Shown here: positions 1 through 64,000 of the stretch, in pieces
Position numbering within the stretch: the stretch's first letter is position 1
How the letters are laid out: each line of letters begins with the position of its first letter
Assembly (NCBI GenBank): GCA_028823235.1
Contig: JAPKBW010000009.1
Location: forward strand, 1 to 64,000
Length of the DNA: 64,000 nucleotides
Direction of reading: 5' to 3'
From: Longimicrobiales bacterium
GTDB lineage: Bacteria; Gemmatimonadota; Gemmatimonadetes; Longimicrobiales; Gaopeijiaceae
Position numbers and translations under genes: made by a program
The notes under the pieces: generated by a model
What the model saw: only the letters and a program-made list of their open reading frames with translations
What the model was told of the DNA's origin: nothing
Database searches by the model: none

Positions 1-2
1 CG

Positions 3-215
3 CGCCTGTCGGCAAAAGGGACCCGCCCGAGCTACCAGAATTTTTCGGGGAACGGTGTTGCAGTGGAGGCGATGTGTGCGGTCCTGCACCAGTACCGCCC
101 CGTGGCCACCAATGAGGGGGGGCATATCAGGTCTGTTTTGACCCTGAGAAAACCCCTAAAAAGAAGCCCGGTGGGAGACTTATGGGAGACTCAGCAGAGG
201 GTATGGGTCCCATAG
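3..215 (+). other. open frame entering from the window edge, unrecognised
   Basis: A reading frame open from the left edge runs about 70 codons to a TAG at 213-215. It has no start inside the window and matches no family I recognise. It ends in a small perfect inverted repeat (202-214, TATGGG-T-CCCATA) and contains a repeated GGGAGACT word near 173-192. It may be the tail of a gene in the element that carried the neighbouring integrase, or a chance open frame in GC-rich DNA. I see nothing else between 1 and 215. Confidence 0.15.
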
Positions 216-251
216 AAAAAGCCCCACAAGCTTGTAAGTGCCTGTGAGGCT
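215..251 (-). terminator. Rho-independent terminator of tRNA-Lys
   Basis: Read on the minus strand, a 12-bp stem with a few G-U pairs (arms 240-251 and 220-231, 8-nt loop) is followed by a run of five T (216-220). It lies about 15 nt past the tRNA-Lys 3' end, the normal place for a tRNA terminator. Confidence 0.75.
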
Positions 252-265
252 TAATCTTATCCAAG

Positions 266-338
266 TGACCCGGCTGGGGCTCGAACCCAGGACCTACTGA
301 TTAAAAGTCAGTTGCTCTTCCAGCTGAGCTACCGGGTC
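266..338 (-). tRNA. tRNA-Lys (anticodon TTT)
   Basis: The 73-nt minus-strand sequence folds as a complete cloverleaf. The 7-bp acceptor stem is GACCCGG/CCGGGTC with discriminator A (266), and the D-arm AGCTCAGCTGG and T-arm GGTTCGAGCCC are standard. The anticodon stem ACTGA/TCAGT encloses loop CTTTTAA, which places TTT at 303-305. CCA is not encoded. It sits between its own terminator and a decayed integrase gene, the usual setting of a tRNA used as an attachment site, and downstream of a lysine/ornithine-type biosynthetic operon. Confidence 0.95.
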
Positions 339-369
339 GTACTGTCCTAACTGCTTATTGATATTCGTG

Positions 370-879
370 TTACTGCACTGCTCGCGAGTCGCGAGAAAGG
401 GCGAAACACACGCGAGTCATCCGCATTTGGCCCTTAGGTGGCATTTCTGCACTGGAGGTCACCCTCTCGCCGTGGAGCTTCGCCAACTTCGCGACACACT
501 CCTCAAGGTCCGATTTCGCGACGATCGCATAGCGCCGATACACGGCCTCGGTCTTGTGGTCCGTTAATCTCATAGCAACCGAGCGTGGAACGCTAGCCCT
601 TTCGAGGTTCCGAGCAGCCGTGCGTCGAAGGTGGGGCACAAGGCGATCGGCAAGATCACCGTGAGCGAGGGGGCCACAGGCCTTCGCGGCCTTCTCACGA
701 GCCCTCTCCCACTCCGATCGGCAGCTCCTGATTCGCCTCCCCTTCTTGTCGTGAAATACCCACGGAATGATCTGATACGTCTCGACCTCGAGATCTCGTG
801 TGACGACCCGTCGCTCGTCTAGCAGTGCTTCCAGGTCGGGGAGTGCCGTAACCGGAAACGCTAAGCAATCCTTCGGTGG
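370..879 (-). pseudogene. tyrosine recombinase/integrase, 3' half only
   Basis: The frame is open from directly after the lysZJ stop (880-882) to a TAA at 370 and encodes the C-terminal half of a phage-type tyrosine integrase. Visible are the box-II motif HLRRTAARN, the second histidine region in altered form (DHKT where GHKT is usual) and the YRRYAIV segment with the nucleophilic tyrosine. A segment resembling family linkers (IIPWVFHDKKGRR) precedes them. The N-terminal arm-binding and core parts are missing, and no ATG, GTG or TTG start lies upstream of the catalytic motifs apart from a GTG inside box II. This is a dead remnant of an integrated element beside tRNA-Lys. Confidence 0.8.
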
Positions 880-2928
880 TCAGGTCGAGAGCACTTCCGC
901 GAGCAGCTCTCCGACACCTGCCGCGTCGTCGTCGGACATCACAATCGGCGGCAGCAACCTGAGTACCGTGCGCCCTGCTGTGAGCGCCAACACTCCCTTC
1001 TCCATGAGCGCGTGCACGTACGGCTTGGCTGGGACTCGGAGTTGGATGCCGATCATCGCGCCGACTCTTCGCACCTCTTTCACGACCTTCAGTTGACGTT
1101 CGATCGTGGGACCACAGATCGCTTCACCGACTCGATTAGCTCCTCCGATGACATCCGGGGCACTAAGCACGTCGAGCGTGGCCGCAGCCGCCGCGCACGA
1201 GAGTGGATTCCCACCGAACGTCGAGCCGTGCTGCCCGAGCTCCAGACCGATCCCCTTCCGTACGACCGTCGCGCCCAGCGGTAGACCGCCAGCAATGCTC
1301 TTCGCTAGGCAGAGGACATCCGGTACCACGCCGGAGTGCTCGAACGCGAAGAGCCGGCCCGTCCGGCCGAAGCCCGTCTGCACCTCATCGAAGACGAGCA
1401 GTGGGCCACGGGAGTCACACGCCTCACGCGCCGCCTGCAGGAACTCGGGGTCAGCCACGTGCACCCCGCCCTCTCCCTGCACCAACTCCAGAACGACGGC
1501 GGCTACCGAGTCATCGATCGCGGCCCCAAGTGCTTCCACATCGTTGTATCGGACACGCCGCACCCCACCCATCAGTGGGCCAAACGGCTCTCGATACCTT
1601 TTCTCAAAGGTCACGGACAGCGAGCCCATCGTTCTGCCGTGAAACGCCCTCAGGCACGAGACAAAGTCCGTCCGACCTGTGTGCGCCCTGGCGATCTTCA
1701 ACGCGGCCTCGACTGACTCGGTCCCTGAGTTCGACAAGAACGTCCGATCCAGCTCTTCGGGGAGCGCCCGGTGGAGTCGTTCTAGAAAACGGGTCCTGAC
1801 CGGAGTCACCAATGCTCCAGGCACGCACCAGACACTCCCGAGCTGCTCAGCTACGGCAGCTTCGAGCACAGGATGGCGATGCCCGAGTACCAGCGATCCG
1901 TTTCCGCCGACGCAGTCTATGTAGTCCCGCCCCGCCGCATCCGTGACGGTCGAACCATTCGCCGAGATGATTGCCAGTCCGCGCTTTCCATACACGTCGA
2001 GTTCGTGCGCAGCATTTCGGTCGACCCATTGTTTGTTCTCTGTCGCTCCGGTCCCAGCGTCGGCCGAGGCATCGCGGCTCGCACCCGGCTCATCGGCAGG
2101 CTCAAGGTCGAGATCGGGCGAAAGCTGGGAGCACCGCACGGTCGTTCCCGCGCCCGCCAGTGCGGCCGACACGGGAGCGGGGGCTCGGCCATCGGCGAGA
2201 TGGTACACCGGCCCGGCTCCGTCACATCCATCAAACAGCGACCGAAGCGCCCGAATTTTCCGCCGCATACGACCAGAAACCCGCCCTTCCCACTCAGGCA
2301 GGTCTCGGGCCTCTATCTCCGGGACCACTGATTCGGGATCTGTAGGGTCGGACAGAAGTCCGACTTCCTCGATGAGTGACACCACATGGGTCGCGTTGAG
2401 CTCGCGCGCGAGAAGGGCCAGCACTTCATCGTTCTCGGTGTTGAGCGCGGTACCGTCCGCTCCCACAATTGGGACGGTCAGTACCGGCACATAGCCGTCA
2501 TCCAGAAGCGTCCGCAGTAACGAGGTGTTGAGTCGCTTTGGCTTCCCGGACTGATCTCGGAGTAGAAACTTCCGCCCGTCGCGACGAATCCGGATGCCCT
2601 CGTTCTGGACGCCCTCCACGAGACCTCCATCGAGCCCGGTGAGGCCGATAGCATTCACGCCGCGCTGGCGAAGGGACTCGACGAGCCGCTTGTTTCTGAT
2701 GCCCGCGTACGACGCGAGCATCACATCGATTGCGTCATCGTCTGACAGTACACTCGTGAAGCCAGAGATCGACTCCACCACCTGAGGCGGCTTCCCTAGG
2801 GCGGTGCCCATTTTATCGCGCAGCTTGTTCGCGCCATGCAGAAGCACAAAGGGTCGCTCGAGTGATGCCAGGTCATCAGCGATCGCCGTGAGGTCCACGT
2901 CACCTCCGCCGACCTTTACGAGAAGCAT
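880..2928 (-). CDS. lysZJ: fused [LysW]-aminoadipate/glutamate kinase and [LysW]-semialdehyde aminotransferase (LysZ-LysJ)
   Basis: A two-domain 682-aa enzyme. Residues 1 to about 265 are an amino-acid kinase of the ArgB/LysZ type (start MLLVKVGGG, then the LLHGANK segment). A 30-residue acidic, low-complexity linker follows. The rest is a class III PLP aminotransferase of the ArgD/LysJ type, with motifs SNSGTESVEAALK and DEVQTGFGRTG and the PLP lysine in CLAKSIAGG. The two halves would catalyse the phosphorylation and transamination steps on the carrier-bound substrate; LysY acts between them. The ATG at 2928 is preferred over upstream starts because GGAGGAG lies just before it and the kinase fold starts there. 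It overlaps the amidotransferase stop by 13 nt. Kinase and aminotransferase are usually separate genes. Lysine versus ornithine/arginine specificity cannot be read here. Confidence 0.88.
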   Translation of the reverse strand: MLLVKVGGGDVDLTAIADDLASLERPFVLLHGANKLRDKMGTALGKPPQVVESISGFTSVLSDDDAIDVMLASYAGIRNKRLVESLRQRGVNAIGLTGLDGGLVEGVQNEGIRIRRDGRKFLLRDQSGKPKRLNTSLLRTLLDDGYVPVLTVPIVGADGTALNTENDEVLALLARELNATHVVSLIEEVGLLSDPTDPESVVPEIEARDLPEWEGRVSGRMRRKIRALRSLFDGCDGAGPVYHLADGRAPAPVSAALAGAGTTVRCSQLSPDLDLEPADEPGASRDASADAGTGATENKQWVDRNAAHELDVYGKRGLAIISANGSTVTDAAGRDYIDCVGGNGSLVLGHRHPVLEAAVAEQLGSVWCVPGALVTPVRTRFLERLHRALPEELDRTFLSNSGTESVEAALKIARAHTGRTDFVSCLRAFHGRTMGSLSVTFEKRYREPFGPLMGGVRRVRYNDVEALGAAIDDSVAAVVLELVQGEGGVHVADPEFLQAAREACDSRGPLLVFDEVQTGFGRTGRLFAFEHSGVVPDVLCLAKSIAGGLPLGATVVRKGIGLELGQHGSTFGGNPLSCAAAAATLDVLSAPDVIGGANRVGEAICGPTIERQLKVVKEVRRVGAMIGIQLRVPAKPYVHALMEKGVLALTAGRTVLRLLPPIVMSDDDAAGVGELLAEVLST

Positions 2929-3599
2929 GGTGCTCCTCCCTGCAGTCGGAAGGTGGAGCCGTTCTCGACACCGACCCACTCGGGAGACGCCTCGGCCGTG
3001 CCGATTTGTTCGGAGCAGACCAGGCGAATACCCGGACCCTGGCTCAATTCCGCACGGTGCAGCGTAAAATAGTCAGGATCTTCCGAGTACCTGCCATGGA
3101 CGTACAAATCCTGTCCGTCACTCACCACAAGGTTGAGGGCGCGCACATACTCCGAGCGAGTGGTGATGACTCCGTCGAGACGCCGCAGCGCCGCCTCAAT
3201 ATCGCCGCCCGCTCCCTCGGCAAAGCGCATGAGAAGGCGCTGAAGACGCGCGGCGCCAGTCGCACCCGGAGTGGACAGCCGGACACCCCGCAGCTCCCCG
3301 TTGAAGGCGAACGCGACCTCATCCTCCATGAACGGCATGTTGTTTTCGACTACGATGCCCTCATTACGAAATGCACTGCGGGCGTGGATGACGGCCAATG
3401 AGGTGGGTGGTAACACGAACGCGGATTCCCATATGGGCTCGACTGACCGGTACCGCTGCCACCGTCCACGCTCCCGCCAGGCGACGCCCCAGCCGTGTCC
3501 CTGATACTCGGTGCTCGACTCGCAGGCGTCGGAGAAGGACTGAATCCACGGACCGACCGCGATTGGCTCGTCCGCTTTAATCGCAAAAATACGACACAT
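2916..3599 (-). CDS. class II glutamine amidotransferase-like Ntn hydrolase (YafJ/EgtC type) in the LysW operon
   Basis: 227 aa. The family hallmarks are intact: Cys2 after the initiator Met (MCRIFAI), GHGWGVAW at 35-41, HAR at 72-74, the NNMPF region at 86-90 and the oxyanion-hole pair N100-G101. The fold hydrolyses the gamma-amide of glutamine, or in EgtC a gamma-glutamyl amide of a larger substrate. No synthase domain or ammonia-accepting partner lies beside it. It is the fourth gene of the operon, 8 nt after argC/lysY and overlapping lysZJ. Since LysW carries its substrate on the gamma-carboxyl of the terminal Glu, release of the product could be its job; this is inference. A general glutaminase role is the alternative. 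Confidence 0.85.
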   Translation of the reverse strand: MCRIFAIKADEPIAVGPWIQSFSDACESSTEYQGHGWGVAWRERGRWQRYRSVEPIWESAFVLPPTSLAVIHARSAFRNEGIVVENNMPFMEDEVAFAFNGELRGVRLSTPGATGAARLQRLLMRFAEGAGGDIEAALRRLDGVITTRSEYVRALNLVVSDGQDLYVHGRYSEDPDYFTLHRAELSQGPGIRLVCSEQIGTAEASPEWVGVENGSTFRLQGGAPCFS

Positions 3600-3607
3600 A
3601 TCAGCAC

Positions 3608-4645
3608 TCAGACCGGGTGCAGGCCGGGGAAGCTCAAGCCAGCAGTCTCATCCCACCCCATCATGAGATTCATGGCCTGAACCGCCTGTCCGGCGGATCC
3701 ACGCACCAGATTGTCGATGGCCGCTACGACGACGAGTCGGTTGGAGCGCGGGTCGAGCTCGAAGCCGATGTCACAGAAATTCGTGCCAGCCAGAAGCTTG
3801 GGCTCGGGGAACCGATAAGGACCGGACCGCTCCGACACGAGTCGCACGAAGGGCTCTTCAGCATACCGCTCACGGTAGAGGCGCCACACGTCTCGCTGAG
3901 TCAGGGCCTCATTCAGGAATACGTGTGCCAGCACCGCCGCCCCACGCACCATGTCGATGGCGGACACGCTCATGTGCACCTGAGCCGATCCCGAGCGACC
4001 GAGCGCCGCTTCGATTTCTGCGGCGTGACGATGCCCCGTCGCCTTGTACGGTCGGACCACGCCCGACCGCACGGGATGATGAGAGCCCGCGTTTGGGACT
4101 GCCCCACCCTCACTGGACCCGACCTTTACGTCGAGCACGGTGCGATCTCGGTGGACGACCCCAGCCTCGAACAGTGGAAGAAGTGCAAGGATGGATACCG
4201 TGGCGTTGCACCCACCCGTCGCGACGCGCTCCGCACCACGAAGTGCCTCCCGATTCAGTTCGGGCAGACCGTAGATGAACGTGGGCAGTAGGTCCGGTCG
4301 AGGATGAGTCCCGTAGTGCTCCTCATACAGAGAGATATCGTCTAGGCGGAAGTCCGCGCTCATGTCGACGATGCGGTCCGCTCGTCCCGACAGATCATCC
4401 CAGCGCTCGGAGGCTTCCCCGTGCGGCAGCCCGAGAAAGAGAACGTCACTGTGGGGGACGTCCTCCGGAGCGCAGAATGTCAGATCGGTCGAGCCACGTA
4501 GATTCGGATGAGCCTTGCTTACCGGCCGCCCCGCCAGCCGTCGCGACGTCACCCCCGCCACAGTGACTTCCGGGTGGGCCAGCAGCAGCCGCAGCAATTC
4601 CCCGCCGCCATAGCCCGAGCCTCCAAGGATCGACACGTGGGTCAT
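3608..4645 (-). CDS. lysY: N-acetyl-gamma-glutamyl-phosphate reductase family protein (ArgC/LysY)
   Basis: 345 aa, the normal family length. It begins with a Rossmann NADP motif (GGSGYGGGEL), has the catalytic cysteine in GGCNATVS and the histidine-rich HHPVRSG/HRHAAEI segments of this reductase. In LysW systems this enzyme reduces the carrier-bound acyl phosphate to the semialdehyde. The ATG at 4645 overlaps the lysX stop as ATGA, which settles the start over an in-frame codon 18 nt upstream. The LysY assignment rests on the operon; by sequence alone it could equally be called argC. Confidence 0.88.
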   Translation of the reverse strand: MTHVSILGGSGYGGGELLRLLLAHPEVTVAGVTSRRLAGRPVSKAHPNLRGSTDLTFCAPEDVPHSDVLFLGLPHGEASERWDDLSGRADRIVDMSADFRLDDISLYEEHYGTHPRPDLLPTFIYGLPELNREALRGAERVATGGCNATVSILALLPLFEAGVVHRDRTVLDVKVGSSEGGAVPNAGSHHPVRSGVVRPYKATGHRHAAEIEAALGRSGSAQVHMSVSAIDMVRGAAVLAHVFLNEALTQRDVWRLYRERYAEEPFVRLVSERSGPYRFPEPKLLAGTNFCDIGFELDPRSNRLVVVAAIDNLVRGSAGQAVQAMNLMMGWDETAGLSFPGLHPV

Positions 4646-5544
4646 TCGTGCACGCCTCCGCACATACCGAGCACGGCTGCGGCCATCAGACCTGGAATGT
4701 CCACGCCGGTTGAGTCGACTGAGTTCCGAAACTCCATCGTCGCGTTGACCTCGTTGACTTGATAACCGTCGCTGGTCTCGAACAGGTCAACCGCGACCAT
4801 ACCACCGCCAACCGCGTGCGCGGCTGCCACCGAGGTCGCTGCGAGGTCGGCATCGACCTCGCGCCCCTCGGCCGAAGCACCAAGCGCTGTGTTCGTCCGC
4901 CAGCCGGTGGAGCGACGGGTGATTGCCGCAACACAGCGATCGCCGATCACGAAGGCTCGGACGTCGCTGCCACCGGTCTCGACGAACCTTTGTAGATAGG
5001 TGACCGCATGCGGTGCACCGCCGATGGCCTCCTTATGCTCGAGGGCCAGCTCGAGTGCATCACGATCATTCACTTTCCCGATCAGGCGCCCCCACGACCC
5101 GATCACTGGCTTCACCACGAGCGGATATCCGATCTCGGCGGCGGCCGCGAGTCCGGACTCGGGTGCGAACGCAATCGACGCACTGAGCGTGGCCACCTCG
5201 GCTGCGAGGAGCGCAATCGTAGTCCGTGCCTTGTCACCACAGGTCTCGATCACCTGGCCCGAGTTCACGGGACGCCCACCACAGCTCTCGAGCCAATGGG
5301 CCAGCACAGCGTTTCTCCACTGGCTCTTTGAGCGAAGAAGAACTGCATCACACACCGGGATCACGGAAGGCCAGCTAGCAAGATCTCCACCGATCCGACG
5401 GTCATCGACCACGGTCAGCTCGACCCCACGAGCCACAAAGGCCTGCCTGAGCATTTTTTCCTCAGGCCGCAGCCCCGAGCACACGAGGACGACAGACGGG
5501 CCGGGCGACCCGGGCGCACCCCGTCCCTCAGTCGCCTCGGTCAC
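4642..5544 (-). CDS. lysX: LysW-substrate ligase, ATP-grasp (LysX/ArgX, RimK-like)
   Basis: 300 aa ATP-grasp ligase. It shows the nucleotide-binding lysine in YPLVVKPVIGSWGR, the QRFVE strand and the metal-binding NEVNATMEF segment that is typical of LysX. It attaches alpha-aminoadipate (lysine route) or glutamate (ornithine/arginine route) to the gamma-carboxyl of the C-terminal glutamate of LysW. The GTG start overlaps the lysW stop (TAGTG) and lies directly after a GGGGTGAG stretch that can act as ribosome-binding site. I cannot assign the substrate from the residues visible. Confidence 0.88.
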   Translation of the reverse strand: MTEATEGRGAPGSPGPSVVLVCSGLRPEEKMLRQAFVARGVELTVVDDRRIGGDLASWPSVIPVCDAVLLRSKSQWRNAVLAHWLESCGGRPVNSGQVIETCGDKARTTIALLAAEVATLSASIAFAPESGLAAAAEIGYPLVVKPVIGSWGRLIGKVNDRDALELALEHKEAIGGAPHAVTYLQRFVETGGSDVRAFVIGDRCVAAITRRSTGWRTNTALGASAEGREVDADLAATSVAAAHAVGGGMVAVDLFETSDGYQVNEVNATMEFRNSVDSTGVDIPGLMAAAVLGMCGGVHE

Positions 5545-5726
5545 TACTCACCCCAGTCCTCGGCGGACATGGGAGCCTCGGCGAGCACAATGGTGGGAAG
5601 AAGTTGCGTGACTTCCAGCTCACAACCGCAGTCGTCGCAGTCGATCAGCTCACCCAACATCGCGTCGGACGGTGCGTCGAGGGCGCCCGCGCAGACGGGA
5701 CATTCAAGAGAGGTGGCAACAGACAT
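5544..5726 (-). CDS. lysW: amino-group carrier protein LysW
   Basis: A 60-aa acidic protein. Two CxxC pairs (C9/C12 and C30/C33) form the zinc site, and it ends in the diagnostic EDWGE tail whose last glutamate is the covalent attachment point. The ATG at 5726 is chosen because GGAG lies about 6 nt upstream and the family starts just before the first CxxC; a GTG 24 nt upstream would add an unconserved leader. First gene of the operon, opposite the ACT regulator. Confidence 0.93.
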   Translation of the reverse strand: MSVATSLECPVCAGALDAPSDAMLGELIDCDDCGCELEVTQLLPTIVLAEAPMSAEDWGE

Positions 5727-5794
5727 CGGAGGCTCCAGTGCAGGATTCACAGTTCATTCGGAGCGGGATGATGGACACAACCGTGACGGACACG

Positions 5795-5850
5795 AAGGAA
5801 TCAAGTAAAATCACATATACTTCACAGATTTTGTTTGGTATCGCACATTT
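5795..5850. promoter_or_regulatory. AT-rich divergent control region of lysW operon and ACT regulator
   Basis: The 124-bp gap between the divergent starts contains the only strongly AT-rich patch nearby. It holds a direct repeat TCACA-N6-TCACA (5811-5815, 5822-5826) enclosing a TATACT hexamer (5816-5821). The repeat is a candidate operator for the adjacent ACT regulator. No convincing -35 boxes are seen. The regulator start has no Shine-Dalgarno sequence. Confidence 0.35.
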
Positions 5851-6492
5851 ATGAAAAAAATATCAGACGCGGTCGCGGAGATCGTCGCAAACGACTGGGT
5901 ACTCAAGGTCGGTCTCGCAAAACGGCTCATGAATCTGAGTCAGGTGGCCCGCCACATTCACGCGACGGTCGAGGCACGCACCCAGAAGAGCGTGGAGGGC
6001 GGGGCAATCACCATGGCCCTGTCACGTCTGCGCGACGACCTGCCTCCACTCGATGACAAGCTTGGAATCGGACTGGCCGATCGAGTCACAGTCCAGAGAG
6101 GCTTGGCGGTCCTCACCTTCGCCAACACCCCGGAGGTGCATGTGGGCCTCCTCACACTGCAGCAGCGGGTCCGTGAGCGGGACCGTCACCTGACGCTCAC
6201 AGAGGGCATACGTGAAATCACCCTCATCATCGACGAGAGTCAGCTGGACACTGTCTACAAGACGGTAGGCCGCCGCCCCCAGCGGATCAGTCCGGGAATC
6301 GCGAGCCTCTCGGTCTCACTGACAGAGGAGAATCTCGCGACACCAGGCATCCTCTATCGGCTCCTTCAACCCCTCGCGCTTCAGGGCGTGAACCTCGCGG
6401 AGGTCGCGTCGACGACGAGCGAATTCCACGTCTACATCGATGAGGCTGACGTGATGCTGGCACTCGAATCGTTGTACGCCGCGTTTCGGTGA
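5851..6492 (+). CDS. ACT-domain regulator of amino-acid metabolism (COG2150-like)
   Basis: 213 aa. Residues 1 to about 70 are helical and HTH-like (segment NLSQVARHIHATVE). The C-terminal part (about 140-213) reads as an ACT domain of the aspartokinase type, with pattern LSVSLTEENLATPG, then GVNLAEVAST, then EFHVYIDEAD. ACT domains sense amino acids, so this is a plausible feedback regulator of the divergently transcribed LysW operon; that link is inferred from position. The ATG at 5851 has no clear ribosome-binding site. Confidence 0.7.
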   Translation: MKKISDAVAEIVANDWVLKVGLAKRLMNLSQVARHIHATVEARTQKSVEGGAITMALSRLRDDLPPLDDKLGIGLADRVTVQRGLAVLTFANTPEVHVGLLTLQQRVRERDRHLTLTEGIREITLIIDESQLDTVYKTVGRRPQRISPGIASLSVSLTEENLATPGILYRLLQPLALQGVNLAEVASTTSEFHVYIDEADVMLALESLYAAFR

Positions 6493-6740
6493 GTTCTCTC
6501 ATCTCCGCTACGCGCGACCACGCCCGAGCCACACCCAACCCTAGACACGGCGCTCGAGGCCGAAGCCCTGCACGCTTCACGTCAGAGGTGACCGAAAGGA
6601 CGTGTCGGGTGCGCTGATCGGATTCCTAGTCACGATCGCGTGATAAGCACAGCCAGAGATCGTGAGATAGTGGGAGCCGGAGCCAGAACGCCTCGCTACA
6701 TTCTCACGGCCGTACTTCCCGCCACATCATCGCAGTTTCC

Positions 6741-8012
6741 ATGAGCCCATCAGAACAGAGAACCCCGCTTCGGCGCGCGCTGATCATCACTGCGCTGATC
6801 GCTTCTGGCGAAGCGGTTTTCCTGCTCCCGTTCGTTCTGGCTCGTGTTTTCCGACCGACCTTCCTCGATGTCTTCGGGGTCACCAACCTCGAGCTCGGAA
6901 CGGCGTTCTCGTTCTACGGGATCGTGGCCATGGCAGCCTACTTTGCCGGTGGCCCGCTCGCCGATCGTTTCCCTGCCCGACGCCTCATGACCGCGGCGCT
7001 CATCGCGACGGGTCTCGGCGGTGTGGTCCTCGCGGGGATCCCATCGCTCTCGGTCATGAAAGCTCTCTGGGGCGTTTGGGGACTCACCACGATTCTCCTC
7101 TTCTGGGCTGCCATGCTCCGGGCCACGCGGGAGTGGGGCGGCACCGCCGCACAGGGTCGGGCGTACGGGCTACTCGACGGAGGACGGGGCCTCCTCGCCG
7201 CCGTGATCGCTTCCTTTTCAGTCCTGGTCTTTGCAACGATGCTGCCGAGCGATGTCGCATCGGCTACGGCGGCCGAGCGGGCTGCCGCGTTCCGCGCAGT
7301 CATCTGGGTTTTCACAGGCATGACACTCGTGATCGCAGCCTTCGTGTGGATCGTCGTGCCGGACATGGCACCCGATGCGGACACCGAGGCTCCGCCGAAG
7401 CTCTCACTGCTGGGCGTGAGCAAGGCCTGCCGGATGCCTGCCGTCTGGCTGCAAGCAATCATCGTGGTATGCGCCTACGTCAGCTACAAGGCGACAGATG
7501 ACTTCTCGTTGATGGCCCGAGACGCTCTGGACTTCAATGAGGTGCAGGCCTCGGGGATCGGAACGCTCTCCTTCTGGATCAGAGCAGTCGTGGCGGTCGC
7601 TGCCGGATATCTAGGCGACCGGGTGGACTCCTCGAAAGTGATCCTCTGGGGCTTCGCTCTGGTGATCGGAGGAAGTCTTGTGATCGCCTCGGGGATCCTC
7701 GTGCCGGGAGTCGCCTGGATGCTGATCACCACGATCGTCACGACGAGCGTCGGTATCTACGCGCTCCGGGGCGTCTACTTCGCACTGCTCGCCGAAGGGT
7801 CTGTACCACTGGCTTTCACCGGCAGTGCTATCGGATTGGTGTCCGTTGTCGGATTCACGCCCGACGTATTCATGGGCCCTTTGATGGGGATCCTGCTCGA
7901 CAATTCACCCGGGCTCCAGGGACATCAGCACGTGTTCGCAGCGGTTGCGATCTTCGGCGTCGTGGGCCTCGCTGCCACAGCGATGTTCCGCAGAATCACT
8001 CAGGTTTCCTGA
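6741..8012 (+). CDS. major facilitator superfamily transporter
   Basis: 423 aa with about 12 hydrophobic segments and the MFS loop 2-3 signature in the form GGPLADRFPARRL. It belongs to the inner membrane; the substrate is unknown. It stands alone on the plus strand: the 248 bp before it (6493-6740) hold no gene or clear promoter, and it ends 16 bp from the convergent M20 peptidase gene. No Shine-Dalgarno sequence is visible at the ATG. Confidence 0.85.
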   Translation: MSPSEQRTPLRRALIITALIASGEAVFLLPFVLARVFRPTFLDVFGVTNLELGTAFSFYGIVAMAAYFAGGPLADRFPARRLMTAALIATGLGGVVLAGIPSLSVMKALWGVWGLTTILLFWAAMLRATREWGGTAAQGRAYGLLDGGRGLLAAVIASFSVLVFATMLPSDVASATAAERAAAFRAVIWVFTGMTLVIAAFVWIVVPDMAPDADTEAPPKLSLLGVSKACRMPAVWLQAIIVVCAYVSYKATDDFSLMARDALDFNEVQASGIGTLSFWIRAVVAVAAGYLGDRVDSSKVILWGFALVIGGSLVIASGILVPGVAWMLITTIVTTSVGIYALRGVYFALLAEGSVPLAFTGSAIGLVSVVGFTPDVFMGPLMGILLDNSPGLQGHQHVFAAVAIFGVVGLAATAMFRRITQVS

Positions 8013-8028
8013 AGCACCCATCACAAGG

Positions 8029-9396
8029 TCAGCCGGGCGTGTACGCGCCCTGCGAAAGTCGCAGAAGGAAGACCGCTGCAAGCTTCGTTCGGATCTCCAT
8101 CGCCCTGAGATCCAGCGTCTCATCGAAGGAATGGGCCGCCGCCCCCATCCCCCCGATCGCAGCAAGCGCCGCATCGACGTACGGTGCCGCCGACGTGATG
8201 TCCGCACCCCCGAGGCGCATCGGATCGATCACCTCGATCGGGCCGATGCCCATGTCGCGGCTCGCCTGATCGTAGATCGCGTGCAGCCGGTAGTTCGACT
8301 CTCTTGGCGGCATCCCACTGGGCACGCCACGAACTTCTAGCGTCGCGCTCGTGCCGAGAAGATTCCGCGAAGCGATCTCTCTCATGCGAGCGATAACTCG
8401 CTCTCCCTGCTCGGCGGAGATCGTACGCAGATCCCCGGTCACCGTAGCAGTCTCCGCGACGACATTCGTCACGCCGGATGCCTGCCCCGCGTTGCCCGTC
8501 GCGTCACGCTCGACCTCGCTCCCGCCGAGAATGATTCCGGGATTGAAGGTGAGGAATTCCTCCCCCGCGAGTTCCTCCCGGAAACCATCAAGGATTCGAG
8601 CTGCCTCGAAAATCGCACCGTACCCGAGCTCTTCAGTGAAGATTCGAGACGAATGACCGCGCGTCCCGGTCGTTGTCAGAGTCCAGCCAGTACCACCACG
8701 ACGGGCCACAGCGGCCGTCTCGGCAATCTCCAGTCCCTCGAACCCAAGAGCGACGTCCGCCCACTCGGCAGCCGTGACGAGGTCGCCGCGCGCGAGGTCG
8801 CGCGGCGAACCGATGCGCTCTTCATCCCCGATCATCGCGACCGTGAGATTCATCCCACCCAGCAGACCCTCCGACTCCAGGGCCTCCAGCGCCTGCAGCA
8901 TGGCGACCAGTCCGCCCTTCATGTCGGAGACCCCCGGGCCCTTCACCGTCGCTTCATCGATACGCTCATACGTCTGGAATGGGTCCTCCGGGCGAAAGAC
9001 CGTATCCAGGTGACCGATGAGCAGCATTTTCGTTCCCGACCCACGACGCTCAGCAAAGAGATGGCCGGCGCGGCCAAAGCCTGAGCCGTCGATCCAGCGA
9101 ACGTCGAAGCCGAGAGCCTTGAATCGCGGGGTAAGGACGTCAGCCACCTCGCGTACGCCTTGGACGTTCAGCGTATAGCTGTTGAGGTTCGTGAGTTCCT
9201 CGAGCAGCTCGAGCGCCTCGTCGCGATGATCTTCGACCCACGCAGACATCGCGATCTCCGCGGGAACCGCCTGGGCCTGCAGCTCTAACGGAGCCAGACC
9301 GACGCCGACAGCCAAGGCAACAGTCGAAAAAGAGAAGACGCGCCAACTCGGCGAATGGCTCACAACAGACACTGACACAGACGACTCCGATTGCAA
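8029..9396 (-). CDS. secreted M20 metallopeptidase (carboxypeptidase G2-like)
   Basis: 455 aa from a TTG at 9396; nearby GTG codons are alternatives. A signal peptide (hydrophobic core VALAVGVGLAPL, ending near LQAQA) is followed by an M20 catalytic domain. Metal-site motifs visible are LIGHLDTVF, GVSDMKGG, GDEERIGS and the late AAHSFDE. The dimerisation domain contains the TRGHSS segment. It probably trims C-terminal residues from peptides outside the cytoplasm. M20 also includes LysK, but the signal peptide argues against LysK here. Confidence 0.85.
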   Translation of the reverse strand: MQSESSVSVSVVSHSPSWRVFSFSTVALAVGVGLAPLELQAQAVPAEIAMSAWVEDHRDEALELLEELTNLNSYTLNVQGVREVADVLTPRFKALGFDVRWIDGSGFGRAGHLFAERRGSGTKMLLIGHLDTVFRPEDPFQTYERIDEATVKGPGVSDMKGGLVAMLQALEALESEGLLGGMNLTVAMIGDEERIGSPRDLARGDLVTAAEWADVALGFEGLEIAETAAVARRGGTGWTLTTTGTRGHSSRIFTEELGYGAIFEAARILDGFREELAGEEFLTFNPGIILGGSEVERDATGNAGQASGVTNVVAETATVTGDLRTISAEQGERVIARMREIASRNLLGTSATLEVRGVPSGMPPRESNYRLHAIYDQASRDMGIGPIEVIDPMRLGGADITSAAPYVDAALAAIGGMGAAAHSFDETLDLRAMEIRTKLAAVFLLRLSQGAYTPG

Positions 9397-9431
9397 TCTG
9401 GCAGACGGTTAGGCGTCATATAGCGCCTCCG

Positions 9432-9719
9432 TCAGTTGAATCCTGGACTCCAAAAAATGGGAGAGGGGCACGCCACGGACTTCAGTACCATCACGCTAGT
9501 CCCGACTCCAACGAGCACCAACGGGATGCTCACCGACAGCATATCCATGTCATCCACGATCTGCCGCAGGAGTCACGCTTCAACGACCGAACCGATGGCC
9601 CCCACCCCGAATTGAAGCGTGTCCCGACGTGCGATCGTGCCGATGCCGCTGATCCCTCCAGCCCCCGGGGCAGTAGGAATTCCGATCGCACGCGTTCGCT
9701 GAGACACGGTGAACGGCAT
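9432..9719 (-). pseudogene. fossil of an ADOP/MacB-type ABC permease C-terminus
   Basis: The minus-strand frame from 9719 to a stop at 9432, interrupted by a TGA at 9573-9575, reads like the end of an FtsX-like permease. A VSQRTRAIGI motif, normally followed by RMALGA, is followed by degraded sequence, then a hydrophobic DMLSVSIPLVLVGVG segment and a SVACPSP remnant of the final LACxxPARR. It overlaps the doxX-like stop. It accounts for most of the 350 bp between the M20 gene and the DoxX gene. Confidence 0.5.
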
Positions 9720-9750
9720 CAGTGCGCAGGGGCGCACGCTCCGCGGTCGA

Positions 9751-10128
9751 TCAGCTTGGCGTCCAGCGCGCACCAAGCCTGGCGTAGGCGATGATCGAGA
9801 AGCACAGGAGGTTCAAGCCAGCAAGACTTGGGTCCCCGCCGTGCGTCACCATGGTAAAAACAGCGCCACACATAATAAGGACAACAAGAACAGCGCCATA
9901 AGTGGCAAATTTGGGAATAAAGGCTGCGGCGGCTCCGAGCATCTCAAGGGCACCGACCACATAGGCGAAAACCGCGGGATAGCCCCAACCCGCAAAGGTC
10001 GCCATCCACATGTCCGACTGTAGGAACTTCGCGGACCCAGACCAAAGCATGACCCCTCCTGCACCGATGGTCAGAAGCCACACCAGAACGTTTCCGACCC
10101 TGCTATTCACTGCTCCCTCAAGATTCAC
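9751..10128 (-). CDS. DoxX family membrane protein
   Basis: 125 aa with four hydrophobic segments (about 10-28, 47-65, 70-90 and 97-115), including the DoxX-like WSGSAKF near the first helix and the ALEMLGA segment. The GTG start follows a strong AGGAGGG site. DoxX proteins are poorly defined inner-membrane proteins tied to redox or quinone functions; no partner gene here narrows this. Confidence 0.75.
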   Translation of the reverse strand: MNLEGAVNSRVGNVLVWLLTIGAGGVMLWSGSAKFLQSDMWMATFAGWGYPAVFAYVVGALEMLGAAAAFIPKFATYGAVLVVLIMCGAVFTMVTHGGDPSLAGLNLLCFSIIAYARLGARWTPS

Positions 10129-10212
10129 AATCCCTCCTCAATGTCTTCCCAGCCAAAAACACTCGCCTATCGTGGACTCTGTGCAGGGACACCACAACCA
10201 CGAGAATCGCTT

Positions 10213-12069
10213 CTAGCTGATCAGCCGACCCAACGCGTCTCGGCCGCCAACGACCGGAATCGAGATCGACGTGCCATCAAGATCGATGCTCAGCTGTGTC
10301 CCCGGCTCAGGGTGGAGCGTGAATTCCGCGTCGCTGGAGAAGATCATTAGCCCGAGCCGCTTCCCGGCTGGAACAATCTGATCGTCCGGCTGCAGGTCGA
10401 ACGTCACTTTCCGAAATTCTCCAGGCACCAGCGGAACGCTTTCGCGGAGAGATGCGGCGTTCTGGGGATCCGCCCAGCCCCGCGTAACCACGTTGTCGAC
10501 GAGCCGCCCTTCGGCTGTCCATGGCAACGCAACGAGCCACACCGAGAGGTTCGCAGCCGTGGCATTAGCCGCGACCCGGATTGTCACAGTCGTCACACCC
10601 GAGAGGTGGACGTCCTGCGTGAATTCAGGCGTCGCATAGAGCAGACGACTGCTGGAAGACGGAGCTTGGGCGAGAGCAGCACCCGTGAGCGACACGTCGT
10701 CGACGACCTCGCTGGTTCCACGTTCGCCAGAATTAGTGAGCGCCAGGACTCCCACACCATTTCCGTCACCCTGGGGATGCAGCGTAACGCTGGTCGCCTC
10801 CGGGTTGGGATAATCGCCGTACGGCGTGGGCGTGTTGTCTTCGACGTCCTCGCGCACAATCCACGCCTTAGGATCGTCCTCGACTCCGTTCTCCACGTCA
10901 TACAGGTACCTCGTGAACCACCGGTTCATCAGCTCGTGCGGCGGCGGGCCACCGTGGCCACCCTGATGGTAGAAGATCTGAGTGGACACGCCTCGGTCTT
11001 TCAGTGCCTGCGAGATCCGATAGCTGTGCTCCGGCATGACGTTCCAATCATTGAATCCGTGCGACATCAGCGTCGCAGCCTTCACACCATCGATGACATT
11101 CAGATAGTCCCGGCCCGACCAGAAGTCGTTGTAGTCCCCGGTCACGCGATCCCGCCCAGCGGCCATCACCCCATCTCGCACCGTCAAGTTGCAGTACTCG
11201 CGGCCTTCCGGATCACCCGAGTTGATAAAGTCGTAGAGGACGTCCACGTCTTCACCGAGGTATCCACCAGGTGAGCGCACCAGACCGTTCGACCGGTAGT
11301 AGTGGTAGTACGACGTGTTCGGCGCGATCGGGATGATCGCCTCCAGTCCGTCGACGCCCGTGGTCGCGGCGGCCAGCGGCAGCGTCCCGTTATACGAGGT
11401 GCCGGTCATCCCGACCTTCCCCGTCGCCCAGAAGGCCTCCACTGGGTCGCCGCCATCGGCAGCCGTGTAGCCGTCAGCGCGACCGTTCAGCCAGTCGATG
11501 ACCGCCTTCGGCGCGAGCGACTCGTTGATCCCACCGACCGTCGGGCACCCCTGAGACAGCCCGGTCCCAGGAGACTGTGAGTGGATCACCACGAATCCGC
11601 GCGGCACCCACGTGCCGACGTGGGAATTGGAAATGATCGGACGCCTGCTCTGATGCTGAATGGCCGGCATATCTCCGCGCACGGGTGGGGTGTCACCGAT
11701 TTCGTGTTCAACATTCCAAAAATATTCGGGAGCGGTCGTCCCAGTTCCCGAGTAGTACGGCGAGGACTCGTACACGACCGCGAGCCGCAATCCCTCTTCC
11801 GTCTGGGCCGGGCGCGTCACGTCGACGTGCACCCTGTCCGGACGTCCATCACCGTCGGAATCAAACTCCGTCTCGACCCACAGGTCGTGCCGAATCCAGG
11901 TCTCCGGGTCCGCGAACGCCTCTACGATCTGAGCCTGGCCATCGATAAACGTCGGCTGTGGGCCCGTGGGCGTCAGCGCGATCGAGGGCGCCTGCGCCTG
12001 AGCGCACTCAAATGAAAGCGCGAAGGCGGCGGCTGTCGATGCAAGTGTCAGGGAGAAGCGGAGCTTCAT
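10213..12069 (-). CDS. secreted Xaa-Pro dipeptidyl-peptidase (S15, CocE/PepX family)
   Basis: 618 aa. The start at 12069 gives a signal peptide (MKLRFSLTLAS... to CAQAQA); a longer frame upstream lacks support. The alpha/beta-hydrolase triad is visible: nucleophile Ser in GTSYNGT, Asp in SHGFNDWNV and His in HQGGHGG. A beta-rich C-terminal domain follows. It would release X-Pro dipeptides from peptides outside the cytoplasm. It fits the set of secreted peptidases in this window (M20, M28, M19). Confidence 0.87.
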   Translation of the reverse strand: MKLRFSLTLASTAAAFALSFECAQAQAPSIALTPTGPQPTFIDGQAQIVEAFADPETWIRHDLWVETEFDSDGDGRPDRVHVDVTRPAQTEEGLRLAVVYESSPYYSGTGTTAPEYFWNVEHEIGDTPPVRGDMPAIQHQSRRPIISNSHVGTWVPRGFVVIHSQSPGTGLSQGCPTVGGINESLAPKAVIDWLNGRADGYTAADGGDPVEAFWATGKVGMTGTSYNGTLPLAAATTGVDGLEAIIPIAPNTSYYHYYRSNGLVRSPGGYLGEDVDVLYDFINSGDPEGREYCNLTVRDGVMAAGRDRVTGDYNDFWSGRDYLNVIDGVKAATLMSHGFNDWNVMPEHSYRISQALKDRGVSTQIFYHQGGHGGPPPHELMNRWFTRYLYDVENGVEDDPKAWIVREDVEDNTPTPYGDYPNPEATSVTLHPQGDGNGVGVLALTNSGERGTSEVVDDVSLTGAALAQAPSSSSRLLYATPEFTQDVHLSGVTTVTIRVAANATAANLSVWLVALPWTAEGRLVDNVVTRGWADPQNAASLRESVPLVPGEFRKVTFDLQPDDQIVPAGKRLGLMIFSSDAEFTLHPEPGTQLSIDLDGTSISIPVVGGRDALGRLIS

Positions 12070-12156
12070 GGTCTTGGTCCGTATGCGTGTATCAGTGTGG
12101 TGCCGAAAACGGCTCGCCAACCTACACAGCTCTCGTCTCGATGTCACAACGATACC

Positions 12157-12795
12157 TCACAATCCGAGGTCGTACTGTAATCCCGTGAATGTCAGCCGAT
12201 GATGAGGCGTCAGGCCGAGTTCGTCGATGGCCGCACGGTGCTCTGCGGTTCCATACCCCGCATTTCGATCCCATCCGTAGCCCGGGTAGCGGCGCGCGAG
12301 CCGCTGCATGAGTCGATCCCGAATCACCTTTGCGACAATCGAAGCACAACCGATCGAATGGATGAGGGCGTCACCATCCACGATCGCCTCATGCTCACGG
12401 CCCAGGTACTTCACATAGAGGCCATCGATCACGATATGGCCGGGGGCTTCGGACAAGTGATCCAGAGCTCGTCCCATGGCGACGGTCGTAGCCCGGAGGA
12501 TGTTGCGACGATCAATCTCTCGGACCGACGCAGCCCCGACACCGACGCTCGTCGCTGCACCGAGGATGAGATCGAACAGCTCTTCGCGTACCCGACTCGA
12601 CAGCTGCTTCGAGTCGTCAGCTCCCTCTACATGGAGCCCTTCCGGCAGGACAACTGCCGCGGCCACCACCGGTCCGGCGAGGGGACCCCTTCCTGCTTCG
12701 TCCACACCTGCCACCAAAAGATCGCGGCCCCAGAACCGCCGCTCGTACTCGAGCAGGTCCTGGGGCCGCGTAGATCCGGAGTCTTCCGGCGTCAT
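12157..12795 (-). CDS. rnhB: ribonuclease HII
   Basis: 212 aa. The catalytic acidic residues sit in GVDEAGRGPLAGP and in GADDSKQLS; the later VIDGLYV and SIVAKVIRDR segments are also typical. It cleaves RNA in RNA-DNA hybrids, including misincorporated ribonucleotides. It lies 12 bp downstream of rplS, the conserved rplS-rnhB order. Confidence 0.96.
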   Translation of the reverse strand: MTPEDSGSTRPQDLLEYERRFWGRDLLVAGVDEAGRGPLAGPVVAAAVVLPEGLHVEGADDSKQLSSRVREELFDLILGAATSVGVGAASVREIDRRNILRATTVAMGRALDHLSEAPGHIVIDGLYVKYLGREHEAIVDGDALIHSIGCASIVAKVIRDRLMQRLARRYPGYGWDRNAGYGTAEHRAAIDELGLTPHHRLTFTGLQYDLGL

Positions 12796-12807
12796 AGCCG
12801 GACCCGA

Positions 12808-13161
12808 TCAGCGCTGCGAGCGCTTCTCTTTGATTCTCGCCGACTTACCGCGACGACCACGCAGATAGTAGAGCTTCGCTCGGCGAACTCGGCCGCGGCG
12901 AACCACCTCGACGCCAGCTACCGTCGGCGCATGGAGCGGGAAGATGCGCTCGACCCCGATACCACTAGAGATCTTGCGGACCGTGAACGTCTCATCGACG
13001 CCGCCGCCCTTACGGCCAAGACAGACACCCTCGAACACCTGGATCCGCTCTTTCGCACCCTCGCGAACGCGGTACAGGACTTTCACGGTGTCACCAGGAG
13101 CGAAGTCCAGGGTGTCCTCCCGGAGCTGCTCTTTCTCGATTTCTTTGATTATGTCAGTCAT
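12808..13161 (-). CDS. rplS: 50S ribosomal protein L19
   Basis: 117 aa, standard length, with [31 protein letters not shown] and [15 protein letters not shown]. The ATG at 13161 matches the family start; the frame extends upstream without homology. It is normally adjacent to trmD, but here an oppositely oriented peptidase gene (13350-14444) lies between them, so rplS must have its own promoter in 13162-13349. Confidence 0.97.
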
Positions 13162-13349
13162 TCCAAAACCCCAACAACACGGCCGGAGGCGTTCCGGCAG
13201 AGACAACTAACATAATGCAGGCCAAAGAGACGGTGAAGCCCCTGAACGGGCTGTATTCAGCATGTTCACACGGCCCCAAACCCTTGGCCCACCGAACCAT
13301 CCACACCATGTTGGCTGACCCCGAAACCTCGCAGAAATCCGGAAACATC

Positions 13350-14444
13350 ATGTCCTCGACTCGTCGCTTCCTTCTTGGCCTCAGCACTTTGCTCGTCACC
13401 GCGTGTGTCGGCGATACCGCTCAAGACACGACTCCCGCGCTCGCCGACGCCGACATGCCGAGAGCGGCTCGACTTGAGGCCCTGCTGTCGACCCTCGCAG
13501 CCGACTCGATGGAAGGCCGGAGAACGGGCACTCCGGGAATCCATCGCGCCGCGGTTTTTCTCGCTGCAGAACTAGAGCGATACGGTGTCGAATCTGCCGG
13601 AGACAATGGTTTCCTGCAGACGATTCCGATGGCTCGCGTCACGGTGGATACGCAGGACGGCTCGCGTGAACGGCTCATCATGCCCATCGACACGGACAGC
13701 TTCGACACGATCTCCGCAGGGCAGGTGATCATGACCGAAGGCAATGTCGTCGGGATCATTCGGGGCTCGGATCCGGCAGTAGCAAGCGAGACCGTCGTCT
13801 TGGGCGCCCACTTCGATCACGTCGGTATCGGGAATCCCGTTGCCGACGAGGCCGGGGTCATGGATTCGATTTACAACGGAGCTGACGACGACGGGTCAGG
13901 CACGGTAGCGGTGCTCGAGATCGCACGAACTCTCATGGAAGGCACCTCGCCCCGTCGGACAGTCGTCATCCTGTTGAGCACCGGTGAAGAGATGGGGCTT
14001 CTCGGGACTCGCTGGTACATCGAAAATCCGGTCATGCCGATAGCTCAAACCGTGGCGGACCTCCAGATCGAAATGATCGGACGTCCGGATGACGCGGTCG
14101 GAGGCTTCGGACGTGCGTGGCTGACCGGGTACGAGCGCACCACCATGGGTGACCAGCTTGCGGAGGCCGGTTCACCGATCGTCCCCGATCCAAGGCTCGA
14201 TCAGAATTTCTTCTTTCGCAGTGACAACATCGCGTTTGCCCGAATCGGCATCCCGGCGCACACCCTCTCTTCGTTCAATCTCCACGGCGACTACCATCAG
14301 CCGTCTGACGAGGTCGACAAGATAGATTTCGCCCACATGGCCGCACTAGTCGAAGCCGCAGTTGAGGCGATTCGCTTCCTAGCAGATGGCCCGACGCCCG
14401 ACTGGAAAGAGGGCGGAATGGAAGGTCTGAACGGGAACCAGTAG
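13350..14444 (+). CDS. M28 family aminopeptidase, lipoprotein
   Basis: 364 aa from the ATG at 13350. A short lipoprotein signal ends in LVTAC, so the mature protein should be anchored at Cys17. M28 zinc-site motifs are in order: GAHFDHVG, NGADDDGSGT, STGEEMGLLG, EMIGRP and DYHQPSDE. A longer frame upstream of 13350 adds only unconserved sequence. It is inserted on the plus strand between rplS and trmD. Confidence 0.88.
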   Translation: MSSTRRFLLGLSTLLVTACVGDTAQDTTPALADADMPRAARLEALLSTLAADSMEGRRTGTPGIHRAAVFLAAELERYGVESAGDNGFLQTIPMARVTVDTQDGSRERLIMPIDTDSFDTISAGQVIMTEGNVVGIIRGSDPAVASETVVLGAHFDHVGIGNPVADEAGVMDSIYNGADDDGSGTVAVLEIARTLMEGTSPRRTVVILLSTGEEMGLLGTRWYIENPVMPIAQTVADLQIEMIGRPDDAVGGFGRAWLTGYERTTMGDQLAEAGSPIVPDPRLDQNFFFRSDNIAFARIGIPAHTLSSFNLHGDYHQPSDEVDKIDFAHMAALVEAAVEAIRFLADGPTPDWKEGGMEGLNGNQ

Positions 14445-14485
14445 GCTCTGGCAGACCAGCGACTCCGCACTCCAAGTTGGCGGGG

Positions 14486-15178
14486 TTAGTCGACCTTCAG
14501 TTCGGGACGCTGCTTTCTCGTCACGCGCTCCGACTCTTCGGTCCTCCACTTCGTGATGCGGGCATGATCACCTGACCGAAGGACCTCGGGCACCTCATGA
14601 CCGCGGTACACAGCCGGTCGGGTGTACGACGGTGCGGACAGGTGGGCCGCATCGTAGAACGAGTCGGTGGCAGCGGCGTCGTGATCACCCATCGCACCCG
14701 GGAGCAGACGAACGATTGCGTCGGTCATGACGAGCGCGGCGAACTCACCACCGGACACGACGAAGTCACCAAGTGACAGTTCTTCTGTCGCGAGGTGGTC
14801 GGCCACACGCTGGTCGACGTCCTTGTAGTGGCCGCACAGAAATGTGACCTCGGGCTCGACGCTGAAGCGAACGGCATCTGTGTGCGTGAAGCGCTTGCCG
14901 CGCGCCGACAACAGAATGATTGGACCACTCGGCGCCAGGTCCTCGATCGCCTCGAAGAACGGTTCGGGTTTCATCACCATGCCAGCTCCTCCCCCATACG
15001 GGAGGGCGTCGACGGTCTTATGCCTGTCGTGCGTGTACTCCCGCAGGTCGACCGGGTTGTACATGACAAGGTCGGCCTCCGCCGCACGCGCGGGAATGGA
15101 CAAACCGAGCGGGCCCTCAAAGAAGTCCGGAAAGATCGAGACAAGATTGATCCGCATCGGCTGGGACGCGTCGCTCAC
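14486..15178 (-). CDS. trmD: tRNA (guanine-N1)-methyltransferase
   Basis: 230 aa. It methylates G37 of tRNAs that have G36. Visible are NLVSIFPDFF, the PYGGGAGMVMKPEP loop, LCGHYKDVDQRV and the SAM trefoil-knot segment SLGDFVVSGGE. The GTG start overlaps the rimM stop as GTGA and has GAGGG just upstream; an ATG at 15157 is the alternative. Confidence 0.95.
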   Translation of the reverse strand: MSDASQPMRINLVSIFPDFFEGPLGLSIPARAAEADLVMYNPVDLREYTHDRHKTVDALPYGGGAGMVMKPEPFFEAIEDLAPSGPIILLSARGKRFTHTDAVRFSVEPEVTFLCGHYKDVDQRVADHLATEELSLGDFVVSGGEFAALVMTDAIVRLLPGAMGDHDAAATDSFYDAAHLSAPSYTRPAVYRGHEVPEVLRSGDHARITKWRTEESERVTRKQRPELKVD

Positions 15179-15744
15179 GACCCTCGTGCTTTCCCTAATT
15201 GCTGGAGGTCCAGCAACCCATCGGGGGGGGCGATCACAATGCGGGCTTTCTCGAGGTCTACTTCCACCACGATCTCGGGACGGTACGGGACCATGATGAC
15301 ACCGTTCTCACCTTGCACCTCGAGAAGGTCCGTGGGCCCCATTTCGAACACCTCAGTCACTCGGCCGACTTCGGTATCGTCGGTCGTGAAGACCGTCATC
15401 TGGAGCAACTGATGGTAGAACACCTCGCCCTCGGCGAGCGGTTCGATGTCCTCAAAGGCGCGGTACAGGTAGAGCCCCTTGAGCAGCAGCGCTTGCGAAA
15501 GGTCTTCGACACCGCCGAAGTGCACCAAGAACCCTTTTTGGTGTGGGCGGATCGACATGACTCGAAGCGGAGGCATGTCCGGGTTCGGCGCATCATCAGC
15601 CTCCCCACCCAATGACAAAACCACCCCGGGAGCGAGTGCGCTCTCGGGGTGATCCGTCAGGGGCCAGACGAAAAACTCGCCCTTGGTGCCATGGGGTTTG
15701 TTCAGCTGCCCGACGACGAGGTGACTCGGGTCATTGAGACCCAT
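15175..15744 (-). CDS. rimM: ribosome maturation factor RimM
   Basis: 189 aa. The N-terminal domain opens with LVVGQLNKPHGTKGE, followed by a PRC-barrel region with LLEVQGENGVIMVPYRPEIV. It assists assembly of the 30S head region around S19. It lies between rpsP (20 bp upstream) and trmD (GTGA overlap), the conserved order. Confidence 0.93.
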   Translation of the reverse strand: MGLNDPSHLVVGQLNKPHGTKGEFFVWPLTDHPESALAPGVVLSLGGEADDAPNPDMPPLRVMSIRPHQKGFLVHFGGVEDLSQALLLKGLYLYRAFEDIEPLAEGEVFYHQLLQMTVFTTDDTEVGRVTEVFEMGPTDLLEVQGENGVIMVPYRPEIVVEVDLEKARIVIAPPDGLLDLQQLGKARGS

Positions 15745-15764
15745 GTGGTTCGAGAGGTCCGAGG

Positions 15765-16373
15765 TTACTCGGACTTCTCCTCCTCGGCTGCGGCGGTAGC
15801 GGCTTCGGCTGCAGGAGCTTCTTCCGCAGCAGCTTCAGGAGCAGCTTCTTCAGCAGCAGCCTCAGGAGCCTCTTCCTCGGCAGCTTCAGCTTCGGGAGCA
15901 GCCTCAGCCGCGGCAGCCTCGGCAGCAGCAGCGGCAGCGGACTCGGCTTCGGCCGCAGCAGCGGCCTCCGCTTCAGCGGCTTCAGCAGCCGCAGCATCTT
16001 CAGCAGCCTTCGCCTCAGCGGCCTTCTCGGCCTCAACCTTCCCTTCGGCAGCGCGACGTGCAGCCAGCTTCTCCGCACGCTTGGCCTCACGGGCCTCCGC
16101 ACCTTCCTCGCCGACCGCAACGATGTTGTCACCACCACGCCGGGCCTTGGCAATGAGTGACTTCAACGTGCCAGACGGGCTCGCACCCTCGCTGATCCAG
16201 TGATCCACGCGTTCGAGATCGATCACGAGGCGAGCGGGGTCCGAAAGAGGCTTGTAGTAGCCCAGCGTCTCAACGAAACGACCGTCTCGCGCCGACGTGC
16301 TGTGGGCTACGACAACCCGGTAATGGGGCTTCTTCTTCCGGCCCATGCGCCGGAGTCGAATACGTGCTGGCAT
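15765..16373 (-). CDS. rpsP: 30S ribosomal protein S16 with a long Ala/Glu-rich C-terminal tail
   Basis: 202 aa, more than twice the usual 80-90. Residues 1 to about 85 are a normal S16 (start MPARIRLRRMGRKKKPHYRVVV, with family features RDGRFVETLGYY and DHWISEGA). From about residue 95 the protein is a basic K/R-A-E segment that passes into about 85 residues made almost only of Ala and Glu. The tail is coded with GCx/GAx codons and would be strongly acidic and helical. The frame is intact to its stop, 20 bp before rimM. Confidence 0.95.
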   Translation of the reverse strand: MPARIRLRRMGRKKKPHYRVVVAHSTSARDGRFVETLGYYKPLSDPARLVIDLERVDHWISEGASPSGTLKSLIAKARRGGDNIVAVGEEGAEAREAKRAEKLAARRAAEGKVEAEKAAEAKAAEDAAAAEAAEAEAAAAAEAESAAAAAAEAAAAEAAPEAEAAEEEAPEAAAEEAAPEAAAEEAPAAEAATAAAEEEKSE

Positions 16374-16511
16374 CTTGTGTTCTGCGGTTGGTCTTACGGT
16401 TCGCGCTGTGTTACTACCCAGCGTATGCCCCTTCGCAGTCCGAACGACCGGAAAAAGAGCAGACGCAAAGAATAAAAGGGTCTAGTGGACCTGTACAGCG
16501 ATGCGGCGGCC
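16374..16511 (-). other. rpsP upstream region
   Basis: About 140 bp between the end of the DinB-like gene and rpsP. It should hold the promoter of the rpsP-rimM-trmD unit, but I see no convincing -35/-10 pair and no terminator hairpin for the upstream operon. Confidence 0.3.
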
Positions 16512-16988
16512 TTAATCGAACTCCAATACGGGGGGCGCCTGATCCTTTCCGACGCGTCCCGTCTCCACCTCGGCCTTGAAGTAGTTCTCGCCCTTGACCG
16601 GCGCGCCCACGAGACGACGGAGCAAAGCGATCTGACCGACGTGCGTCAGCGCGTCGGCGAAGGGTCCCTGAAACAGTCGCTAAGCCGGACGGCCCAGAGG
16701 CTCGGCAGACGCCAGGCGTGCGTCGACCACGGCGAGCCCGGCGAAGAACCGTTCGAGCTGCCGGTCCCAGTCGTTCGAGCCATCCTCACTCCAGCGACGC
16801 TCCCCATCGGCCAATGCGAGTCCCCACGCGAAGAGATCGCCCATGTGCGAAAGGATTTCGACGGCTCTGCGTGAGCCTGGAGCAGCCCGGTACGATCCAA
16901 ATCCTTCGGGTGCATCCAGAAGAGCCTTCCCCCCGCGGTACGCGATGGTGGCAACCATGTGGCGCAGCAGCGTACGCTCGTCGTTCAT
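16512..16988 (-). pseudogene. DinB-like four-helix protein with an in-frame TAG
   Basis: The frame runs 158 codons from an ATG at 16988, overlapping the dipeptidase stop (ATGA), to a TAA at 16512. It is interrupted by TAG at codon 103 (16680-16682). Sequence resembling DinB metal-dependent proteins continues in the same frame on both sides: before it ILSHMGDLFAWG, after it FADALTHVGQIALLRRL and GAPVKGENYFKAEV. The two histidines of the usual metal triad lie on either side of the stop. Either a recent nonsense mutation, a base error, or readthrough; the upstream 102 aa could still be made. Function of the family here is unknown. Confidence 0.7.
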
Positions 16989-18136
16989 GCCCACACCTCG
17001 GAAAAGAGTCGGGTGAAGTTCTCGCCAAGTACCTTATCGATGACGGCAGCCGTGTGCCCACGGGTCGACATCATCTCCCCGATGGTTTCCAGGCGGCGGG
17101 GGTGGTTGAGATCCGGAACGTAGGGAATCGTGTCTTCCCGAGGTGCTGCGATCCCGGCCGCTGACCGCTGCGCCGACACCGCGTCAAACGCCGCCGGGAA
17201 GTCACCGCTCACGTCGAGCGGCATGATTCCCTGATCACTTCCGATGCCGACGTGGTCCTCACCACACACATCGAGAGCGTGCTCCAGGTGAGTCAGAACG
17301 TCCTCAGCCGTCGGCGGACCGCTCGCGCTCAGGAACGGCATCAGGTATACGCCGAACACGCCGCCCCGGTCAGCGAGCAAGCGCATGGTGGCGTCATCTT
17401 TGCTGCGGGGGTGGCGATACACGGCGTTACAACCGGAGTGCGTAATCGATACCGGGCCGGTCGACGCCTGAATCCCATCGGTCGTCGTCTGCGCTCCGCA
17501 GTGTGACAGGTCGACCAGAATGCCGAGCTCATCCATCCGCGCTACGGCTTCAATCCCCAGAGCGGTCAGGCCGGTATCGTTCGGCGAGAGACATCCGACC
17601 CCGATTCGATTCTCGACGTTGTAGGTCAACTGGACGATGCGGAGGCCGTCCGCATAGAAGTCGTTGAGTCGACCGAGGTCTTCCTCGAAGGGCACCGTGT
17701 CCTGAAAGCCGAAAATCAACCCAAGGCCCCCTCGCCGCTTCACGGCCCGGATCTCCTCGACCGAACGAACCACAGAAAGAACGTCCGGATGCGCTTCAGC
17801 TTCTCCGATCCAGCCTGCAATTTTCGCGACCGTGGCCTCGTAGGCTGACTCACTCTCGGACGGCCGAGCGTTTACAGTCAAATTCACTGCCGTGATGCCA
17901 GAAGCCCTGACGTATTCGAGCGCGGCGTCCGATAGAGGTCGCACACCCTGTGGAATATTGAACTGGACAGGGCCCGCGAGCGCGTCAACGATCAAGCCGT
18001 CGTCATACCCGGACCAAGCAGCGGACACCACACCCTCGGAGGACTCAGAGGTGTCTCGGGGCCCGCAACCGAAGGTGCCCAGAGCCGCCGCGGCCATACC
18101 TGAGATCCGCAGAAAATCCCGCCGCTGGATCGTCAT
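16985..18136 (-). CDS. membrane dipeptidase (M19 family), Tat-exported
   Basis: 383 aa. A twin-arginine signal (RRDFLRISG) is followed by a hydrophobic stretch and an AlaXGly-Cys region (FGCG) that could be lipidated. The M19 TIM-barrel shows ILVDLSHCG, VSITHSGCNAVY and HVGIGSDQG. It hydrolyses dipeptides, often with broad or D-residue tolerance. Its ATG overlaps the propeller-gene stop (ATGA), so the two are co-transcribed. Confidence 0.87.
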   Translation of the reverse strand: MTIQRRDFLRISGMAAAALGTFGCGPRDTSESSEGVVSAAWSGYDDGLIVDALAGPVQFNIPQGVRPLSDAALEYVRASGITAVNLTVNARPSESESAYEATVAKIAGWIGEAEAHPDVLSVVRSVEEIRAVKRRGGLGLIFGFQDTVPFEEDLGRLNDFYADGLRIVQLTYNVENRIGVGCLSPNDTGLTALGIEAVARMDELGILVDLSHCGAQTTTDGIQASTGPVSITHSGCNAVYRHPRSKDDATMRLLADRGGVFGVYLMPFLSASGPPTAEDVLTHLEHALDVCGEDHVGIGSDQGIMPLDVSGDFPAAFDAVSAQRSAAGIAAPREDTIPYVPDLNHPRRLETIGEMMSTRGHTAAVIDKVLGENFTRLFSEVWA

Positions 18137-21100
18137 GCCGGACTCTCGCGCCGATCTCGCAAGCCATCCTCAAGGTCAGCACCAAAGTCGTCCGACACGA
18201 TGGCCGGACGCCCGAGCGCCCGGAGCCGATTATTCAGTTGTGCGAGCTCTCCATCGAGAAATTTCTGGATGGCCTGCTTCGCTCCTTCCAGACGGTCGGT
18301 CAGTACCTGGTGCACCTCCCGCTGCTGCGTCGTGGGGACGAAATCCGATCCCTTCCAGTCGACGTCAGATGCTAGCGCACTGAAGCGACCGTACAATCGC
18401 ATCGGGTTCCGGAACGAGTCTTCGCGAGCGCCGGTGAGGTTCACGTCGACGAGGGCACCCTCCAGCTCCGTTGCGACCGCCGTGAGTCGCTCGAGTTCAG
18501 CCCACACCTCCGCCGCCTCAGCATCCCGGGCAAGAGCTGCCTGCGCCGCCCCTAGTTGCACTCGGGTGTGCTCCATTCGTTCGATCACCGAGGTGATGTC
18601 GGTGATCTGATCTCTCATCCCCAACGAAAAAGCCACCTGCTCCTCGATCATGCCAAGTGTCCCCGTCGAATAGGGGTCCTTGAGGACGACCAGCGGCTTC
18701 GTGAACTCCTCGCCTCCGATCGTGGCCCGGACGGTATAGCTGCCGGGCACCGCGAGCGGCCCTCGCTGTCCGCGAATCAGGTCGATATCCCAGACATAGA
18801 CCACGCGGTCCCCGCCCTGCTCCAGTGGGACCCAGTCGCGTCCAGGCGGCTTCGTGTAGAACCGCGGAAGATCAGGCGCCGGGTGTCGCAGGTCCCAGTA
18901 GACACGGTTGAGCCCTACTCCCCCGGGCCCATTCAACGTCCGCACGACCTCGCCCGCACCGTCCTCGATCTGGATCGACACTCGGCCCCCGTCGTCGCCG
19001 TCGCCCGCAACGAAATAGTCGATGCTCGCACCGTACTGAGGATCGCGCCCAGTGCTCAAGCTCGACTCGGTCTTTACTCCCTGGACCTCCTGCCACCGAT
19101 AGGCATCGCGGACGTCGAACAGCGTATTCGTCGCAGTGGTCTCTTCGTCCAGGCCTCGTAGGGAGCCGATGTCATCTAAGATGTAGAACCCGCGTCCGTA
19201 CGTCGCGACGACGAGATCGTCGAAGCGCTCCTGAATGGTGAGCCAGTAAACCGGCGCGGGTGGCATATTCAGCCGCAGCTTCGACCAGTTCGCTCCATCA
19301 TCAAGCGTCACCCAAAGCGAGTTGTCCGTCCCGGCGAACAGCATGCCCGGGCGTTTCGGATCTTCTCTCACAACGTGGACGAAGGAGTGCGGTGACTGGG
19401 GGATCCCGTCGCTGATGCGAGTCCAACTCTCACCAAGGTCAGACGTCTTGTAGATCCACGGGTCGAAGTTCCCCATCTGGTGGAGGTCGACGGAGATGTA
19501 TGCCGTCTCTTCATCGAAACGGGACACTTCGATGTTGCCGACCGTACCCCACGGGGGGAGGTCCGGGATGTTCTCCGTCACGTTCGACCAGGTAGTGCCA
19601 TCGTCTCTGGTCAGCTGTACCTGTCCGTCGTTGGTACCGACCCAGATCGTGCCTGGCTCATGGGGAGACTCAGCGATCGCAAAAATCAGTGACCCGTCGT
19701 ACGTCATGAGATTGTCGATCGCGACCCCGCCTGAGGACTGCTGGTGGTCCTTCAAATTCAGCGTCAGGTCAGGACTGATCTCCCGCCATGAGTGTCCGCC
19801 ATCCGACGTCCGATGGACGTACTGGCTCCCCACGTAGACGACATCCGAGTCGTGTGGAGAGATATGGATCGGGAAGTTCCAGTGCCACCGGTACCGCATG
19901 TCAGCCGGCGCCCATCCATAGCCGGCTTCTGGCCAGACCCTGACGTTGCGCACCTGCTTGTTCCGGTGATCGTAGACCTCCAGTCCGCCGTCGTAGCAGC
20001 CCGACCACACCACGTTGGCATCGTCAGGGCGTGGCTGAGAAAAGCCTGATTCGCACCCGCCCACGTCCTGCCAGAGGCCAAGCGGAATCGAACCGGTGCG
20101 CGAATTCGATGGGCCCCGGTACGAGTACCCGTCCTGCCGGTTGCCGTAGACGTTGTAAGGGATCTCGTCGTCGACGGCGACGTGGTACATCTGCGCAACC
20201 GGAAGTCGGATGTTTCGAAACGTCCGACCGTCCATGGACACATTGGTGTTGCCAACGTCATCGCCGACCATGATTCGATCAGGGTCAGTTGGGTCAATCC
20301 AGATATCGTGAGTGTCGCCGCCACCATTGCCCGGATTCGAAACAAGCGTCTTCCCGCCATCGACCGACACACTGTACCGGACGCTGATGAAGTAGAGCTT
20401 GTCGGCGTTCTCAGGGTCGACAGCAATGCGAGTGTAGTAGGGCGCCCGCTCGTTCATCGTGTGATTCGTCGAAACGTGCGACCACGACCGACCATAATCG
20501 TCGGAGCGATAGAGTCGCGGGGACTCCTCCTCGGTCAGAACATAGACACGCCCGGGGTCACTCCTCGCGACCTCGAGGGCGATCTTCCCGATCGTCTGGT
20601 CGTTGTTCGCCGGCAGGCCGCGGCCGACGGAGGAGACGCGCTCCCATTCGTCGCCACCATCGATGGTCCGCCAAACGCCGGAGTCAGGACCGCCCGAGTT
20701 CAGGCCCCACGTGTTGATGTGGATGTCCCAGATCGCCGCATAAAGAAAGCGCGGGTTCGTGGGGTCGATCGCTAGGTCGATGCATCCGGACTCCTCACTG
20801 ACATGCAGAATGAGGTCCCAGCTCTCGCCGCCGTCCTCTGTGCGGTAGACCCCTCGGGTGGCCTGCGGTCCATACGTGTGACCGAGTGCGCATGCGTACA
20901 CGATGTCGGGATTCGTCGGATGCACACGGATACGACCGATGCGTCCGGAGTCGCCCAGCCCCATGCGCTCCCACGTGGCCCCAGCATCGACCGACTTGTA
21001 GATGCCATCGCCCATGGCATGAGCGGGCCGAATCAGGAACGTCTCACCCGTCCCTACCCACACCTGATTCGCGTCGGACGGGGCCATCGCCAGCGCCGAC

Positions 21101-21483
21101 ACGGAAGAGGCCTCCTGATCATCGAAAATCGGACGCCAACGAACACCGCCGTCTTCGGTCTTGAATAGACCTCCCGAGGCAGCACCCGCATACATCACGA
21201 GAGGATTGCCGGGTTCACCCATGACGGAGATGATCCGATTTCCGTCAGGACCGATGAAACGGTAGGAGAGACCCTGAAGCTGATCAGGGTCGACCGCCTG
21301 ACCGGAGATTCGGCCGGCGGTCGTGAACGTGATCACGAAAAGCGTGAGCGCCACGAGCCCGGCCTTGAGAAGCCTGGCCGCCTGACCGAGCGAGCGGCAG
21401 GGTTCTACAGACGGAGTGTCTTCGAAGAGACCGGATACGGAGTTCAGGATGCTGCTCCTGGACGGATAAGTCGATGATTTCAC
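18133..21483 (-). CDS. secreted sortilin/BNR-type beta-propeller protein
   Basis: About 1,116 aa. Many Asp-box (BNR) units, S-x-D-x-G-x-x-W, are visible, for example KTEDGGVRW, SVDAGATW, TEDGGESW, SDDYGRSW, TSDGGHSW and TSDLGESW. They build one or two large propellers of the kind databases label glycosyl hydrolase/VPS10-like. The final about 250 residues are a helical, Fn3-preceded module. A signal-like segment (ALTLFVITFTTAG) lies near residue 45. Only GTG starts are available (21591, 21495, 21483); I use the last and am unsure. No catalytic role is assignable. Downstream, the dipeptidase overlaps it, which suggests peptide handling outside the cytoplasm. Confidence 0.8.
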   Translation of the reverse strand: MKSSTYPSRSSILNSVSGLFEDTPSVEPCRSLGQAARLLKAGLVALTLFVITFTTAGRISGQAVDPDQLQGLSYRFIGPDGNRIISVMGEPGNPLVMYAGAASGGLFKTEDGGVRWRPIFDDQEASSVSALAMAPSDANQVWVGTGETFLIRPAHAMGDGIYKSVDAGATWERMGLGDSGRIGRIRVHPTNPDIVYACALGHTYGPQATRGVYRTEDGGESWDLILHVSEESGCIDLAIDPTNPRFLYAAIWDIHINTWGLNSGGPDSGVWRTIDGGDEWERVSSVGRGLPANNDQTIGKIALEVARSDPGRVYVLTEEESPRLYRSDDYGRSWSHVSTNHTMNERAPYYTRIAVDPENADKLYFISVRYSVSVDGGKTLVSNPGNGGGDTHDIWIDPTDPDRIMVGDDVGNTNVSMDGRTFRNIRLPVAQMYHVAVDDEIPYNVYGNRQDGYSYRGPSNSRTGSIPLGLWQDVGGCESGFSQPRPDDANVVWSGCYDGGLEVYDHRNKQVRNVRVWPEAGYGWAPADMRYRWHWNFPIHISPHDSDVVYVGSQYVHRTSDGGHSWREISPDLTLNLKDHQQSSGGVAIDNLMTYDGSLIFAIAESPHEPGTIWVGTNDGQVQLTRDDGTTWSNVTENIPDLPPWGTVGNIEVSRFDEETAYISVDLHQMGNFDPWIYKTSDLGESWTRISDGIPQSPHSFVHVVREDPKRPGMLFAGTDNSLWVTLDDGANWSKLRLNMPPAPVYWLTIQERFDDLVVATYGRGFYILDDIGSLRGLDEETTATNTLFDVRDAYRWQEVQGVKTESSLSTGRDPQYGASIDYFVAGDGDDGGRVSIQIEDGAGEVVRTLNGPGGVGLNRVYWDLRHPAPDLPRFYTKPPGRDWVPLEQGGDRVVYVWDIDLIRGQRGPLAVPGSYTVRATIGGEEFTKPLVVLKDPYSTGTLGMIEEQVAFSLGMRDQITDITSVIERMEHTRVQLGAAQAALARDAEAAEVWAELERLTAVATELEGALVDVNLTGAREDSFRNPMRLYGRFSALASDVDWKGSDFVPTTQQREVHQVLTDRLEGAKQAIQKFLDGELAQLNNRLRALGRPAIVSDDFGADLEDGLRDRRESPA

Positions 21484-21670
21484 GGAGGCCGACACATTGG
21501 CCGGAACCCATGCGCCCCGCCATCCCTCACCGCACGTCAACAATGGGCAGAACCCCACTCGGACCCCAGGCTCTGGCAATAAAGACCACACCGTCCAAGG
21601 GTCACCATCTCCTCAGCACCTCAGCGTGCGACGGCTAGCCGTTGCCCTACCCGCAGTCTCCGCTAGAGCC

Positions 21671-23014
21671 CTATCGCCCGAAGGGCATTCCCGGCATGCC
21701 ACCCCCGCCCATGCCGCCCATCATGCCCTTCATCTGCTTCATCATCTTCTGCATCTCTTTGAACTGCTTCATGAGACGATTGACCTCGGAGACCGGTCGT
21801 CCGCTTCCCTTCGCGATTCGTGCGCGGCGTGATCCGTTCAGGACTTTCGGATTTTTCCGTTCTTCCAGGGTCATAGAGAGGATGATGGCCTCCACGTGCT
21901 TGAATCGCTTGGCGTCCATGTTGGCGGCAGGGATCTTCATCTTGCTCGCACCAGGAATCAGCTTCATGAGCTGATCCATGGGGCCCATCTTCTGGATCTG
22001 CTTCATGGCGACGAGGAAGTCCTCGAGCGTGAACCGACCCTGGCCGAGAACCTTCTTCGAAAGCTTCTCCTGCTCTTCTTGATCGAAAGAGACCTGCGCG
22101 CGCTCCACGAGCCCGACGACATCCCCCATCTGAAGGATGCGCCCGGCCAGTCGCTGTGGATCTGCAGTGTCGAGGTCGTCGAGTCCTTCGCCGACACCGA
22201 TGAACTTGATCGGTTTTCCGGTCACACTATGAATGGAAAGTGCAGCTCCGCCTCGAGCGTCACCGTCCATCTTCGTCATGACGATACCGGTGATCCCCAG
22301 GGCATCGTCGAAACCTTTCGCGATCGTGACCGCCTCCTGGCCGGTCATCGCATCAGCGACGAGCAGGATTTCGGCGGGCTTCACTGCGTCCCGGATCTTG
22401 CCGAGCTCATCCATGAGCGTCTCGTCGATCTGGAGACGGCCAGCCGTATCTACGATGAGCAGCTGGTGCTTCAGTTCGATGGCGCGCTCGCGAGCCTCCA
22501 GAGCAGCAGCAACCGGATCGCACCCAAACTCTCCGGCGAAGACTTCGGCGCCGATCTGCTCACCGAGCGTCTGGAGCTGTTCGATCGCCGCGGGCCGCTG
22601 AAGATCGCAAGCGGCGAGCATCGGGGTCCGGCCCTCACGGCCGAGCCGCTTAGCGAGCTTCGCCGTCGTCGTGGTTTTTCCGGCTCCCTGTAGCCCGACC
22701 ATGAGAATGACCGTTGGACTCGAAGGGGCTCGTTCCAGGGTGGGGCTGCCGTCCCCGAAGAGATTCGCGAGCTCGTCATGCACGATCTTCACAATCTGCT
22801 GTCCGGGCGATACAGACTTCAGAACCTGCTCGCCCAAGGCACGCTCCTGCACTCGACCCAGAAAATCGCGCGTGACCTGGAAGTTCACGTCAGCTTCGAG
22901 GAGGACGCGTCGGACCTCACGCAGCCCCTCCTTAATCATCGGTTCGGTGAGGACACCGCGCTGGCGCAGCTTTTTCAGCGCGCCATCGAGTTTGGTTCCG
23001 AGTTCGTCAAACAT
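21671..23014 (-). CDS. ffh: signal recognition particle protein Ffh
   Basis: 447 aa, standard. GTPase motifs GLQGAGKTTTTAKLA, DTAGR and TKMDGDARGG are present, and the Met-rich M domain ends in repeated MKQMKGMMGG-like sequence. It targets nascent membrane proteins together with 4.5S RNA and FtsY. The ATG at 23014 matches the family N-terminus (MFDELGTKL); a GTG 30 nt upstream is less likely. Its usual rpsP neighbour is displaced by the propeller/dipeptidase/DinB-like operon. Confidence 0.97.
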   Translation of the reverse strand: MFDELGTKLDGALKKLRQRGVLTEPMIKEGLREVRRVLLEADVNFQVTRDFLGRVQERALGEQVLKSVSPGQQIVKIVHDELANLFGDGSPTLERAPSSPTVILMVGLQGAGKTTTTAKLAKRLGREGRTPMLAACDLQRPAAIEQLQTLGEQIGAEVFAGEFGCDPVAAALEARERAIELKHQLLIVDTAGRLQIDETLMDELGKIRDAVKPAEILLVADAMTGQEAVTIAKGFDDALGITGIVMTKMDGDARGGAALSIHSVTGKPIKFIGVGEGLDDLDTADPQRLAGRILQMGDVVGLVERAQVSFDQEEQEKLSKKVLGQGRFTLEDFLVAMKQIQKMGPMDQLMKLIPGASKMKIPAANMDAKRFKHVEAIILSMTLEERKNPKVLNGSRRARIAKGSGRPVSEVNRLMKQFKEMQKMMKQMKGMMGGMGGGGMPGMPFGR

Positions 23015-23209
23015 GGGGTTGGCTGCCTCCCGACCGCCCTTCACCGCTCTACCACCGTCTCTCCGGCGGACGATTCGGCCCGAAAACTAGTAAGGTCCAG
23101 CCGCGACAGGTAAGACTGGCATCAACTTTGCGACACAAAGTAGATTGTGACTATCAAAAAAGTGAGGCGTGCGAACGGAAAGCGGACGCCCAGTTAGAAA
23201 AGGTCAATA

Positions 23210-23614
23210 ATGAGCGCGATTACCGAGTTCCTGTTCCCAGCGCCCGCAAAGAGAACCGCGGGCGCGATCGTGGGTTGGTGGGAGAAGCGACGCTTCGCCT
23301 ATAACGTGGCGGTTGGGTCGAGTGGGCTCGTCTCGCTTGGCCTTACGTGGCTGCTCTGGGCCCTGCCACCGAACGGGGCATCGCCAGGAATCCCCTGGGT
23401 GGTGCCTGTCGTGTTCGGGGTCGCGGCGAACATCTGCTACACCCTGGGCCCGGCCGTCGAACTCGCGGTCGAGAAGATGTTTGGGCGCGACATACTCCCT
23501 ACAGGGCCGGTCCTCTACAGGATGGGCTTGACCTTTTCCGTCGGCCTGACATTCCTGCCGATGCTCATGGCGCTCTGGTGGCTGGTCGTGCGTGGCGTCA
23601 TGGCAATTTTCTGA
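23210..23614 (+). CDS. small membrane protein, unrecognised
   Basis: 134 aa with three hydrophobic segments (about 33-52, 61-85 and 101-128) and a short cytoplasmic-looking N-terminus. AAAAGG stands 7 nt before the ATG. It is divergent from ffh across 195 bp and converges with purA. I recognise no family. Confidence 0.65.
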   Translation: MSAITEFLFPAPAKRTAGAIVGWWEKRRFAYNVAVGSSGLVSLGLTWLLWALPPNGASPGIPWVVPVVFGVAANICYTLGPAVELAVEKMFGRDILPTGPVLYRMGLTFSVGLTFLPMLMALWWLVVRGVMAIF

Positions 23615-23626
23615 CCGCCCAGCACC

Positions 23627-24913
23627 CTACCCGACGGGAATGATCTGATCGCGCTTGGTTCCGACCGACACCCACCGGACCGGAGCGTCTGTCAGCTCTT
23701 CGATTCGATCAAGATACGCCCGGGCATTGGTGGGAAGGTCTTCGAGTTTCCGCACATCGCCAGTCGGAGCCTCCCAACCCGGCATCGTCTCGTAGACCGG
23801 TTCGATTTTCGTCAGCGATGACGTGTCCGCTGGGAAAAAATCCCGCACACTGCCGTCCGGCATGCGATATCCGATAGCGACCTGCAGCTCGGGCAGCGTG
23901 TCGAGGACATCGAGTTTCGTGACGGCGATCCCCGTCAGCCCGTTCACCTGAGACGCAAAGCGCGCGAGCACTGCGTCGAACCAGCCGCACCGACGAGGTC
24001 GACCGGTGGTGGCACCGAACTCGCCACCAAGCGCACGCACATGCGCGTCCATCTCGGGCTCGAACGCACTCGGGAGCGGGCCCTCACCGACACGCGTTGT
24101 ATAGGCTTTCACCACGCCGATCACATCGGTGATCGCGGTCGGCCCGATTCCTGTCCCGGTCGCTGCGCCTCCTGCAGTCGTGTTCGAGGAGGTCACGAAG
24201 GGGTAGGTCCCGTGATCCAGGTCGAGCGCGGTGCCCTGAGCACCCTCGAGCAGCACCTTTCGGCCGCCCTTGAGGGCCGCGCTGATTTCCGGACCCACAT
24301 CTGTCGCCAAGGAGAGTAGTCGATCGCTGAGCGCCAACGTGTCTTCCATCGCCTGTTCGAGTTCGTCGGAACTCACCCCAAGTGCGTCTAGGCGTCCAAC
24401 CACCCGCGACATCGCGGCATCGAGCCGCCTGCCTAGGCGGTCACGGTCGAGGAGGTCTGCCACGCGCACCCCGCGGCGGCCCGCCTTGTCCTCATACGCA
24501 GGGCCAATCCCCCTGCCCGTCGTCCCGATCTTCACGGCGGCAGCCTTGTCGACGGCCTTGTCGAGAATCTTGTGGTACGGCATGAGAAGCTGAGCGCGGT
24601 AGCTCACGCCGACGCGTCCTTCGATGTCGATCCCTCGGGCCACGATCGCGTCGTACTCGGCAAAGAACTGACCGACGTCGAGGACGACTCCGTTTCCGAG
24701 CAAACACCGGCGGCCTTCGTGCAGAATCCCCGACGGGATCTGATGAAGAATGAACTCGGCATCGTCTACGTGGACGGTGTGGCCGGCGTTGGCGCCGCCC
24801 TGATAGCGGGCAACGATATCGACGTTCTCAGCGAGCACATCGACGATCTTGCCCTTGCCTTCATCACCCCACTGACAGCCGACGATGACGGTGCAGGAAC
24901 CCTGAGCAGGCAT
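23627..24913 (-). CDS. purA: adenylosuccinate synthetase
   Basis: 428 aa. The GTP-binding GDEGKGKIVD, NAGHTV, TTGRGIGPAYEDK and ATTGRPRRCGW motifs are all present. It makes adenylosuccinate from IMP, Asp and GTP, the first step to AMP. The ATG at 24913 matches the family start and follows GAGGT. It has its own promoter and a leader containing a terminator-like hairpin (separate entries). Confidence 0.97.
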   Translation of the reverse strand: MPAQGSCTVIVGCQWGDEGKGKIVDVLAENVDIVARYQGGANAGHTVHVDDAEFILHQIPSGILHEGRRCLLGNGVVLDVGQFFAEYDAIVARGIDIEGRVGVSYRAQLLMPYHKILDKAVDKAAAVKIGTTGRGIGPAYEDKAGRRGVRVADLLDRDRLGRRLDAAMSRVVGRLDALGVSSDELEQAMEDTLALSDRLLSLATDVGPEISAALKGGRKVLLEGAQGTALDLDHGTYPFVTSSNTTAGGAATGTGIGPTAITDVIGVVKAYTTRVGEGPLPSAFEPEMDAHVRALGGEFGATTGRPRRCGWFDAVLARFASQVNGLTGIAVTKLDVLDTLPELQVAIGYRMPDGSVRDFFPADTSSLTKIEPVYETMPGWEAPTGDVRKLEDLPTNARAYLDRIEELTDAPVRWVSVGTKRDQIIPVG

Positions 24914-24922
24914 GCGTACCTC

Positions 24923-24959
24923 AAAAAGAAACGGGTCCGTCCCCTGGAGGGACGGACCC
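24923..24959 (-). terminator. terminator-like hairpin in the purA leader
   Basis: A perfect 11-bp GC-rich inverted repeat (24949-24959 with 24933-24943, 5-nt loop) is followed on the minus strand by TTTCTTTTT, then the GAGGT ribosome-binding site and the purA ATG. Sequence features match an intrinsic terminator. It lies between the purA promoter and the purA start, so it could act as an attenuator, or it could stop read-through from the upstream aldolase gene. Confidence 0.65.
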
Positions 24960-24982
24960 ATGACTAGTATACCCTTTGAAAA

Positions 24983-25011
24983 AAAATAGGCGGGCCTCAC
25001 AGGAGTGTCAA
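24983..25011 (-). promoter_or_regulatory. purA promoter, sigma70-like
   Basis: Minus-strand -35 TTGACA (25006-25011), a 17-bp spacer and -10 TATTTT (24983-24988). Transcription would start near 24976, giving a leader of about 60 nt that is mostly the hairpin. A TATACT further down is not at a suitable distance from any -35. Confidence 0.6.
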
Positions 25012-25063
25012 CGCATTTTGTCGGCCGTTGGCGCTCCGCTTGAGCTCGGGCGTCCGCTCCTCG

Positions 25064-25984
25064 CTAGACCTCCGCCCGCGTAAGGAGACCTGCTCCCACC
25101 AGGATGCCCTGGATCTCTTCGATCCGCTCTGCGGATGCGGACTCAAGCGGCGGCCTTGGTACTCCTCCATGCAGGCCGAGGAGGTCCGTCGCTGCCTTCA
25201 CACCCGGCACGCCCATCCCACCAACGATCTGCTGATGGACCGGTGCGATCTGCTCCTGCAGACGGCCCGCATGTGCGGTCCGTCCCTCCGCAAAGGCAAC
25301 CGAGATCTCAGCAGCCTCGGCTGCGGCCAGCAGGCCCACGGCAACAATCCCTCCGGTGGCGCCCAACTCGAGCGCCGGGTAGAGCAGTGCGCCACTACCC
25401 ACAAGCACCTGGAAGTCGTCAGCGGTCGCGTCGACCAGCTCGCCCACGAGGTCGAGCTTCCCACGTGAGTCTTTGATCCCGGCGATGTTGGGGTGCAGGG
25501 AAAGCTCGGCGATCAGTCCGGTCGGCAAGTCGAGTGTGCTCATGCGAAGTGGAACCTGATAGATGAGCACAGGCACCGGAGACGCATCCGCCACGGCCTT
25601 GAAGTGACGAGCCAACACGGACGGTGACATCGCGCCCTTGAAGTACGCCGGGGGACTCACAAGGACCGCGTTCGCACCCGCCTCCGCAGCCTGTTTAGTC
25701 AGGTGAATCGTGTGGCGCGTCGACTCGGAACCCGTGCCGACGATGATGACCGCGTCCTCCGGTACGACCTCGACGGCGGCGGCAATGAGGGTCTGCACCT
25801 CGGCCTCGTCGAGGAATACAGACTCACCCGTCGACCCCGCGATGAGCAATCCGCTCACCGGATTGTCAAACCATGTCCGCAGATTCGACCGGAACGCGAC
25901 CACGTCGATATCCTCAGTCACGGGGTCAAAGGGGGTCGTTACCGGAAGAAAGGTCCCGCTGAAATCCACTGTGCTATGTGACAT
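25064..25984 (-). CDS. dihydrodipicolinate synthase / 4-hydroxy-2-oxoglutarate aldolase family
   Basis: 306 aa class I aldolase. Schiff-base lysine in IAGIKDS, tyrosine in LIYQVP and the pyruvate-binding IAGSTGES are visible. The C-terminal pattern (VPGVKAATDLLGLHGGVPRPPL) resembles 4-hydroxy-2-oxoglutarate aldolases more than DapA, although an arginine sits where DapA has its conserved one (YQVPLR). DapA would supply diaminopimelate for the wall. I leave the substrate open. The ATG at 25984 lies 10 nt after the pilT fossil stop and has GGAG upstream. Confidence 0.8.
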   Translation of the reverse strand: MSHSTVDFSGTFLPVTTPFDPVTEDIDVVAFRSNLRTWFDNPVSGLLIAGSTGESVFLDEAEVQTLIAAAVEVVPEDAVIIVGTGSESTRHTIHLTKQAAEAGANAVLVSPPAYFKGAMSPSVLARHFKAVADASPVPVLIYQVPLRMSTLDLPTGLIAELSLHPNIAGIKDSRGKLDLVGELVDATADDFQVLVGSGALLYPALELGATGGIVAVGLLAAAEAAEISVAFAEGRTAHAGRLQEQIAPVHQQIVGGMGVPGVKAATDLLGLHGGVPRPPLESASAERIEEIQGILVGAGLLTRAEV

Positions 25985-25993
25985 ACGGCTCCG

Positions 25994-26358
25994 TCAGCCT
26001 CCCATCAGTTTAGTCATTTCGTCTTGAGGTCCCTGCGTTTCCTGCGCCCCACTGCTGGCGGCCTCTTCCCCGAACATGTTCATCGTCAGGTCGAAGTCTG
26101 CGGGGTTGTTCGCGGCAGATTTCGCAAACTCGAAATCAACCTCTTTCGACTCGACAAGCTCCATCAGATGCTGATCGAAGGGTTGCGACCCGGAGTGGCT
26201 CTGTACTTCCTCGATCAGGTCGGAGATTACATCAATACGATCGGGGTCGCAGACACAGGCTGCAGCTTACCGTGAATACGGGCGCGCATAAAATCACCCG
26301 CCTTGATATGGATGTCGCTGGCCTCGCGTGTGACTTCAGCCTCGAACAGTTCCTGCAT
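25994..26358 (-). pseudogene. pilT fossil with the ATPase core deleted
   Basis: An ATG at 26358, with GGGAGA upstream, begins about 40 residues like the N-terminus of PilT-type ATPases (REASDIHIKAGD... RIHGKLQPV). That frame stops within 45 codons. A second frame then reads like the PilT C-terminus (ISDLIEEVQS, QPFDQHLMELVES, AANNPADFDLTM) to a TGA at 25994. The Walker A/B core, some 250 residues, is absent. The simplest history is one internal deletion with a frameshift at about 26230-26260. PilT powers pilus retraction; this copy cannot. Confidence 0.65.
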
Positions 26359-26431
26359 GACATGTCTCCCGGAGTGTTATGAGGCACTATGGCGAAGATA
26401 CAGACCGCAGTCCGGGAATGAAATCGGATCT

Positions 26432-27451
26432 TCAGCCAACGGACGACCGCCAGTCGAGTCCCATCCGCTCCCGGACTTCAGACATCGTTTCCTGGGCGAT
26501 CGCGCGGGCGCGCTTCGCACCATCATCTAGAATCTGCCGCACGAGATCGTGGTTAGCCTGATACTCCGCGGCGCGTTCGCGGAACGGCGCAAAGGCGTCG
26601 GCAATGTTCTCGGAGAGAATGCGCTTGCAGTCGACACACCCAATCTCGCCTGCCCGGCATTTCGTGTCGATATCGGCGCGTGTAGCCTCGCCGGTGAAAA
26701 AACCGTGTAGGGTGAACACGTTGCACACCTCAGGCCGGCCCGGATCCGTCTTGCGAATGCGCTGTGGATCAGTCACCGCTGTTCGAACCCGATTCCAGAC
26801 TTCATCAGGCTCCGAAAGGATCGGAACCGTGTTGTTCAGCGACTTGCTCATCTTCGCGTCGCCATCCAGGCCGAGAATTCGGCCGACGTCCTTGTCGATG
26901 AGCGGCGCAGTCTCAGGGAAGGTCTCCCCGTACGCCGCGTTGAACTTCCGCGCCACATCTCGTGTCATCTCCAGATGCTGCTTCTGGTCCTCGCCCACCG
27001 GCACGCCGTCCGCCTTGTACAGCAGAATGTCGGCAGCCTGCAGGATCGGATAGTTGAGAATGCCCGCGGGGATCGATTCAAAACGCTGTGACTTGTCTTT
27101 GAACTGCGTCATGCGCTCCAGATCACCGATGGGGGTGACGGCATTGAAGAGCCATGCCAGTTCGGTGTGCTCCGGGACATCAGACTGCACAAAAATGATC
27201 GCCTTCTCGGGGTCGAGTCCGACCGCGAGATAGGAGATGGCGAGATCGAGTACATGACCCGGCAAATCGGCAGGATTCCCGCCCGCCGTAATCGCGTGCT
27301 GATCAACGATGCACCACAGGCAATCGTACTCTTCCTGCATTCCGACCCAGCGCCGGAGAGCACCGAGGTAGTTGCCGAGGTGGGCTTCGCCAGATGGCTG
27401 CATGCCGCTGAAGATGCGTTTCTTCGTACCGGAGGTCTCTTGAGTAGTCAT
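26432..27451 (-). CDS. trpS: tryptophanyl-tRNA synthetase
   Basis: 339 aa class I synthetase. The HIGH-type motif appears as PSGEAHLGNY and the KMSKS motif is exact. Length and SGMQPSG start are typical. The ATG at 27451 has no Shine-Dalgarno sequence but a TAACTT hexamer five nucleotides upstream, and faces the phosphatase gene start only 15 bp away. Confidence 0.96.
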   Translation of the reverse strand: MTTQETSGTKKRIFSGMQPSGEAHLGNYLGALRRWVGMQEEYDCLWCIVDQHAITAGGNPADLPGHVLDLAISYLAVGLDPEKAIIFVQSDVPEHTELAWLFNAVTPIGDLERMTQFKDKSQRFESIPAGILNYPILQAADILLYKADGVPVGEDQKQHLEMTRDVARKFNAAYGETFPETAPLIDKDVGRILGLDGDAKMSKSLNNTVPILSEPDEVWNRVRTAVTDPQRIRKTDPGRPEVCNVFTLHGFFTGEATRADIDTKCRAGEIGCVDCKRILSENIADAFAPFRERAAEYQANHDLVRQILDDGAKRARAIAQETMSEVRERMGLDWRSSVG

Positions 27452-27466
27452 TTGCTAAGTTACGCT
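27452..27466. promoter_or_regulatory. 15-bp divergent spacer with overlapping -10-like boxes
   Basis: Between the trpS ATG (minus) and the phosphatase GTG (plus) lie 15 bp. On the plus strand TAAGTT (27456-27461) stands 5 nt before GTG; on the minus strand TAACTT (27462-27457) stands 5 nt before ATG. TANNNT five to six nucleotides before the start codon is the layout of leaderless transcription. The -35 regions would lie inside the opposite genes; only weak matches are visible. Confidence 0.45.
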
Positions 27467-28261
27467 GTGAACACACTTCTCAGAACTGCACGCGAGGCCG
27501 CCGAAGCGGCCGCACGTATTCATCGCCGCGACGCCGGTCGGGTGTTGCTGTCGGGCGCGACCCTGAAGGCGCGTGCCGACTACGTCTCTCAGACCGACCT
27601 CGACGCGCAGGCGGCCGTGCTCGAGATCATTGAGGCGAACCACCCCGACCATGTTGTGCTCGCGGAAGAGAGCGACGAGCCAGTCGAGGATCAACTGGCT
27701 CGCTGGGACGGTCGCCCGATGTGGATCGTCGACCCGCTGGACGGCACGGCGAACTTTCTGCACGAGCACCCGCAGTACTGCTCCTCCGTCGGCGTCGCCG
27801 TCGAGGGCCGCGTTGTGGCAGGTGCGGTCGTCGGCTCCACAGGAGAGCGCTGGTGGGCATCGGACAGAGAAGGAGCCTTCAAGAACGGGCGCCAGATCTC
27901 AGTCTCCACAACGCGGCCGCTCATCGAAGCTATGGTCGGGACGGGGTTCCCATTTAAACTGCTCGACGCGATGCCTACGTATCTTGGGCAACTCGATCGA
28001 GTGCTTCGCTCTGCATCAGGCGTCCGCAGAGCGGGTTCCGCGGCACTCGACCTGTGCTATCTCGCGCAGGGATCACTCGATGCATTCTGGGAGGAGATTC
28101 TGATGCCGTGGGATTTCGCGGCCGGCTTGGTGCTGGTCCGGGAAGCGGGAGGCGTGCTCGCTCGGCCGGATGGATCGGAGTTGGACATCGCGCCCGGCGC
28201 GGTGCGAGGGGCGAACAGCCGCGCATTGCTGGGCGAACTGGGGCGAGCCCTGGAGGACTGA
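27467..28261 (+). CDS. inositol monophosphatase family phosphatase
   Basis: 264 aa. Metal-site motifs LAEESDE, WIVDPLDGTANF and MPWDFAAG are the three family signatures. It hydrolyses inositol-1-phosphate or a related phosphate (histidinol phosphate, PAP and others are alternatives). The GTG at 27467 fits the usual N-terminus; the frame extends further upstream but is then antisense to trpS. No ribosome-binding site is seen. Confidence 0.88.
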   Translation: MNTLLRTAREAAEAAARIHRRDAGRVLLSGATLKARADYVSQTDLDAQAAVLEIIEANHPDHVVLAEESDEPVEDQLARWDGRPMWIVDPLDGTANFLHEHPQYCSSVGVAVEGRVVAGAVVGSTGERWWASDREGAFKNGRQISVSTTRPLIEAMVGTGFPFKLLDAMPTYLGQLDRVLRSASGVRRAGSAALDLCYLAQGSLDAFWEEILMPWDFAAGLVLVREAGGVLARPDGSELDIAPGAVRGANSRALLGELGRALED

Positions 28262-28591
28262 GACTCAGGCACCAATCTGTTGAGCGAGACAGGTTGTGGG
28301 TGAACGACGAAAGAACAGATGATGCACCCTCCACGGAAGCTCTTCGACCTCATCGGCTTAGCGACCTCATCCCAGATCCAAGGTCGCTAATGGAGCCGTG
28401 ACCGTCCCGTACTACCTACTAGGCCTTGAAGACGCGATCGACACGCCGACGATCAGTGTCGTCCAGCCGGACATCATCCTGGTCGACTCCATCGCCCGGC
28501 GGAAGCGTCACCATCGATGCCAACGCCACCCACTCCGTCACGGTCAATCCCTAGTTGTCCGAGTCGGTCCAGCTCCGACGGTCGTCTGTCC
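28262..28591. other. gene-free stretch
   Basis: 330 bp between the phosphatase gene and the decarboxylase stop. Short plus-strand pieces read like secreted-protein sequence (for instance GGSVTIDANATHSVTVNP before a TAG near 28554), but they lie in different frames and carry no recognisable domain. No hairpin terminator is evident. Possibly decayed coding sequence. Confidence 0.3.
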
Positions 28592-30016
28592 TCAGTCGCG
28601 TATAGTCGCCGCCAGCTCTCGCACGACGTTGACGAACTCGACGATGTCCTCGCTGCGAGTCCGCCAGTTCACCACGGTAGGCCGCAGGGCGATCTGACCA
28701 CCGTACTCCGTAGTCCCTGCGGTCACACGGCCGTCCTCTAAGATCAGCCCACCGAGACGGTCGTTGAGCTCGTTCAACTCGGCCTCACTCCGCCCGCCGG
28801 GATTGAAACGTAAGCAGACCACGCTCAGAAGCGGGTCCGCCAAGCGCTCGAGCTCCGGAGCAGCGTCGACCAGGGCCACCATCTCACCGGCCAGGTCCAG
28901 ATGCCGCTCGAACATCCGCCGGTATCCGACCCGACCGTAGGCTCGCAGGGTGGTCCAGACCGTGAGTGCTCGTGCTCGACGTGAACTCTCAGGGCCCAAC
29001 CCACCCAGCACTGGGCGTGGATCCGCGGGGTCCGCCAGATAGCGAGCGGTGTAGGCGAACGCCTTCGCGAGGACATCCCGGTCCCGGACGAAAGCGTATC
29101 CGCTGTCGTAGGGCACGTTAAGCCACTTGTGGCCGTCAACCGCCACAGAGTCTGCGCGCTCGACCCCCCGCACCAGATGAGCCGTCCTGTCCGAGACGGC
29201 CGCGAAGAGGCCAAACGCACCATCTACATGAAGCCAGGCACCATACCGCTCGGCGAGGTCCGCCATCTCCTCTACCGGATCGAAGCCTCCAGCGTTCACC
29301 TCGCCGGCCACAGCCATCAGGACGGCCGGTGCCCCGTCGAGCGCCTGGAGAGAGGCTTCCATCGAAGTCAGATCCACGCGACCCACGGCATCCCTGGTAT
29401 GGCGCTCGATGCTCGATCGCCCAACCCCGAGAAGTGACAGAACCTTCACTCCACTCGCGTGCACATACCCGCTAGTCAGAACGGGCATGGCGGGAAGCCC
29501 CACGAGGCCGTTCTCCGACACGTCGACACCGTGGCGTTCACCCCACCACTGACGGGCCGCAGCCATTCCGACAAAGTTCGCCATGCTCCCGCCGGTCACC
29601 ATGATGCCGGCCATGTCGTCGTGTAGCCCGAAGAGATCCTTCAGCCAATCGAGCGAGAGTAGCTCGAGCTCGACAGTGAGCGGAGAGCCCACCCACGCGT
29701 CCGAAGGGTTGTCGAGGAGGCTCGTTAGCCAGTCCGCTCCCATCGCAGCCGGTGTCGATCCTCCGGTCACCCTATGAAAGAAACGAGGTCCCGAGGTGGT
29801 ACCGGTCGCCGGCAAGCCTTTTTTATATAGCTCGCGCAGGGCGGCTTCCGCGCCGATGCCGTCGTTGGGGAGACTTTGTTGAAATCCGGCCAGCGCGTCC
29901 CGGGCTGCGTCGTAATTCACCGCGGGAAGGTCATCAATGCGATCAAGATAGTCGGCGGCGATATCGTTGAAGGCGGACCGCACCCCGTCTAGTTCGTTCC
30001 GGTCAGGATCTGTCAT
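28592..30016 (-). CDS. PLP-dependent group II amino-acid decarboxylase
   Basis: 474 aa from the ATG at 30016; an ATG at 30040 is an alternative. It belongs to the aromatic-amino-acid/glutamate decarboxylase superfamily: PLP lysine in VDGHKWLNVPYD, MVTGGSMANF, HVDGAFG and the SGPRFFH region near the N-terminus. The substrate is unknown; the family covers Tyr, Trp, Glu and Asp decarboxylases and some aldehyde synthases. It is divergent from a truncated Lrp-type regulator gene. Confidence 0.87.
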   Translation of the reverse strand: MTDPDRNELDGVRSAFNDIAADYLDRIDDLPAVNYDAARDALAGFQQSLPNDGIGAEAALRELYKKGLPATGTTSGPRFFHRVTGGSTPAAMGADWLTSLLDNPSDAWVGSPLTVELELLSLDWLKDLFGLHDDMAGIMVTGGSMANFVGMAAARQWWGERHGVDVSENGLVGLPAMPVLTSGYVHASGVKVLSLLGVGRSSIERHTRDAVGRVDLTSMEASLQALDGAPAVLMAVAGEVNAGGFDPVEEMADLAERYGAWLHVDGAFGLFAAVSDRTAHLVRGVERADSVAVDGHKWLNVPYDSGYAFVRDRDVLAKAFAYTARYLADPADPRPVLGGLGPESSRRARALTVWTTLRAYGRVGYRRMFERHLDLAGEMVALVDAAPELERLADPLLSVVCLRFNPGGRSEAELNELNDRLGGLILEDGRVTAGTTEYGGQIALRPTVVNWRTRSEDIVEFVNVVRELAATIRD

Positions 30017-30116
30017 CAGGAACTGCTCAGCAAGGGACATATGGACACGAGGACTGTGGCGACCATGCACACGATGTTCACACTTCACGCATTTATTTCA
30101 CCAATAACGGGCCACA

Positions 30117-30467
30117 ATGGATCTACCTGACAAGGATCTTCAGATATTACGTGAATTGTCGCATAATGCGCGTATTACGAATAAGAATCTGGCCGAAAAG
30201 GTGGGACTATCGCAGTCCGGGTGCCTCGAGCGGGTACGACGGCTTGAGGAGAGAGGCGTACTCCTGGGCGCATACGCCGCGATCGCCCCGGAAGCGGTGG
30301 ACGTGGGGGTCCAAGCCCTGATTGCGGTCCGCCTGAAGCGGCACACGCGAAGAGCAGTCGCCTGTCCCCCCGACCTCCCCGCGCTCCCCGTGACTCAAGG
30401 CAGCCAGGAAAGCGCGATCCGTGCGGCACCCATGGGTGGGTCAAGGCTGAGCTTTGGGACCGTGTAA
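30117..30467 (+). pseudogene. Lrp/AsnC-type regulator, truncated after the HTH
   Basis: Residues 1-60 form the Lrp-type winged helix (DLPDKDLQILRELSHNARI, then LAEKVGLSQSGCLERVRRL). The protein continues normally into the first strand of the ligand-binding RAM domain (QALIAVRLKRHTR) and then loses all similarity. The rest of the frame is antisense to the end of the downstream kinase gene. A rearrangement seems to have removed the last 80 or so residues. A short DNA-binding protein might still be made. Confidence 0.65.
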
Positions 30468-31297
30468 CCCTTCGCATTCAGATCCTGGAGCAGCCTCGAC
30501 CGGAGGGGGCCACCGAGATCCACGAGACCTCCCCAGAGCGCGACAGAAAGCGCAGTGTCCTCCGTCTCCAGCACCTCACGCATGGTCTCGACATGTTCGA
30601 GCAACTCGTAGACAGCATCGCTCACCACGCGCTGCGCGATCAAGCAGTTGTCCCATTGTCCGATCACGAGTGGGGCCAGTGCGGCGACCTGCGCCTTGGT
30701 GGCCGAGGCTGCCCACGGCACGAGTTCCTCGACGGAAGCACAACCCGTTGCCTCGAGAACCACCGGGGTCACCCGCGCTTCGGCCGAGCGGCCATCCTTC
30801 GCGCGAACGACAGCTCGAAGCGTGTCCATCCCTATGGAGTAGCCGCTGCCATCATCTCCAAGATGTTTCCCCCATCCGCCAACGCGGTGAACGTCTCCGG
30901 CGGCATTCCGACCCCAGGCGACCGAACCCGTCCCAGCAATGACCATCAGGCCCGGTCCGGCTGGGAATGCGTCCTCAAACGCTGCTTCTACATCCGTGCC
31001 CACCTCGACCACCTCGGCGAGCCCGCGGCCGTCGAGCGCAGCGGTGACACCGCTGCGAGCGGCCGAGCCACCGCCGCCGGCCAGACCCGCAAAAAGCACA
31101 GCCGCGGGAAGCTCGATTCCAGCCACCTCCGCCACCCCGTGCACAGCCCTCTCCACGGCGTCGGCGGCCCGCCCCGGGTCCAGTGCCGTTGCCACAGCTC
31201 CGTCGGTCGAGTAGCGCCCCAGCTCATCGCCACCCTCGTCGACGACGACCGCTCTCATGTTGGTTCCACCGCCATCTATCCCGATGACGAATGTCAT
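30395..31297 (-). CDS. BadF/BadG-type amino-sugar kinase (GlcNAc/MurNAc kinase-like)
   Basis: 300 aa ASKHA-fold kinase: phosphate-1 loop IGIDGGGTNMRAVV, phosphate-2 VIAGTGSVAWG, then GGWGKHLGDDGSGYSIG, typical of N-acetylglucosamine kinases and clostridial MurK. It would phosphorylate imported GlcNAc and/or MurNAc in the cytoplasm. It overlaps the symporter gene by ATGA and is the last gene of the murein-scavenging operon. MurNAc use would need a MurQ etherase, not found in this window. Confidence 0.82.
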   Translation of the reverse strand: MTFVIGIDGGGTNMRAVVVDEGGDELGRYSTDGAVATALDPGRAADAVERAVHGVAEVAGIELPAAVLFAGLAGGGGSAARSGVTAALDGRGLAEVVEVGTDVEAAFEDAFPAGPGLMVIAGTGSVAWGRNAAGDVHRVGGWGKHLGDDGSGYSIGMDTLRAVVRAKDGRSAEARVTPVVLEATGCASVEELVPWAASATKAQVAALAPLVIGQWDNCLIAQRVVSDAVYELLEHVETMREVLETEDTALSVALWGGLVDLGGPLRSRLLQDLNAKGYTVPKLSLDPPMGAARIALSWLP

Positions 31298-32727
31298 GGC
31301 GCGGGCTGTTTCTCAGCCAGGCCGACGAGCGATCCGACGACGAACGTCACGGACGACCCGACGAGGACATACCACGGCCACGCCATCGCATCACGGAAGA
31401 ACGTCACGGTGCCGATGCCCACCGCGACACCGACGATCACGGAGATCTGCCCAGGTCGTTTCGTGAAGACGCCGAGCGCGAAAGCACCGAGCAAGCCTCC
31501 ATAGACGAGGGCCGCAACCCCGAGGGCCATCTCGACCGCTGATGTCCCCCGCGAAAGCGGAATGAACAGGATGGCCCCACCGATAAGGAGTGCTGCCCAC
31601 ACGAGGGTAAAAACTTTGCCAGCCTTCAGAATGCGCGCCTCATCGTCACGAGCACCCACCATCGGTGCCCAGTAGTCGTATGCGGTCGCCGAAGCCAGCG
31701 AGTTGATCGACGACGAGAGCGAGGACATTGCCGCCGCGAAGACCCCGGCGATCAGCAGTCCGGTCACTCCGGGTGGTAGCTGTTGCACCACAAACGTCGC
31801 GAAAATCTCATCGGTGGACTCCCACTGTCGGCCACCGTAGAAGGTCCACAGTCCGAGTCCCACCATGAGGAAGAGCAGAAACTGGAAGACCACTACGACG
31901 CCGCTACCGATGAGGGCCTTCTGCGCCGACCGCAGGTCCGTGCAGGTCAGCAGTCTTTGTACGATCAGCTGATCCGTGCCGTGGGACGCCATGGTGAATA
32001 CAGCACCACCGAAGAAGCCCGCGAAGATCGTGTAGGGCACTGTCGGATCAGTCGTGAAGTCGAGCAGCTGCATCTTTCCGGCGGCCGCGCTGCTGGTGAA
32101 TACATTCGACCATCCGCTGGGCACGAGGACCTGAAGCGCGACGATGGCGACCACCGCACCGAACAGGTAGAGACCCATCTGGAGGGCGTCGACCCAGACG
32201 ACCGCCTTGATGCCACCGAAGTAGGTGTAGATGACCGTCAGCAGACCGATGACCGCAATCGAGACCGGATAAGGCCAGCCAGTGATCAGCGCGAGCGGGA
32301 TCGCAGTGGCAAACAGGCGTACCGAGTCGGCAAGCAACCGCGTGACCATGAAGATCGCTGATGTGAAACGTCGGGCACCTAATCCGAACCGGGTCTCGAG
32401 CAACGCGTACGCGGTCGTCAGAGATCCGACGTAGTAAGCGGGAAGGAAGAGCGTGGACACCAGAATCCGGCCGACCAGATAGCCAAACGTCATCTGGAGG
32501 AAGACCAGACTTCCCGCATACGAGACGCCAGGAACACTCAGAAATGTCAGTGTGCTCGTTTCGGTGGCCACGATCGACAACATGACCGCGACCCAAGGCA
32601 GAGATCGGCTTCCCAGGAAGTAATCGGTCCCACCTGTCTGTCCGCGACCGAGCCAAGCACCCCACGCTGTAATACCCACCAGGTAGACGACGAGGACAAC
32701 CAGATCGAGCGTTGTGAAGCCACTCAA
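31294..32727 (-). CDS. sodium:solute symporter (SSS family)
   Basis: 477 aa with 13 or so hydrophobic segments and SSS features (SRSLPWVAVMLSIVATETS, then GGIKAVVWVDALQ). It lies between the NagZ-AmiE-like gene and the sugar kinase gene, with four-base overlaps on both sides. The context points to uptake of an amino sugar or muropeptide-derived sugar driven by Na+; the substrate is inference. Confidence 0.88.
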   Translation of the reverse strand: MSGFTTLDLVVLVVYLVGITAWGAWLGRGQTGGTDYFLGSRSLPWVAVMLSIVATETSTLTFLSVPGVSYAGSLVFLQMTFGYLVGRILVSTLFLPAYYVGSLTTAYALLETRFGLGARRFTSAIFMVTRLLADSVRLFATAIPLALITGWPYPVSIAVIGLLTVIYTYFGGIKAVVWVDALQMGLYLFGAVVAIVALQVLVPSGWSNVFTSSAAAGKMQLLDFTTDPTVPYTIFAGFFGGAVFTMASHGTDQLIVQRLLTCTDLRSAQKALIGSGVVVVFQFLLFLMVGLGLWTFYGGRQWESTDEIFATFVVQQLPPGVTGLLIAGVFAAAMSSLSSSINSLASATAYDYWAPMVGARDDEARILKAGKVFTLVWAALLIGGAILFIPLSRGTSAVEMALGVAALVYGGLLGAFALGVFTKRPGQISVIVGVAVGIGTVTFFRDAMAWPWYVLVGSSVTFVVGSLVGLAEKQPAP

Positions 32728-35700
32728 CGGTTCACCCTCGGTTCAACCGTCTGGTCTGTAATCGCTTGGATCGCCGCATCAGCGACGGCCCGACGGAGCG
32801 GCACATGCTTCTGATTCTCACGAGTCGGGTGCACTCGGTTAGTCAGGAGAATGACCCAGAGGTCCAGCGCTGGATCCATCCAGATCGAAGTGCCCGTATA
32901 GCCCGTATGCCCGAATGCTTCGTTCGAGATATAGTCACCCCCGGACGATCGAGGACCCGGCGTATCCCAGCCGAGGGCCCGAGTCGATGTTTCGTCGTAT
33001 CGTGTGGTAAAAGCGTCCAGGATCGCCGCGTCGAGGAGCCGCTGATCCTCCGTCCGCCGCACAGGACAGGGCTCTCCCTCTACGCCATCGGGGGCACACG
33101 CCGGCGAAACGCCATCGTTGAGCATCATGCGGGCAAACACCGACAGGTCCACTGCGGTGCTGAAGAGCCCGGCGTGCCCCGCAACGCCACCCATCGCGTC
33201 TGCGTTCTCGTCGTGCACCGATCCCCACACCATCTCATTGCGATAGAGCGTATCAGTCTCCGTCGCAGCGATGCGTGGCCGCAGAGTCGACGATGGGTTG
33301 TAGCGCGTCTCCAGCATGCCGAGCGGAGTCCAGAGGCGATCCTGCAGGAATGCATCGAGCGTCTGGCCAGATATCTCTTCGATCACCCACGCCAGCGTAA
33401 TGATGCCGATGTCCGAGTAGGCCGTGCGCACACCCGGGTCCACTTCGAGGGGCTCGTTCGCCGCGGCCGCTTTGTACGCGTCTATCCCCTCCATCTCGTA
33501 GTACCAGGTACGGAACGGGATCAGACCTGTCCGATGTAGAAGCAGCTGTCGCACGGTGACGTTGCTCTTCCGGGGATCGCCACGGGCCCACCAAGGGAGG
33601 TACTGCACGACCGGCGCATCGAGTTGAAGCAGACCGTCATTAACGAGCATCATCGTTGCAGTTGTCGTTCCGACGACCTTCGAGACCGACGCCATGTCGA
33701 AAATGGATGTCGGCGTGACCGGCCGCCGGGTTCCGTACTGGAGCTCGCCGAAGCCCTTGAGGGAGACGAGCCGTCCATGCCGCCCGATCGCTACGGCGGC
33801 GCCGGATGCCGCCGAGTCGGCGATGCCCGCCGAGATGATCGCATCGATGCGGGCGAGGCCCTCTGCAGACATCCCGACGGAGGCCGGATCAGCCACCGTC
33901 TGCGTCGCGCCGCGGGGGCCACCCCCAGGTGCCGCCACGATGCCCGCAGCCACGACCGGGTCTTCGAGCTCCAGCGAGACCAGACGGTCCGCAACCTTGG
34001 CGCGATCGAGTCCGTGCCCGAAATCATGGAATGGAGGGAGCGGGATCGGCAGTCGTCCAGTGACCGCCTCCTCGCCGAAGAGCGCCGCGACCGCCGCGGC
34101 CTGGGACCGATCGCGATCGCCCCACGCGAGCAGATAGCTCGACACGTCGGGCACAGCGGCGAGCAGGTACGGATTGCCGAACGAAATGACGACGGTCGGC
34201 TTCGTGGTCGCGCTCTGAGTGATGAGCTCACGGAGCGGCTCTCGAAGCGCGTTCTCAGAGGAGCCGGCTGAAGCGGCGACATAGGCGCTGACGATGACGC
34301 GGTCCGCGGTCTCCAGCGCTTCGGTTGCCCGGACATAGGCGACTGAGTCGCTACGTTCGTCCAGTCGGATTTCACGAAGGTCGAAGACACGATCGACCAG
34401 CCCCGTCGCAAACGCGCGGTTCGCCCACAGTCGGGTAGACGGTGCGTATCGAATGTGGAGAGTGGACTCGGTCGACAGGGCGTCCATGGGAAGGAGGCGC
34501 TCGTCGTCGCGTACCAGCGTGATCGATCGGCTGGCTGCGGTGTCGGCGAAAGCGTTGTGCACGCCGGAACCCACGACGTTTGTGACGCTTTCAAGGGCGG
34601 TGTAGCGGTGCTCGTGGAGGCCAAGGCGTGCCTTGAGGTCGAGAATGCGGCGGGCGGAAGCCTCGAGTCGGCCTCGGCTCATGCGGCCGCTCTCGACCGC
34701 TTCCACGATTGCGGCGATTGCCTCGGGGACGGCTTTCGGAGACAGCACGACATCCGAGCCGGCTTCGATCGCGCGGACCGAGGCTTCACCGATGCCATAC
34801 ATGTCCGTGATTCCCCGCATCGTCATGGCATCCGTGAACACGATACCCTCGAAGCCCATGTCGTTGCGGAGAATGTCGGTCATCACCTCTGGCGACAGCG
34901 TGGCAGGTGGACCACCCGGCCCGAGGATCTCAGGTAGCTGCACGTGAGCTGTCATGATGGCGTCGACGCCATCGTCGATCGCACGCTGGAAGGGCGCCAG
35001 CTCGAGCGCGTCGAGGCGCTGCCGGTCGGCCTCGACCACGGGAATGCCAATATGAGAGTCGGTCGACGTGTCACCGTGACCCGGGAAATGCTTACCAGTC
35101 GCGAAAGCGCCACCATCGTGGGCACCACGGATGAACGCAGCGCCGAGTCGGGCAACGAGGTCCGGATCCCCCCCGAACGAGCGGGTCGCAATGACCGGGT
35201 TGTCCGGGTTCGAGTTCACATCAAGCACCGGAGAGAACAGAAGGTGTACTCCGACGGCGCGCGCCTCGCGTGCCGTGATCCGCCCATATTCGTATGCGAA
35301 GCGATCATCCCCGATCGCGCCGAATGCCATGGTCGGAGGGAAGTCGGTCCCCCCGCCCTGCGCGAGCATCGAGGGCAACGCGAAAGAACCGTTGATACGC
35401 ATGCCGGGGCCACCGTTCTCGAAGTCGGCCGTAACGAGCAGAGGGACGGCAGCCCTCGACTGAAGCTCGTTCAGCTTCGCCACGTAGGCGTGCGGCGTCC
35501 CAATCGACGGCGACACACCACCAATAGCATCATCCTCTACCCAGGCGCGGAGCGGCTCGAAGTCGGCACTGGAGGGCGAGATGTATCCGCCCGGAATCCA
35601 CTCGATGACAAGCTGTCCTGCGAGCTCGCGAAGCGTAAATCCGTCGAGCGTCGCATCGACCCAGGCCTGCCCTGCAGCGTCGAGCGTCGCACCGATGACA

Positions 35701-35825
35701 GGTACGCCCATCGCCGGACCAGCCCCGACTCCGACCGAACCAACTGGCGATACGGCTTCGGTCGACGGGCCCGAGCAGGAGATCGTGAGAGTCGCGAGCG
35801 AGAGAATCCCCGCCCGCACTGCCAT
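32724..35825 (-). CDS. lipoprotein fusion: GH3 N-acetylhexosaminidase (NagZ-like) and serine beta-lactamase-fold amidase (AmiE-like)
   Basis: 1,033 aa. A lipoprotein signal (LSLATLTISCSG) is followed by a GH3 domain (about 50-600) with NagZ signatures: the FPGHGDTSTDSH loop bearing the catalytic Asp/His pair and FTDAMTMRGI with the nucleophile. The C-terminal about 370 residues are an S12/class C beta-lactamase fold with SVSK (SxxK), YSD (YxN) and GHTG boxes. The pair matches in one chain what Bacillus makes as NagZ and AmiE, so it should strip GlcNAc and the peptide from murein fragments. Only 4 bp separate it from the second GH3 gene. Confidence 0.85.
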   Translation of the reverse strand: MAVRAGILSLATLTISCSGPSTEAVSPVGSVGVGAGPAMGVPVIGATLDAAGQAWVDATLDGFTLRELAGQLVIEWIPGGYISPSSADFEPLRAWVEDDAIGGVSPSIGTPHAYVAKLNELQSRAAVPLLVTADFENGGPGMRINGSFALPSMLAQGGGTDFPPTMAFGAIGDDRFAYEYGRITAREARAVGVHLLFSPVLDVNSNPDNPVIATRSFGGDPDLVARLGAAFIRGAHDGGAFATGKHFPGHGDTSTDSHIGIPVVEADRQRLDALELAPFQRAIDDGVDAIMTAHVQLPEILGPGGPPATLSPEVMTDILRNDMGFEGIVFTDAMTMRGITDMYGIGEASVRAIEAGSDVVLSPKAVPEAIAAIVEAVESGRMSRGRLEASARRILDLKARLGLHEHRYTALESVTNVVGSGVHNAFADTAASRSITLVRDDERLLPMDALSTESTLHIRYAPSTRLWANRAFATGLVDRVFDLREIRLDERSDSVAYVRATEALETADRVIVSAYVAASAGSSENALREPLRELITQSATTKPTVVISFGNPYLLAAVPDVSSYLLAWGDRDRSQAAAVAALFGEEAVTGRLPIPLPPFHDFGHGLDRAKVADRLVSLELEDPVVAAGIVAAPGGGPRGATQTVADPASVGMSAEGLARIDAIISAGIADSAASGAAVAIGRHGRLVSLKGFGELQYGTRRPVTPTSIFDMASVSKVVGTTTATMMLVNDGLLQLDAPVVQYLPWWARGDPRKSNVTVRQLLLHRTGLIPFRTWYYEMEGIDAYKAAAANEPLEVDPGVRTAYSDIGIITLAWVIEEISGQTLDAFLQDRLWTPLGMLETRYNPSSTLRPRIAATETDTLYRNEMVWGSVHDENADAMGGVAGHAGLFSTAVDLSVFARMMLNDGVSPACAPDGVEGEPCPVRRTEDQRLLDAAILDAFTTRYDETSTRALGWDTPGPRSSGGDYISNEAFGHTGYTGTSIWMDPALDLWVILLTNRVHPTRENQKHVPLRRAVADAAIQAITDQTVEPRVNR

Positions 35826-35829
35826 TGAA

Positions 35830-37761
35830 TCAGCGCCCCCCAGTGTTCTGCGCCTTGCTTGGAATGCTTAGTCCGTCGCCGATCTCGAACATGGGTGGGA
35901 TGCGCGTCGGGATGCGGCCAGCGATCTGGGTCTGACCGAGAAGCGCTCGACCCGCAGCCCTCTGACTGGCTTCGGATCCACTCCAGGCCAAGAGATACGA
36001 CTGCACGTCCGGGAAATCCGTAATGAGGTAGGGGTTACCAAAGGACACCACTGTGTGGGGCACGCCGATCCGACGCAGCTCCGTGATGAAGTCGACGAGA
36101 TCCTCGGGCAGCATGAAAGAGCCGGACACGTTCACCGACGTCACGTATGTGCTGACAACCACCATGCCCTGTTCGCGTGCGCGACGGGTGAGCCCCTGGT
36201 AGATGCTCTGCTGCGTATCGGCATCGACCTCCGCCGTGGTGAGCCTTGGGTAGGTCTCGCGGAGCACACGATTGAAGTAGCGGCCGGCGAGTACGTCGGA
36301 ACTTCGACGGTACGACACGGAGAGGACCCGGGCGGTGCGCGTCCCAGCGAGAGGGAGCAGGTCGCGATCGTTCTTCAGGAGTGTGAGGGCGCTCTCCGCG
36401 ATCCGATTCGCCACATCTAGGTGATCGGGCACGCCCACATGCTGAGAGATCTGTTCGATCTGCACGAGTCGGTCTTCCTGGAGACTCAGGTCTTCCTTCG
36501 TGTCCAGCACTCGCATGACCGATTCATCGAGACGTCGCTCGGTAATCCGGCCTGAGCTCACCGCCTCCACGATTCCTTCCACCGCGCCTTTGACAGACGC
36601 CGGCATCAAGATGACGTCAGCGCCGGCTTCGATAGCTCGCACCGCAGCTTCGCCCGAATTGTGCTGACGGGAGATAGCCCTCATGTCCATGGCATCGGTG
36701 AAGACGATCCCGTCGAAACCCATCTCGTCACGGAGCACTGTGGTGAGCACCTCAGGGGACAACGTCGAGGGCTCTCGCCCCCCGCCGTTCAAAGAGGGCA
36801 CTGCGATGTGTGCTGTCATGATGGCCCCCATGCCCGCGTCGATCGCTTCCTGGAAAGGGTGAAGCTCGACAGAGTCCATGCGCGCCCGGTCGTGAAGAAT
36901 GACAGGGAGCGCGACGTGCGAGTCCGTCTCTGTGTCACCATGGCCTGGAAAGTGCTTTCCGGTCGCAATGGCCCCATTGTCCTGAACGCCCTCTATAAAG
37001 GCGATTCCCATCCGGGCGACCCGATCCGGGTCCTCGCCGAATGATCGGACGTTGATGATCGGGTTGTCCGGGTTGTTGTTGACGTCTAGTACCGGTGCGA
37101 AGGGCACGTGGATTCCTACGGCGCGGGCTTCGATCGCCGTGATCTTGCCCATTTCATAAGCGAACTCCTCGCGGCCCGTGGCACCAACAGCCATGAGAGA
37201 GGGGAAGTCCGTCGCGCCACCAAGGTCGATCGCACCGGGCATGTGAATGGCTCCGCGCATGCGAAAGCCCGCGCCTGTCTCGAGGTCCGCGGCAACGAGC
37301 AGCGGAATCTCCGAGTGGCGTTGGAGGTCGTTCAATTTAGCGGCGACGTCGTACGGAGTCCCGACGGACATGATGACCCCGCCGATCCCCTGCTCTTCGA
37401 TGTACGTGAGCATCCGTTCGTGACTGCCGGACCCCTCCGGCGCGAAGTCACCGAGGACCCATGGCATGATGAGCTGACCGGCCTTCTCCGCGATGGTCAG
37501 GTCAGCAAGCGTGCCCTCCGCCCAACTCCGCCTGTCCAGAGGCGTTGGTGCGGGTTCCTCTGCCACCAGGCTGTCGAAGACGGCATAGAGGCCTGCGGCG
37601 AGTGTCTCGTCAGCGGCTTCGAAAGAGGGTGGACTGCCAGCGGGTTCAATCGGGTCACCCGACCCAGAGAAAGCGCGGCACGAGGCCAGGGTCACTGCGA
37701 GAAGACCGGCGGCCAAGCCGCGGGTCCACGGAACGAAAAGCGGAAGCGTGTGGTGCGTCAT
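35830..37761 (-). CDS. GH3 beta-N-acetylhexosaminidase lipoprotein (NagZ-like)
   Basis: 643 aa. A lipoprotein signal (LLAVTLASC) is followed by a two-domain GH3 enzyme like Bacillus NagZ: KHFPGHGDTETDSH loop and FTDAMDMRAIS nucleophile segment, then a C-terminal alpha/beta domain. It removes GlcNAc from GlcNAc-MurNAc fragments. The N-terminal halves of this and the fused protein are similar throughout (NPDNPI, FEN/LET regions), so they are probably tandem duplicates. Divergent from namZ. Confidence 0.9.
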   Translation of the reverse strand: MTHHTLPLFVPWTRGLAAGLLAVTLASCRAFSGSGDPIEPAGSPPSFEAADETLAAGLYAVFDSLVAEEPAPTPLDRRSWAEGTLADLTIAEKAGQLIMPWVLGDFAPEGSGSHERMLTYIEEQGIGGVIMSVGTPYDVAAKLNDLQRHSEIPLLVAADLETGAGFRMRGAIHMPGAIDLGGATDFPSLMAVGATGREEFAYEMGKITAIEARAVGIHVPFAPVLDVNNNPDNPIINVRSFGEDPDRVARMGIAFIEGVQDNGAIATGKHFPGHGDTETDSHVALPVILHDRARMDSVELHPFQEAIDAGMGAIMTAHIAVPSLNGGGREPSTLSPEVLTTVLRDEMGFDGIVFTDAMDMRAISRQHNSGEAAVRAIEAGADVILMPASVKGAVEGIVEAVSSGRITERRLDESVMRVLDTKEDLSLQEDRLVQIEQISQHVGVPDHLDVANRIAESALTLLKNDRDLLPLAGTRTARVLSVSYRRSSDVLAGRYFNRVLRETYPRLTTAEVDADTQQSIYQGLTRRAREQGMVVVSTYVTSVNVSGSFMLPEDLVDFITELRRIGVPHTVVSFGNPYLITDFPDVQSYLLAWSGSEASQRAAGRALLGQTQIAGRIPTRIPPMFEIGDGLSIPSKAQNTGGR

Positions 37762-37795
37762 TCCTTCCGTAGATGCCTCGATTCAGCGGGATGCG

Positions 37796-37824
37796 TTGAC
37801 GGGGTCCAATGTGACCCCGATGCT
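37796..37824 (+). promoter_or_regulatory. inverted repeat and possible namZ promoter in the nagZ/namZ gap
   Basis: In the 69-bp divergent gap, a perfect repeat GGGGTC-N6-GACCCC (37801-37806, 37813-37818) lies between a TTGACG (37796-37801) and a weak GATGCT (37819-37824) 17 bp apart. It could be an operator within a promoter whose transcript would begin close to the namZ ATG. The -10 match is poor. Confidence 0.3.
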
Positions 37825-37830
37825 AGCCTC

Positions 37831-39153
37831 ATGTCACGCTTACAATACCGGCGCATCACGCGCTCAAGCGGGAGACGCGCGGAAACTACCCGCTACCGGA
37901 ACCCCCGACAATCTGCGCTGCTTGGGCTGTTTTCCACATTCCTGGCCGCCGCGTGCACCGGCACCCAGGGTGACGCTGCAGAACAATCTGTAAGCGCTAT
38001 ATCCCTCGACATCCGACCGGGCATCGAGGTTCTGCTGGACGACTCGCTGCACCTGGTTCAGGGGCTTCGGATCGGCCTTGTCACGAATCACACGGGAATC
38101 GACCGAGCAGGCAGGACGAACATCGATCTTCTGGCTGAGCACGAAGAAATCGACCTAGTCGCTTTGTACTCACCCGAGCATGGGATCCGGGGAAAAGAAA
38201 GGGCTGGCGCTGCGATCGAGAGCGGGTTCGACGAACAGACCGGCCTGCCTGTCCATTCTCTCTACGGGGAGACGCGGAAACCGACGACTGCAATGCTCGA
38301 AGGTGTAGACGTGCTGCTTTTCGATATGCAGGACATTGGGGCCCGGTACTACACCTATGTCTCAACTATGGCGCTGGCCATGACGGCAGCCGGGGAGCAC
38401 GGCATACCGTTCGTCGTCCTCGACCGACCTAACCCGATTCGAGGTGATGTCGTGCAGGGAACGGTGCTGGACCCCGAGTACAGCACATTCGTCGGCATGT
38501 ATCCAGTACCCATGCGCCATGGAATGACGCCCGGCGAGCTCGCTCGAATGTACGTCGGTGCTTTCGGCATCCAAGCAGACCTCATGGTCGTCCCAGTCGA
38601 CGGCTGGACCCGCGACGTGATCTTCGACGATACCGGCCTGCCCTGGGTCCCACCTTCACCGAACATTCCCACCGTCGCGAGTGCCCTGGCCTATCCAGGC
38701 ACCTGCCTCTTCGAAGGAACGCCGCTCTCGGTTGGCCGTGGCACCGACCGGGCGTTTCAGTGGATCGGCGCGCCGTGGCTCGACGGAAATGCGTTGGCCG
38801 CGGCACTGAACTTGTACGAGATCGAAGGCGTGCATTTCGAGGGCGTACGTTTCACGCCGACCAATGCCGGTGACGGAAAATTCGAGGGGAAGGAGGTGGG
38901 CGGAGTCATGCTGGTGCCTGAATCGACGGACTACGACGCGTCCGCGGCGGCTGTGGCGATGCTGGTCGAGACGTACCGTGTGTCGGGAGATCGATGGAGC
39001 TGGTTCGTTGCTCACTTTGATCGGCTCGCCGGTACGGATGCTCTGCGACTCGGGATCGAATCAGGGGCGGGCTTCGAGACGCTGACCGCCGGATGGGCTC
39101 CCGACCTCGCCAGCTTCGAACGGCTACGCGCGCCCTACCTGATCTACGAATGA
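37831..39153 (+). CDS. namZ: exo-beta-N-acetylmuramidase NamZ (DUF1343 family), lipoprotein
   Basis: 440 aa from the ATG at 37831. A basic leader, a hydrophobic stretch and the lipobox LAAAC give a lipoprotein. The DUF1343 body shows GLVTNHTGID, LYSPEHGIRG, LLFDMQDIGARYYTY, DRPNP and the SPNIPT and GTPLSVGRGT segments. NamZ releases terminal MurNAc from murein chains. It is divergent from, and functionally matched with, the two NagZ genes. A longer frame upstream is antisense to nagZ and is discarded. Confidence 0.9.
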   Translation: MSRLQYRRITRSSGRRAETTRYRNPRQSALLGLFSTFLAAACTGTQGDAAEQSVSAISLDIRPGIEVLLDDSLHLVQGLRIGLVTNHTGIDRAGRTNIDLLAEHEEIDLVALYSPEHGIRGKERAGAAIESGFDEQTGLPVHSLYGETRKPTTAMLEGVDVLLFDMQDIGARYYTYVSTMALAMTAAGEHGIPFVVLDRPNPIRGDVVQGTVLDPEYSTFVGMYPVPMRHGMTPGELARMYVGAFGIQADLMVVPVDGWTRDVIFDDTGLPWVPPSPNIPTVASALAYPGTCLFEGTPLSVGRGTDRAFQWIGAPWLDGNALAAALNLYEIEGVHFEGVRFTPTNAGDGKFEGKEVGGVMLVPESTDYDASAAAVAMLVETYRVSGDRWSWFVAHFDRLAGTDALRLGIESGAGFETLTAGWAPDLASFERLRAPYLIYE

Positions 39154-39156
39154 TGA

Positions 39157-39463
39157 TGGAACGATCGTCGGCGACATGGGGCTGTCCGATGCCCAGGACA
39201 CATTATACGTCGACGGTCTCTACCGAATTCCGACACCAACGACGTTGGGCGAAAGCGGCGGACTCGATGCCGGCCGGGCGGTAGTCAGTCGCTTCAGTCA
39301 GGCCGGCCGATGGCAGCACCCCAGGCCCCGTCTTCGAGTTCGACGGCGGCATCCTAGTCGCAGAGGCGACACGCGATGTCACCACGCGCATCCAGGCAGT
39401 CGATGAAAAAGGCGTAGGTCTCTCCACCAACGAAGGCTCACGAGCGATCCGGCAAACTGGGTC
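39157..39463 (+). other. decayed coding remnant, unidentified
   Basis: The about 310 bp after namZ contain protein-like pieces in two plus-strand frames: first GTIVGDMGLSDAQDTLYVDG... ending near GLDAGRAVVSRFSQAGRW, then, after a shift at about 39310, FEFDGGILVAEATRDVTTRIQAV. They look like one gene broken by a frameshift and lacking both ends. I cannot name the family. No terminator is evident. Confidence 0.3.
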
Positions 39464-40525
39464 TCAGTGCGTGTCGAACAGCCGCTGGACCTCGACCGCA
39501 TCCAGATCTCTCGTCCGGGCAAGCATGAGCAATACGCGCGCCTTGTGCGGTGGCAGGTCGCCGGCGGCCACGATCCCCTGCGTCGGATCGGCCACGGAGG
39601 CCATGACCCGACCTTCGGGTACACGCGAGGCATACACGACCAGGACGCCACTTTCGGCAAGCGCCGACACCGCCGCTCGCATAGCCGGGCTCGCTCGGCC
39701 ACCGCCGAATGCCTGGATCACGACCCCCGCCACATCGGACCCGATCAGCGCGCGGACCGTTTCGGCGGTCGTGCCGGCGTAGTCGGAGATGATCGGCACA
39801 TTAGGCAAAGCCTCCACGCTCGCCGCCAGATGCAGCTCGGACTGGAACGTGTGCCGAGTCGTAATCAATCTTCGGTACAGGAGCCGATCAGCATCCACGA
39901 CGCCGAGAGCACCCCACTCCGACGAAGCGAAAGTGTCGACCCGGTTGTTGTCGGTCTTACGGACGTCCCGAGCAGAGTGCACTTCGTCGTTCAAGACAAC
40001 GAGGACTCCCTTGCCCCACGAGTCCCTAGACACTGCGACACGGACGCCCGACAGTAGATTCGCAGGCCCGTCTGCCGAGACCGCTGAGGCAACTCGCATG
40101 GAGCCGACCATGACGACGGGCCGCTGGTCCGTGACGGTAAGATGGAGAAAATAGCCGGTCTCCTCCATCGTGTCCGTGCCGTGCATTACGACGACCCCCG
40201 CCAGCGCTCGATCTCCCGCGAGACGCTCGTTCACCCGCCGGGACAGTCTCAGCCAGTGATCCGGCGTCATGGCGGACGACCCGACCCGACTGAACTCCTC
40301 GACCTCGAGCTGGGCCACATCAGCCAGCTGCGGCACAGCCTCGACGATCTGGGCGCCGGTCAGCTGTCCCCCCTGTGCCTGCCCGGCGATCGTGCCACCG
40401 GTCGCGATCACGAGCACACGCGGGAGCGCTCCATTGGGAGCAGCGTCCTGGGCATGTCCTACCGCCGGGACAGCCGTATGCCACGCGACGCAGGCCACCA
40501 ACACGAGGGACACTGACCCTCTCAT
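39464..40525 (-). CDS. secreted type II L-asparaginase
   Basis: 353 aa. A signal peptide (about 1-26, ending GHAQ) precedes an asparaginase with both threonine motifs, ATGGTIAG and MHGTDTMEETG, and the later KTDNNRVDTF and GGGRASP regions. It hydrolyses asparagine (and perhaps glutamine) outside the cytoplasm. Its ATG shares a base with the aminotransferase stop (TGATG). Confidence 0.93.
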   Translation of the reverse strand: MRGSVSLVLVACVAWHTAVPAVGHAQDAAPNGALPRVLVIATGGTIAGQAQGGQLTGAQIVEAVPQLADVAQLEVEEFSRVGSSAMTPDHWLRLSRRVNERLAGDRALAGVVVMHGTDTMEETGYFLHLTVTDQRPVVMVGSMRVASAVSADGPANLLSGVRVAVSRDSWGKGVLVVLNDEVHSARDVRKTDNNRVDTFASSEWGALGVVDADRLLYRRLITTRHTFQSELHLAASVEALPNVPIISDYAGTTAETVRALIGSDVAGVVIQAFGGGRASPAMRAAVSALAESGVLVVYASRVPEGRVMASVADPTQGIVAAGDLPPHKARVLLMLARTRDLDAVEVQRLFDTH

Positions 40526-41400
40526 CAGGAGGCGGCCGTGGCCGCGCCCTCCTTCACAGCGTCCACAAGGGCCAGGAACGCGTCCGACAGCCTCTGGGTG
40601 ATCGGCCCCACTCCCCCGGCGCCGATCGTAACCCCGTCGACCTGCGAAATCGGCCGCACTTCGCCGGTGGTACCGGTGAAGAAGAGCTCATCAGCACAGG
40701 GCAGGTCTTCTACCTGGATCGGACGCTCCTCAACGGGGATCCCAGCCGCCCGTGCTTCCTCGAGCACGATCGCACGCGTAATGCCGGGGAGGATGTGCCC
40801 CGTCGTCGGATGAGTGACGACCGCCCCGCCGTACACACCCCAGAAATTCTGATGTGCACCCTCAATCGCCACGCCATCTCGAACGAGAATCGCGTCATCC
40901 GCCCCCCTGTCCTTCGCGTCCTGAAACGCCATCGCATTCGGCAGGAGGCAAATGGTCTTTATATCCACACGGCTCCATCGCCGATCCGGCACCGTTACGG
41001 CCGTAAAGCCACGCTGCCAAACTTCATCCGACGGACGACTCCACTCTTTCGCGGAGGCGTAGATCGTTGGGATCACGTCGCCCTCAGGGAAATAATGCGT
41101 ACGCGGTGCGGCCCCTCGCGTGAGCTGCATGTAGACCATCGACCGGTCCACACCCTTGAGGCCGTTCTTCTCGATGAGGCCATGATGCATGTCGATCAGG
41201 GATTCGACGTCGAAGTCGATTCTGAGCCATGCGAGGCCCTTCCTCAGCCGTTCTAAATGTCGATCGAAACCGAACGACACCCCCTCGTAGAACGGAGTCA
41301 CTTCGTAGAGTCCGTCCCCGAGCAAAAAGCCACGGTCGTCCGGAGAAATCTTCGCTTCGTCCTTCGGCATGAAGGACCCGTTCAGGTAGACCGTGCTCAT
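40525..41400 (-). CDS. class IV PLP aminotransferase, D-amino-acid transaminase-like
   Basis: 291 aa from the ATG at 41400. DRGFLLGDGLYE near the N-terminus, the PLP lysine in DIKTICLLPNAMA and EGAHQNFWGV are typical of D-alanine transaminases; branched-chain aminotransferases are the other option. D-alanine/D-glutamate supply for the wall or D-amino-acid salvage would suit a genome that scavenges murein. Upstream (41401-41495) no gene is seen. Confidence 0.82.
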   Translation of the reverse strand: MSTVYLNGSFMPKDEAKISPDDRGFLLGDGLYEVTPFYEGVSFGFDRHLERLRKGLAWLRIDFDVESLIDMHHGLIEKNGLKGVDRSMVYMQLTRGAAPRTHYFPEGDVIPTIYASAKEWSRPSDEVWQRGFTAVTVPDRRWSRVDIKTICLLPNAMAFQDAKDRGADDAILVRDGVAIEGAHQNFWGVYGGAVVTHPTTGHILPGITRAIVLEEARAAGIPVEERPIQVEDLPCADELFFTGTTGEVRPISQVDGVTIGAGGVGPITQRLSDAFLALVDAVKEGAATAAS

Positions 41401-41495
41401 CTTCGCGTGCGTTCCGAATAGGGCGCCCAAGCGCGTTCGCAGGTGCTCGGGAGATTCCCGGCGCACATCTCCGAAAGATGCCCCCCTGGTGACAA

Positions 41496-41528
41496 GAAAA
41501 AAGGGGAAGAGCCATAAAGGCTCTCCCC
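41496..41528 (-). terminator. terminator after pspA
   Basis: On the minus strand a GC-rich stem of about 10 bp with one bulge (41503-41513 with 41519-41528, 5-nt loop) is followed by six T (41497-41502). It lies 40 bp after the pspA stop and before the aminotransferase gene. Confidence 0.75.
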
Positions 41529-41570
41529 CTCCTGGTCGGCGGTCCCGTGGACCCCCGAATCTACTCGGGC

Positions 41571-42437
41571 CTAGTTCTCCGTCCGCCCCTCGAGCTTGTC
41601 GAACTCGGAGAGCAACTCCGCCTCCGGAATCGAGTTCGCTTCTTCCTCCGAATCGACTTCGACATCGGCCTCTTCCACGGGGGACGCATGCGCGGCTGCG
41701 GCCGGCTCATCGTCCCCCGCTTCGAGCTGTTTGGGTGCTTCGGCCTGAGGTGCCGCGATCAGGCCCATCTCAGCCTTCAGTGCGAGCAACTGATCTTCGA
41801 CACCCGCTCCACCCGACCCAGATTCGAGACGAGTGAACTCGGACTCGAGCGTGTCCCCGCCCAGTTCGGCGTTGACCTCGGCATGAGCCACGCTCTGCCG
41901 CTCCTCTTCTTCGATCTTGTCGGCCATACGGTTGAAGGCCTCAAACGCCGATGTATCCGACAGGCCCGACATCGTCTCGTGGATCCGACGCTGCGCCTGG
42001 GCCCTCTTCTGCTTGGCGATGAGGAGATTACGCTTGCGGCGGGCCTCCTCGATCTTGTCGTTCAGTTGACGGAGCGAGCCCTTGAGGTTCTCCGTTTCAG
42101 CCGCCTGAGCTTCCCAGGTCTGCTTGAGGGCCATCGCCCGCTCGGCGTGTTCCTGCTGACGCAGCAGCGCCTGCTTCGCTAGGTCATCGCGTCCTTCCTT
42201 GACCGCCAGCATCGCTCGGTGCTGCCAGTCGCGTTGCTGTTTGACCTCGGCCTCAAGCTGTGCCTTGAGCTTCCGCTCATCGGCAATGGCCGCAGCCACA
42301 TCACGCTTGGCACGCGCCAACTGCTCGCGCATGTCCGAAATGATCTGATTGAGCATCTTCTCGGGATTTTCCGCCCGAGAGATGAGATCGTTGATGTTCG
42401 ATTTGATGACCGTCGACAACTTCGTGAAGATGCCCAT
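41571..42437 (-). CDS. pspA: PspA/IM30 family membrane-stress protein
   Basis: 288 aa. The N-terminal amphipathic helix (MGIFTKLSTVIKSN) and the long coiled coil (about 30-190) of PspA/Vipp1 are clear. An acidic, Ala/Glu-rich tail of about 60 residues follows, longer than in classical PspA. Such proteins assemble on and stabilise stressed membranes. It is paired with the YbjN-like gene (3 bp apart). Confidence 0.9.
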   Translation of the reverse strand: MGIFTKLSTVIKSNINDLISRAENPEKMLNQIISDMREQLARAKRDVAAAIADERKLKAQLEAEVKQQRDWQHRAMLAVKEGRDDLAKQALLRQQEHAERAMALKQTWEAQAAETENLKGSLRQLNDKIEEARRKRNLLIAKQKRAQAQRRIHETMSGLSDTSAFEAFNRMADKIEEEERQSVAHAEVNAELGGDTLESEFTRLESGSGGAGVEDQLLALKAEMGLIAAPQAEAPKQLEAGDDEPAAAAHASPVEEADVEVDSEEEANSIPEAELLSEFDKLEGRTEN

Positions 42438-42440
42438 CGC

Positions 42441-42839
42441 TTAGCCCTCCGCCCCGTTGGCGAGGTTGCGGATCTGCTCCATGTGCGTGGCGGCAGCGAG
42501 CGTAATCGACTCTATCGAAGCCTGGATCTCGAGGAAGTCGAGCGTCTCCAGCTCCAGCGTGTCGCTTAAAATCAGGTCGCCATCTTCGATGCCGTAAGCA
42601 CCGTGAACGATCTCATTCGCATTAAGCTCGAGTAGCGTCCGGTAGAGAGCGAGACTGTTCGACCCCTCTTCCGGCATGTCCATGACCTTCATGCGGATCA
42701 GGAGCAGAGCGTCAGCGTGATGTACGACCACGGGAGCGCCTCCGTCCTCACCCCGAGTGAGATACATCCCCTCGTCGACCTCTTCGTATTCGAGGTCCAT
42801 GCGAATCAGGAAGCTCTCCAGATCCTCTCGGCTAACCAT
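42441..42839 (-). CDS. YbjN/CesT-like small protein
   Basis: 132 aa, acidic, with alternating helices and strands as in the YbjN or type III secretion chaperone-like fold (SREDLESFLIRMDLEYEE start, then LALYRTLLELNA). The ATG at 42839 follows GGAG and is preferred to an upstream codon. Co-transcribed with pspA; a chaperone-like or regulatory role with PspA is a guess. Confidence 0.65.
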   Translation of the reverse strand: MVSREDLESFLIRMDLEYEEVDEGMYLTRGEDGGAPVVVHHADALLLIRMKVMDMPEEGSNSLALYRTLLELNANEIVHGAYGIEDGDLILSDTLELETLDFLEIQASIESITLAAATHMEQIRNLANGAEG

Positions 42840-42951
42840 GATGGTCTCCGTATGTGTGAGGCTGCATGGCAGCGACATGTCGAAATACCCGAAATCCTAC
42901 GAGCACCCGAGAAGTTTGGTTTCTCACGGGTCCGTAAACTAAACGCCAACC

Positions 42952-45948
42952 CTAGCCAAGCAACCGCGCTAGGTGGTGTCCTGTATGAGACGTATCAACC
43001 CCCGCAACGGTTTCCGGCGTCCCCTCGACGAGAACCGCTCCGCCCCCTGATCCGCCCTCCGGCCCGAGGTCGATCACCCAGTCTGCCGTCTTCACAACAT
43101 GCAGATTGTGTTCGATCACGACGACCGTGTTCCCGAGGTCGACGAGGCGATGCAGCACCTCCAGCAGAACACGCACATCCTCGAAATGAAGGCCGGTCGT
43201 AGGCTCATCGAGGATGTACAGTGTGTTCCCCGTAGACCGCTTGGAGAGTTCCGTTGCCAGCTTCACTCTCTGGGCTTCGCCTCCGGAGAGGGTCGTCGCA
43301 GCCTGACCGAGGTGGATATATCCCAGCCCGACATCGAACAGCGTCTGAAGTTTTTCCTTGATGCGGGGCACCATCTCGAAGAATCCGAGCGCGTCTTCGA
43401 CAGTCATGTCGAGAACGTCCGCCACATTCTTGCCTTTGTAGTAGACGTCGAGCGTCTCGCGATTGTACCGCCGACCCCGGCAGATATCGCAAGGAACGTA
43501 TACGTCCGGCAGGAAGTGCATCTCGATCTTCACGAGGCCATCGCCCTGACACGACTCACAGCGGCCACCCTTCACATTGAAAGAGAAGCGACCAGGGCCA
43601 TACCCCCGCATCTGCGACTCCGGCAGGTTCGCAAACAGGTCACGAATCGGCGTGAATAGCCCTGTATACGTTGCCGGATTGGATCGCGGAGTCCTTCCGA
43701 TCGGAGACTGATCGACGTCGATGACCTTGTCGATGTGCTCGAGACCGTCGATCCCGTCGTGATCGGCCGCAACCAATTTGCTCCGGTAGAAGTGCCGCGC
43801 CAGCGCGTGGTAAAGTGTTCCGTTTACGAGCGTCGACTTCCCGGATCCAGAGACCCCTGTCACACAAAGGAATGTGCCGAGAGGAAACGCCACATCGATC
43901 TTCTGGAGATTGTGGCCACGGGCGCCACGAACCGTGAGTGCCCGCTCCAAATCGACGGGTCGCCGCACCGTCGGAACCTCAATCCTACGCTCACCCGTCA
44001 GATAAGCGGCGGTGAGCGACCCCTCTGCCTTCAGGATGTCTTCGATCGTGCCCGCCGCAACCACTTCACCGCCATGCCGACCCGCGCCGGGGCCAAGGTC
44101 GACCACATAGTCGGCCATCCGGATCGTGTCTTCGTCATGCTCGACCACAACCACGGTGTTTCCGAGGTCACGAAGGTGCTGAAGCGTTCCGAGCAGTCGG
44201 TCGTTGTCTCGCTGGTGAAGCCCGATCGAGGGCTCGTCGAGGATGTACAGCACGCCGACCAGACGACTGCCGATCTGAGTCGCGAGTCGAATACGCTGCG
44301 CCTCACCGCCGGAAAGCGATCCGGCCGCCCTCCCGAGCGTCAGATAGTCGAGGCCCACATCCCGCAGGAAGCGGAGACGTTCTCCGACCTCTTTGAGAAT
44401 CGGACCAGCGATCTCAGCTGAGAGCGGTGCATACTTCGCGGCCATCGCATCCGAGCCTGGACTTTCACCCTCGCCTTCGACAGGCAGACTGAGGAAGAAA
44501 TCGGTGGCTGTGCCAATGGCCATGTCGACCACGTCGCCGAGCGAGGCGCCTCCGATCGTGACCGCCCGAGATGCATCCCTGAGTCTTGTGCCGTCACACG
44601 CGGTGCACGGGAGCGTGGACATGAACTCGTCGAGCTGATTTCGAACGGTCTCCGACTGCGTCTCGCGATAGCGGCGTTCGACATTCGCGAGGACGCCCTC
44701 CCATTGATCTTCGTAGTGACCACCGAATTTTCCCGCCCCCGACTTGTAGGGGAATCGGATCTTCATGCCGTCAGAGCCATGGATGATCGCGTGGCGGACA
44801 TCCTCTGGGAGCTTACCCCACGGGGTGTTCGGATCGAACTCGTAGGCCTCAGCCAATCCCACTATTACCGACCGGCGCAGATGCCCGGACGGGTCGCCCC
44901 AAGGCAGAATAACGCCTTCGAGAATCGTGACACTGTGGTCGGCAGTCAGAAGATGGGCGTTGACCTCTTTGCGGGTACCGAGGCCGCCGCACTCCTCACA
45001 CGCGCCATAGGGCGAGTTGAAGGAGAACTGGCGAGGCTCGAGCTCAGAGAGGCTGGTTCCACAGTTGTCACAGGCGTAGTGCTCGCTGAACACGTGGGGC
45101 ACCGGATCTTTCTTGGTGCGGCCCTTCCCGTGCTCGAGAACCTCGATGACCCCTTCCCCAGCACGCAGGGCGGTTTCGACCGAATCTGCAATGCGTTCGC
45201 GATCCACTTCCTTGATCACGAGGCGGTCGACCACGACGGCGATATCGTGGTTCTCATAGCGGTTGAGCGACGGAGGATCCGTCAGGTCGTGCGTCTTCCC
45301 ATCGACTCTGACCCGGACGAAACCCTCTTTGCGAGCCTTCTCGAAGAGGTCCTTGAACTCACCCTTTCGGCCACGCACCAACGGAGCCAAGACCTCGATG
45401 CGAATGCCCTCGCCGATGCCCAGCAATCGGTCGACGATCTGGCTCGCTGACTGCCGGATGACCGGGTCGCCACATGTCGGACAGTGAGGTGTGCCAACGC
45501 GCGCCCAGAGCAGTCGCAGGTAGTCGTAGATCTCCGTGACGGTGCCGACGGTCGAGCGAGGGTTTCGGCTGACCGTCTTCTGCTCGATCGAGATCGCAGG
45601 CGACAGCCCTTCGATCGCGTCGACGTCGGGCTTCTCCATGAGCCCAAGGAACTGGCGGGCGTAGGCGGAGAGTGATTCGACGTACCGGCGCTGACCCTCG
45701 GCATAGATCGTGTCGAAGGCAAGCGACGACTTCCCGGAGCCGGAGAGTCCGGTGATAACGATCAATCGTTCCCGCGGAAGCTCGACGTCGATGTTCTTGA
45801 GATTGTGCTCGCGCGCTCCCCGGACGATCAACTTCTCGTCGGAAGGACGGAACGCCCGAGCGCCATTCACGGACGGACGCAGCGGTGCCGACTCGGAGTC
45901 GGTTGCGGGCCCTCTCGGGCTTGTCGATGAGACGCGGGATTCAGGCAT
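42952..45948 (-). CDS. uvrA: excinuclease ABC subunit A
   Basis: 998 aa. Two ABC modules: Walker [10 protein letters not shown] and GVSGSGKST, signatures [11 protein letters not shown] and [11 protein letters not shown], and zinc-type cysteine clusters (for example CESCQGDG ... CDICRG). It recognises DNA lesions for nucleotide excision repair. About 38 residues precede the normal start ([12 protein letters not shown]) and have no similarity, so translation may begin later than 45948, though no better codon is obvious. No SOS box was recognised upstream. Confidence 0.97.
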
Positions 45949-45999
45949 AGCCCGGAATACTAATCAAGCGAGCGAGTAACGTTCAACGCGCGATACCCG

Positions 46000-46039
46000 G
46001 AGAAGAAAGCGGGCCGGGCGGCTGAGCCGTCCGACCCGC
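46000..46039 (-). terminator. terminator of the def-htpX gene run
   Basis: On the minus strand a 14-bp stem with one mismatch (46026-46039 with 46009-46022, 3-nt loop) is followed by TTTCTTCT. It stands 34 bp after the htpX stop and before uvrA, so it closes the long upstream gene run. Confidence 0.7.
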
Positions 46040-46072
46040 CTCTGCAGTGGGTCACACAAGGTGCTCGATCGG

Positions 46073-46918
46073 TCAGATCTGGACCTGAGCGAGAGCGGCG
46101 ATGCGCTCCTCTGTCGGCGGGTGGGTACGGAACAGTGACTTCAGCCCGCGCCCGGCGTCGCCCGACAGCGGATTGATGATCGCCAGATGGGCCGCGGCTG
46201 GCTGCACCTGCATTGGCGTACGCATAGCAACGGCTTCGATCCGCTCGAGAGCACTCATGAGTCCGCGTGGGTTACCGACGATCCGAACTGCAGTCGCATC
46301 GGCCTGAAATTCGTTCTGGCGACTGATGGCCATCTGAACGATCATCGCAGCGATCGGCGCCACGATCGCCATGAGCAGAAGCACGAAGGGATTGTTGTCA
46401 CCGTCGTCTCGGCCCGTCCCAAGAATGACTCCCCACTTCGCAATGCTCGCGAAGAGGCCAATGGCGCCGGCCATGCCGGCAGCCAGCGTACCGACCAACA
46501 TATGGCGGTGTTTGATGTGGGCCAGCTCGTGTGCGATGACACCCTCCAGCTCACTCTCATTGAGCGTGTTCATTAGCCCGAGCGTGACGCAGACCACCGC
46601 ATGCTGCGCGTTTCGACCCGTGGCAAAAGCGTTCGCCTGAGGCGATGGCGCTAGCGCGACGGTCGGCATCGGCAGTCCGGCTCGCTGCCGGAGACGATCA
46701 ACCATCTGGTACAGTCCGGGAGCGTCCTCCGGCCCAATGATCTTTGCCTTGTACATCTTCAGGACGGCTTTGTCACTGAACCAGTACGTGAAGACATTCA
46801 TGCCCATGGCGATCACAAAGAAGAGCGCAGCTCCCCCGGATCCTCCCATGTAGTTGCCAAACGCCACCAGAATCAGCGTCATGGCCGTCATCATCCCTGC
46901 GACCTTCGCGATCTGCAT
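46073..46918 (-). CDS. htpX: membrane zinc metalloprotease HtpX
   Basis: 281 aa. M48 motif HELAHIKH, flanking transmembrane segments (about 10-45 and 140-195) and the NEFQADATA segment with the third zinc ligand are present. It degrades misfolded inner-membrane proteins. It starts directly after the TamB stop, closing an envelope-assembly stretch. Confidence 0.94.
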   Translation of the reverse strand: MQIAKVAGMMTAMTLILVAFGNYMGGSGGAALFFVIAMGMNVFTYWFSDKAVLKMYKAKIIGPEDAPGLYQMVDRLRQRAGLPMPTVALAPSPQANAFATGRNAQHAVVCVTLGLMNTLNESELEGVIAHELAHIKHRHMLVGTLAAGMAGAIGLFASIAKWGVILGTGRDDGDNNPFVLLLMAIVAPIAAMIVQMAISRQNEFQADATAVRIVGNPRGLMSALERIEAVAMRTPMQVQPAAAHLAIINPLSGDAGRGLKSLFRTHPPTEERIAALAQVQI

Positions 46919-49900
46919 CTAGCCCTGCTCCTCGTTATTCAGTTGCGGTGGATCATCTCCGTCGGGGTTGTACCCCCACTCGCGGAAAAAGAACACACCG
47001 AGAATCCGTTCGTTCTCGAGCAGCCCGTTCGAGGAACCGAGAAGCTGACTTCCGCTCCTCAGGAAGCGATCCTCGAAAAAGCCCTCAACATTGTAATCGT
47101 CGGTCAATGCCCACTCGACGCGCACTCCGGCCACGGCGTTCTGCGAGCCAGTGTCGAAGGGACGGATCACCATCACGACAAAGGCATCGGGTCCGACGTA
47201 CCGACCCAGTTCGATCTGGGTATCCCTCTGCCCTTCAGCGCCCAGCGACTGCGTCCCGCCCTGCTGCTGAACAGAGAAGTAGTCGAGCGAGAAGAGTTCG
47301 CGGGCGATCGCCGTGCCGAATTGATTCGCGAACGCACCGCCAACGTAGGTGACCAAGCCGCCACCGATTGAGTTGACGGCATTGCTTCGCTGAATCTGTC
47401 CGACTTCGGCTCCATTCCGTCCGCCCAACGAGCCGCTGGGTTGGCCAAAGATCAGGTATGACACCAGATCCTCTTCTGCGAGGCCGGTCTCCTCAGTCGT
47501 CAACGTCACAACCGGCTGGACCAGTGATCCTCCGACCTGGGCGTTCACTACGAAGTGGGCGTCATTCGGTCTTCGAATTCGACTGGTCCCCTGAATATCG
47601 AGATCTGGGTTCATTCCAGGCCGCCCGATGAAGCGCACCGCCCCACCATCGACCTCGAACGCCCGCCCTAGAACGAGATGCGAGCCCCGCACCGCCTCGA
47701 GATTCCCGATCAGCACGAAGTCACTAGCAGACCGATCGTATACCACAAGGAGGTCGCCACTCAACTCGACGTTCGACTCGATCGACCTGAGCCAGCTGCC
47801 GCGCGGCACAGACAGGTTCACAGAGACCCGAAGATTGTCGAAGAATGGATTCTGGAATCCCGCGAGCAGGGGCCGAGAGACGAGCGCCGTGGTGTCGACA
47901 GCCATGCTCCCGTCGAACAGGAAGGGGTCGTTCAGGTTCACGACCCCAGCCGCACGTTGCAGTTCGTCCACGTAGATCGTGCCCTCGTCCACCTGAATAT
48001 CTCCACTGACGAGCGGCCGGCGGTACGTACCCCCTAGGACAAAGCTCCCTGAAACCAGCCCCTCGATGTCGGGTCGGTCGACTGCCAGGAAGTGATCGAA
48101 GGAAAACGTGAGATCCAGGACCGGGTCCCGGACAGGCGCGAGCAGCACGGTTCCAGTGACCGTGGAGCTACCTATACCCGTCGAGGTGAGCGCGACATCG
48201 ACGGTGCGATCTGGCCGCAGGTGCAGGTCGCCATTCACCGCGGTGTGGCGGACGCCGATCGCTTCGACCGACCACTCCCCATCGGAAAGTGTAAGCGTGC
48301 CCTCGGGCTCCGGATCGACCGGCGTGCCTCGAATCGACACCTTTCCGGAGACACTTCCCAGCACTCCCTCAAGGGAGCTCACATAGCTCACAGCGATCGC
48401 AGCATCGAGGGAATCAGCCACAATCTGAACGGCCATCGGCGCATCGACGATCCGCTCCTCGACGTCGGTTAGCGACAGGTCGACTGGGAAGAGACCACTC
48501 GCCCGCAGGACGTCCGCCGCCCCGTCCCAGCCCCGTATGTCGAAATCAACACTCTTGTTTTCGTACGTCAGTGAACCATCGAATCGACTGAGTTGCATGG
48601 TGCCGTACCGCCCCCCGTCGACCGCGAAGTCGGCCTCGATGAGCGGAGCTTCTGAAGGCCCCTGCACCGCGACATCGAGGGCAACGTGACCACTAACGGC
48701 CAGATCCTCGCGCTGCGCGACCTGCAGGGCCTTCTCCATGTGCAATCCGTCGATGGTCAGGCGGAAGTCGCTCTCGCCTCTCCGGGCCAGCGTGCCGTCG
48801 ACCACCATGGTCATTGGGTCGTCGTCCGTACGGATGATCTCGAGACTATCGACCGTCAAGGTCGATCCGTCCCAGGCCACCCTGCCCGGTCGGGCCAGAT
48901 CCCAGAAAAGCTCATCGACCTGCACCGACGCCTCTGTGAGGTCGACCTCACCACCGACGGAATCGAACTCGAAGGCGCCCACCGCTCGGTACTGCTCCCC
49001 CTGCCTGCGTACGAGTTCGACACGGCCCCCACCTCCAAGCTCGGACATGTCCGCCTCGAAGCCACCGCGCTCGAATACGCGATTCCCCCAGGTGATACCC
49101 TCTGCGCTTGCCCCAATCTGCCACTCGCCTGTTCTCGCCGGCAGGCTTGTTGCGGTGAAAAGAACGCGTGCGGTATCGACCCGATTTCGCTGATAGGCTA
49201 GGTCGAACACATCAACAATGACTCCGATATCGAGGTTCCGGAGCTCTCCACTGATATTGGCGGCTCCCTTTACCTCACCTCGGAGGGCCACGTCTCGCTC
49301 CAGTGGCAGCGTGTCGGGGTCTGTCCCTTCGAACCGGAGAAGCTCGAGGTCCAAAGCCGAGAGCGTGTCTCTCACCGTTACATCGTCGCCGACACCCATG
49401 AGCAGCGGGCGAAATCCAACAAGAGATGAGCCGGCGAAGGAAACCCGGGCACTTCCGAAGGCACCCTCAGCGAGGCCGAGTCGGCCGCCACCATCTACTT
49501 CGATTCCGGCGACATTTCCAAAAAGGGAGTCGGCGATCAGTACACCACGTGACACTCGAACGCCTGTGTTGAACGTGTCGACACGGACGAGCCCGACCTG
49601 CGATTCCATTGCCACCAAGGTGGCCGAGAGCTCCATCGAGTCGACCGAGAATCCGCGCCCCTCAAGGTCGAGTTGTCCGCTCCATACGGTTTCCACTGGG
49701 ACGCTCCCTGTCACCGTGGCGAGAGGGAGCGCATCTCCTGTGGCACGGAGGCGATAACTCGCCGCCAGATCGGTAACGTCCATAGCGCCATCGAGCAGGA
49801 TCGTCCCGCTTCCTGCGATGAGGTCCGCCGTCATGCGGAGGTCGCTCAGTGGCCCATCAAGGTTCAATAGACCGGCAACCGATCCCCTCAGGTCCAGCTC

Positions 49901-51568
49901 CGGCGCCAGACTAGAGAACACTCCGATCGACAAGGGCAACAAGTCGACGTCGAGTGATGTGATCCAGTCGCCGACCTCGAGCGCGCGCCAGACCGTGCCT
50001 CGCACATCAAAATTCGATTGGAGGCCGGTACTCGACTGGTGGTTCAACGAGGCAGCAACGTGCAGGCCATCATCGAGTCGCCCTTCGACTTCGATCGTGC
50101 CGAAGCCATCCCCACCCCATGGCACACCAGGCCAGAGCGCTTCGAGAATGGTGTAATTGAGCGGATCCAGAGTCGCGCGGAGCCCACGTGCGCCCGGGTT
50201 GTCCCCTTGGATGATTGTTCCGACAAAATCGGCCGTCACGGGGCTACCACTGTAGCCCGTAGGGACCAGAGTGACCCGTCCCTCGGCCTCGAGCTCATCA
50301 AGCGTACCAGAGAAAACAGCGTCACCACTCAGCCACCCTTCGATCGGCAGTTCTCGCTGGAGCCACGGCTCAAGTCGCTCGAGTGTGATGGGATTGGCCG
50401 ACACGTTCAGGTTCTGCATCGAAATTTCTTCGGCGAACCGGACCGGCCCGTCGAAAACCATCTGACTTGCCTCGAGTTCGACCTCCATCGGATGCATTTC
50501 GATCAACACGCCACCACCGGTCCGCAACCTAGCAGCTCCGCGGTACCGACCTTCCGGCACCCTGGAGTCGATCCACCTTACGTCATCGAGATCTGCCCAT
50601 CCATCGGTCGCGAGGGTCGCACGGAAGGTCCAAGGTGCACCCTCACTCTCCGGACCCACCGCGATGTCTCCCTCGAGCAGAGAACCCGCTGCGAGCCGGA
50701 AAGCCAGCTCCGTGACGTCGATGCCCGCACTCTTGCTGTAGGCCAAGCGCCCGAACGCCTCACGCACTCGGAGTGGCTCGACGAGTATCGAAATCTCCGA
50801 CGAGAACGACGCGAGCCGCGCAGAAAATTGTTCCGCTGCGTCCAACGACAGAACTGCTTCTTCGACGTCGAGGTCGAGCGAGTCGAAACGCAGGACTCTG
50901 AGGGGCTCACCATTGGGTCCAGAGACAACGAGCGGGTGTGAAGGATCCGGAGCGGGAGCTATGATCCGCACCTTGCCATCCCGGATACCGACGCGTCCCA
51001 GCGAGAAGGCATCGGCAGCCGGTGCCCCGGGATCTCGCGGCTGCCCGTCGACAAGGAACTGCGTGATGTTCGCCGGTTGGTCGGCCGTATAGCTCGAAAT
51101 CTCGAGGTCGAGGCCCCAGATGATGGTCGAACGGATCGGGGGACCGCCGAAGATCGCAGCGGGGAGCGAGTACCGAAGCTCGACAGAGTCGGCTGTCGCA
51201 AAAGGTCGTCCGTCGGAGGTCTCCAGCTGAAAGCCCACCAGTGTCGCACCGGTCAGGAGTGTCCCACTGCGGACACTATCGACCGACAGTTTGCCGGCCA
51301 CCGCACTCTCGACTCGTGAGAGAGCCGCATCGAGAGCGAAGTTCTGTCCGCGACGGGTCTGGGAGAGCAGCGCAATCGCCAGCACAATGAGCAGCACTGT
51401 CCCTACCGCGGTCCGCCAGAAGCGCCGAGTCCACGGACGTGCTCGAGCGAGCACCCCTAGGGTGGGCCTGCGCCACTCGGTGCGGCGAGCGGATGAGTCC
51501 GCCACCGCAGACGCCGCTTGAGCATCCGCCGCGGGCTCCCCCACCGCCTCTTCCGGAAGCTCTCCCAT
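46919..51568 (-). CDS. tamB: TamB-family inter-membrane transport protein
   Basis: 1,549 aa. One N-terminal transmembrane helix (about 52-70) is followed by a very long beta-rich periplasmic body and the TamB/DUF490 C-terminal domain, which includes GRPGMNPDLDIQGTSRI, SYLIFGQPSG and the final YNPDGDDPP. Such proteins bridge inner and outer membranes and are tied to outer-membrane protein or lipid transfer. Its ATG shares a base with the Omp85 stop (TGATG), the usual tamA-tamB partnership. Confidence 0.9.
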   Translation of the reverse strand: MGELPEEAVGEPAADAQAASAVADSSARRTEWRRPTLGVLARARPWTRRFWRTAVGTVLLIVLAIALLSQTRRGQNFALDAALSRVESAVAGKLSVDSVRSGTLLTGATLVGFQLETSDGRPFATADSVELRYSLPAAIFGGPPIRSTIIWGLDLEISSYTADQPANITQFLVDGQPRDPGAPAADAFSLGRVGIRDGKVRIIAPAPDPSHPLVVSGPNGEPLRVLRFDSLDLDVEEAVLSLDAAEQFSARLASFSSEISILVEPLRVREAFGRLAYSKSAGIDVTELAFRLAAGSLLEGDIAVGPESEGAPWTFRATLATDGWADLDDVRWIDSRVPEGRYRGAARLRTGGGVLIEMHPMEVELEASQMVFDGPVRFAEEISMQNLNVSANPITLERLEPWLQRELPIEGWLSGDAVFSGTLDELEAEGRVTLVPTGYSGSPVTADFVGTIIQGDNPGARGLRATLDPLNYTILEALWPGVPWGGDGFGTIEVEGRLDDGLHVAASLNHQSSTGLQSNFDVRGTVWRALEVGDWITSLDVDLLPLSIGVFSSLAPELDLRGSVAGLLNLDGPLSDLRMTADLIAGSGTILLDGAMDVTDLAASYRLRATGDALPLATVTGSVPVETVWSGQLDLEGRGFSVDSMELSATLVAMESQVGLVRVDTFNTGVRVSRGVLIADSLFGNVAGIEVDGGGRLGLAEGAFGSARVSFAGSSLVGFRPLLMGVGDDVTVRDTLSALDLELLRFEGTDPDTLPLERDVALRGEVKGAANISGELRNLDIGVIVDVFDLAYQRNRVDTARVLFTATSLPARTGEWQIGASAEGITWGNRVFERGGFEADMSELGGGGRVELVRRQGEQYRAVGAFEFDSVGGEVDLTEASVQVDELFWDLARPGRVAWDGSTLTVDSLEIIRTDDDPMTMVVDGTLARRGESDFRLTIDGLHMEKALQVAQREDLAVSGHVALDVAVQGPSEAPLIEADFAVDGGRYGTMQLSRFDGSLTYENKSVDFDIRGWDGAADVLRASGLFPVDLSLTDVEERIVDAPMAVQIVADSLDAAIAVSYVSSLEGVLGSVSGKVSIRGTPVDPEPEGTLTLSDGEWSVEAIGVRHTAVNGDLHLRPDRTVDVALTSTGIGSSTVTGTVLLAPVRDPVLDLTFSFDHFLAVDRPDIEGLVSGSFVLGGTYRRPLVSGDIQVDEGTIYVDELQRAAGVVNLNDPFLFDGSMAVDTTALVSRPLLAGFQNPFFDNLRVSVNLSVPRGSWLRSIESNVELSGDLLVVYDRSASDFVLIGNLEAVRGSHLVLGRAFEVDGGAVRFIGRPGMNPDLDIQGTSRIRRPNDAHFVVNAQVGGSLVQPVVTLTTEETGLAEEDLVSYLIFGQPSGSLGGRNGAEVGQIQRSNAVNSIGGGLVTYVGGAFANQFGTAIARELFSLDYFSVQQQGGTQSLGAEGQRDTQIELGRYVGPDAFVVMVIRPFDTGSQNAVAGVRVEWALTDDYNVEGFFEDRFLRSGSQLLGSSNGLLENERILGVFFFREWGYNPDGDDPPQLNNEEQG

Positions 51569-53877
51569 CAGAATGCCTGTCCGATCGACACGTGAAGCTG
51601 CAGTCCACGATCTTTCACACCGAACAGGAACGGGTTAGGCAGGAACACCAACTGCCCCGTGCTCACATAGCTGGTGGTCATCCCGTCGACGACGAGTCTG
51701 GCCGTTTCCTGATCCTGACCAGCCACGTAGAGGCGGATCGTCTCGGTAACCGCATTAAGCTCTTCGGCATCGCGGAATCGATACGCCACGTCGATGCGGA
51801 GCGGGCCCACCGGACTTGGCACGCGAACGCCGACCCCCGGCGTGAATTCCATACTGCTCAGGGAGATCGACTCATGGGCCGCCCATGCCTGCCCCGCGTC
51901 CGTGAACAGTACGCCTTCGATTGAGCCCGCGATCGGAAACCGAAGCTCCACGTTCAACTCGATCAGACGGGTCCCACCGGTAGGCTGCGGATTCATCAGC
52001 GCGTCCGGGTGGGGGACACAGGTTATGTGCCCGGTGACCGGATTTGCGATCAGGTCCGCCGCCGAACACATGCCCCCTAGGCCTTCGGTTTCCGACAGGA
52101 GAATCTGGGGGTCGGAGAAGAGGACCCGGGGACCCAGCCGGCTTTGTGCGAAGCCACGCACGGAGTTGGCGCCACCCGTGTAGAAGCGCTTCTGGGGGTG
52201 TACGATGTCCGGGGCCTCCCCCCCCCCCGAGGCAGCGAGGCCTTCGAACCCTCCGGGCCCCACCCAACCGCCACGCGCTCGCATCGCAAAGACGCTCGAA
52301 CTCACGGGGATATACCGCGACGCCTCAGCTACAATGCGGTCATACCTGAAATCCGATGCGGTCCACGGGGCTGCGTGCTCGAGGTCGAGCAGAACACGGT
52401 ATCCGGCGCGCGGATTCAGAATGTCGTCCGAGCGGTCGCGGGTGAGGTTCAGCCCAACCGGCGACAGCCAGATGGCACCCTCAAGTTCCACAATGTCATC
52501 GGGGTTACAGACGAGAAAACCCGTGCAATAAAGGACATTGTCGGCGTCGAGTTCGGACAGTTCCGGCCGGTAGAATCCAGTGAGCTGCGTTTTCAGAGAA
52601 ATGGTCCGCGACAGCCCGACCTGCGCACCGACCGCCCGCCGCACGAAGACGTCGGGCAGTGACTGACGCTCTGCGTAAATGGAGGCTGTCAGCGAGTTTC
52701 GGGTCGAGAAAATCCGGGGCTGAACAAAGTCGACAGACGCCAGACCAGTGAGACGTGTGAACTTCTCATCCGAACCACTCTGCGGACACAGGGGCTCGCT
52801 GGCCACCGAAGCCAGAAGGTTTCCGACCCTGCCGCGGACCTGAAGCAAACGACCACCACCCGCGAAATTCCGAGCGGTCCACCGTGCTTCCACGTTCAGG
52901 CACTCGGCAGAGTTCCAGCCTCCACCTACGCGAACTCGGTAGGGGTCACCCTCCTGGAGGGTGATCTCGAGATCGACAGATGGGTCACGATCAAGCGCCG
53001 CCGTGTCAGGCACCACGGAAGCGTTCCGTATGATCTCGAGCCCGTAAAGTCTTCGGGTCGCTTCCTCGATCTCGCTGCGGCGGTATGGATCTCCGGTGGT
53101 CAACTGCGCCGTTCGTAGGACCGTCCCGACACTGAGATCATCCGTCCCATCCACCGTGATGTCCCCGTATGTGGTCTGCGGGCCAACGACGATCTCGAAG
53201 GTGACGATTGCGTTGTAGCGGTCCCCCGCAGGACGAAATGCGCTCAGATACACCTCGGCGTAAGCATGCCCGTCGTCCGTGAGACGACGAGCCAGCGTGT
53301 CCCGGGTCGCATCGAGTTCGAGCGTGCTCAATCGGTCGCCCGGGCGAATCGGCAGATCCACGAGGAGGCCCTCTCCGTCGTAGTCGTCAGCTCCCACGAA
53401 TTCGATGCTGTCTGCGATAACGGGAGGTCCTTCCACGACCCGGAACATCACTTCCGCGTTCGCACCCGCACGCGTGACCACCGCGGTGTCGACCAACACC
53501 TCTCGGAAGCCGCGCTGGCGGTACCACAGAGTGAGGCGCGCACGATCTCTGGGAAGATCTCGATCGCGAAGCTGCGAGCGGCTCAAGGAGAAACCGATAC
53601 CGAGCGGACAGAACGGAATCGGGAAGTAGAACACCCAGGACCGGCAAGCAGTCTCGCGGGTGACAATAGCGCGCGCGAGTGAATCGCCAGGAAAGGTCTC
53701 GTTCCCTTCGAAGGTCACGCCCTTCACTTCGGGCCCGCGCAACTGGGCCTCAACCGACGACGGAATCGCCAACAGGAGAGTCAGCGAAACGAGGGTTACG
53801 AATACACCGAACGGGTCGAGCCGGATAGCTAGACCCGAACGAGGCAGCTTACGGCGACTCGCATTCGCCTTAGCCAT
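51568..53877 (-). CDS. Omp85-family outer-membrane assembly protein (BamA/TamA-like)
   Basis: 769 aa. Signal peptide (hydrophobic FGVFVTLVSLTLLLA, ending SSVEAQ), about three to four POTRA domains (for example VKGVTFEGNETFPGDSL and ITVDGTDDLSVG), then a 16-strand barrel with the family signature GGANSVRGF. Pairing with tamB suggests the TamA role, but BamA is also possible because no other Omp85 gene is in view. The ATG at 53877 overlaps the stop of the 60-aa gene by 8 nt. Confidence 0.88.
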   Translation of the reverse strand: MAKANASRRKLPRSGLAIRLDPFGVFVTLVSLTLLLAIPSSVEAQLRGPEVKGVTFEGNETFPGDSLARAIVTRETACRSWVFYFPIPFCPLGIGFSLSRSQLRDRDLPRDRARLTLWYRQRGFREVLVDTAVVTRAGANAEVMFRVVEGPPVIADSIEFVGADDYDGEGLLVDLPIRPGDRLSTLELDATRDTLARRLTDDGHAYAEVYLSAFRPAGDRYNAIVTFEIVVGPQTTYGDITVDGTDDLSVGTVLRTAQLTTGDPYRRSEIEEATRRLYGLEIIRNASVVPDTAALDRDPSVDLEITLQEGDPYRVRVGGGWNSAECLNVEARWTARNFAGGGRLLQVRGRVGNLLASVASEPLCPQSGSDEKFTRLTGLASVDFVQPRIFSTRNSLTASIYAERQSLPDVFVRRAVGAQVGLSRTISLKTQLTGFYRPELSELDADNVLYCTGFLVCNPDDIVELEGAIWLSPVGLNLTRDRSDDILNPRAGYRVLLDLEHAAPWTASDFRYDRIVAEASRYIPVSSSVFAMRARGGWVGPGGFEGLAASGGGEAPDIVHPQKRFYTGGANSVRGFAQSRLGPRVLFSDPQILLSETEGLGGMCSAADLIANPVTGHITCVPHPDALMNPQPTGGTRLIELNVELRFPIAGSIEGVLFTDAGQAWAAHESISLSSMEFTPGVGVRVPSPVGPLRIDVAYRFRDAEELNAVTETIRLYVAGQDQETARLVVDGMTTSYVSTGQLVFLPNPFLFGVKDRGLQLHVSIGQAF

Positions 53878-54052
53878 CCGAGTCACTCGGCGGCTCAGGC
53901 AGCAGAGGGGCGTCAGGAAGCTCGTCTCTGGAGAGGAGAAGGCGGGTCACATACCACGCCGCAACGCCCACGGCGGCGCCGGTCGCGAGCGAGACCGCGG
54001 CACTCGTGGCCTGCTCTCCCTTTGAAAGCCGACGACGGCGGAACCGTGCCAT
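53870..54052 (-). CDS. 60-aa single-pass membrane protein, unrecognised
   Basis: Basic N-terminus (MARFRRRRLSKGE), one hydrophobic helix of about 22 residues (AAVSLATGAAVGVAAWYVTR) and a Pro/Asp-rich tail. Its ATG shares a base with the phosphoesterase stop (TGATG) and its stop overlaps the Omp85 ATG, so it is locked in the operon and likely real. Topology suggests an inner-membrane anchor with the tail outside. Confidence 0.65.
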   Translation of the reverse strand: MARFRRRRLSKGEQATSAAVSLATGAAVGVAAWYVTRLLLSRDELPDAPLLPEPPSDSDG

Positions 54053-54969
54053 CAGACTGCGCGCCCCTCTCTCGCTCCGTTCGTCGACGGTGAGCCCCGG
54101 GGTCGAAGACCGAATCGTACGACCCTCGTTTTCTCGAAATCCTCAGCAGCGGGGGCCCGCCGAAAAGGCGTCACCTCAATTTCGTCAGCACCGAAGCGGT
54201 GAACGCAGAGACTGTTCCACCCGGTCTCGACGCCTCGTCCTCTCTTCGACGTCGAGGTGCCCGTCACAAGAAACGGAAGCGGCACATCACTGTCAAAAAC
54301 AACCTCCCGTCCGCCGCGCACCGTCGAGACGCCAGTGATGTCGAGGTCGTCGGACGTCGTCAGGTGCAGTTGATGCACATGCCCGCCCAAGACGGCATCC
54401 GCACCCATTTCCCGAAACGCCGTGGCAATCTCTGCGGCTCGCGGCATCGGAGAGCCACCGTCGCCATCCGGAGCAGGCACAAAATGATGATGCGTCACCA
54501 CGATGCGCAGATCATCCAGGGAGGGCGCGGCAGCAAAGGCCTGGCGCGCAAAGTCGAGTTGTGACTCGTCGATCCGCCCGTTCACCACCGCCCGCCTTGG
54601 AGCCGCAGACGCCAGGGCGACGAATGTCGCTCCGGGTACGCGAGTCACGCTGTCACGCGCACGCCCACCCACGAAGGCGTCCCACTGCCCGAAAGGTGCG
54701 GCTATTCGCTCCCAAAATCGGTACAGCGGAACATCATGATTCCCCGGTGTCACGACAACGGGCGTGCCTGCTCCGAACCGGTCCAGTGTACGGCGGGCGA
54801 GCTGGAACTCTCCCCTTTGGGCACGCTGGGTCAGATCTCCGGAGACGACCACCACATCGGGGCTGACAGATTCGAATACGCGAAGCATGGCATCCGCCGC
54901 CTCAGGCAAAAACGGTGCACCTACCTGAAAATCTGAGGCATGGAATACGGTAAGCCGGGCGCCCTTCAC
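54052..54969 (-). CDS. calcineurin-like metallophosphoesterase
   Basis: 305 aa from the GTG at 54969, which overlaps the lgt stop (TAGTG); a longer upstream frame is antisense-like and discarded. Motifs in order: HASDFQVG, VVSGDLTQ, VTPGNHD, THHHFVP and GGHVHQ, a full metallophosphoesterase set, though the first DxH is changed to ASDFQ. Similar proteins act on cyclic nucleotides, UDP-diacylglucosamine (LpxH/LpxG) or phospholipids; the envelope context would suit a lipid role, unproven. Confidence 0.85.
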   Translation of the reverse strand: MKGARLTVFHASDFQVGAPFLPEAADAMLRVFESVSPDVVVVSGDLTQRAQRGEFQLARRTLDRFGAGTPVVVTPGNHDVPLYRFWERIAAPFGQWDAFVGGRARDSVTRVPGATFVALASAAPRRAVVNGRIDESQLDFARQAFAAAPSLDDLRIVVTHHHFVPAPDGDGGSPMPRAAEIATAFREMGADAVLGGHVHQLHLTTSDDLDITGVSTVRGGREVVFDSDVPLPFLVTGTSTSKRGRGVETGWNSLCVHRFGADEIEVTPFRRAPAAEDFEKTRVVRFGLRPRGSPSTNGAREGRAV

Positions 54970-55823
54970 TAGGCTTCTCCCGTCTCCGACGCCAGCTCGC
55001 CCCGCATCTTCACCAGACCCACGACGCCAAACGCCACGATGCCTAGGCTGATGAGTTGTGCGACGGTTAGGACGCCAAAGAATCGGTCGTCTTTCGCGCG
55101 CAGGAACTCGACCAGGAAACGCTCCATTCCGGCACAGGCGAGCCAGACCAGGAAAAGCCAGCCTGGTTTGTGTCTGTGACCCCGAATGCGCCAAAGGCCG
55201 AGGAAGATCAGAGTACTTATACCAACCTCGTACAACTGGGTCGGGTGGACCGGAACCACCTGGCCATACTCCTCGATCAGCGCCGGATCGACGGTCACAC
55301 CGAACATCTGCTCGATGTTCTGGACTGTGGTCGCCGGAGTGCCCCGTGGGAACCGAACGCCAAACCGAGAGGCGGTGGGGAGTCCCCAGTCATCACCGAC
55401 CATGAAGCAGCCGATACGGCCAACGCCGTACGCCAACGCCAACGCAGGGGCCATCAGGTCGGCAACAGACGGGACCGACATCTTCTGACGTCGGATCTCC
55501 CATATGACGAGGGCCGTCGCCAGCAAGAAGCCCCCGTACCAGACCAGCCCTCCGCGCGACATGAGCATCGCCCCAGGGTTTTCTACGAGGCGAGGCCAGT
55601 TCAGGAGAAGGTAGTAGCCCTTCGCTCCCAAGATCCCACCAACCACCGCCATGAAAACGAAGTCCCATGCCTTCTCTGGATCTTCGCCGACACGACGCAG
55701 TTCGGAACGGAGAACATACCCGGCGGTGAGGAACGCGAGGAGCATGAACACGCCGAAAGACGTGATCGGCTGGCTCCCGAGGAACGGGACCCAAGACGGA
55801 AGTTCAAAGAAGACGGGATACAT
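54969..55823 (-). CDS. lgt: prolipoprotein diacylglyceryl transferase
   Basis: 284 aa with seven hydrophobic segments. The Lgt signature GVGRIGCFMVGDDWG, the HPTQLYE motif and the SRGGLVWYGG region are present. It transfers diacylglycerol to the lipobox cysteine of exported lipoproteins, several of which are encoded in this window. Six bp separate it from tsaD. Confidence 0.96.
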   Translation of the reverse strand: MYPVFFELPSWVPFLGSQPITSFGVFMLLAFLTAGYVLRSELRRVGEDPEKAWDFVFMAVVGGILGAKGYYLLLNWPRLVENPGAMLMSRGGLVWYGGFLLATALVIWEIRRQKMSVPSVADLMAPALALAYGVGRIGCFMVGDDWGLPTASRFGVRFPRGTPATTVQNIEQMFGVTVDPALIEEYGQVVPVHPTQLYEVGISTLIFLGLWRIRGHRHKPGWLFLVWLACAGMERFLVEFLRAKDDRFFGVLTVAQLISLGIVAFGVVGLVKMRGELASETGEA

Positions 55824-55829
55824 AGGGTT

Positions 55830-56954
55830 TTAAGTTCGTGGGACCGGGGTCGCGCCGGAACCGCTCGCGCGCGTGAGCCCGGGGAACGGCAGCGTCGCAG
55901 ATGCTCCACTGTCGTCGGGCGAGGCTTCGCCCCGTTCATACCGGTAGCGCGCGGCCCGAGCGACCATGGCTCCGTTGTCCAGAGACAGCCTGGGTGACGC
56001 ATGAAATACGCCTGAGGGCCCCTCATCGTCTGACTGAGCCACGTCGGCCAGGCTCTCTGCCATCTGCGTCCTCAGGTGCTGATTCGCGCTCACGCCGCCG
56101 CCTAGCACGACTCGGGCACAGCCGGTCTCCTCGACAGCCCTCATCGTCTTGGCAACGAGCACGTCCACTGATGCGGCCTGAAAAGACGCAGCAATGTTGG
56201 CCTTCTCGGCCTCCAGGTGATCGGCTCCGCCCTCCGCCTCGATCGCCTTGGTCAGTTCCACGACAGCCGTCTTCAACCCACTGAATGAGAAGTCATAATA
56301 GTCGTTCCCGTCGGGCGCCTGATTGCCCCGGAGCATGGGTCGCGGAAGACGATGGGCCTTGCCGTCACCTTTGAGGGCGAGCCGCTCGATCGCAGGACCG
56401 CCGGGATAGGGGAGCCCAAGCAACTTCGCAACCTTGTCGAAGGCCTCCCCCGCAGCGTCATCCCGGGTCTGACCCAGCAGGCGGTACTCCCCCCACTCAG
56501 CCGCATGAAGTAGCAGAGTGTGCCCCCCCGACACGAGGAGTGCTACGAACGGCGGTTCGGCCTCCGGCTGCTCAAGCGACGGAGCGAAGAGATGCGCTTC
56601 CATGTGGTGGACGCCCACCCAGGGACGATCGAGGCCATAAGCAACGGCCTTGGTCCAGCACACACCCACCAGCAACGCTCCGATCAGTCCTGGGCCAGCG
56701 GTGACCCCGAAGACATCGATATCCTCAAGCGCAACACCCGCCTCCCGCAACGTCTGATCGACGACCGCGTCCACCTTCTGGAGATGCGCGCGCGCGGCTA
56801 GTTCTGGGACGACGCCACCGTACACCGCATGGACGTCTTGGGAGAGGATGACGTGCCCGAGAATCCGGTGGCCTCCGTCGAGCACTGCGGCAGAGGTTTC
56901 GTCACAGGATGTTTCGAGACCCAGAACCAGTGGACCCGGCGAAGAGATCGTCAC
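55830..56954 (-). CDS. tsaD: tRNA threonylcarbamoyladenosine transferase TsaD
   Basis: 374 aa. ETSCDETSAAVLD at the N-terminus, the metal-binding HHMEAH, LLVSGGHT and GGVSANQHLR are all present. It makes the t6A37 modification on ANN-decoding tRNAs together with TsaB, C and E. The C-terminal 40 residues after the ASKHA fold are low-complexity. The start overlaps the YbbR-protein stop by four bases (ATGA). Confidence 0.96.
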   Translation of the reverse strand: MTISSPGPLVLGLETSCDETSAAVLDGGHRILGHVILSQDVHAVYGGVVPELAARAHLQKVDAVVDQTLREAGVALEDIDVFGVTAGPGLIGALLVGVCWTKAVAYGLDRPWVGVHHMEAHLFAPSLEQPEAEPPFVALLVSGGHTLLLHAAEWGEYRLLGQTRDDAAGEAFDKVAKLLGLPYPGGPAIERLALKGDGKAHRLPRPMLRGNQAPDGNDYYDFSFSGLKTAVVELTKAIEAEGGADHLEAEKANIAASFQAASVDVLVAKTMRAVEETGCARVVLGGGVSANQHLRTQMAESLADVAQSDDEGPSGVFHASPRLSLDNGAMVARAARYRYERGEASPDDSGASATLPFPGLTRASGSGATPVPRT

Positions 56955-57967
56955 CTCTCGCTCCTGCCGTCGTCCGACCCTCCGTCGGGCCCCTCTCCCT
57001 CCGGACTGCCCCAGTCTTGGTCGATCACACGGCGAACGGTAATGCGTTCGGGTTCAAGGGCCGCGGTCACCAACGCGGGCACGCCATCAATTTGAACTCG
57101 AACGAAACGTTCTTCACCCGGCATCATGCCCAGAAGAAGATCAGTTGGAACCCAGACTCGGAGACGCGATGGGTCTAGTGCGGTTACGATGCTGCGCGCG
57201 CCCATTACCCGGACCTGAATCGTGGCCGGATCAGCGACGACCGCCGCCTCAACCGGATTCGCGACGGCCTGCACGGTGATCCCGTCGAGCACTCTTTCAA
57301 TTAAGCCCTCGACGCGAATGCCCAGCGACGCCGTCGGAGGGACGACTGAGGAGCCGAGAAAGCCCGATGTGTCTAAGGCCACGGCAAACACGCCGGACCG
57401 ACTGATCGACGACAAATCGAACGGTTCGAGGATGAGCGAATCGAGACCTTCGAGTCTGCTCTGCGGCCCGCGTACCCGCACCAGCTGAGGACTCAACTCG
57501 ATGTCGGCAGCCATCCCAAGGTGATCAGGCACTCGCCCAGCGAGCCTCATAGCAACTGGGATCATTCTGACCTGCGCTTCTTCGAAGGTCACCCGCACAG
57601 TCGCAGGAGAAATCGACTCGACAGTCAGTCCAGATCGCTGCCCGAGCTGCACCCACTCACGCCGCAGGGTTATGAGCGTATCGCGAGCACCGATGGTCCC
57701 AATGGGAACGCGGATGCTCGTGCCTTCCCTAGCCAGGCTGATGATCTCTCGAGCGGGCCCACCCAACCGCAGCTCAACCGTTGCTGGTGCAGATGCGCCG
57801 GAAGTGGTCCAAGCGGTGTCCAAGACCTGAATACGGACCGGGACCGCCTCGAAGGTCTCCTGATTCGTCGGCTCGGTCTGGACGAGCGCCCAGAGGAAGA
57901 TGGACAGCCCGAGGGCAGACACCTTCAGACGCCAGTTGTGCACAAGCGTCTGAGATCGGCTGGTCAC
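56951..57967 (-). CDS. YbbR-domain (CdaR-like) membrane-anchored protein
   Basis: 338 aa. One N-terminal transmembrane helix (LKVSALGLSIFLWALVQT) precedes three or so YbbR repeats outside the membrane. YbbR proteins partner with the diadenylate cyclase CdaA in Firmicutes, but no cyclase gene lies here. GTG start at 57967, 4 bp after the redoxin stop. Confidence 0.82.
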   Translation of the reverse strand: MTSRSQTLVHNWRLKVSALGLSIFLWALVQTEPTNQETFEAVPVRIQVLDTAWTTSGASAPATVELRLGGPAREIISLAREGTSIRVPIGTIGARDTLITLRREWVQLGQRSGLTVESISPATVRVTFEEAQVRMIPVAMRLAGRVPDHLGMAADIELSPQLVRVRGPQSRLEGLDSLILEPFDLSSISRSGVFAVALDTSGFLGSSVVPPTASLGIRVEGLIERVLDGITVQAVANPVEAAVVADPATIQVRVMGARSIVTALDPSRLRVWVPTDLLLGMMPGEERFVRVQIDGVPALVTAALEPERITVRRVIDQDWGSPEGEGPDGGSDDGRSER

Positions 57968-57971
57968 CGTG

Positions 57972-58574
57972 CTAGTCCGCGCTAAGGAGCCTGCGAATCA
58001 GCTCCTCGTTCTCGGGCGCATCCCACGTGGTCTCGCCGGCGACCTTCTTGTGGATGATGCCGTCTTTGCCGATGAGAAAGCTCTCCGGCACGCCCGTAGT
58101 CTGGTAGATGCGCTGAATGTTGCCCGATGGATTGTGCAGGATCGGGAATGTGAGACCGAGCGACGTCGTGAACTCAGCCAAGTTCCCACCCGCGCGCCCC
58201 CCGATATCGCGTTGCCCAAAGGGCGCATCAACGCTGATCGCCAGAATTTCGAAATCCTCGCCATCGAGCGCCTCGTAGAGACGCTGCATCGAGGGCATCT
58301 CAACCACGCACGGACCACACCAGGTCGCCCACACGTTCAGGAGCAAGACCTTGTCCCCGAGGTAGTCACTGAGGGCCACTTCGTCGCCGGCCATATCGAC
58401 CACGAGGAAGTCCGGCGCGACGCTGCCGGGCAGCACGGGTTGGTAGTTCTCCCGCCCCACCCACGCGAAAGCCACCATAGCAGCAACGCCGACGATGGCC
58501 CACAAGTAGGGCGAGCGGACGAACCAGCGCGGGAGTAAGTGCATGCTGTAGCTGCTACGAATTTCGGGGGTCAT
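57972..58574 (-). CDS. TlpA/ResA-like membrane-anchored thiol-disulfide oxidoreductase
   Basis: 200 aa. An N-terminal anchor (about 20-40) is followed by a thioredoxin-fold domain with the active site WATWCGPC and GVPESFLI carrying the cis-proline region. It should act on disulfides outside the cytoplasm. The ATG overlaps the PASTA gene stop (ATGA). Confidence 0.92.
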   Translation of the reverse strand: MTPEIRSSYSMHLLPRWFVRSPYLWAIVGVAAMVAFAWVGRENYQPVLPGSVAPDFLVVDMAGDEVALSDYLGDKVLLLNVWATWCGPCVVEMPSMQRLYEALDGEDFEILAISVDAPFGQRDIGGRAGGNLAEFTTSLGLTFPILHNPSGNIQRIYQTTGVPESFLIGKDGIIHKKVAGETTWDAPENEELIRRLLSAD

Positions 58575-59521
58575 TGTTCCGTCTCGAGACCTCGTCTGCC
58601 AACCTTCAAACGCACGCCGCTTCCCCGTTGCAGTTCCGTGTCCGCTACCGGTTCCTGTTCGACGATGATGCCCTGATCACGCCCAAAGCGGAACACTTCC
58701 TGCACGTCAGCCACCACGAGTCCAAGCGAGTCGAGCAGCGCCTCTGCCTCAAGCTGCTCGAGACCGAGCACCAGCGGCATGGGAACAACGGGCGGGCCCG
58801 TGCTCACAACCAGACGAACCTGCGCCGGCAGGGCGACGATACTGTCCGGAGACGGAGAGACCTCGATTACCCGTCCCCGTGGTGCATCCGCCTCTGCAGT
58901 GTCGACCGATACGACGAAGCCGCTCGTCTCAAGGACAACCCGAGCTCGTGACTCGTCCAGCCGCAGAACATCGGGGACGGACCGCATCTGGGGGCCCATG
59001 CTGATCGTGACGCGGACCAGTGTCTCTGGCGTCGCAACCTGCGTCGGCAGCGGAGACTGCCCCAGTATTAGCCCTGCGGCGACGGACGGGTGTCGAAGGG
59101 AGTCGACGATACCCATCTCGAGGTTGGCCCCTGCCAGCCGCTCGCCGGCAGTAGCGAGGCCCATCCCGCGAAGATCAGGCACCTCAAACAGATCTCCAGG
59201 TGGCGGCGGCGCAGGGAACAGAACCTGAGTCGAGACCAGATAACCGAAGCCTCCGCCGATGACTGCGATGCCCACAACCGCACCGACCAGCTTGCTCCCG
59301 GCCAGCCCCACCTTCCCCACCCTGCGAGGCACTGAAGAGGCATTGTCCGCATTCATGCTCGATTTCTCTGCTGTAACCGCAGACGTGTTCTCCGACATGG
59401 GTGCGGCGAACCCGATGCCCTCAGGCTTCTCCGCAGACTCCTGCGAGCCCATATCGTCAGATACATTCTGCTTTTTCGTTCGCCGGCGTCGATTGCGGCC
59501 CAGCGAGTCACCGAGTTTCAT
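58571..59521 (-). CDS. PASTA-domain membrane protein without kinase domain
   Basis: 316 aa. A charged, low-complexity N-terminus (about 1-75), one transmembrane helix (about 76-98), then three PASTA repeats starting with VPDLRGM, VPDVLRL and MPLVLGL. PASTA domains bind murein or beta-lactams. They usually follow a Ser/Thr kinase, but none is fused here; placement after rsmB mirrors the kinase gene of other genomes. Confidence 0.87.
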   Translation of the reverse strand: MKLGDSLGRNRRRRTKKQNVSDDMGSQESAEKPEGIGFAAPMSENTSAVTAEKSSMNADNASSVPRRVGKVGLAGSKLVGAVVGIAVIGGGFGYLVSTQVLFPAPPPPGDLFEVPDLRGMGLATAGERLAGANLEMGIVDSLRHPSVAAGLILGQSPLPTQVATPETLVRVTISMGPQMRSVPDVLRLDESRARVVLETSGFVVSVDTAEADAPRGRVIEVSPSPDSIVALPAQVRLVVSTGPPVVPMPLVLGLEQLEAEALLDSLGLVVADVQEVFRFGRDQGIIVEQEPVADTELQRGSGVRLKVGRRGLETEQ

Positions 59522-60825
59522 GACACCCTCCGGAGACGGGCGGCGAACGCACCATCGAACTCCGTGTCCTGGGGAAGGACGACCAGCGTGCCGTCCTCTG
59601 CTTTCATCGATGCAGGAACCACCCCGCTGTCCTCGATTGAGAAATCCACCCGGTCGGAGAGGAATGCCTCAACCACCGCTTCGTTCTCTTCCGGCTCAAG
59701 CGTGCACGTGGAGTAGACGACCAGTCCACCAGGGCGCACGCAGTCGGCGGCCGCTGCGAGCATACCGCCCTGCAGGGCAGCCATCTCGTTAATGGAGTCC
59801 GGGCTCAGCCGCCAGCGTGCGTCCGGGTGCCGAGCCAGGGTTCCGGTTCCTGTACACGGAGCGTCGAGTAGCACGACATCAGCGCCCAACACCGGAGGGT
59901 GCAGGGCATCCGCCACGACGAGCGCCATCGGGTGCCCCACGCGGTGGGCGTTGTCTTTCAGCATGCGAAGACGCGACTCCGAACGATCGGCGGCCAGGAT
60001 AAACTCCGGGCGGGCGGGCAGAGCGAGCACCTTGCCGCCGGGTGCCGCACAAAGATCTGCAACCATCGTGCCGGATGGAACATCCGCATACACAGAAACG
60101 AGATTGGCTGCCGGATCCTGAACAATCGCAGGGGCTGCTGCAGCCAGAGCGCCGCGGACAGAAACACCGTCCTGCAGCCTTAGGCAGAAAGCTCCCCGCC
60201 CAGCCGCAGTGGCTTCGAATCCAGCGGCTATCAGCCGCTCTGTCGTCTGATCCAGGTCGCACTCGAGCGGGACGATATGGGTAGCCGGACGCCGGTTGTT
60301 CGCGATCACCAAGCGCCGGACGTCATCGGTGGACCATCGAGCGAGCCACCGGTCAATCAGCCAGCGCGGGTGCGAGCCCCAGCGTTCCAGATAGCCAGCA
60401 AAGTCGTCGTGCTCTGAGGGGAAGCGGTCCGGTCCATCCCCCGCAGCGGCAACTTTACGGAGGACGGCATTGGCAAACCCCGCGGGCGGCCCACCCACTG
60501 CCTCTTTGATCTGATCCACCGTCTCGGAAACCCCCGCGTACTCGGGGACACTGCCCATATACAAAATCTGATAAGCGCCAAGACGGAGGAGTTCGAGAAC
60601 CTTTCCGTCGACCGACTCCAGACCACGACGCACATGGGGTGCGATCAGGTGGTCCAGTCGACCGCGAAGTCGTGTGACCCCGTAAGTCAGCTCGTGAGCA
60701 AAAGCCCGGTCCCTAGGCTCCAGACTTCCGGCAACGGCATTGAACGCGCGATCGAGTCGCCGACCGCGTTCTGTTTCGAGGCGAATGGAGAAGGCCGCCG
60801 CGCGGCCCGGAGAGGTCCGGCTCAG
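59518..60825 (-). CDS. rsmB: 16S rRNA cytosine-C5 methyltransferase RsmB with probable CTG start
   Basis: About 435 aa when read from a CTG at 60825. The NusB-like N-terminal domain begins just after that codon (RAAAFSIRLETERG, AFNAVAG, DRAFAHELTYG). The methyltransferase shows CAAPGGK, DAPCTGTGTLARHP and YSTCTLEPEEN with both catalytic cysteines. No ATG, GTG or TTG exists in frame until 60633, which would remove most of the NusB domain. The CTG overlaps the thiG TGA as CTGA, the same coupling geometry as its neighbours. ATT codons are other options. Confidence 0.9.
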   Translation of the reverse strand: MSRTSPGRAAAFSIRLETERGRRLDRAFNAVAGSLEPRDRAFAHELTYGVTRLRGRLDHLIAPHVRRGLESVDGKVLELLRLGAYQILYMGSVPEYAGVSETVDQIKEAVGGPPAGFANAVLRKVAAAGDGPDRFPSEHDDFAGYLERWGSHPRWLIDRWLARWSTDDVRRLVIANNRRPATHIVPLECDLDQTTERLIAAGFEATAAGRGAFCLRLQDGVSVRGALAAAAPAIVQDPAANLVSVYADVPSGTMVADLCAAPGGKVLALPARPEFILAADRSESRLRMLKDNAHRVGHPMALVVADALHPPVLGADVVLLDAPCTGTGTLARHPDARWRLSPDSINEMAALQGGMLAAAADCVRPGGLVVYSTCTLEPEENEAVVEAFLSDRVDFSIEDSGVVPASMKAEDGTLVVLPQDTEFDGAFAARLRRVS

Positions 60826-61628
60826 TCGAGCATTCCAGCAGTCGGAGAAGATGGAACCGCGATTTCACGCGAGGGCATGCGCCCGGCAAGATAGGCGAGC
60901 CTGCCCGCCAGGGTCGCGTGCTTCATCGCGTGAGACATGCACACCGGATCATCAGCAGTCGCCAACGCGGTGTTCATCAGCACGCCGTCGACACCTTGTT
61001 CCATCGTGATGCAGGCGTGCGAAGCAGTGCCGACCCCGGCATCGACGATCACCGGCACTTCAAGTCGATTCTTGATCTCGCGAATGAAATAGGGGTTCAC
61101 CACACCGAGCCCGCTGCCGATCGGAGAAGCAAGAGGCATGACAGCCGCGCACCCAGCGTCCTCGAGTCTGAGGGCCGTGACCAAGTCATCGTTGGTATAA
61201 GCCATAACCTTGAAACCCTCATCGGCGAGAATTTTCGCCGCTTCCAGCGTAGCCTGGACGTCAGGGAGCAATGTCTTCTCGTCGCCGATCACTTCGAGCT
61301 TCACGAACTCGTTGAAGCCCGCAGCCCTGGCGAGTCGTGCATATCGAATCGCGTCCTCAGCAGTGTAGCAGCCCGCGGTGTTGGCGAGCAGAAAAAACTC
61401 GTCCGGGCTGAGGTGATGCAGGATGGCCTCTTCCTTCGTGCGGTCGAGGTCGACCCGGCGCACGGCGACGGTCACCATCTCGGTACCGGCCGCGCGAATG
61501 GCGTCGACCATGATCTCATTGGTCTCGTACTTCCCGGTGCCCACGATCAGTCGAGAGGTGAATTCAACTCCCCCGATCGTCAAAGGACCATCCAGAGCCC
61601 TCGCTGCGTCGATCATCGCTTCGGTCAT
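60822..61628 (-). CDS. thiG: thiazole synthase ThiG
   Basis: 268 aa TIM barrel. The Schiff-base lysine lies in VKLEVIGDEKTLLPD; RLIVGTGKY, VMAYTNDD, VMPLASPIGSG and DAGVGTASHA are standard. It builds the thiazole phosphate of thiamine from DXP, dehydroglycine or glycine imine, and ThiS thiocarboxylate. The ATG at 61628 is 13 bp after thiS; the frame extends upstream only as antisense of thiS. Confidence 0.95.
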   Translation of the reverse strand: MTEAMIDAARALDGPLTIGGVEFTSRLIVGTGKYETNEIMVDAIRAAGTEMVTVAVRRVDLDRTKEEAILHHLSPDEFFLLANTAGCYTAEDAIRYARLARAAGFNEFVKLEVIGDEKTLLPDVQATLEAAKILADEGFKVMAYTNDDLVTALRLEDAGCAAVMPLASPIGSGLGVVNPYFIREIKNRLEVPVIVDAGVGTASHACITMEQGVDGVLMNTALATADDPVCMSHAMKHATLAGRLAYLAGRMPSREIAVPSSPTAGMLD

Positions 61629-61641
61629 ACTTTGCGCATCT

Positions 61642-61860
61642 TCATCCACCGCCCACGAAGTGAACGAGTTCAAGGGTGTCGCCTTCCGACACCGCGTGGT
61701 CCTGATAGCTGTCTCGCTCAATGATGTCGCGGTTCAGTTCAACCACGACCATCCCCGGGTGGAGCTCCAGAGACTCGAGAAGGGAGTGCACGGTGAGGCC
61801 CGTCGAAACCTCACGCTCTTTCCCGTTGAGCTGAACCTGAATCGTGTTCGTTTGCGTCAC
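61642..61860 (-). CDS. thiS: sulfur carrier protein ThiS
   Basis: 72 aa ubiquitin-like carrier ending in the required Gly-Gly (VHFVGGG). The GTG at 61860 overlaps the tenI stop as GTGA and gives the normal N-terminus (IQVQLNGKE). It donates sulfur as thiocarboxylate to ThiG. Confidence 0.92.
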   Translation of the reverse strand: MTQTNTIQVQLNGKEREVSTGLTVHSLLESLELHPGMVVVELNRDIIERDSYQDHAVSEGDTLELVHFVGGG

Positions 61861-62537
61861 ACCTTTACTCCGTGCTGGCTGAGGACCGAAATGTACTCTG
61901 CAACGGCCTCCACGGGATCCGGTGCGTCCCAGATGCCGCGAATCACTGCGACACCGTAACACCCCGTGCCCATGACTTCGGTGACTCCGGCCGGATCGAT
62001 TCCACCGATACCAATGACCGGTGTGCCCATCGCTGCCTCAACCAGTTCGCCCAGAGCGACTGCTCCGATACCAGCTGTCCCCGGGTGTGATTGCGTCGCA
62101 TAGACAGGACCTGCGAACAGGTAGTCTGGCGCTCGCTCCACCGCGGCCCAGACCTCCTCCTCGGAATGTACCGATACACCCACGGACACACCCTCACCTA
62201 CCACTCGCCGCGCATCTCTCACGTCGAGCGAGCGCCGTCCAAGATGTACTGCCGGGAGTCCCAGAGCCTTGGCGACATCGAGACGATCGTTCGCCACGAC
62301 CCAACCGTCGCTCTTCTCCGCGACCACCTGGAGCCGCGCCGAAGCTCGGAACACCTCCGCACCGGAAGCGCGGGGGCCGCGAACATGCAAGGCGACGTTC
62401 GAGCCACCCATCGACAGGATCGACTCCGCTACGGACGGCCATTCATCTCTGGCGAGCGCATCATCGTCCGTCACGATGTGAAGTCGGGGGATCAGGGTCG
62501 AAGCCGCCATCGCCGGTGGCCCGTCACCGCGCGTCAC
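61857..62537 (-). CDS. tenI: thiamine-phosphate synthase superfamily protein, thiazole tautomerase (TenI)-like
   Basis: 226 aa. Fold and motifs (NDRLDVAKAL, VHLG, YLFAGPVYATQSHPG, VIGIGGI) fit the ThiE/TenI family. The ThiE diphosphate motif with its Arg-Lys pair is altered (VALHVRGP), the usual QxD after VHLG is missing, and the GVSVHSEEE histidine segment looks like TenI. With thiS and thiG next to it, aromatisation of the thiazole is the likely step. ThiE remains possible. Confidence 0.75.
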   Translation of the reverse strand: MTRGDGPPAMAASTLIPRLHIVTDDDALARDEWPSVAESILSMGGSNVALHVRGPRASGAEVFRASARLQVVAEKSDGWVVANDRLDVAKALGLPAVHLGRRSLDVRDARRVVGEGVSVGVSVHSEEEVWAAVERAPDYLFAGPVYATQSHPGTAGIGAVALGELVEAAMGTPVIGIGGIDPAGVTEVMGTGCYGVAVIRGIWDAPDPVEAVAEYISVLSQHGVKV

Positions 62538-63526
62538 TCGAAGCGCTGGCCCGGCTCGATGCCACGGCCGTTGATCCAGTCCGAGATCGTCATCCGGCGC
62601 TTGCCGGGGGGCTGTCCTTCATGGAACGAAACGCCGCCGGAGCTAGTCGCGACCAGAACGCCGTCCTCAACCGATGCTCTCAGTACCGTTCCCGGACTCA
62701 CATTGAGTTGCGCGGTGCGGGGGCCACCGTTTGTCGACAGTCCGCCAGCCTCGAGCGACTCAACGTCCTCTCCTGACCAGACAGCCGGACGAAACAGTTT
62801 CACCGGAGCATCCGCCAGCATCGACCACGCCCCAGGCACCGGGTCCATTCCCCTTGCATGGCCGGCGACCTCAGCAGCCGGACGGTTCCAATCGATTCGT
62901 GCTACCGCCCGATTCACCTTGGGAGCGAACGTCGCCAAGGTGTGATCCTGCTCGACCTCTTCGGCGGCGCCAATACTCATCAGGGCAAGTGCCTCGACTA
63001 AGGCCGCCGCACCGAGCTCGGACAGGCGAGTCGTCAGGTCTCCGGCGGTCTCGTCCGAGAGAATAAGCTCCTCGACTCGATGGATCATGGCGCCCGCATC
63101 CATTGCCTTCACCATGCGCATGACGGTGACACCGGTCGTCTGATGACCGCGTGCGATCGCCCAGTTGATCGGGGCCGCCCCGCGAAGCTCGGGAAGCAGG
63201 GAGGCGTGCACATTGATCGACCCGAGGCGCGGAAGTTCCAACACCTCGGTGGTAAGAATGTGGCCGTATGCGACGACGACAGAGATATCCGGCTCAAGCG
63301 CCCGAACCTCCTCGATGAATTCTTGCGTTTTCGGAAGGTCCGGCGTCAGGACGGGGAAGCCCTGCTCGATGGCCACTTCCTTAATCGGTGACGGACGAAG
63401 CCGGCGTCCACGCCCCGCAGGGCGGTCGGGCTGTGTCACCACTCCGACGATCTCGAAGCCCTCGCCGTCTATGGCTCGCAGCGACGGAACCGCAAAAGCT
63501 GGCGTGCCCCAGAACAGAATCCTCAC
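62534..63526 (-). CDS. fmt: methionyl-tRNA formyltransferase
   Basis: 330 aa. GTPAFAVPSL, TQPDRPAGRGR, NVHASLLPELRGAAPINWAI and the C-terminal OB-like domain are present. It formylates initiator Met-tRNA. Its stop overlaps the tenI start; 7 bp separate it from def. Confidence 0.96.
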   Translation of the reverse strand: MRILFWGTPAFAVPSLRAIDGEGFEIVGVVTQPDRPAGRGRRLRPSPIKEVAIEQGFPVLTPDLPKTQEFIEEVRALEPDISVVVAYGHILTTEVLELPRLGSINVHASLLPELRGAAPINWAIARGHQTTGVTVMRMVKAMDAGAMIHRVEELILSDETAGDLTTRLSELGAAALVEALALMSIGAAEEVEQDHTLATFAPKVNRAVARIDWNRPAAEVAGHARGMDPVPGAWSMLADAPVKLFRPAVWSGEDVESLEAGGLSTNGGPRTAQLNVSPGTVLRASVEDGVLVATSSGGVSFHEGQPPGKRRMTISDWINGRGIEPGQRFE

Positions 63527-63533
63527 GAGCGGC

Positions 63534-64000
63534 TCACGCCTCCTCGGCCTCCAGTTTCTTCCACTTCTTCATGAGCATGCGCCGCTTCAAGGGACTCACT
63601 CGATCGACGAAAAGAACTCCGTTCAGATGATCGATTTCATGCTGGAGAGCCCGACCGAACAGTCCATCGGTTTCGATGATGATTTCGTCCCCTTCGGGAT
63701 CACGACCCTCGACTCTGACTTCTGCGGGCCGCTGAACGGTTTCCTCGAGGCCTGGAATTGAAAGACATCCCTCCGATTGCTTCGCCGTCTCGTCACTGGA
63801 CCACGTCACGACCGGGTTCACCAGAGCGACGCGTTCGAAATCCTCGTCTTCGTCATCACTGTCAGGGCGACGAAGGTCCACGACGATGATCCGAAGTGGA
63901 AGGCCGATCTGAGGTGCGGCCAGACCGATGCCGTCGGCATGGTACATCGTCGCGTACATATCGCGCACCAGAGACCGGAGATCGTCGTCAAAAACCGTGA
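63534..64000 (-). CDS. def: peptide deformylase, N-terminus cut by window edge
   Basis: About 155 residues, open at the right edge. All three active-site motifs are present: GIGLAAPQIG, EGCLSIPG and HEIDHLNG. It removes the formyl group from new proteins, the partner step to fmt beside it. A 20-residue basic C-terminal tail follows the last helix. Confidence 0.95.
   Translation of the reverse strand, partial: TVFDDDLRSLVRDMYATMYHADGIGLAAPQIGLPLRIIVVDLRRPDSDDEDEDFERVALVNPVVTWSSDETAKQSEGCLSIPGLEETVQRPAEVRVEGRDPEGDEIIIETDGLFGRALQHEIDHLNGVLFVDRVSPLKRRMLMKKWKKLEAEEA

Follow-up and report, generated by a model that had tools for sequence, protein, structure and literature searches.

The enzyme known to unload the carrier in LysW operons is LysK, the [LysW]-lysine/ornithine hydrolase (NF003367, TIGR01902), which belongs to the M20 metallopeptidases. 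A γ-glutamyl amide is also cleaved by EgtC, the γ-glutamyl amidohydrolase of ergothioneine synthesis (TIGR03442; PDB 4zfj, 4zfk and 4zfl), whose fold recurs in YafJ and in the glutamine amidotransferase domains of GlmS and PurF (PF13230). In the literature that we searched, outside which most subscription papers lie, no paper couples LysW with an amidotransferase or an Ntn hydrolase. Here we describe a LysW operon that holds no LysK and encodes an Ntn amidohydrolase of the class II amidotransferase fold.

The operon lies on the reverse strand of the window, by which we mean the whole analysed stretch of 64,000 nucleotides (positions 1 to 64,000 of contig JAPKBW010000009.1, Longimicrobiales assembly GCA_028823235.1), and its order is LysW-LysX-LysY-Ntn-LysZ/J. 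The LysW carrier (5544–5750; PF21344) ends in EDWGE and has a GTG at 5750, a start at 5726 fitting its relatives better. Downstream are LysX (4642–5544), an ATP-grasp ligase with the GSWGR motif for the LysW tail; LysY (3608–4645), an ArgC-type reductase; the Ntn gene as the fourth gene (2916–3599); and a fusion of LysZ, an amino acid kinase, with LysJ, a class III aminotransferase (880–2928; the longest ORF runs from GTG 2979, with ATG 2928 the likely start). LysZ and LysJ, one ORF here, are separate genes in most relatives. The EDWGE tail, the GSWGR motif and the presence of LysY, LysZ and LysJ in one operon identify the LysW amino-group carrier pathway, and ORF calls and profile matches confirmed the gene content given in the initial annotation, including the absence of LysK. 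Start and stop codons overlap at LysW/LysX, LysX/LysY and Ntn/LysZ, consistent with translational coupling. An ACT-domain protein encoded divergently on the forward strand (5851–6492) is probably an amino acid-sensing regulator of the operon; elsewhere in the Ntn lineage, ten operons have a homologue of it next to LysW (L170, L186, L192, L195, L203, L205, L206, L259, L260 and L261). By the end of the operon, positions 265–639 hold a tRNA-Lys followed by an ORF resembling the C-terminal part of a tyrosine recombinase (HKTEAVYRRY), a possible trace of an integrated element.

The Ntn gene is an intact ORF of 227 amino acids with an ATG start. Its product matched Pfam GATase_4 (PF13230) at 26.0 bits, above the cut-off of 23, and has a Cys directly after the Met and an Asn-Gly oxyanion pair, which place it among the Ntn enzymes of the class II amidotransferase fold. 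The EgtC model TIGR03442 gave 28.6 bits, far under its equivalog cut-off of 218.65, and matched all 18 aligned family members weakly throughout (best E-value 5.2e-14); this score, together with the missing Asp of the TVDSA motif, rules out membership of EgtC itself. No M20 model matched the protein, those of the LysK family (NF003367 and TIGR01902) included. The predicted structure (pLDDT 86.4, pTM 0.86) had EgtC as its top match (Z 22.9, rmsd 2.3 over 196 residues), followed by PurF and GlmS at Z of about 20. Cys2 was found in 68 of 68 homologues, the other three of the 71 being truncated, and His72, Arg74, Asn100 and Gly101 were invariant over all 71. The intact class II amidotransferase-like hydrolase with an EgtC-like fold that had been proposed for this ORF therefore stands, with its active-site residues as originally placed. 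A phage search without a match ruled out a phage origin of the gene. Homologues on plasmids of Streptomyces and Azospirillum are annotated class II amidotransferases with no LysW nearby.

A scan of a genome collection with the Ntn protein of the window returned 19 relatives at 37–44% identity, in assemblies labelled mostly Gammaproteobacteria or Proteobacteria. LysW, LysX, LysY and Ntn stood in this order at 16 of the 19 loci, and the remaining three relatives adjoin LysY or LysZ-LysJ; distant Gammaproteobacteria and a third lineage thus share the gene order W-X-Y-Ntn-Z-J, without LysK, in relatives of only 37–46% identity. Because the scan used Ntn as the query, we ran repeat searches driven by LysW, which are free of this bias. 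In one gammaproteobacterial class, 5 of 369 genomes carried LysW, and all five had the Ntn operon. In the class of genome G006, LysW was present in 15 of 40 genomes and Ntn in each of the ten in which the Y-Z junction was covered. Several operons of this class have a homocitrate synthase-like gene between LysW and LysX; the protein from locus L256 scored 332 bits against TIGR02146, under the equivalog cut-off of 413.55, and slightly higher against a 2-isopropylmalate synthase subfamily model. One assembly labelled Caldisericaceae (L048; 4.0 Mb) groups with the operons having such a gene, and its label may be wrong. The published locus of Caldithrix abyssi, LysWXZYJ-Hcs, likewise names no LysK (PMC5317091) and fits the pattern of LysK-less operons. 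Conservation of the gene in other LysW operons, on which the initial annotation had staked its reading, was thus found in three distant lineages.

We searched the identical 395 genomes of the window's phylum for Ntn, LysW (PF21344) and LysK (TIGR01902). Ntn was detected in 40 genomes, LysK over its cut-off in three and both together in none. In the fetched regions, 43 of the 395 genomes had a LysW-LysX operon: 40 with Ntn and no LysK, and three with the order W-X-Y-Z-J-LysK and no Ntn. This is the pattern that the initial annotation had suggested looking for in a co-occurrence survey, and none of the 395 genomes had LysX with neither Ntn nor LysK. A Fisher test of Ntn against the LysW-LysX operon over the 395 genomes, with kinship ignored, gave 1e-51. 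Most of the genomes are draft assemblies and a few operons among the 40 are split between contigs; the single-contig Ntn genomes are G036, G077 and G089. In the two-contig assembly G180, LysW-X-Y and Ntn lie on separate contigs (L183 and L184), and no LysZ or LysJ was found beside either. LysW-like matches with neither Ntn nor LysK in G312, G116, G196 and G345 were rejected as LysW operons; tblastn found no LysX or LysY in these genomes, and the matches are therefore LysW-like zinc ribbons. Three loci with no LysX nearby (L216:5850-6023, L217:7086-7259 and L218:6402-6578) encode small LysW-like zinc ribbons with the endings EEEWE, LDWD or EEWD, which may be carriers of a different type or may be unrelated.

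In a LysX-Y-Z tree rooted with the Deinococcus LysK operon, the Ntn and LysK operons fell on opposite sides of one branch (support 100/100). The swap therefore counts as one event, and the ratio of 40 to 3 does not represent 43 independent events. Operons of the window's phylum formed three separate groups within the Ntn side of the tree, which suggests that the cassette moved as a unit.

A cytoplasmic LysK orthologue elsewhere in the genome had been named at the outset as evidence that would count against carrier release by the Ntn protein, and the one M20 gene near the operon (8029–9396) had been set aside as a poor LysK candidate with a signal peptide. That gene has a signal peptide-like start and scored far under the LysK cut-off. 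Over the full genome of 3.14 Mb, which is 97% complete, the top-scoring M20 protein reached 89.5 bits with the LysK model against a cut-off of 363. TIGR01902 exceeded its cut-off in none of 20 Ntn genomes, namely that of the window and the 19 found via the Ntn protein, and LysK did so in none of the 40 phylum genomes carrying the Ntn gene. These searches of the window's own genome and of all Ntn genomes rule out a misannotated or overlooked LysK at curated cut-offs.

The last residue of LysW provides a further line of evidence. Among 75 complete sequences, 61 ended in Glu and 14 in Gln, with no other residue at this position and EDWG before it throughout. The 14 Gln-ending carriers (L045:7960-8130, L046:7910-8113 and L047:7942-8115; further loci L192, L195, L203, L205, L206, L226, L248, L249, L253, L255 and L259) were confined to the Ntn lineage, with five in the window's own phylum, four in gammaproteobacterial genomes and five in the class of G006; for one of the 14, the contig is not long enough to reveal the Ntn gene. 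Glu is the last residue of LysW in Deinococcus and in the three LysK operons. The ending changed between Glu and Gln at least six times on the tree, and no second LysW over the family cut-off accompanied a Gln-ending one in the genomes searched. In Natrinema ArgW, Glu54 is essential, as the Glu54Ala substitution abolishes arginine synthesis (PMC10433800). Since a Gln side chain offers LysX no γ-carboxyl, and in view of the essential Glu54, Gln-ending carriers must be deamidated to work, and the operon's own glutaminase-fold Ntn enzyme is the obvious candidate for the deamidase. The restriction of Gln-ending LysW to Ntn lineages lends independent support to carrier release by this enzyme.

In GlmS and PurF, the Asp of the T-D-S/T-E motif holds the free α-amino group of the substrate and an Arg holds its α-carboxylate. 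The Asp is found at this position in GlmS, YafJ and two further class II enzymes (including 3mdn), and the EgtC sequence has TVDSA. In 71 of 71 LysW-operon Ntn proteins, the position is occupied by Gly115, followed by Ala, and the family has neither the TVDSA Asp of EgtC nor the Asp of class II enzymes acting on free glutamine. With Arg74 and the lost Asp assigned their roles by homology to GlmS and PurF rather than from a co-structure, loss of the Asp and retention of the Arg point to a substrate whose carboxylate is free and whose amino group is blocked, as in the C-terminal Glu or Gln of a protein. This prediction preceded the alignment with GlmS and YafJ, the invariant Gly being already visible by then, and we found no papers naming the Gln-binding Arg or Asp in the literature searched. 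On these sequence comparisons, activity on free glutamine alone is disfavoured, because the amino-binding Asp is an invariant Gly.

We infer that the Ntn protein is, with high probability, a LysW-specific γ-glutamyl amidohydrolase, which both unloads the carrier and brings Gln-ending carriers to maturity. Conservation of the cassette, mutual exclusion with LysK, the Gln-ending carriers and the substrate-pocket residues, with Gly in place of Asp, argue for this replacement of LysK and so favour the non-homologous carrier-release hydrolase of the initial annotation. In the proposed scheme, LysX would join the α-amino group of glutamate or α-aminoadipate to the γ-carboxyl of the terminal Glu of LysW, and LysZ, LysY and LysJ would convert the bound amino acid to LysW-γ-ornithine or LysW-γ-lysine. 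Cys2 of the Ntn enzyme would then attack the terminal γ-glutamyl amide and release the amino acid, and hydrolysis of the acyl-enzyme would free LysW, the enzyme taking on the task of LysK without homology to it. With an unsubstituted amide as substrate and NH3 as the leaving group, Gln-ending LysW would be converted to the chargeable Glu form. We propose such a dual role, in which the unloading enzyme also deamidates the inactive Gln-ending pro-carrier of some lineages, as reasonably probable.

Alternatively, an M20 deacylase of the ArgE/DapE family encoded elsewhere might release the product, with Ntn an accessory glutaminase supplying ammonia or glutamate. The genome of the window (G000) has 33 M20-family matches, among them a cytoplasmic-looking ArgE/DapE-family deacylase (C6:174642) that scored 222.5 bits with TIGR01910, just over the cut-off, and 89.7 with the LysK model; no arginine or lysine genes were recognised among its neighbours, which were read by eye. 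ArgE/DapE-like M20 proteins are also present in many gammaproteobacterial Ntn genomes. However, no Ntn operon examined holds a LysK-like M20 gene and every LysK-type operon is without Ntn, the pathway has no need of an ammonia donor, the Ntn family has lost the Asp that class II enzymes using free glutamine retain and the Gln-ending carriers would be left unexplained, and we regard this division of labour as improbable. It is less plausible still that the protein acts solely in carrier maturation, turning LysW-Gln into LysW-Glu while something else releases the product. Class II amidotransferase domains are glutaminases and the 14 Gln-ending LysW would supply a substrate, but the 61 others, that of the window included, already end in Glu, and Glu-ending operons, the LysK ones aside, keep Ntn with all of its catalytic residues and without LysK. 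We give similarly little credence to a transamidase that recycles the carrier by passing LysW from ornithine or lysine straight to a new glutamate or aminoadipate, in the manner of acetyl recycling by ArgJ. Ntn acyl-enzymes can hand their acyl group to amines, as γ-glutamyltranspeptidase is generally known to do, yet LysX is present in every complete operon, although recycling would make it nearly dispensable.

For the operon of the window, ornithine for arginine synthesis is the most likely product to be released by the proposed amidohydrolase, since the genome lacks ArgJ, encodes an ornithine carbamoyltransferase and gave only one ArgC-family match, namely LysY of the operon. The lack of ArgJ extends to 39 of the 40 phylum Ntn genomes but also to three genomes of the same genus without the operon, and is therefore weak evidence by itself. 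The LysX loop is of the GWRTNTALG type in the window and its closest relatives and reads HWITNTARG in the Deinococcus lysine operon and most Ntn operons; the GWRTNTALG type perhaps marks a switch from aminoadipate to glutamate. In most gammaproteobacterial Ntn genomes (L043-L061; G001-G019), ArgJ and a second ArgC accompany the LysW-Ntn operon, which is therefore probably not for arginine there. Where a homocitrate synthase-like gene is part of the operon, it points to lysine as the product.

If the proposed function is correct, many uncultured bacteria whose LysW lysine/ornithine pathway seems incomplete would have its last step accounted for, with LysK replaced by a non-homologous enzyme and the C-terminal residue of a protein as the target of an enzyme of the class II amidotransferase fold. 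Carriers ending in Gln offer a direct test of the hypothesis. The Ntn protein and LysK have the same proposed reaction and place in the pathway, and both are encoded in LysW operons; LysK has a metal-dependent M20 fold and chemistry, whereas the Ntn protein relies on an N-terminal Cys and is unrelated. The LysK gene lies at the operon end and the Ntn gene between LysY and LysZ, and the two never occurred together in the genomes examined. EgtC, the closest solved fold, has the N-terminal Cys, the Arg and the Asn-Gly pair in common with the Ntn protein, which differs in sequence (about 20% identity), in lacking the Asp of TVDSA and in its LysW operon context. The fold and the Cys2, HxR and NG motifs are likewise those of YafJ and of the GlmS and PurF domains, but the Ntn protein has x-G-A-E/A in place of T-D-S/T-E, FNG in place of HNG and no synthase domain.
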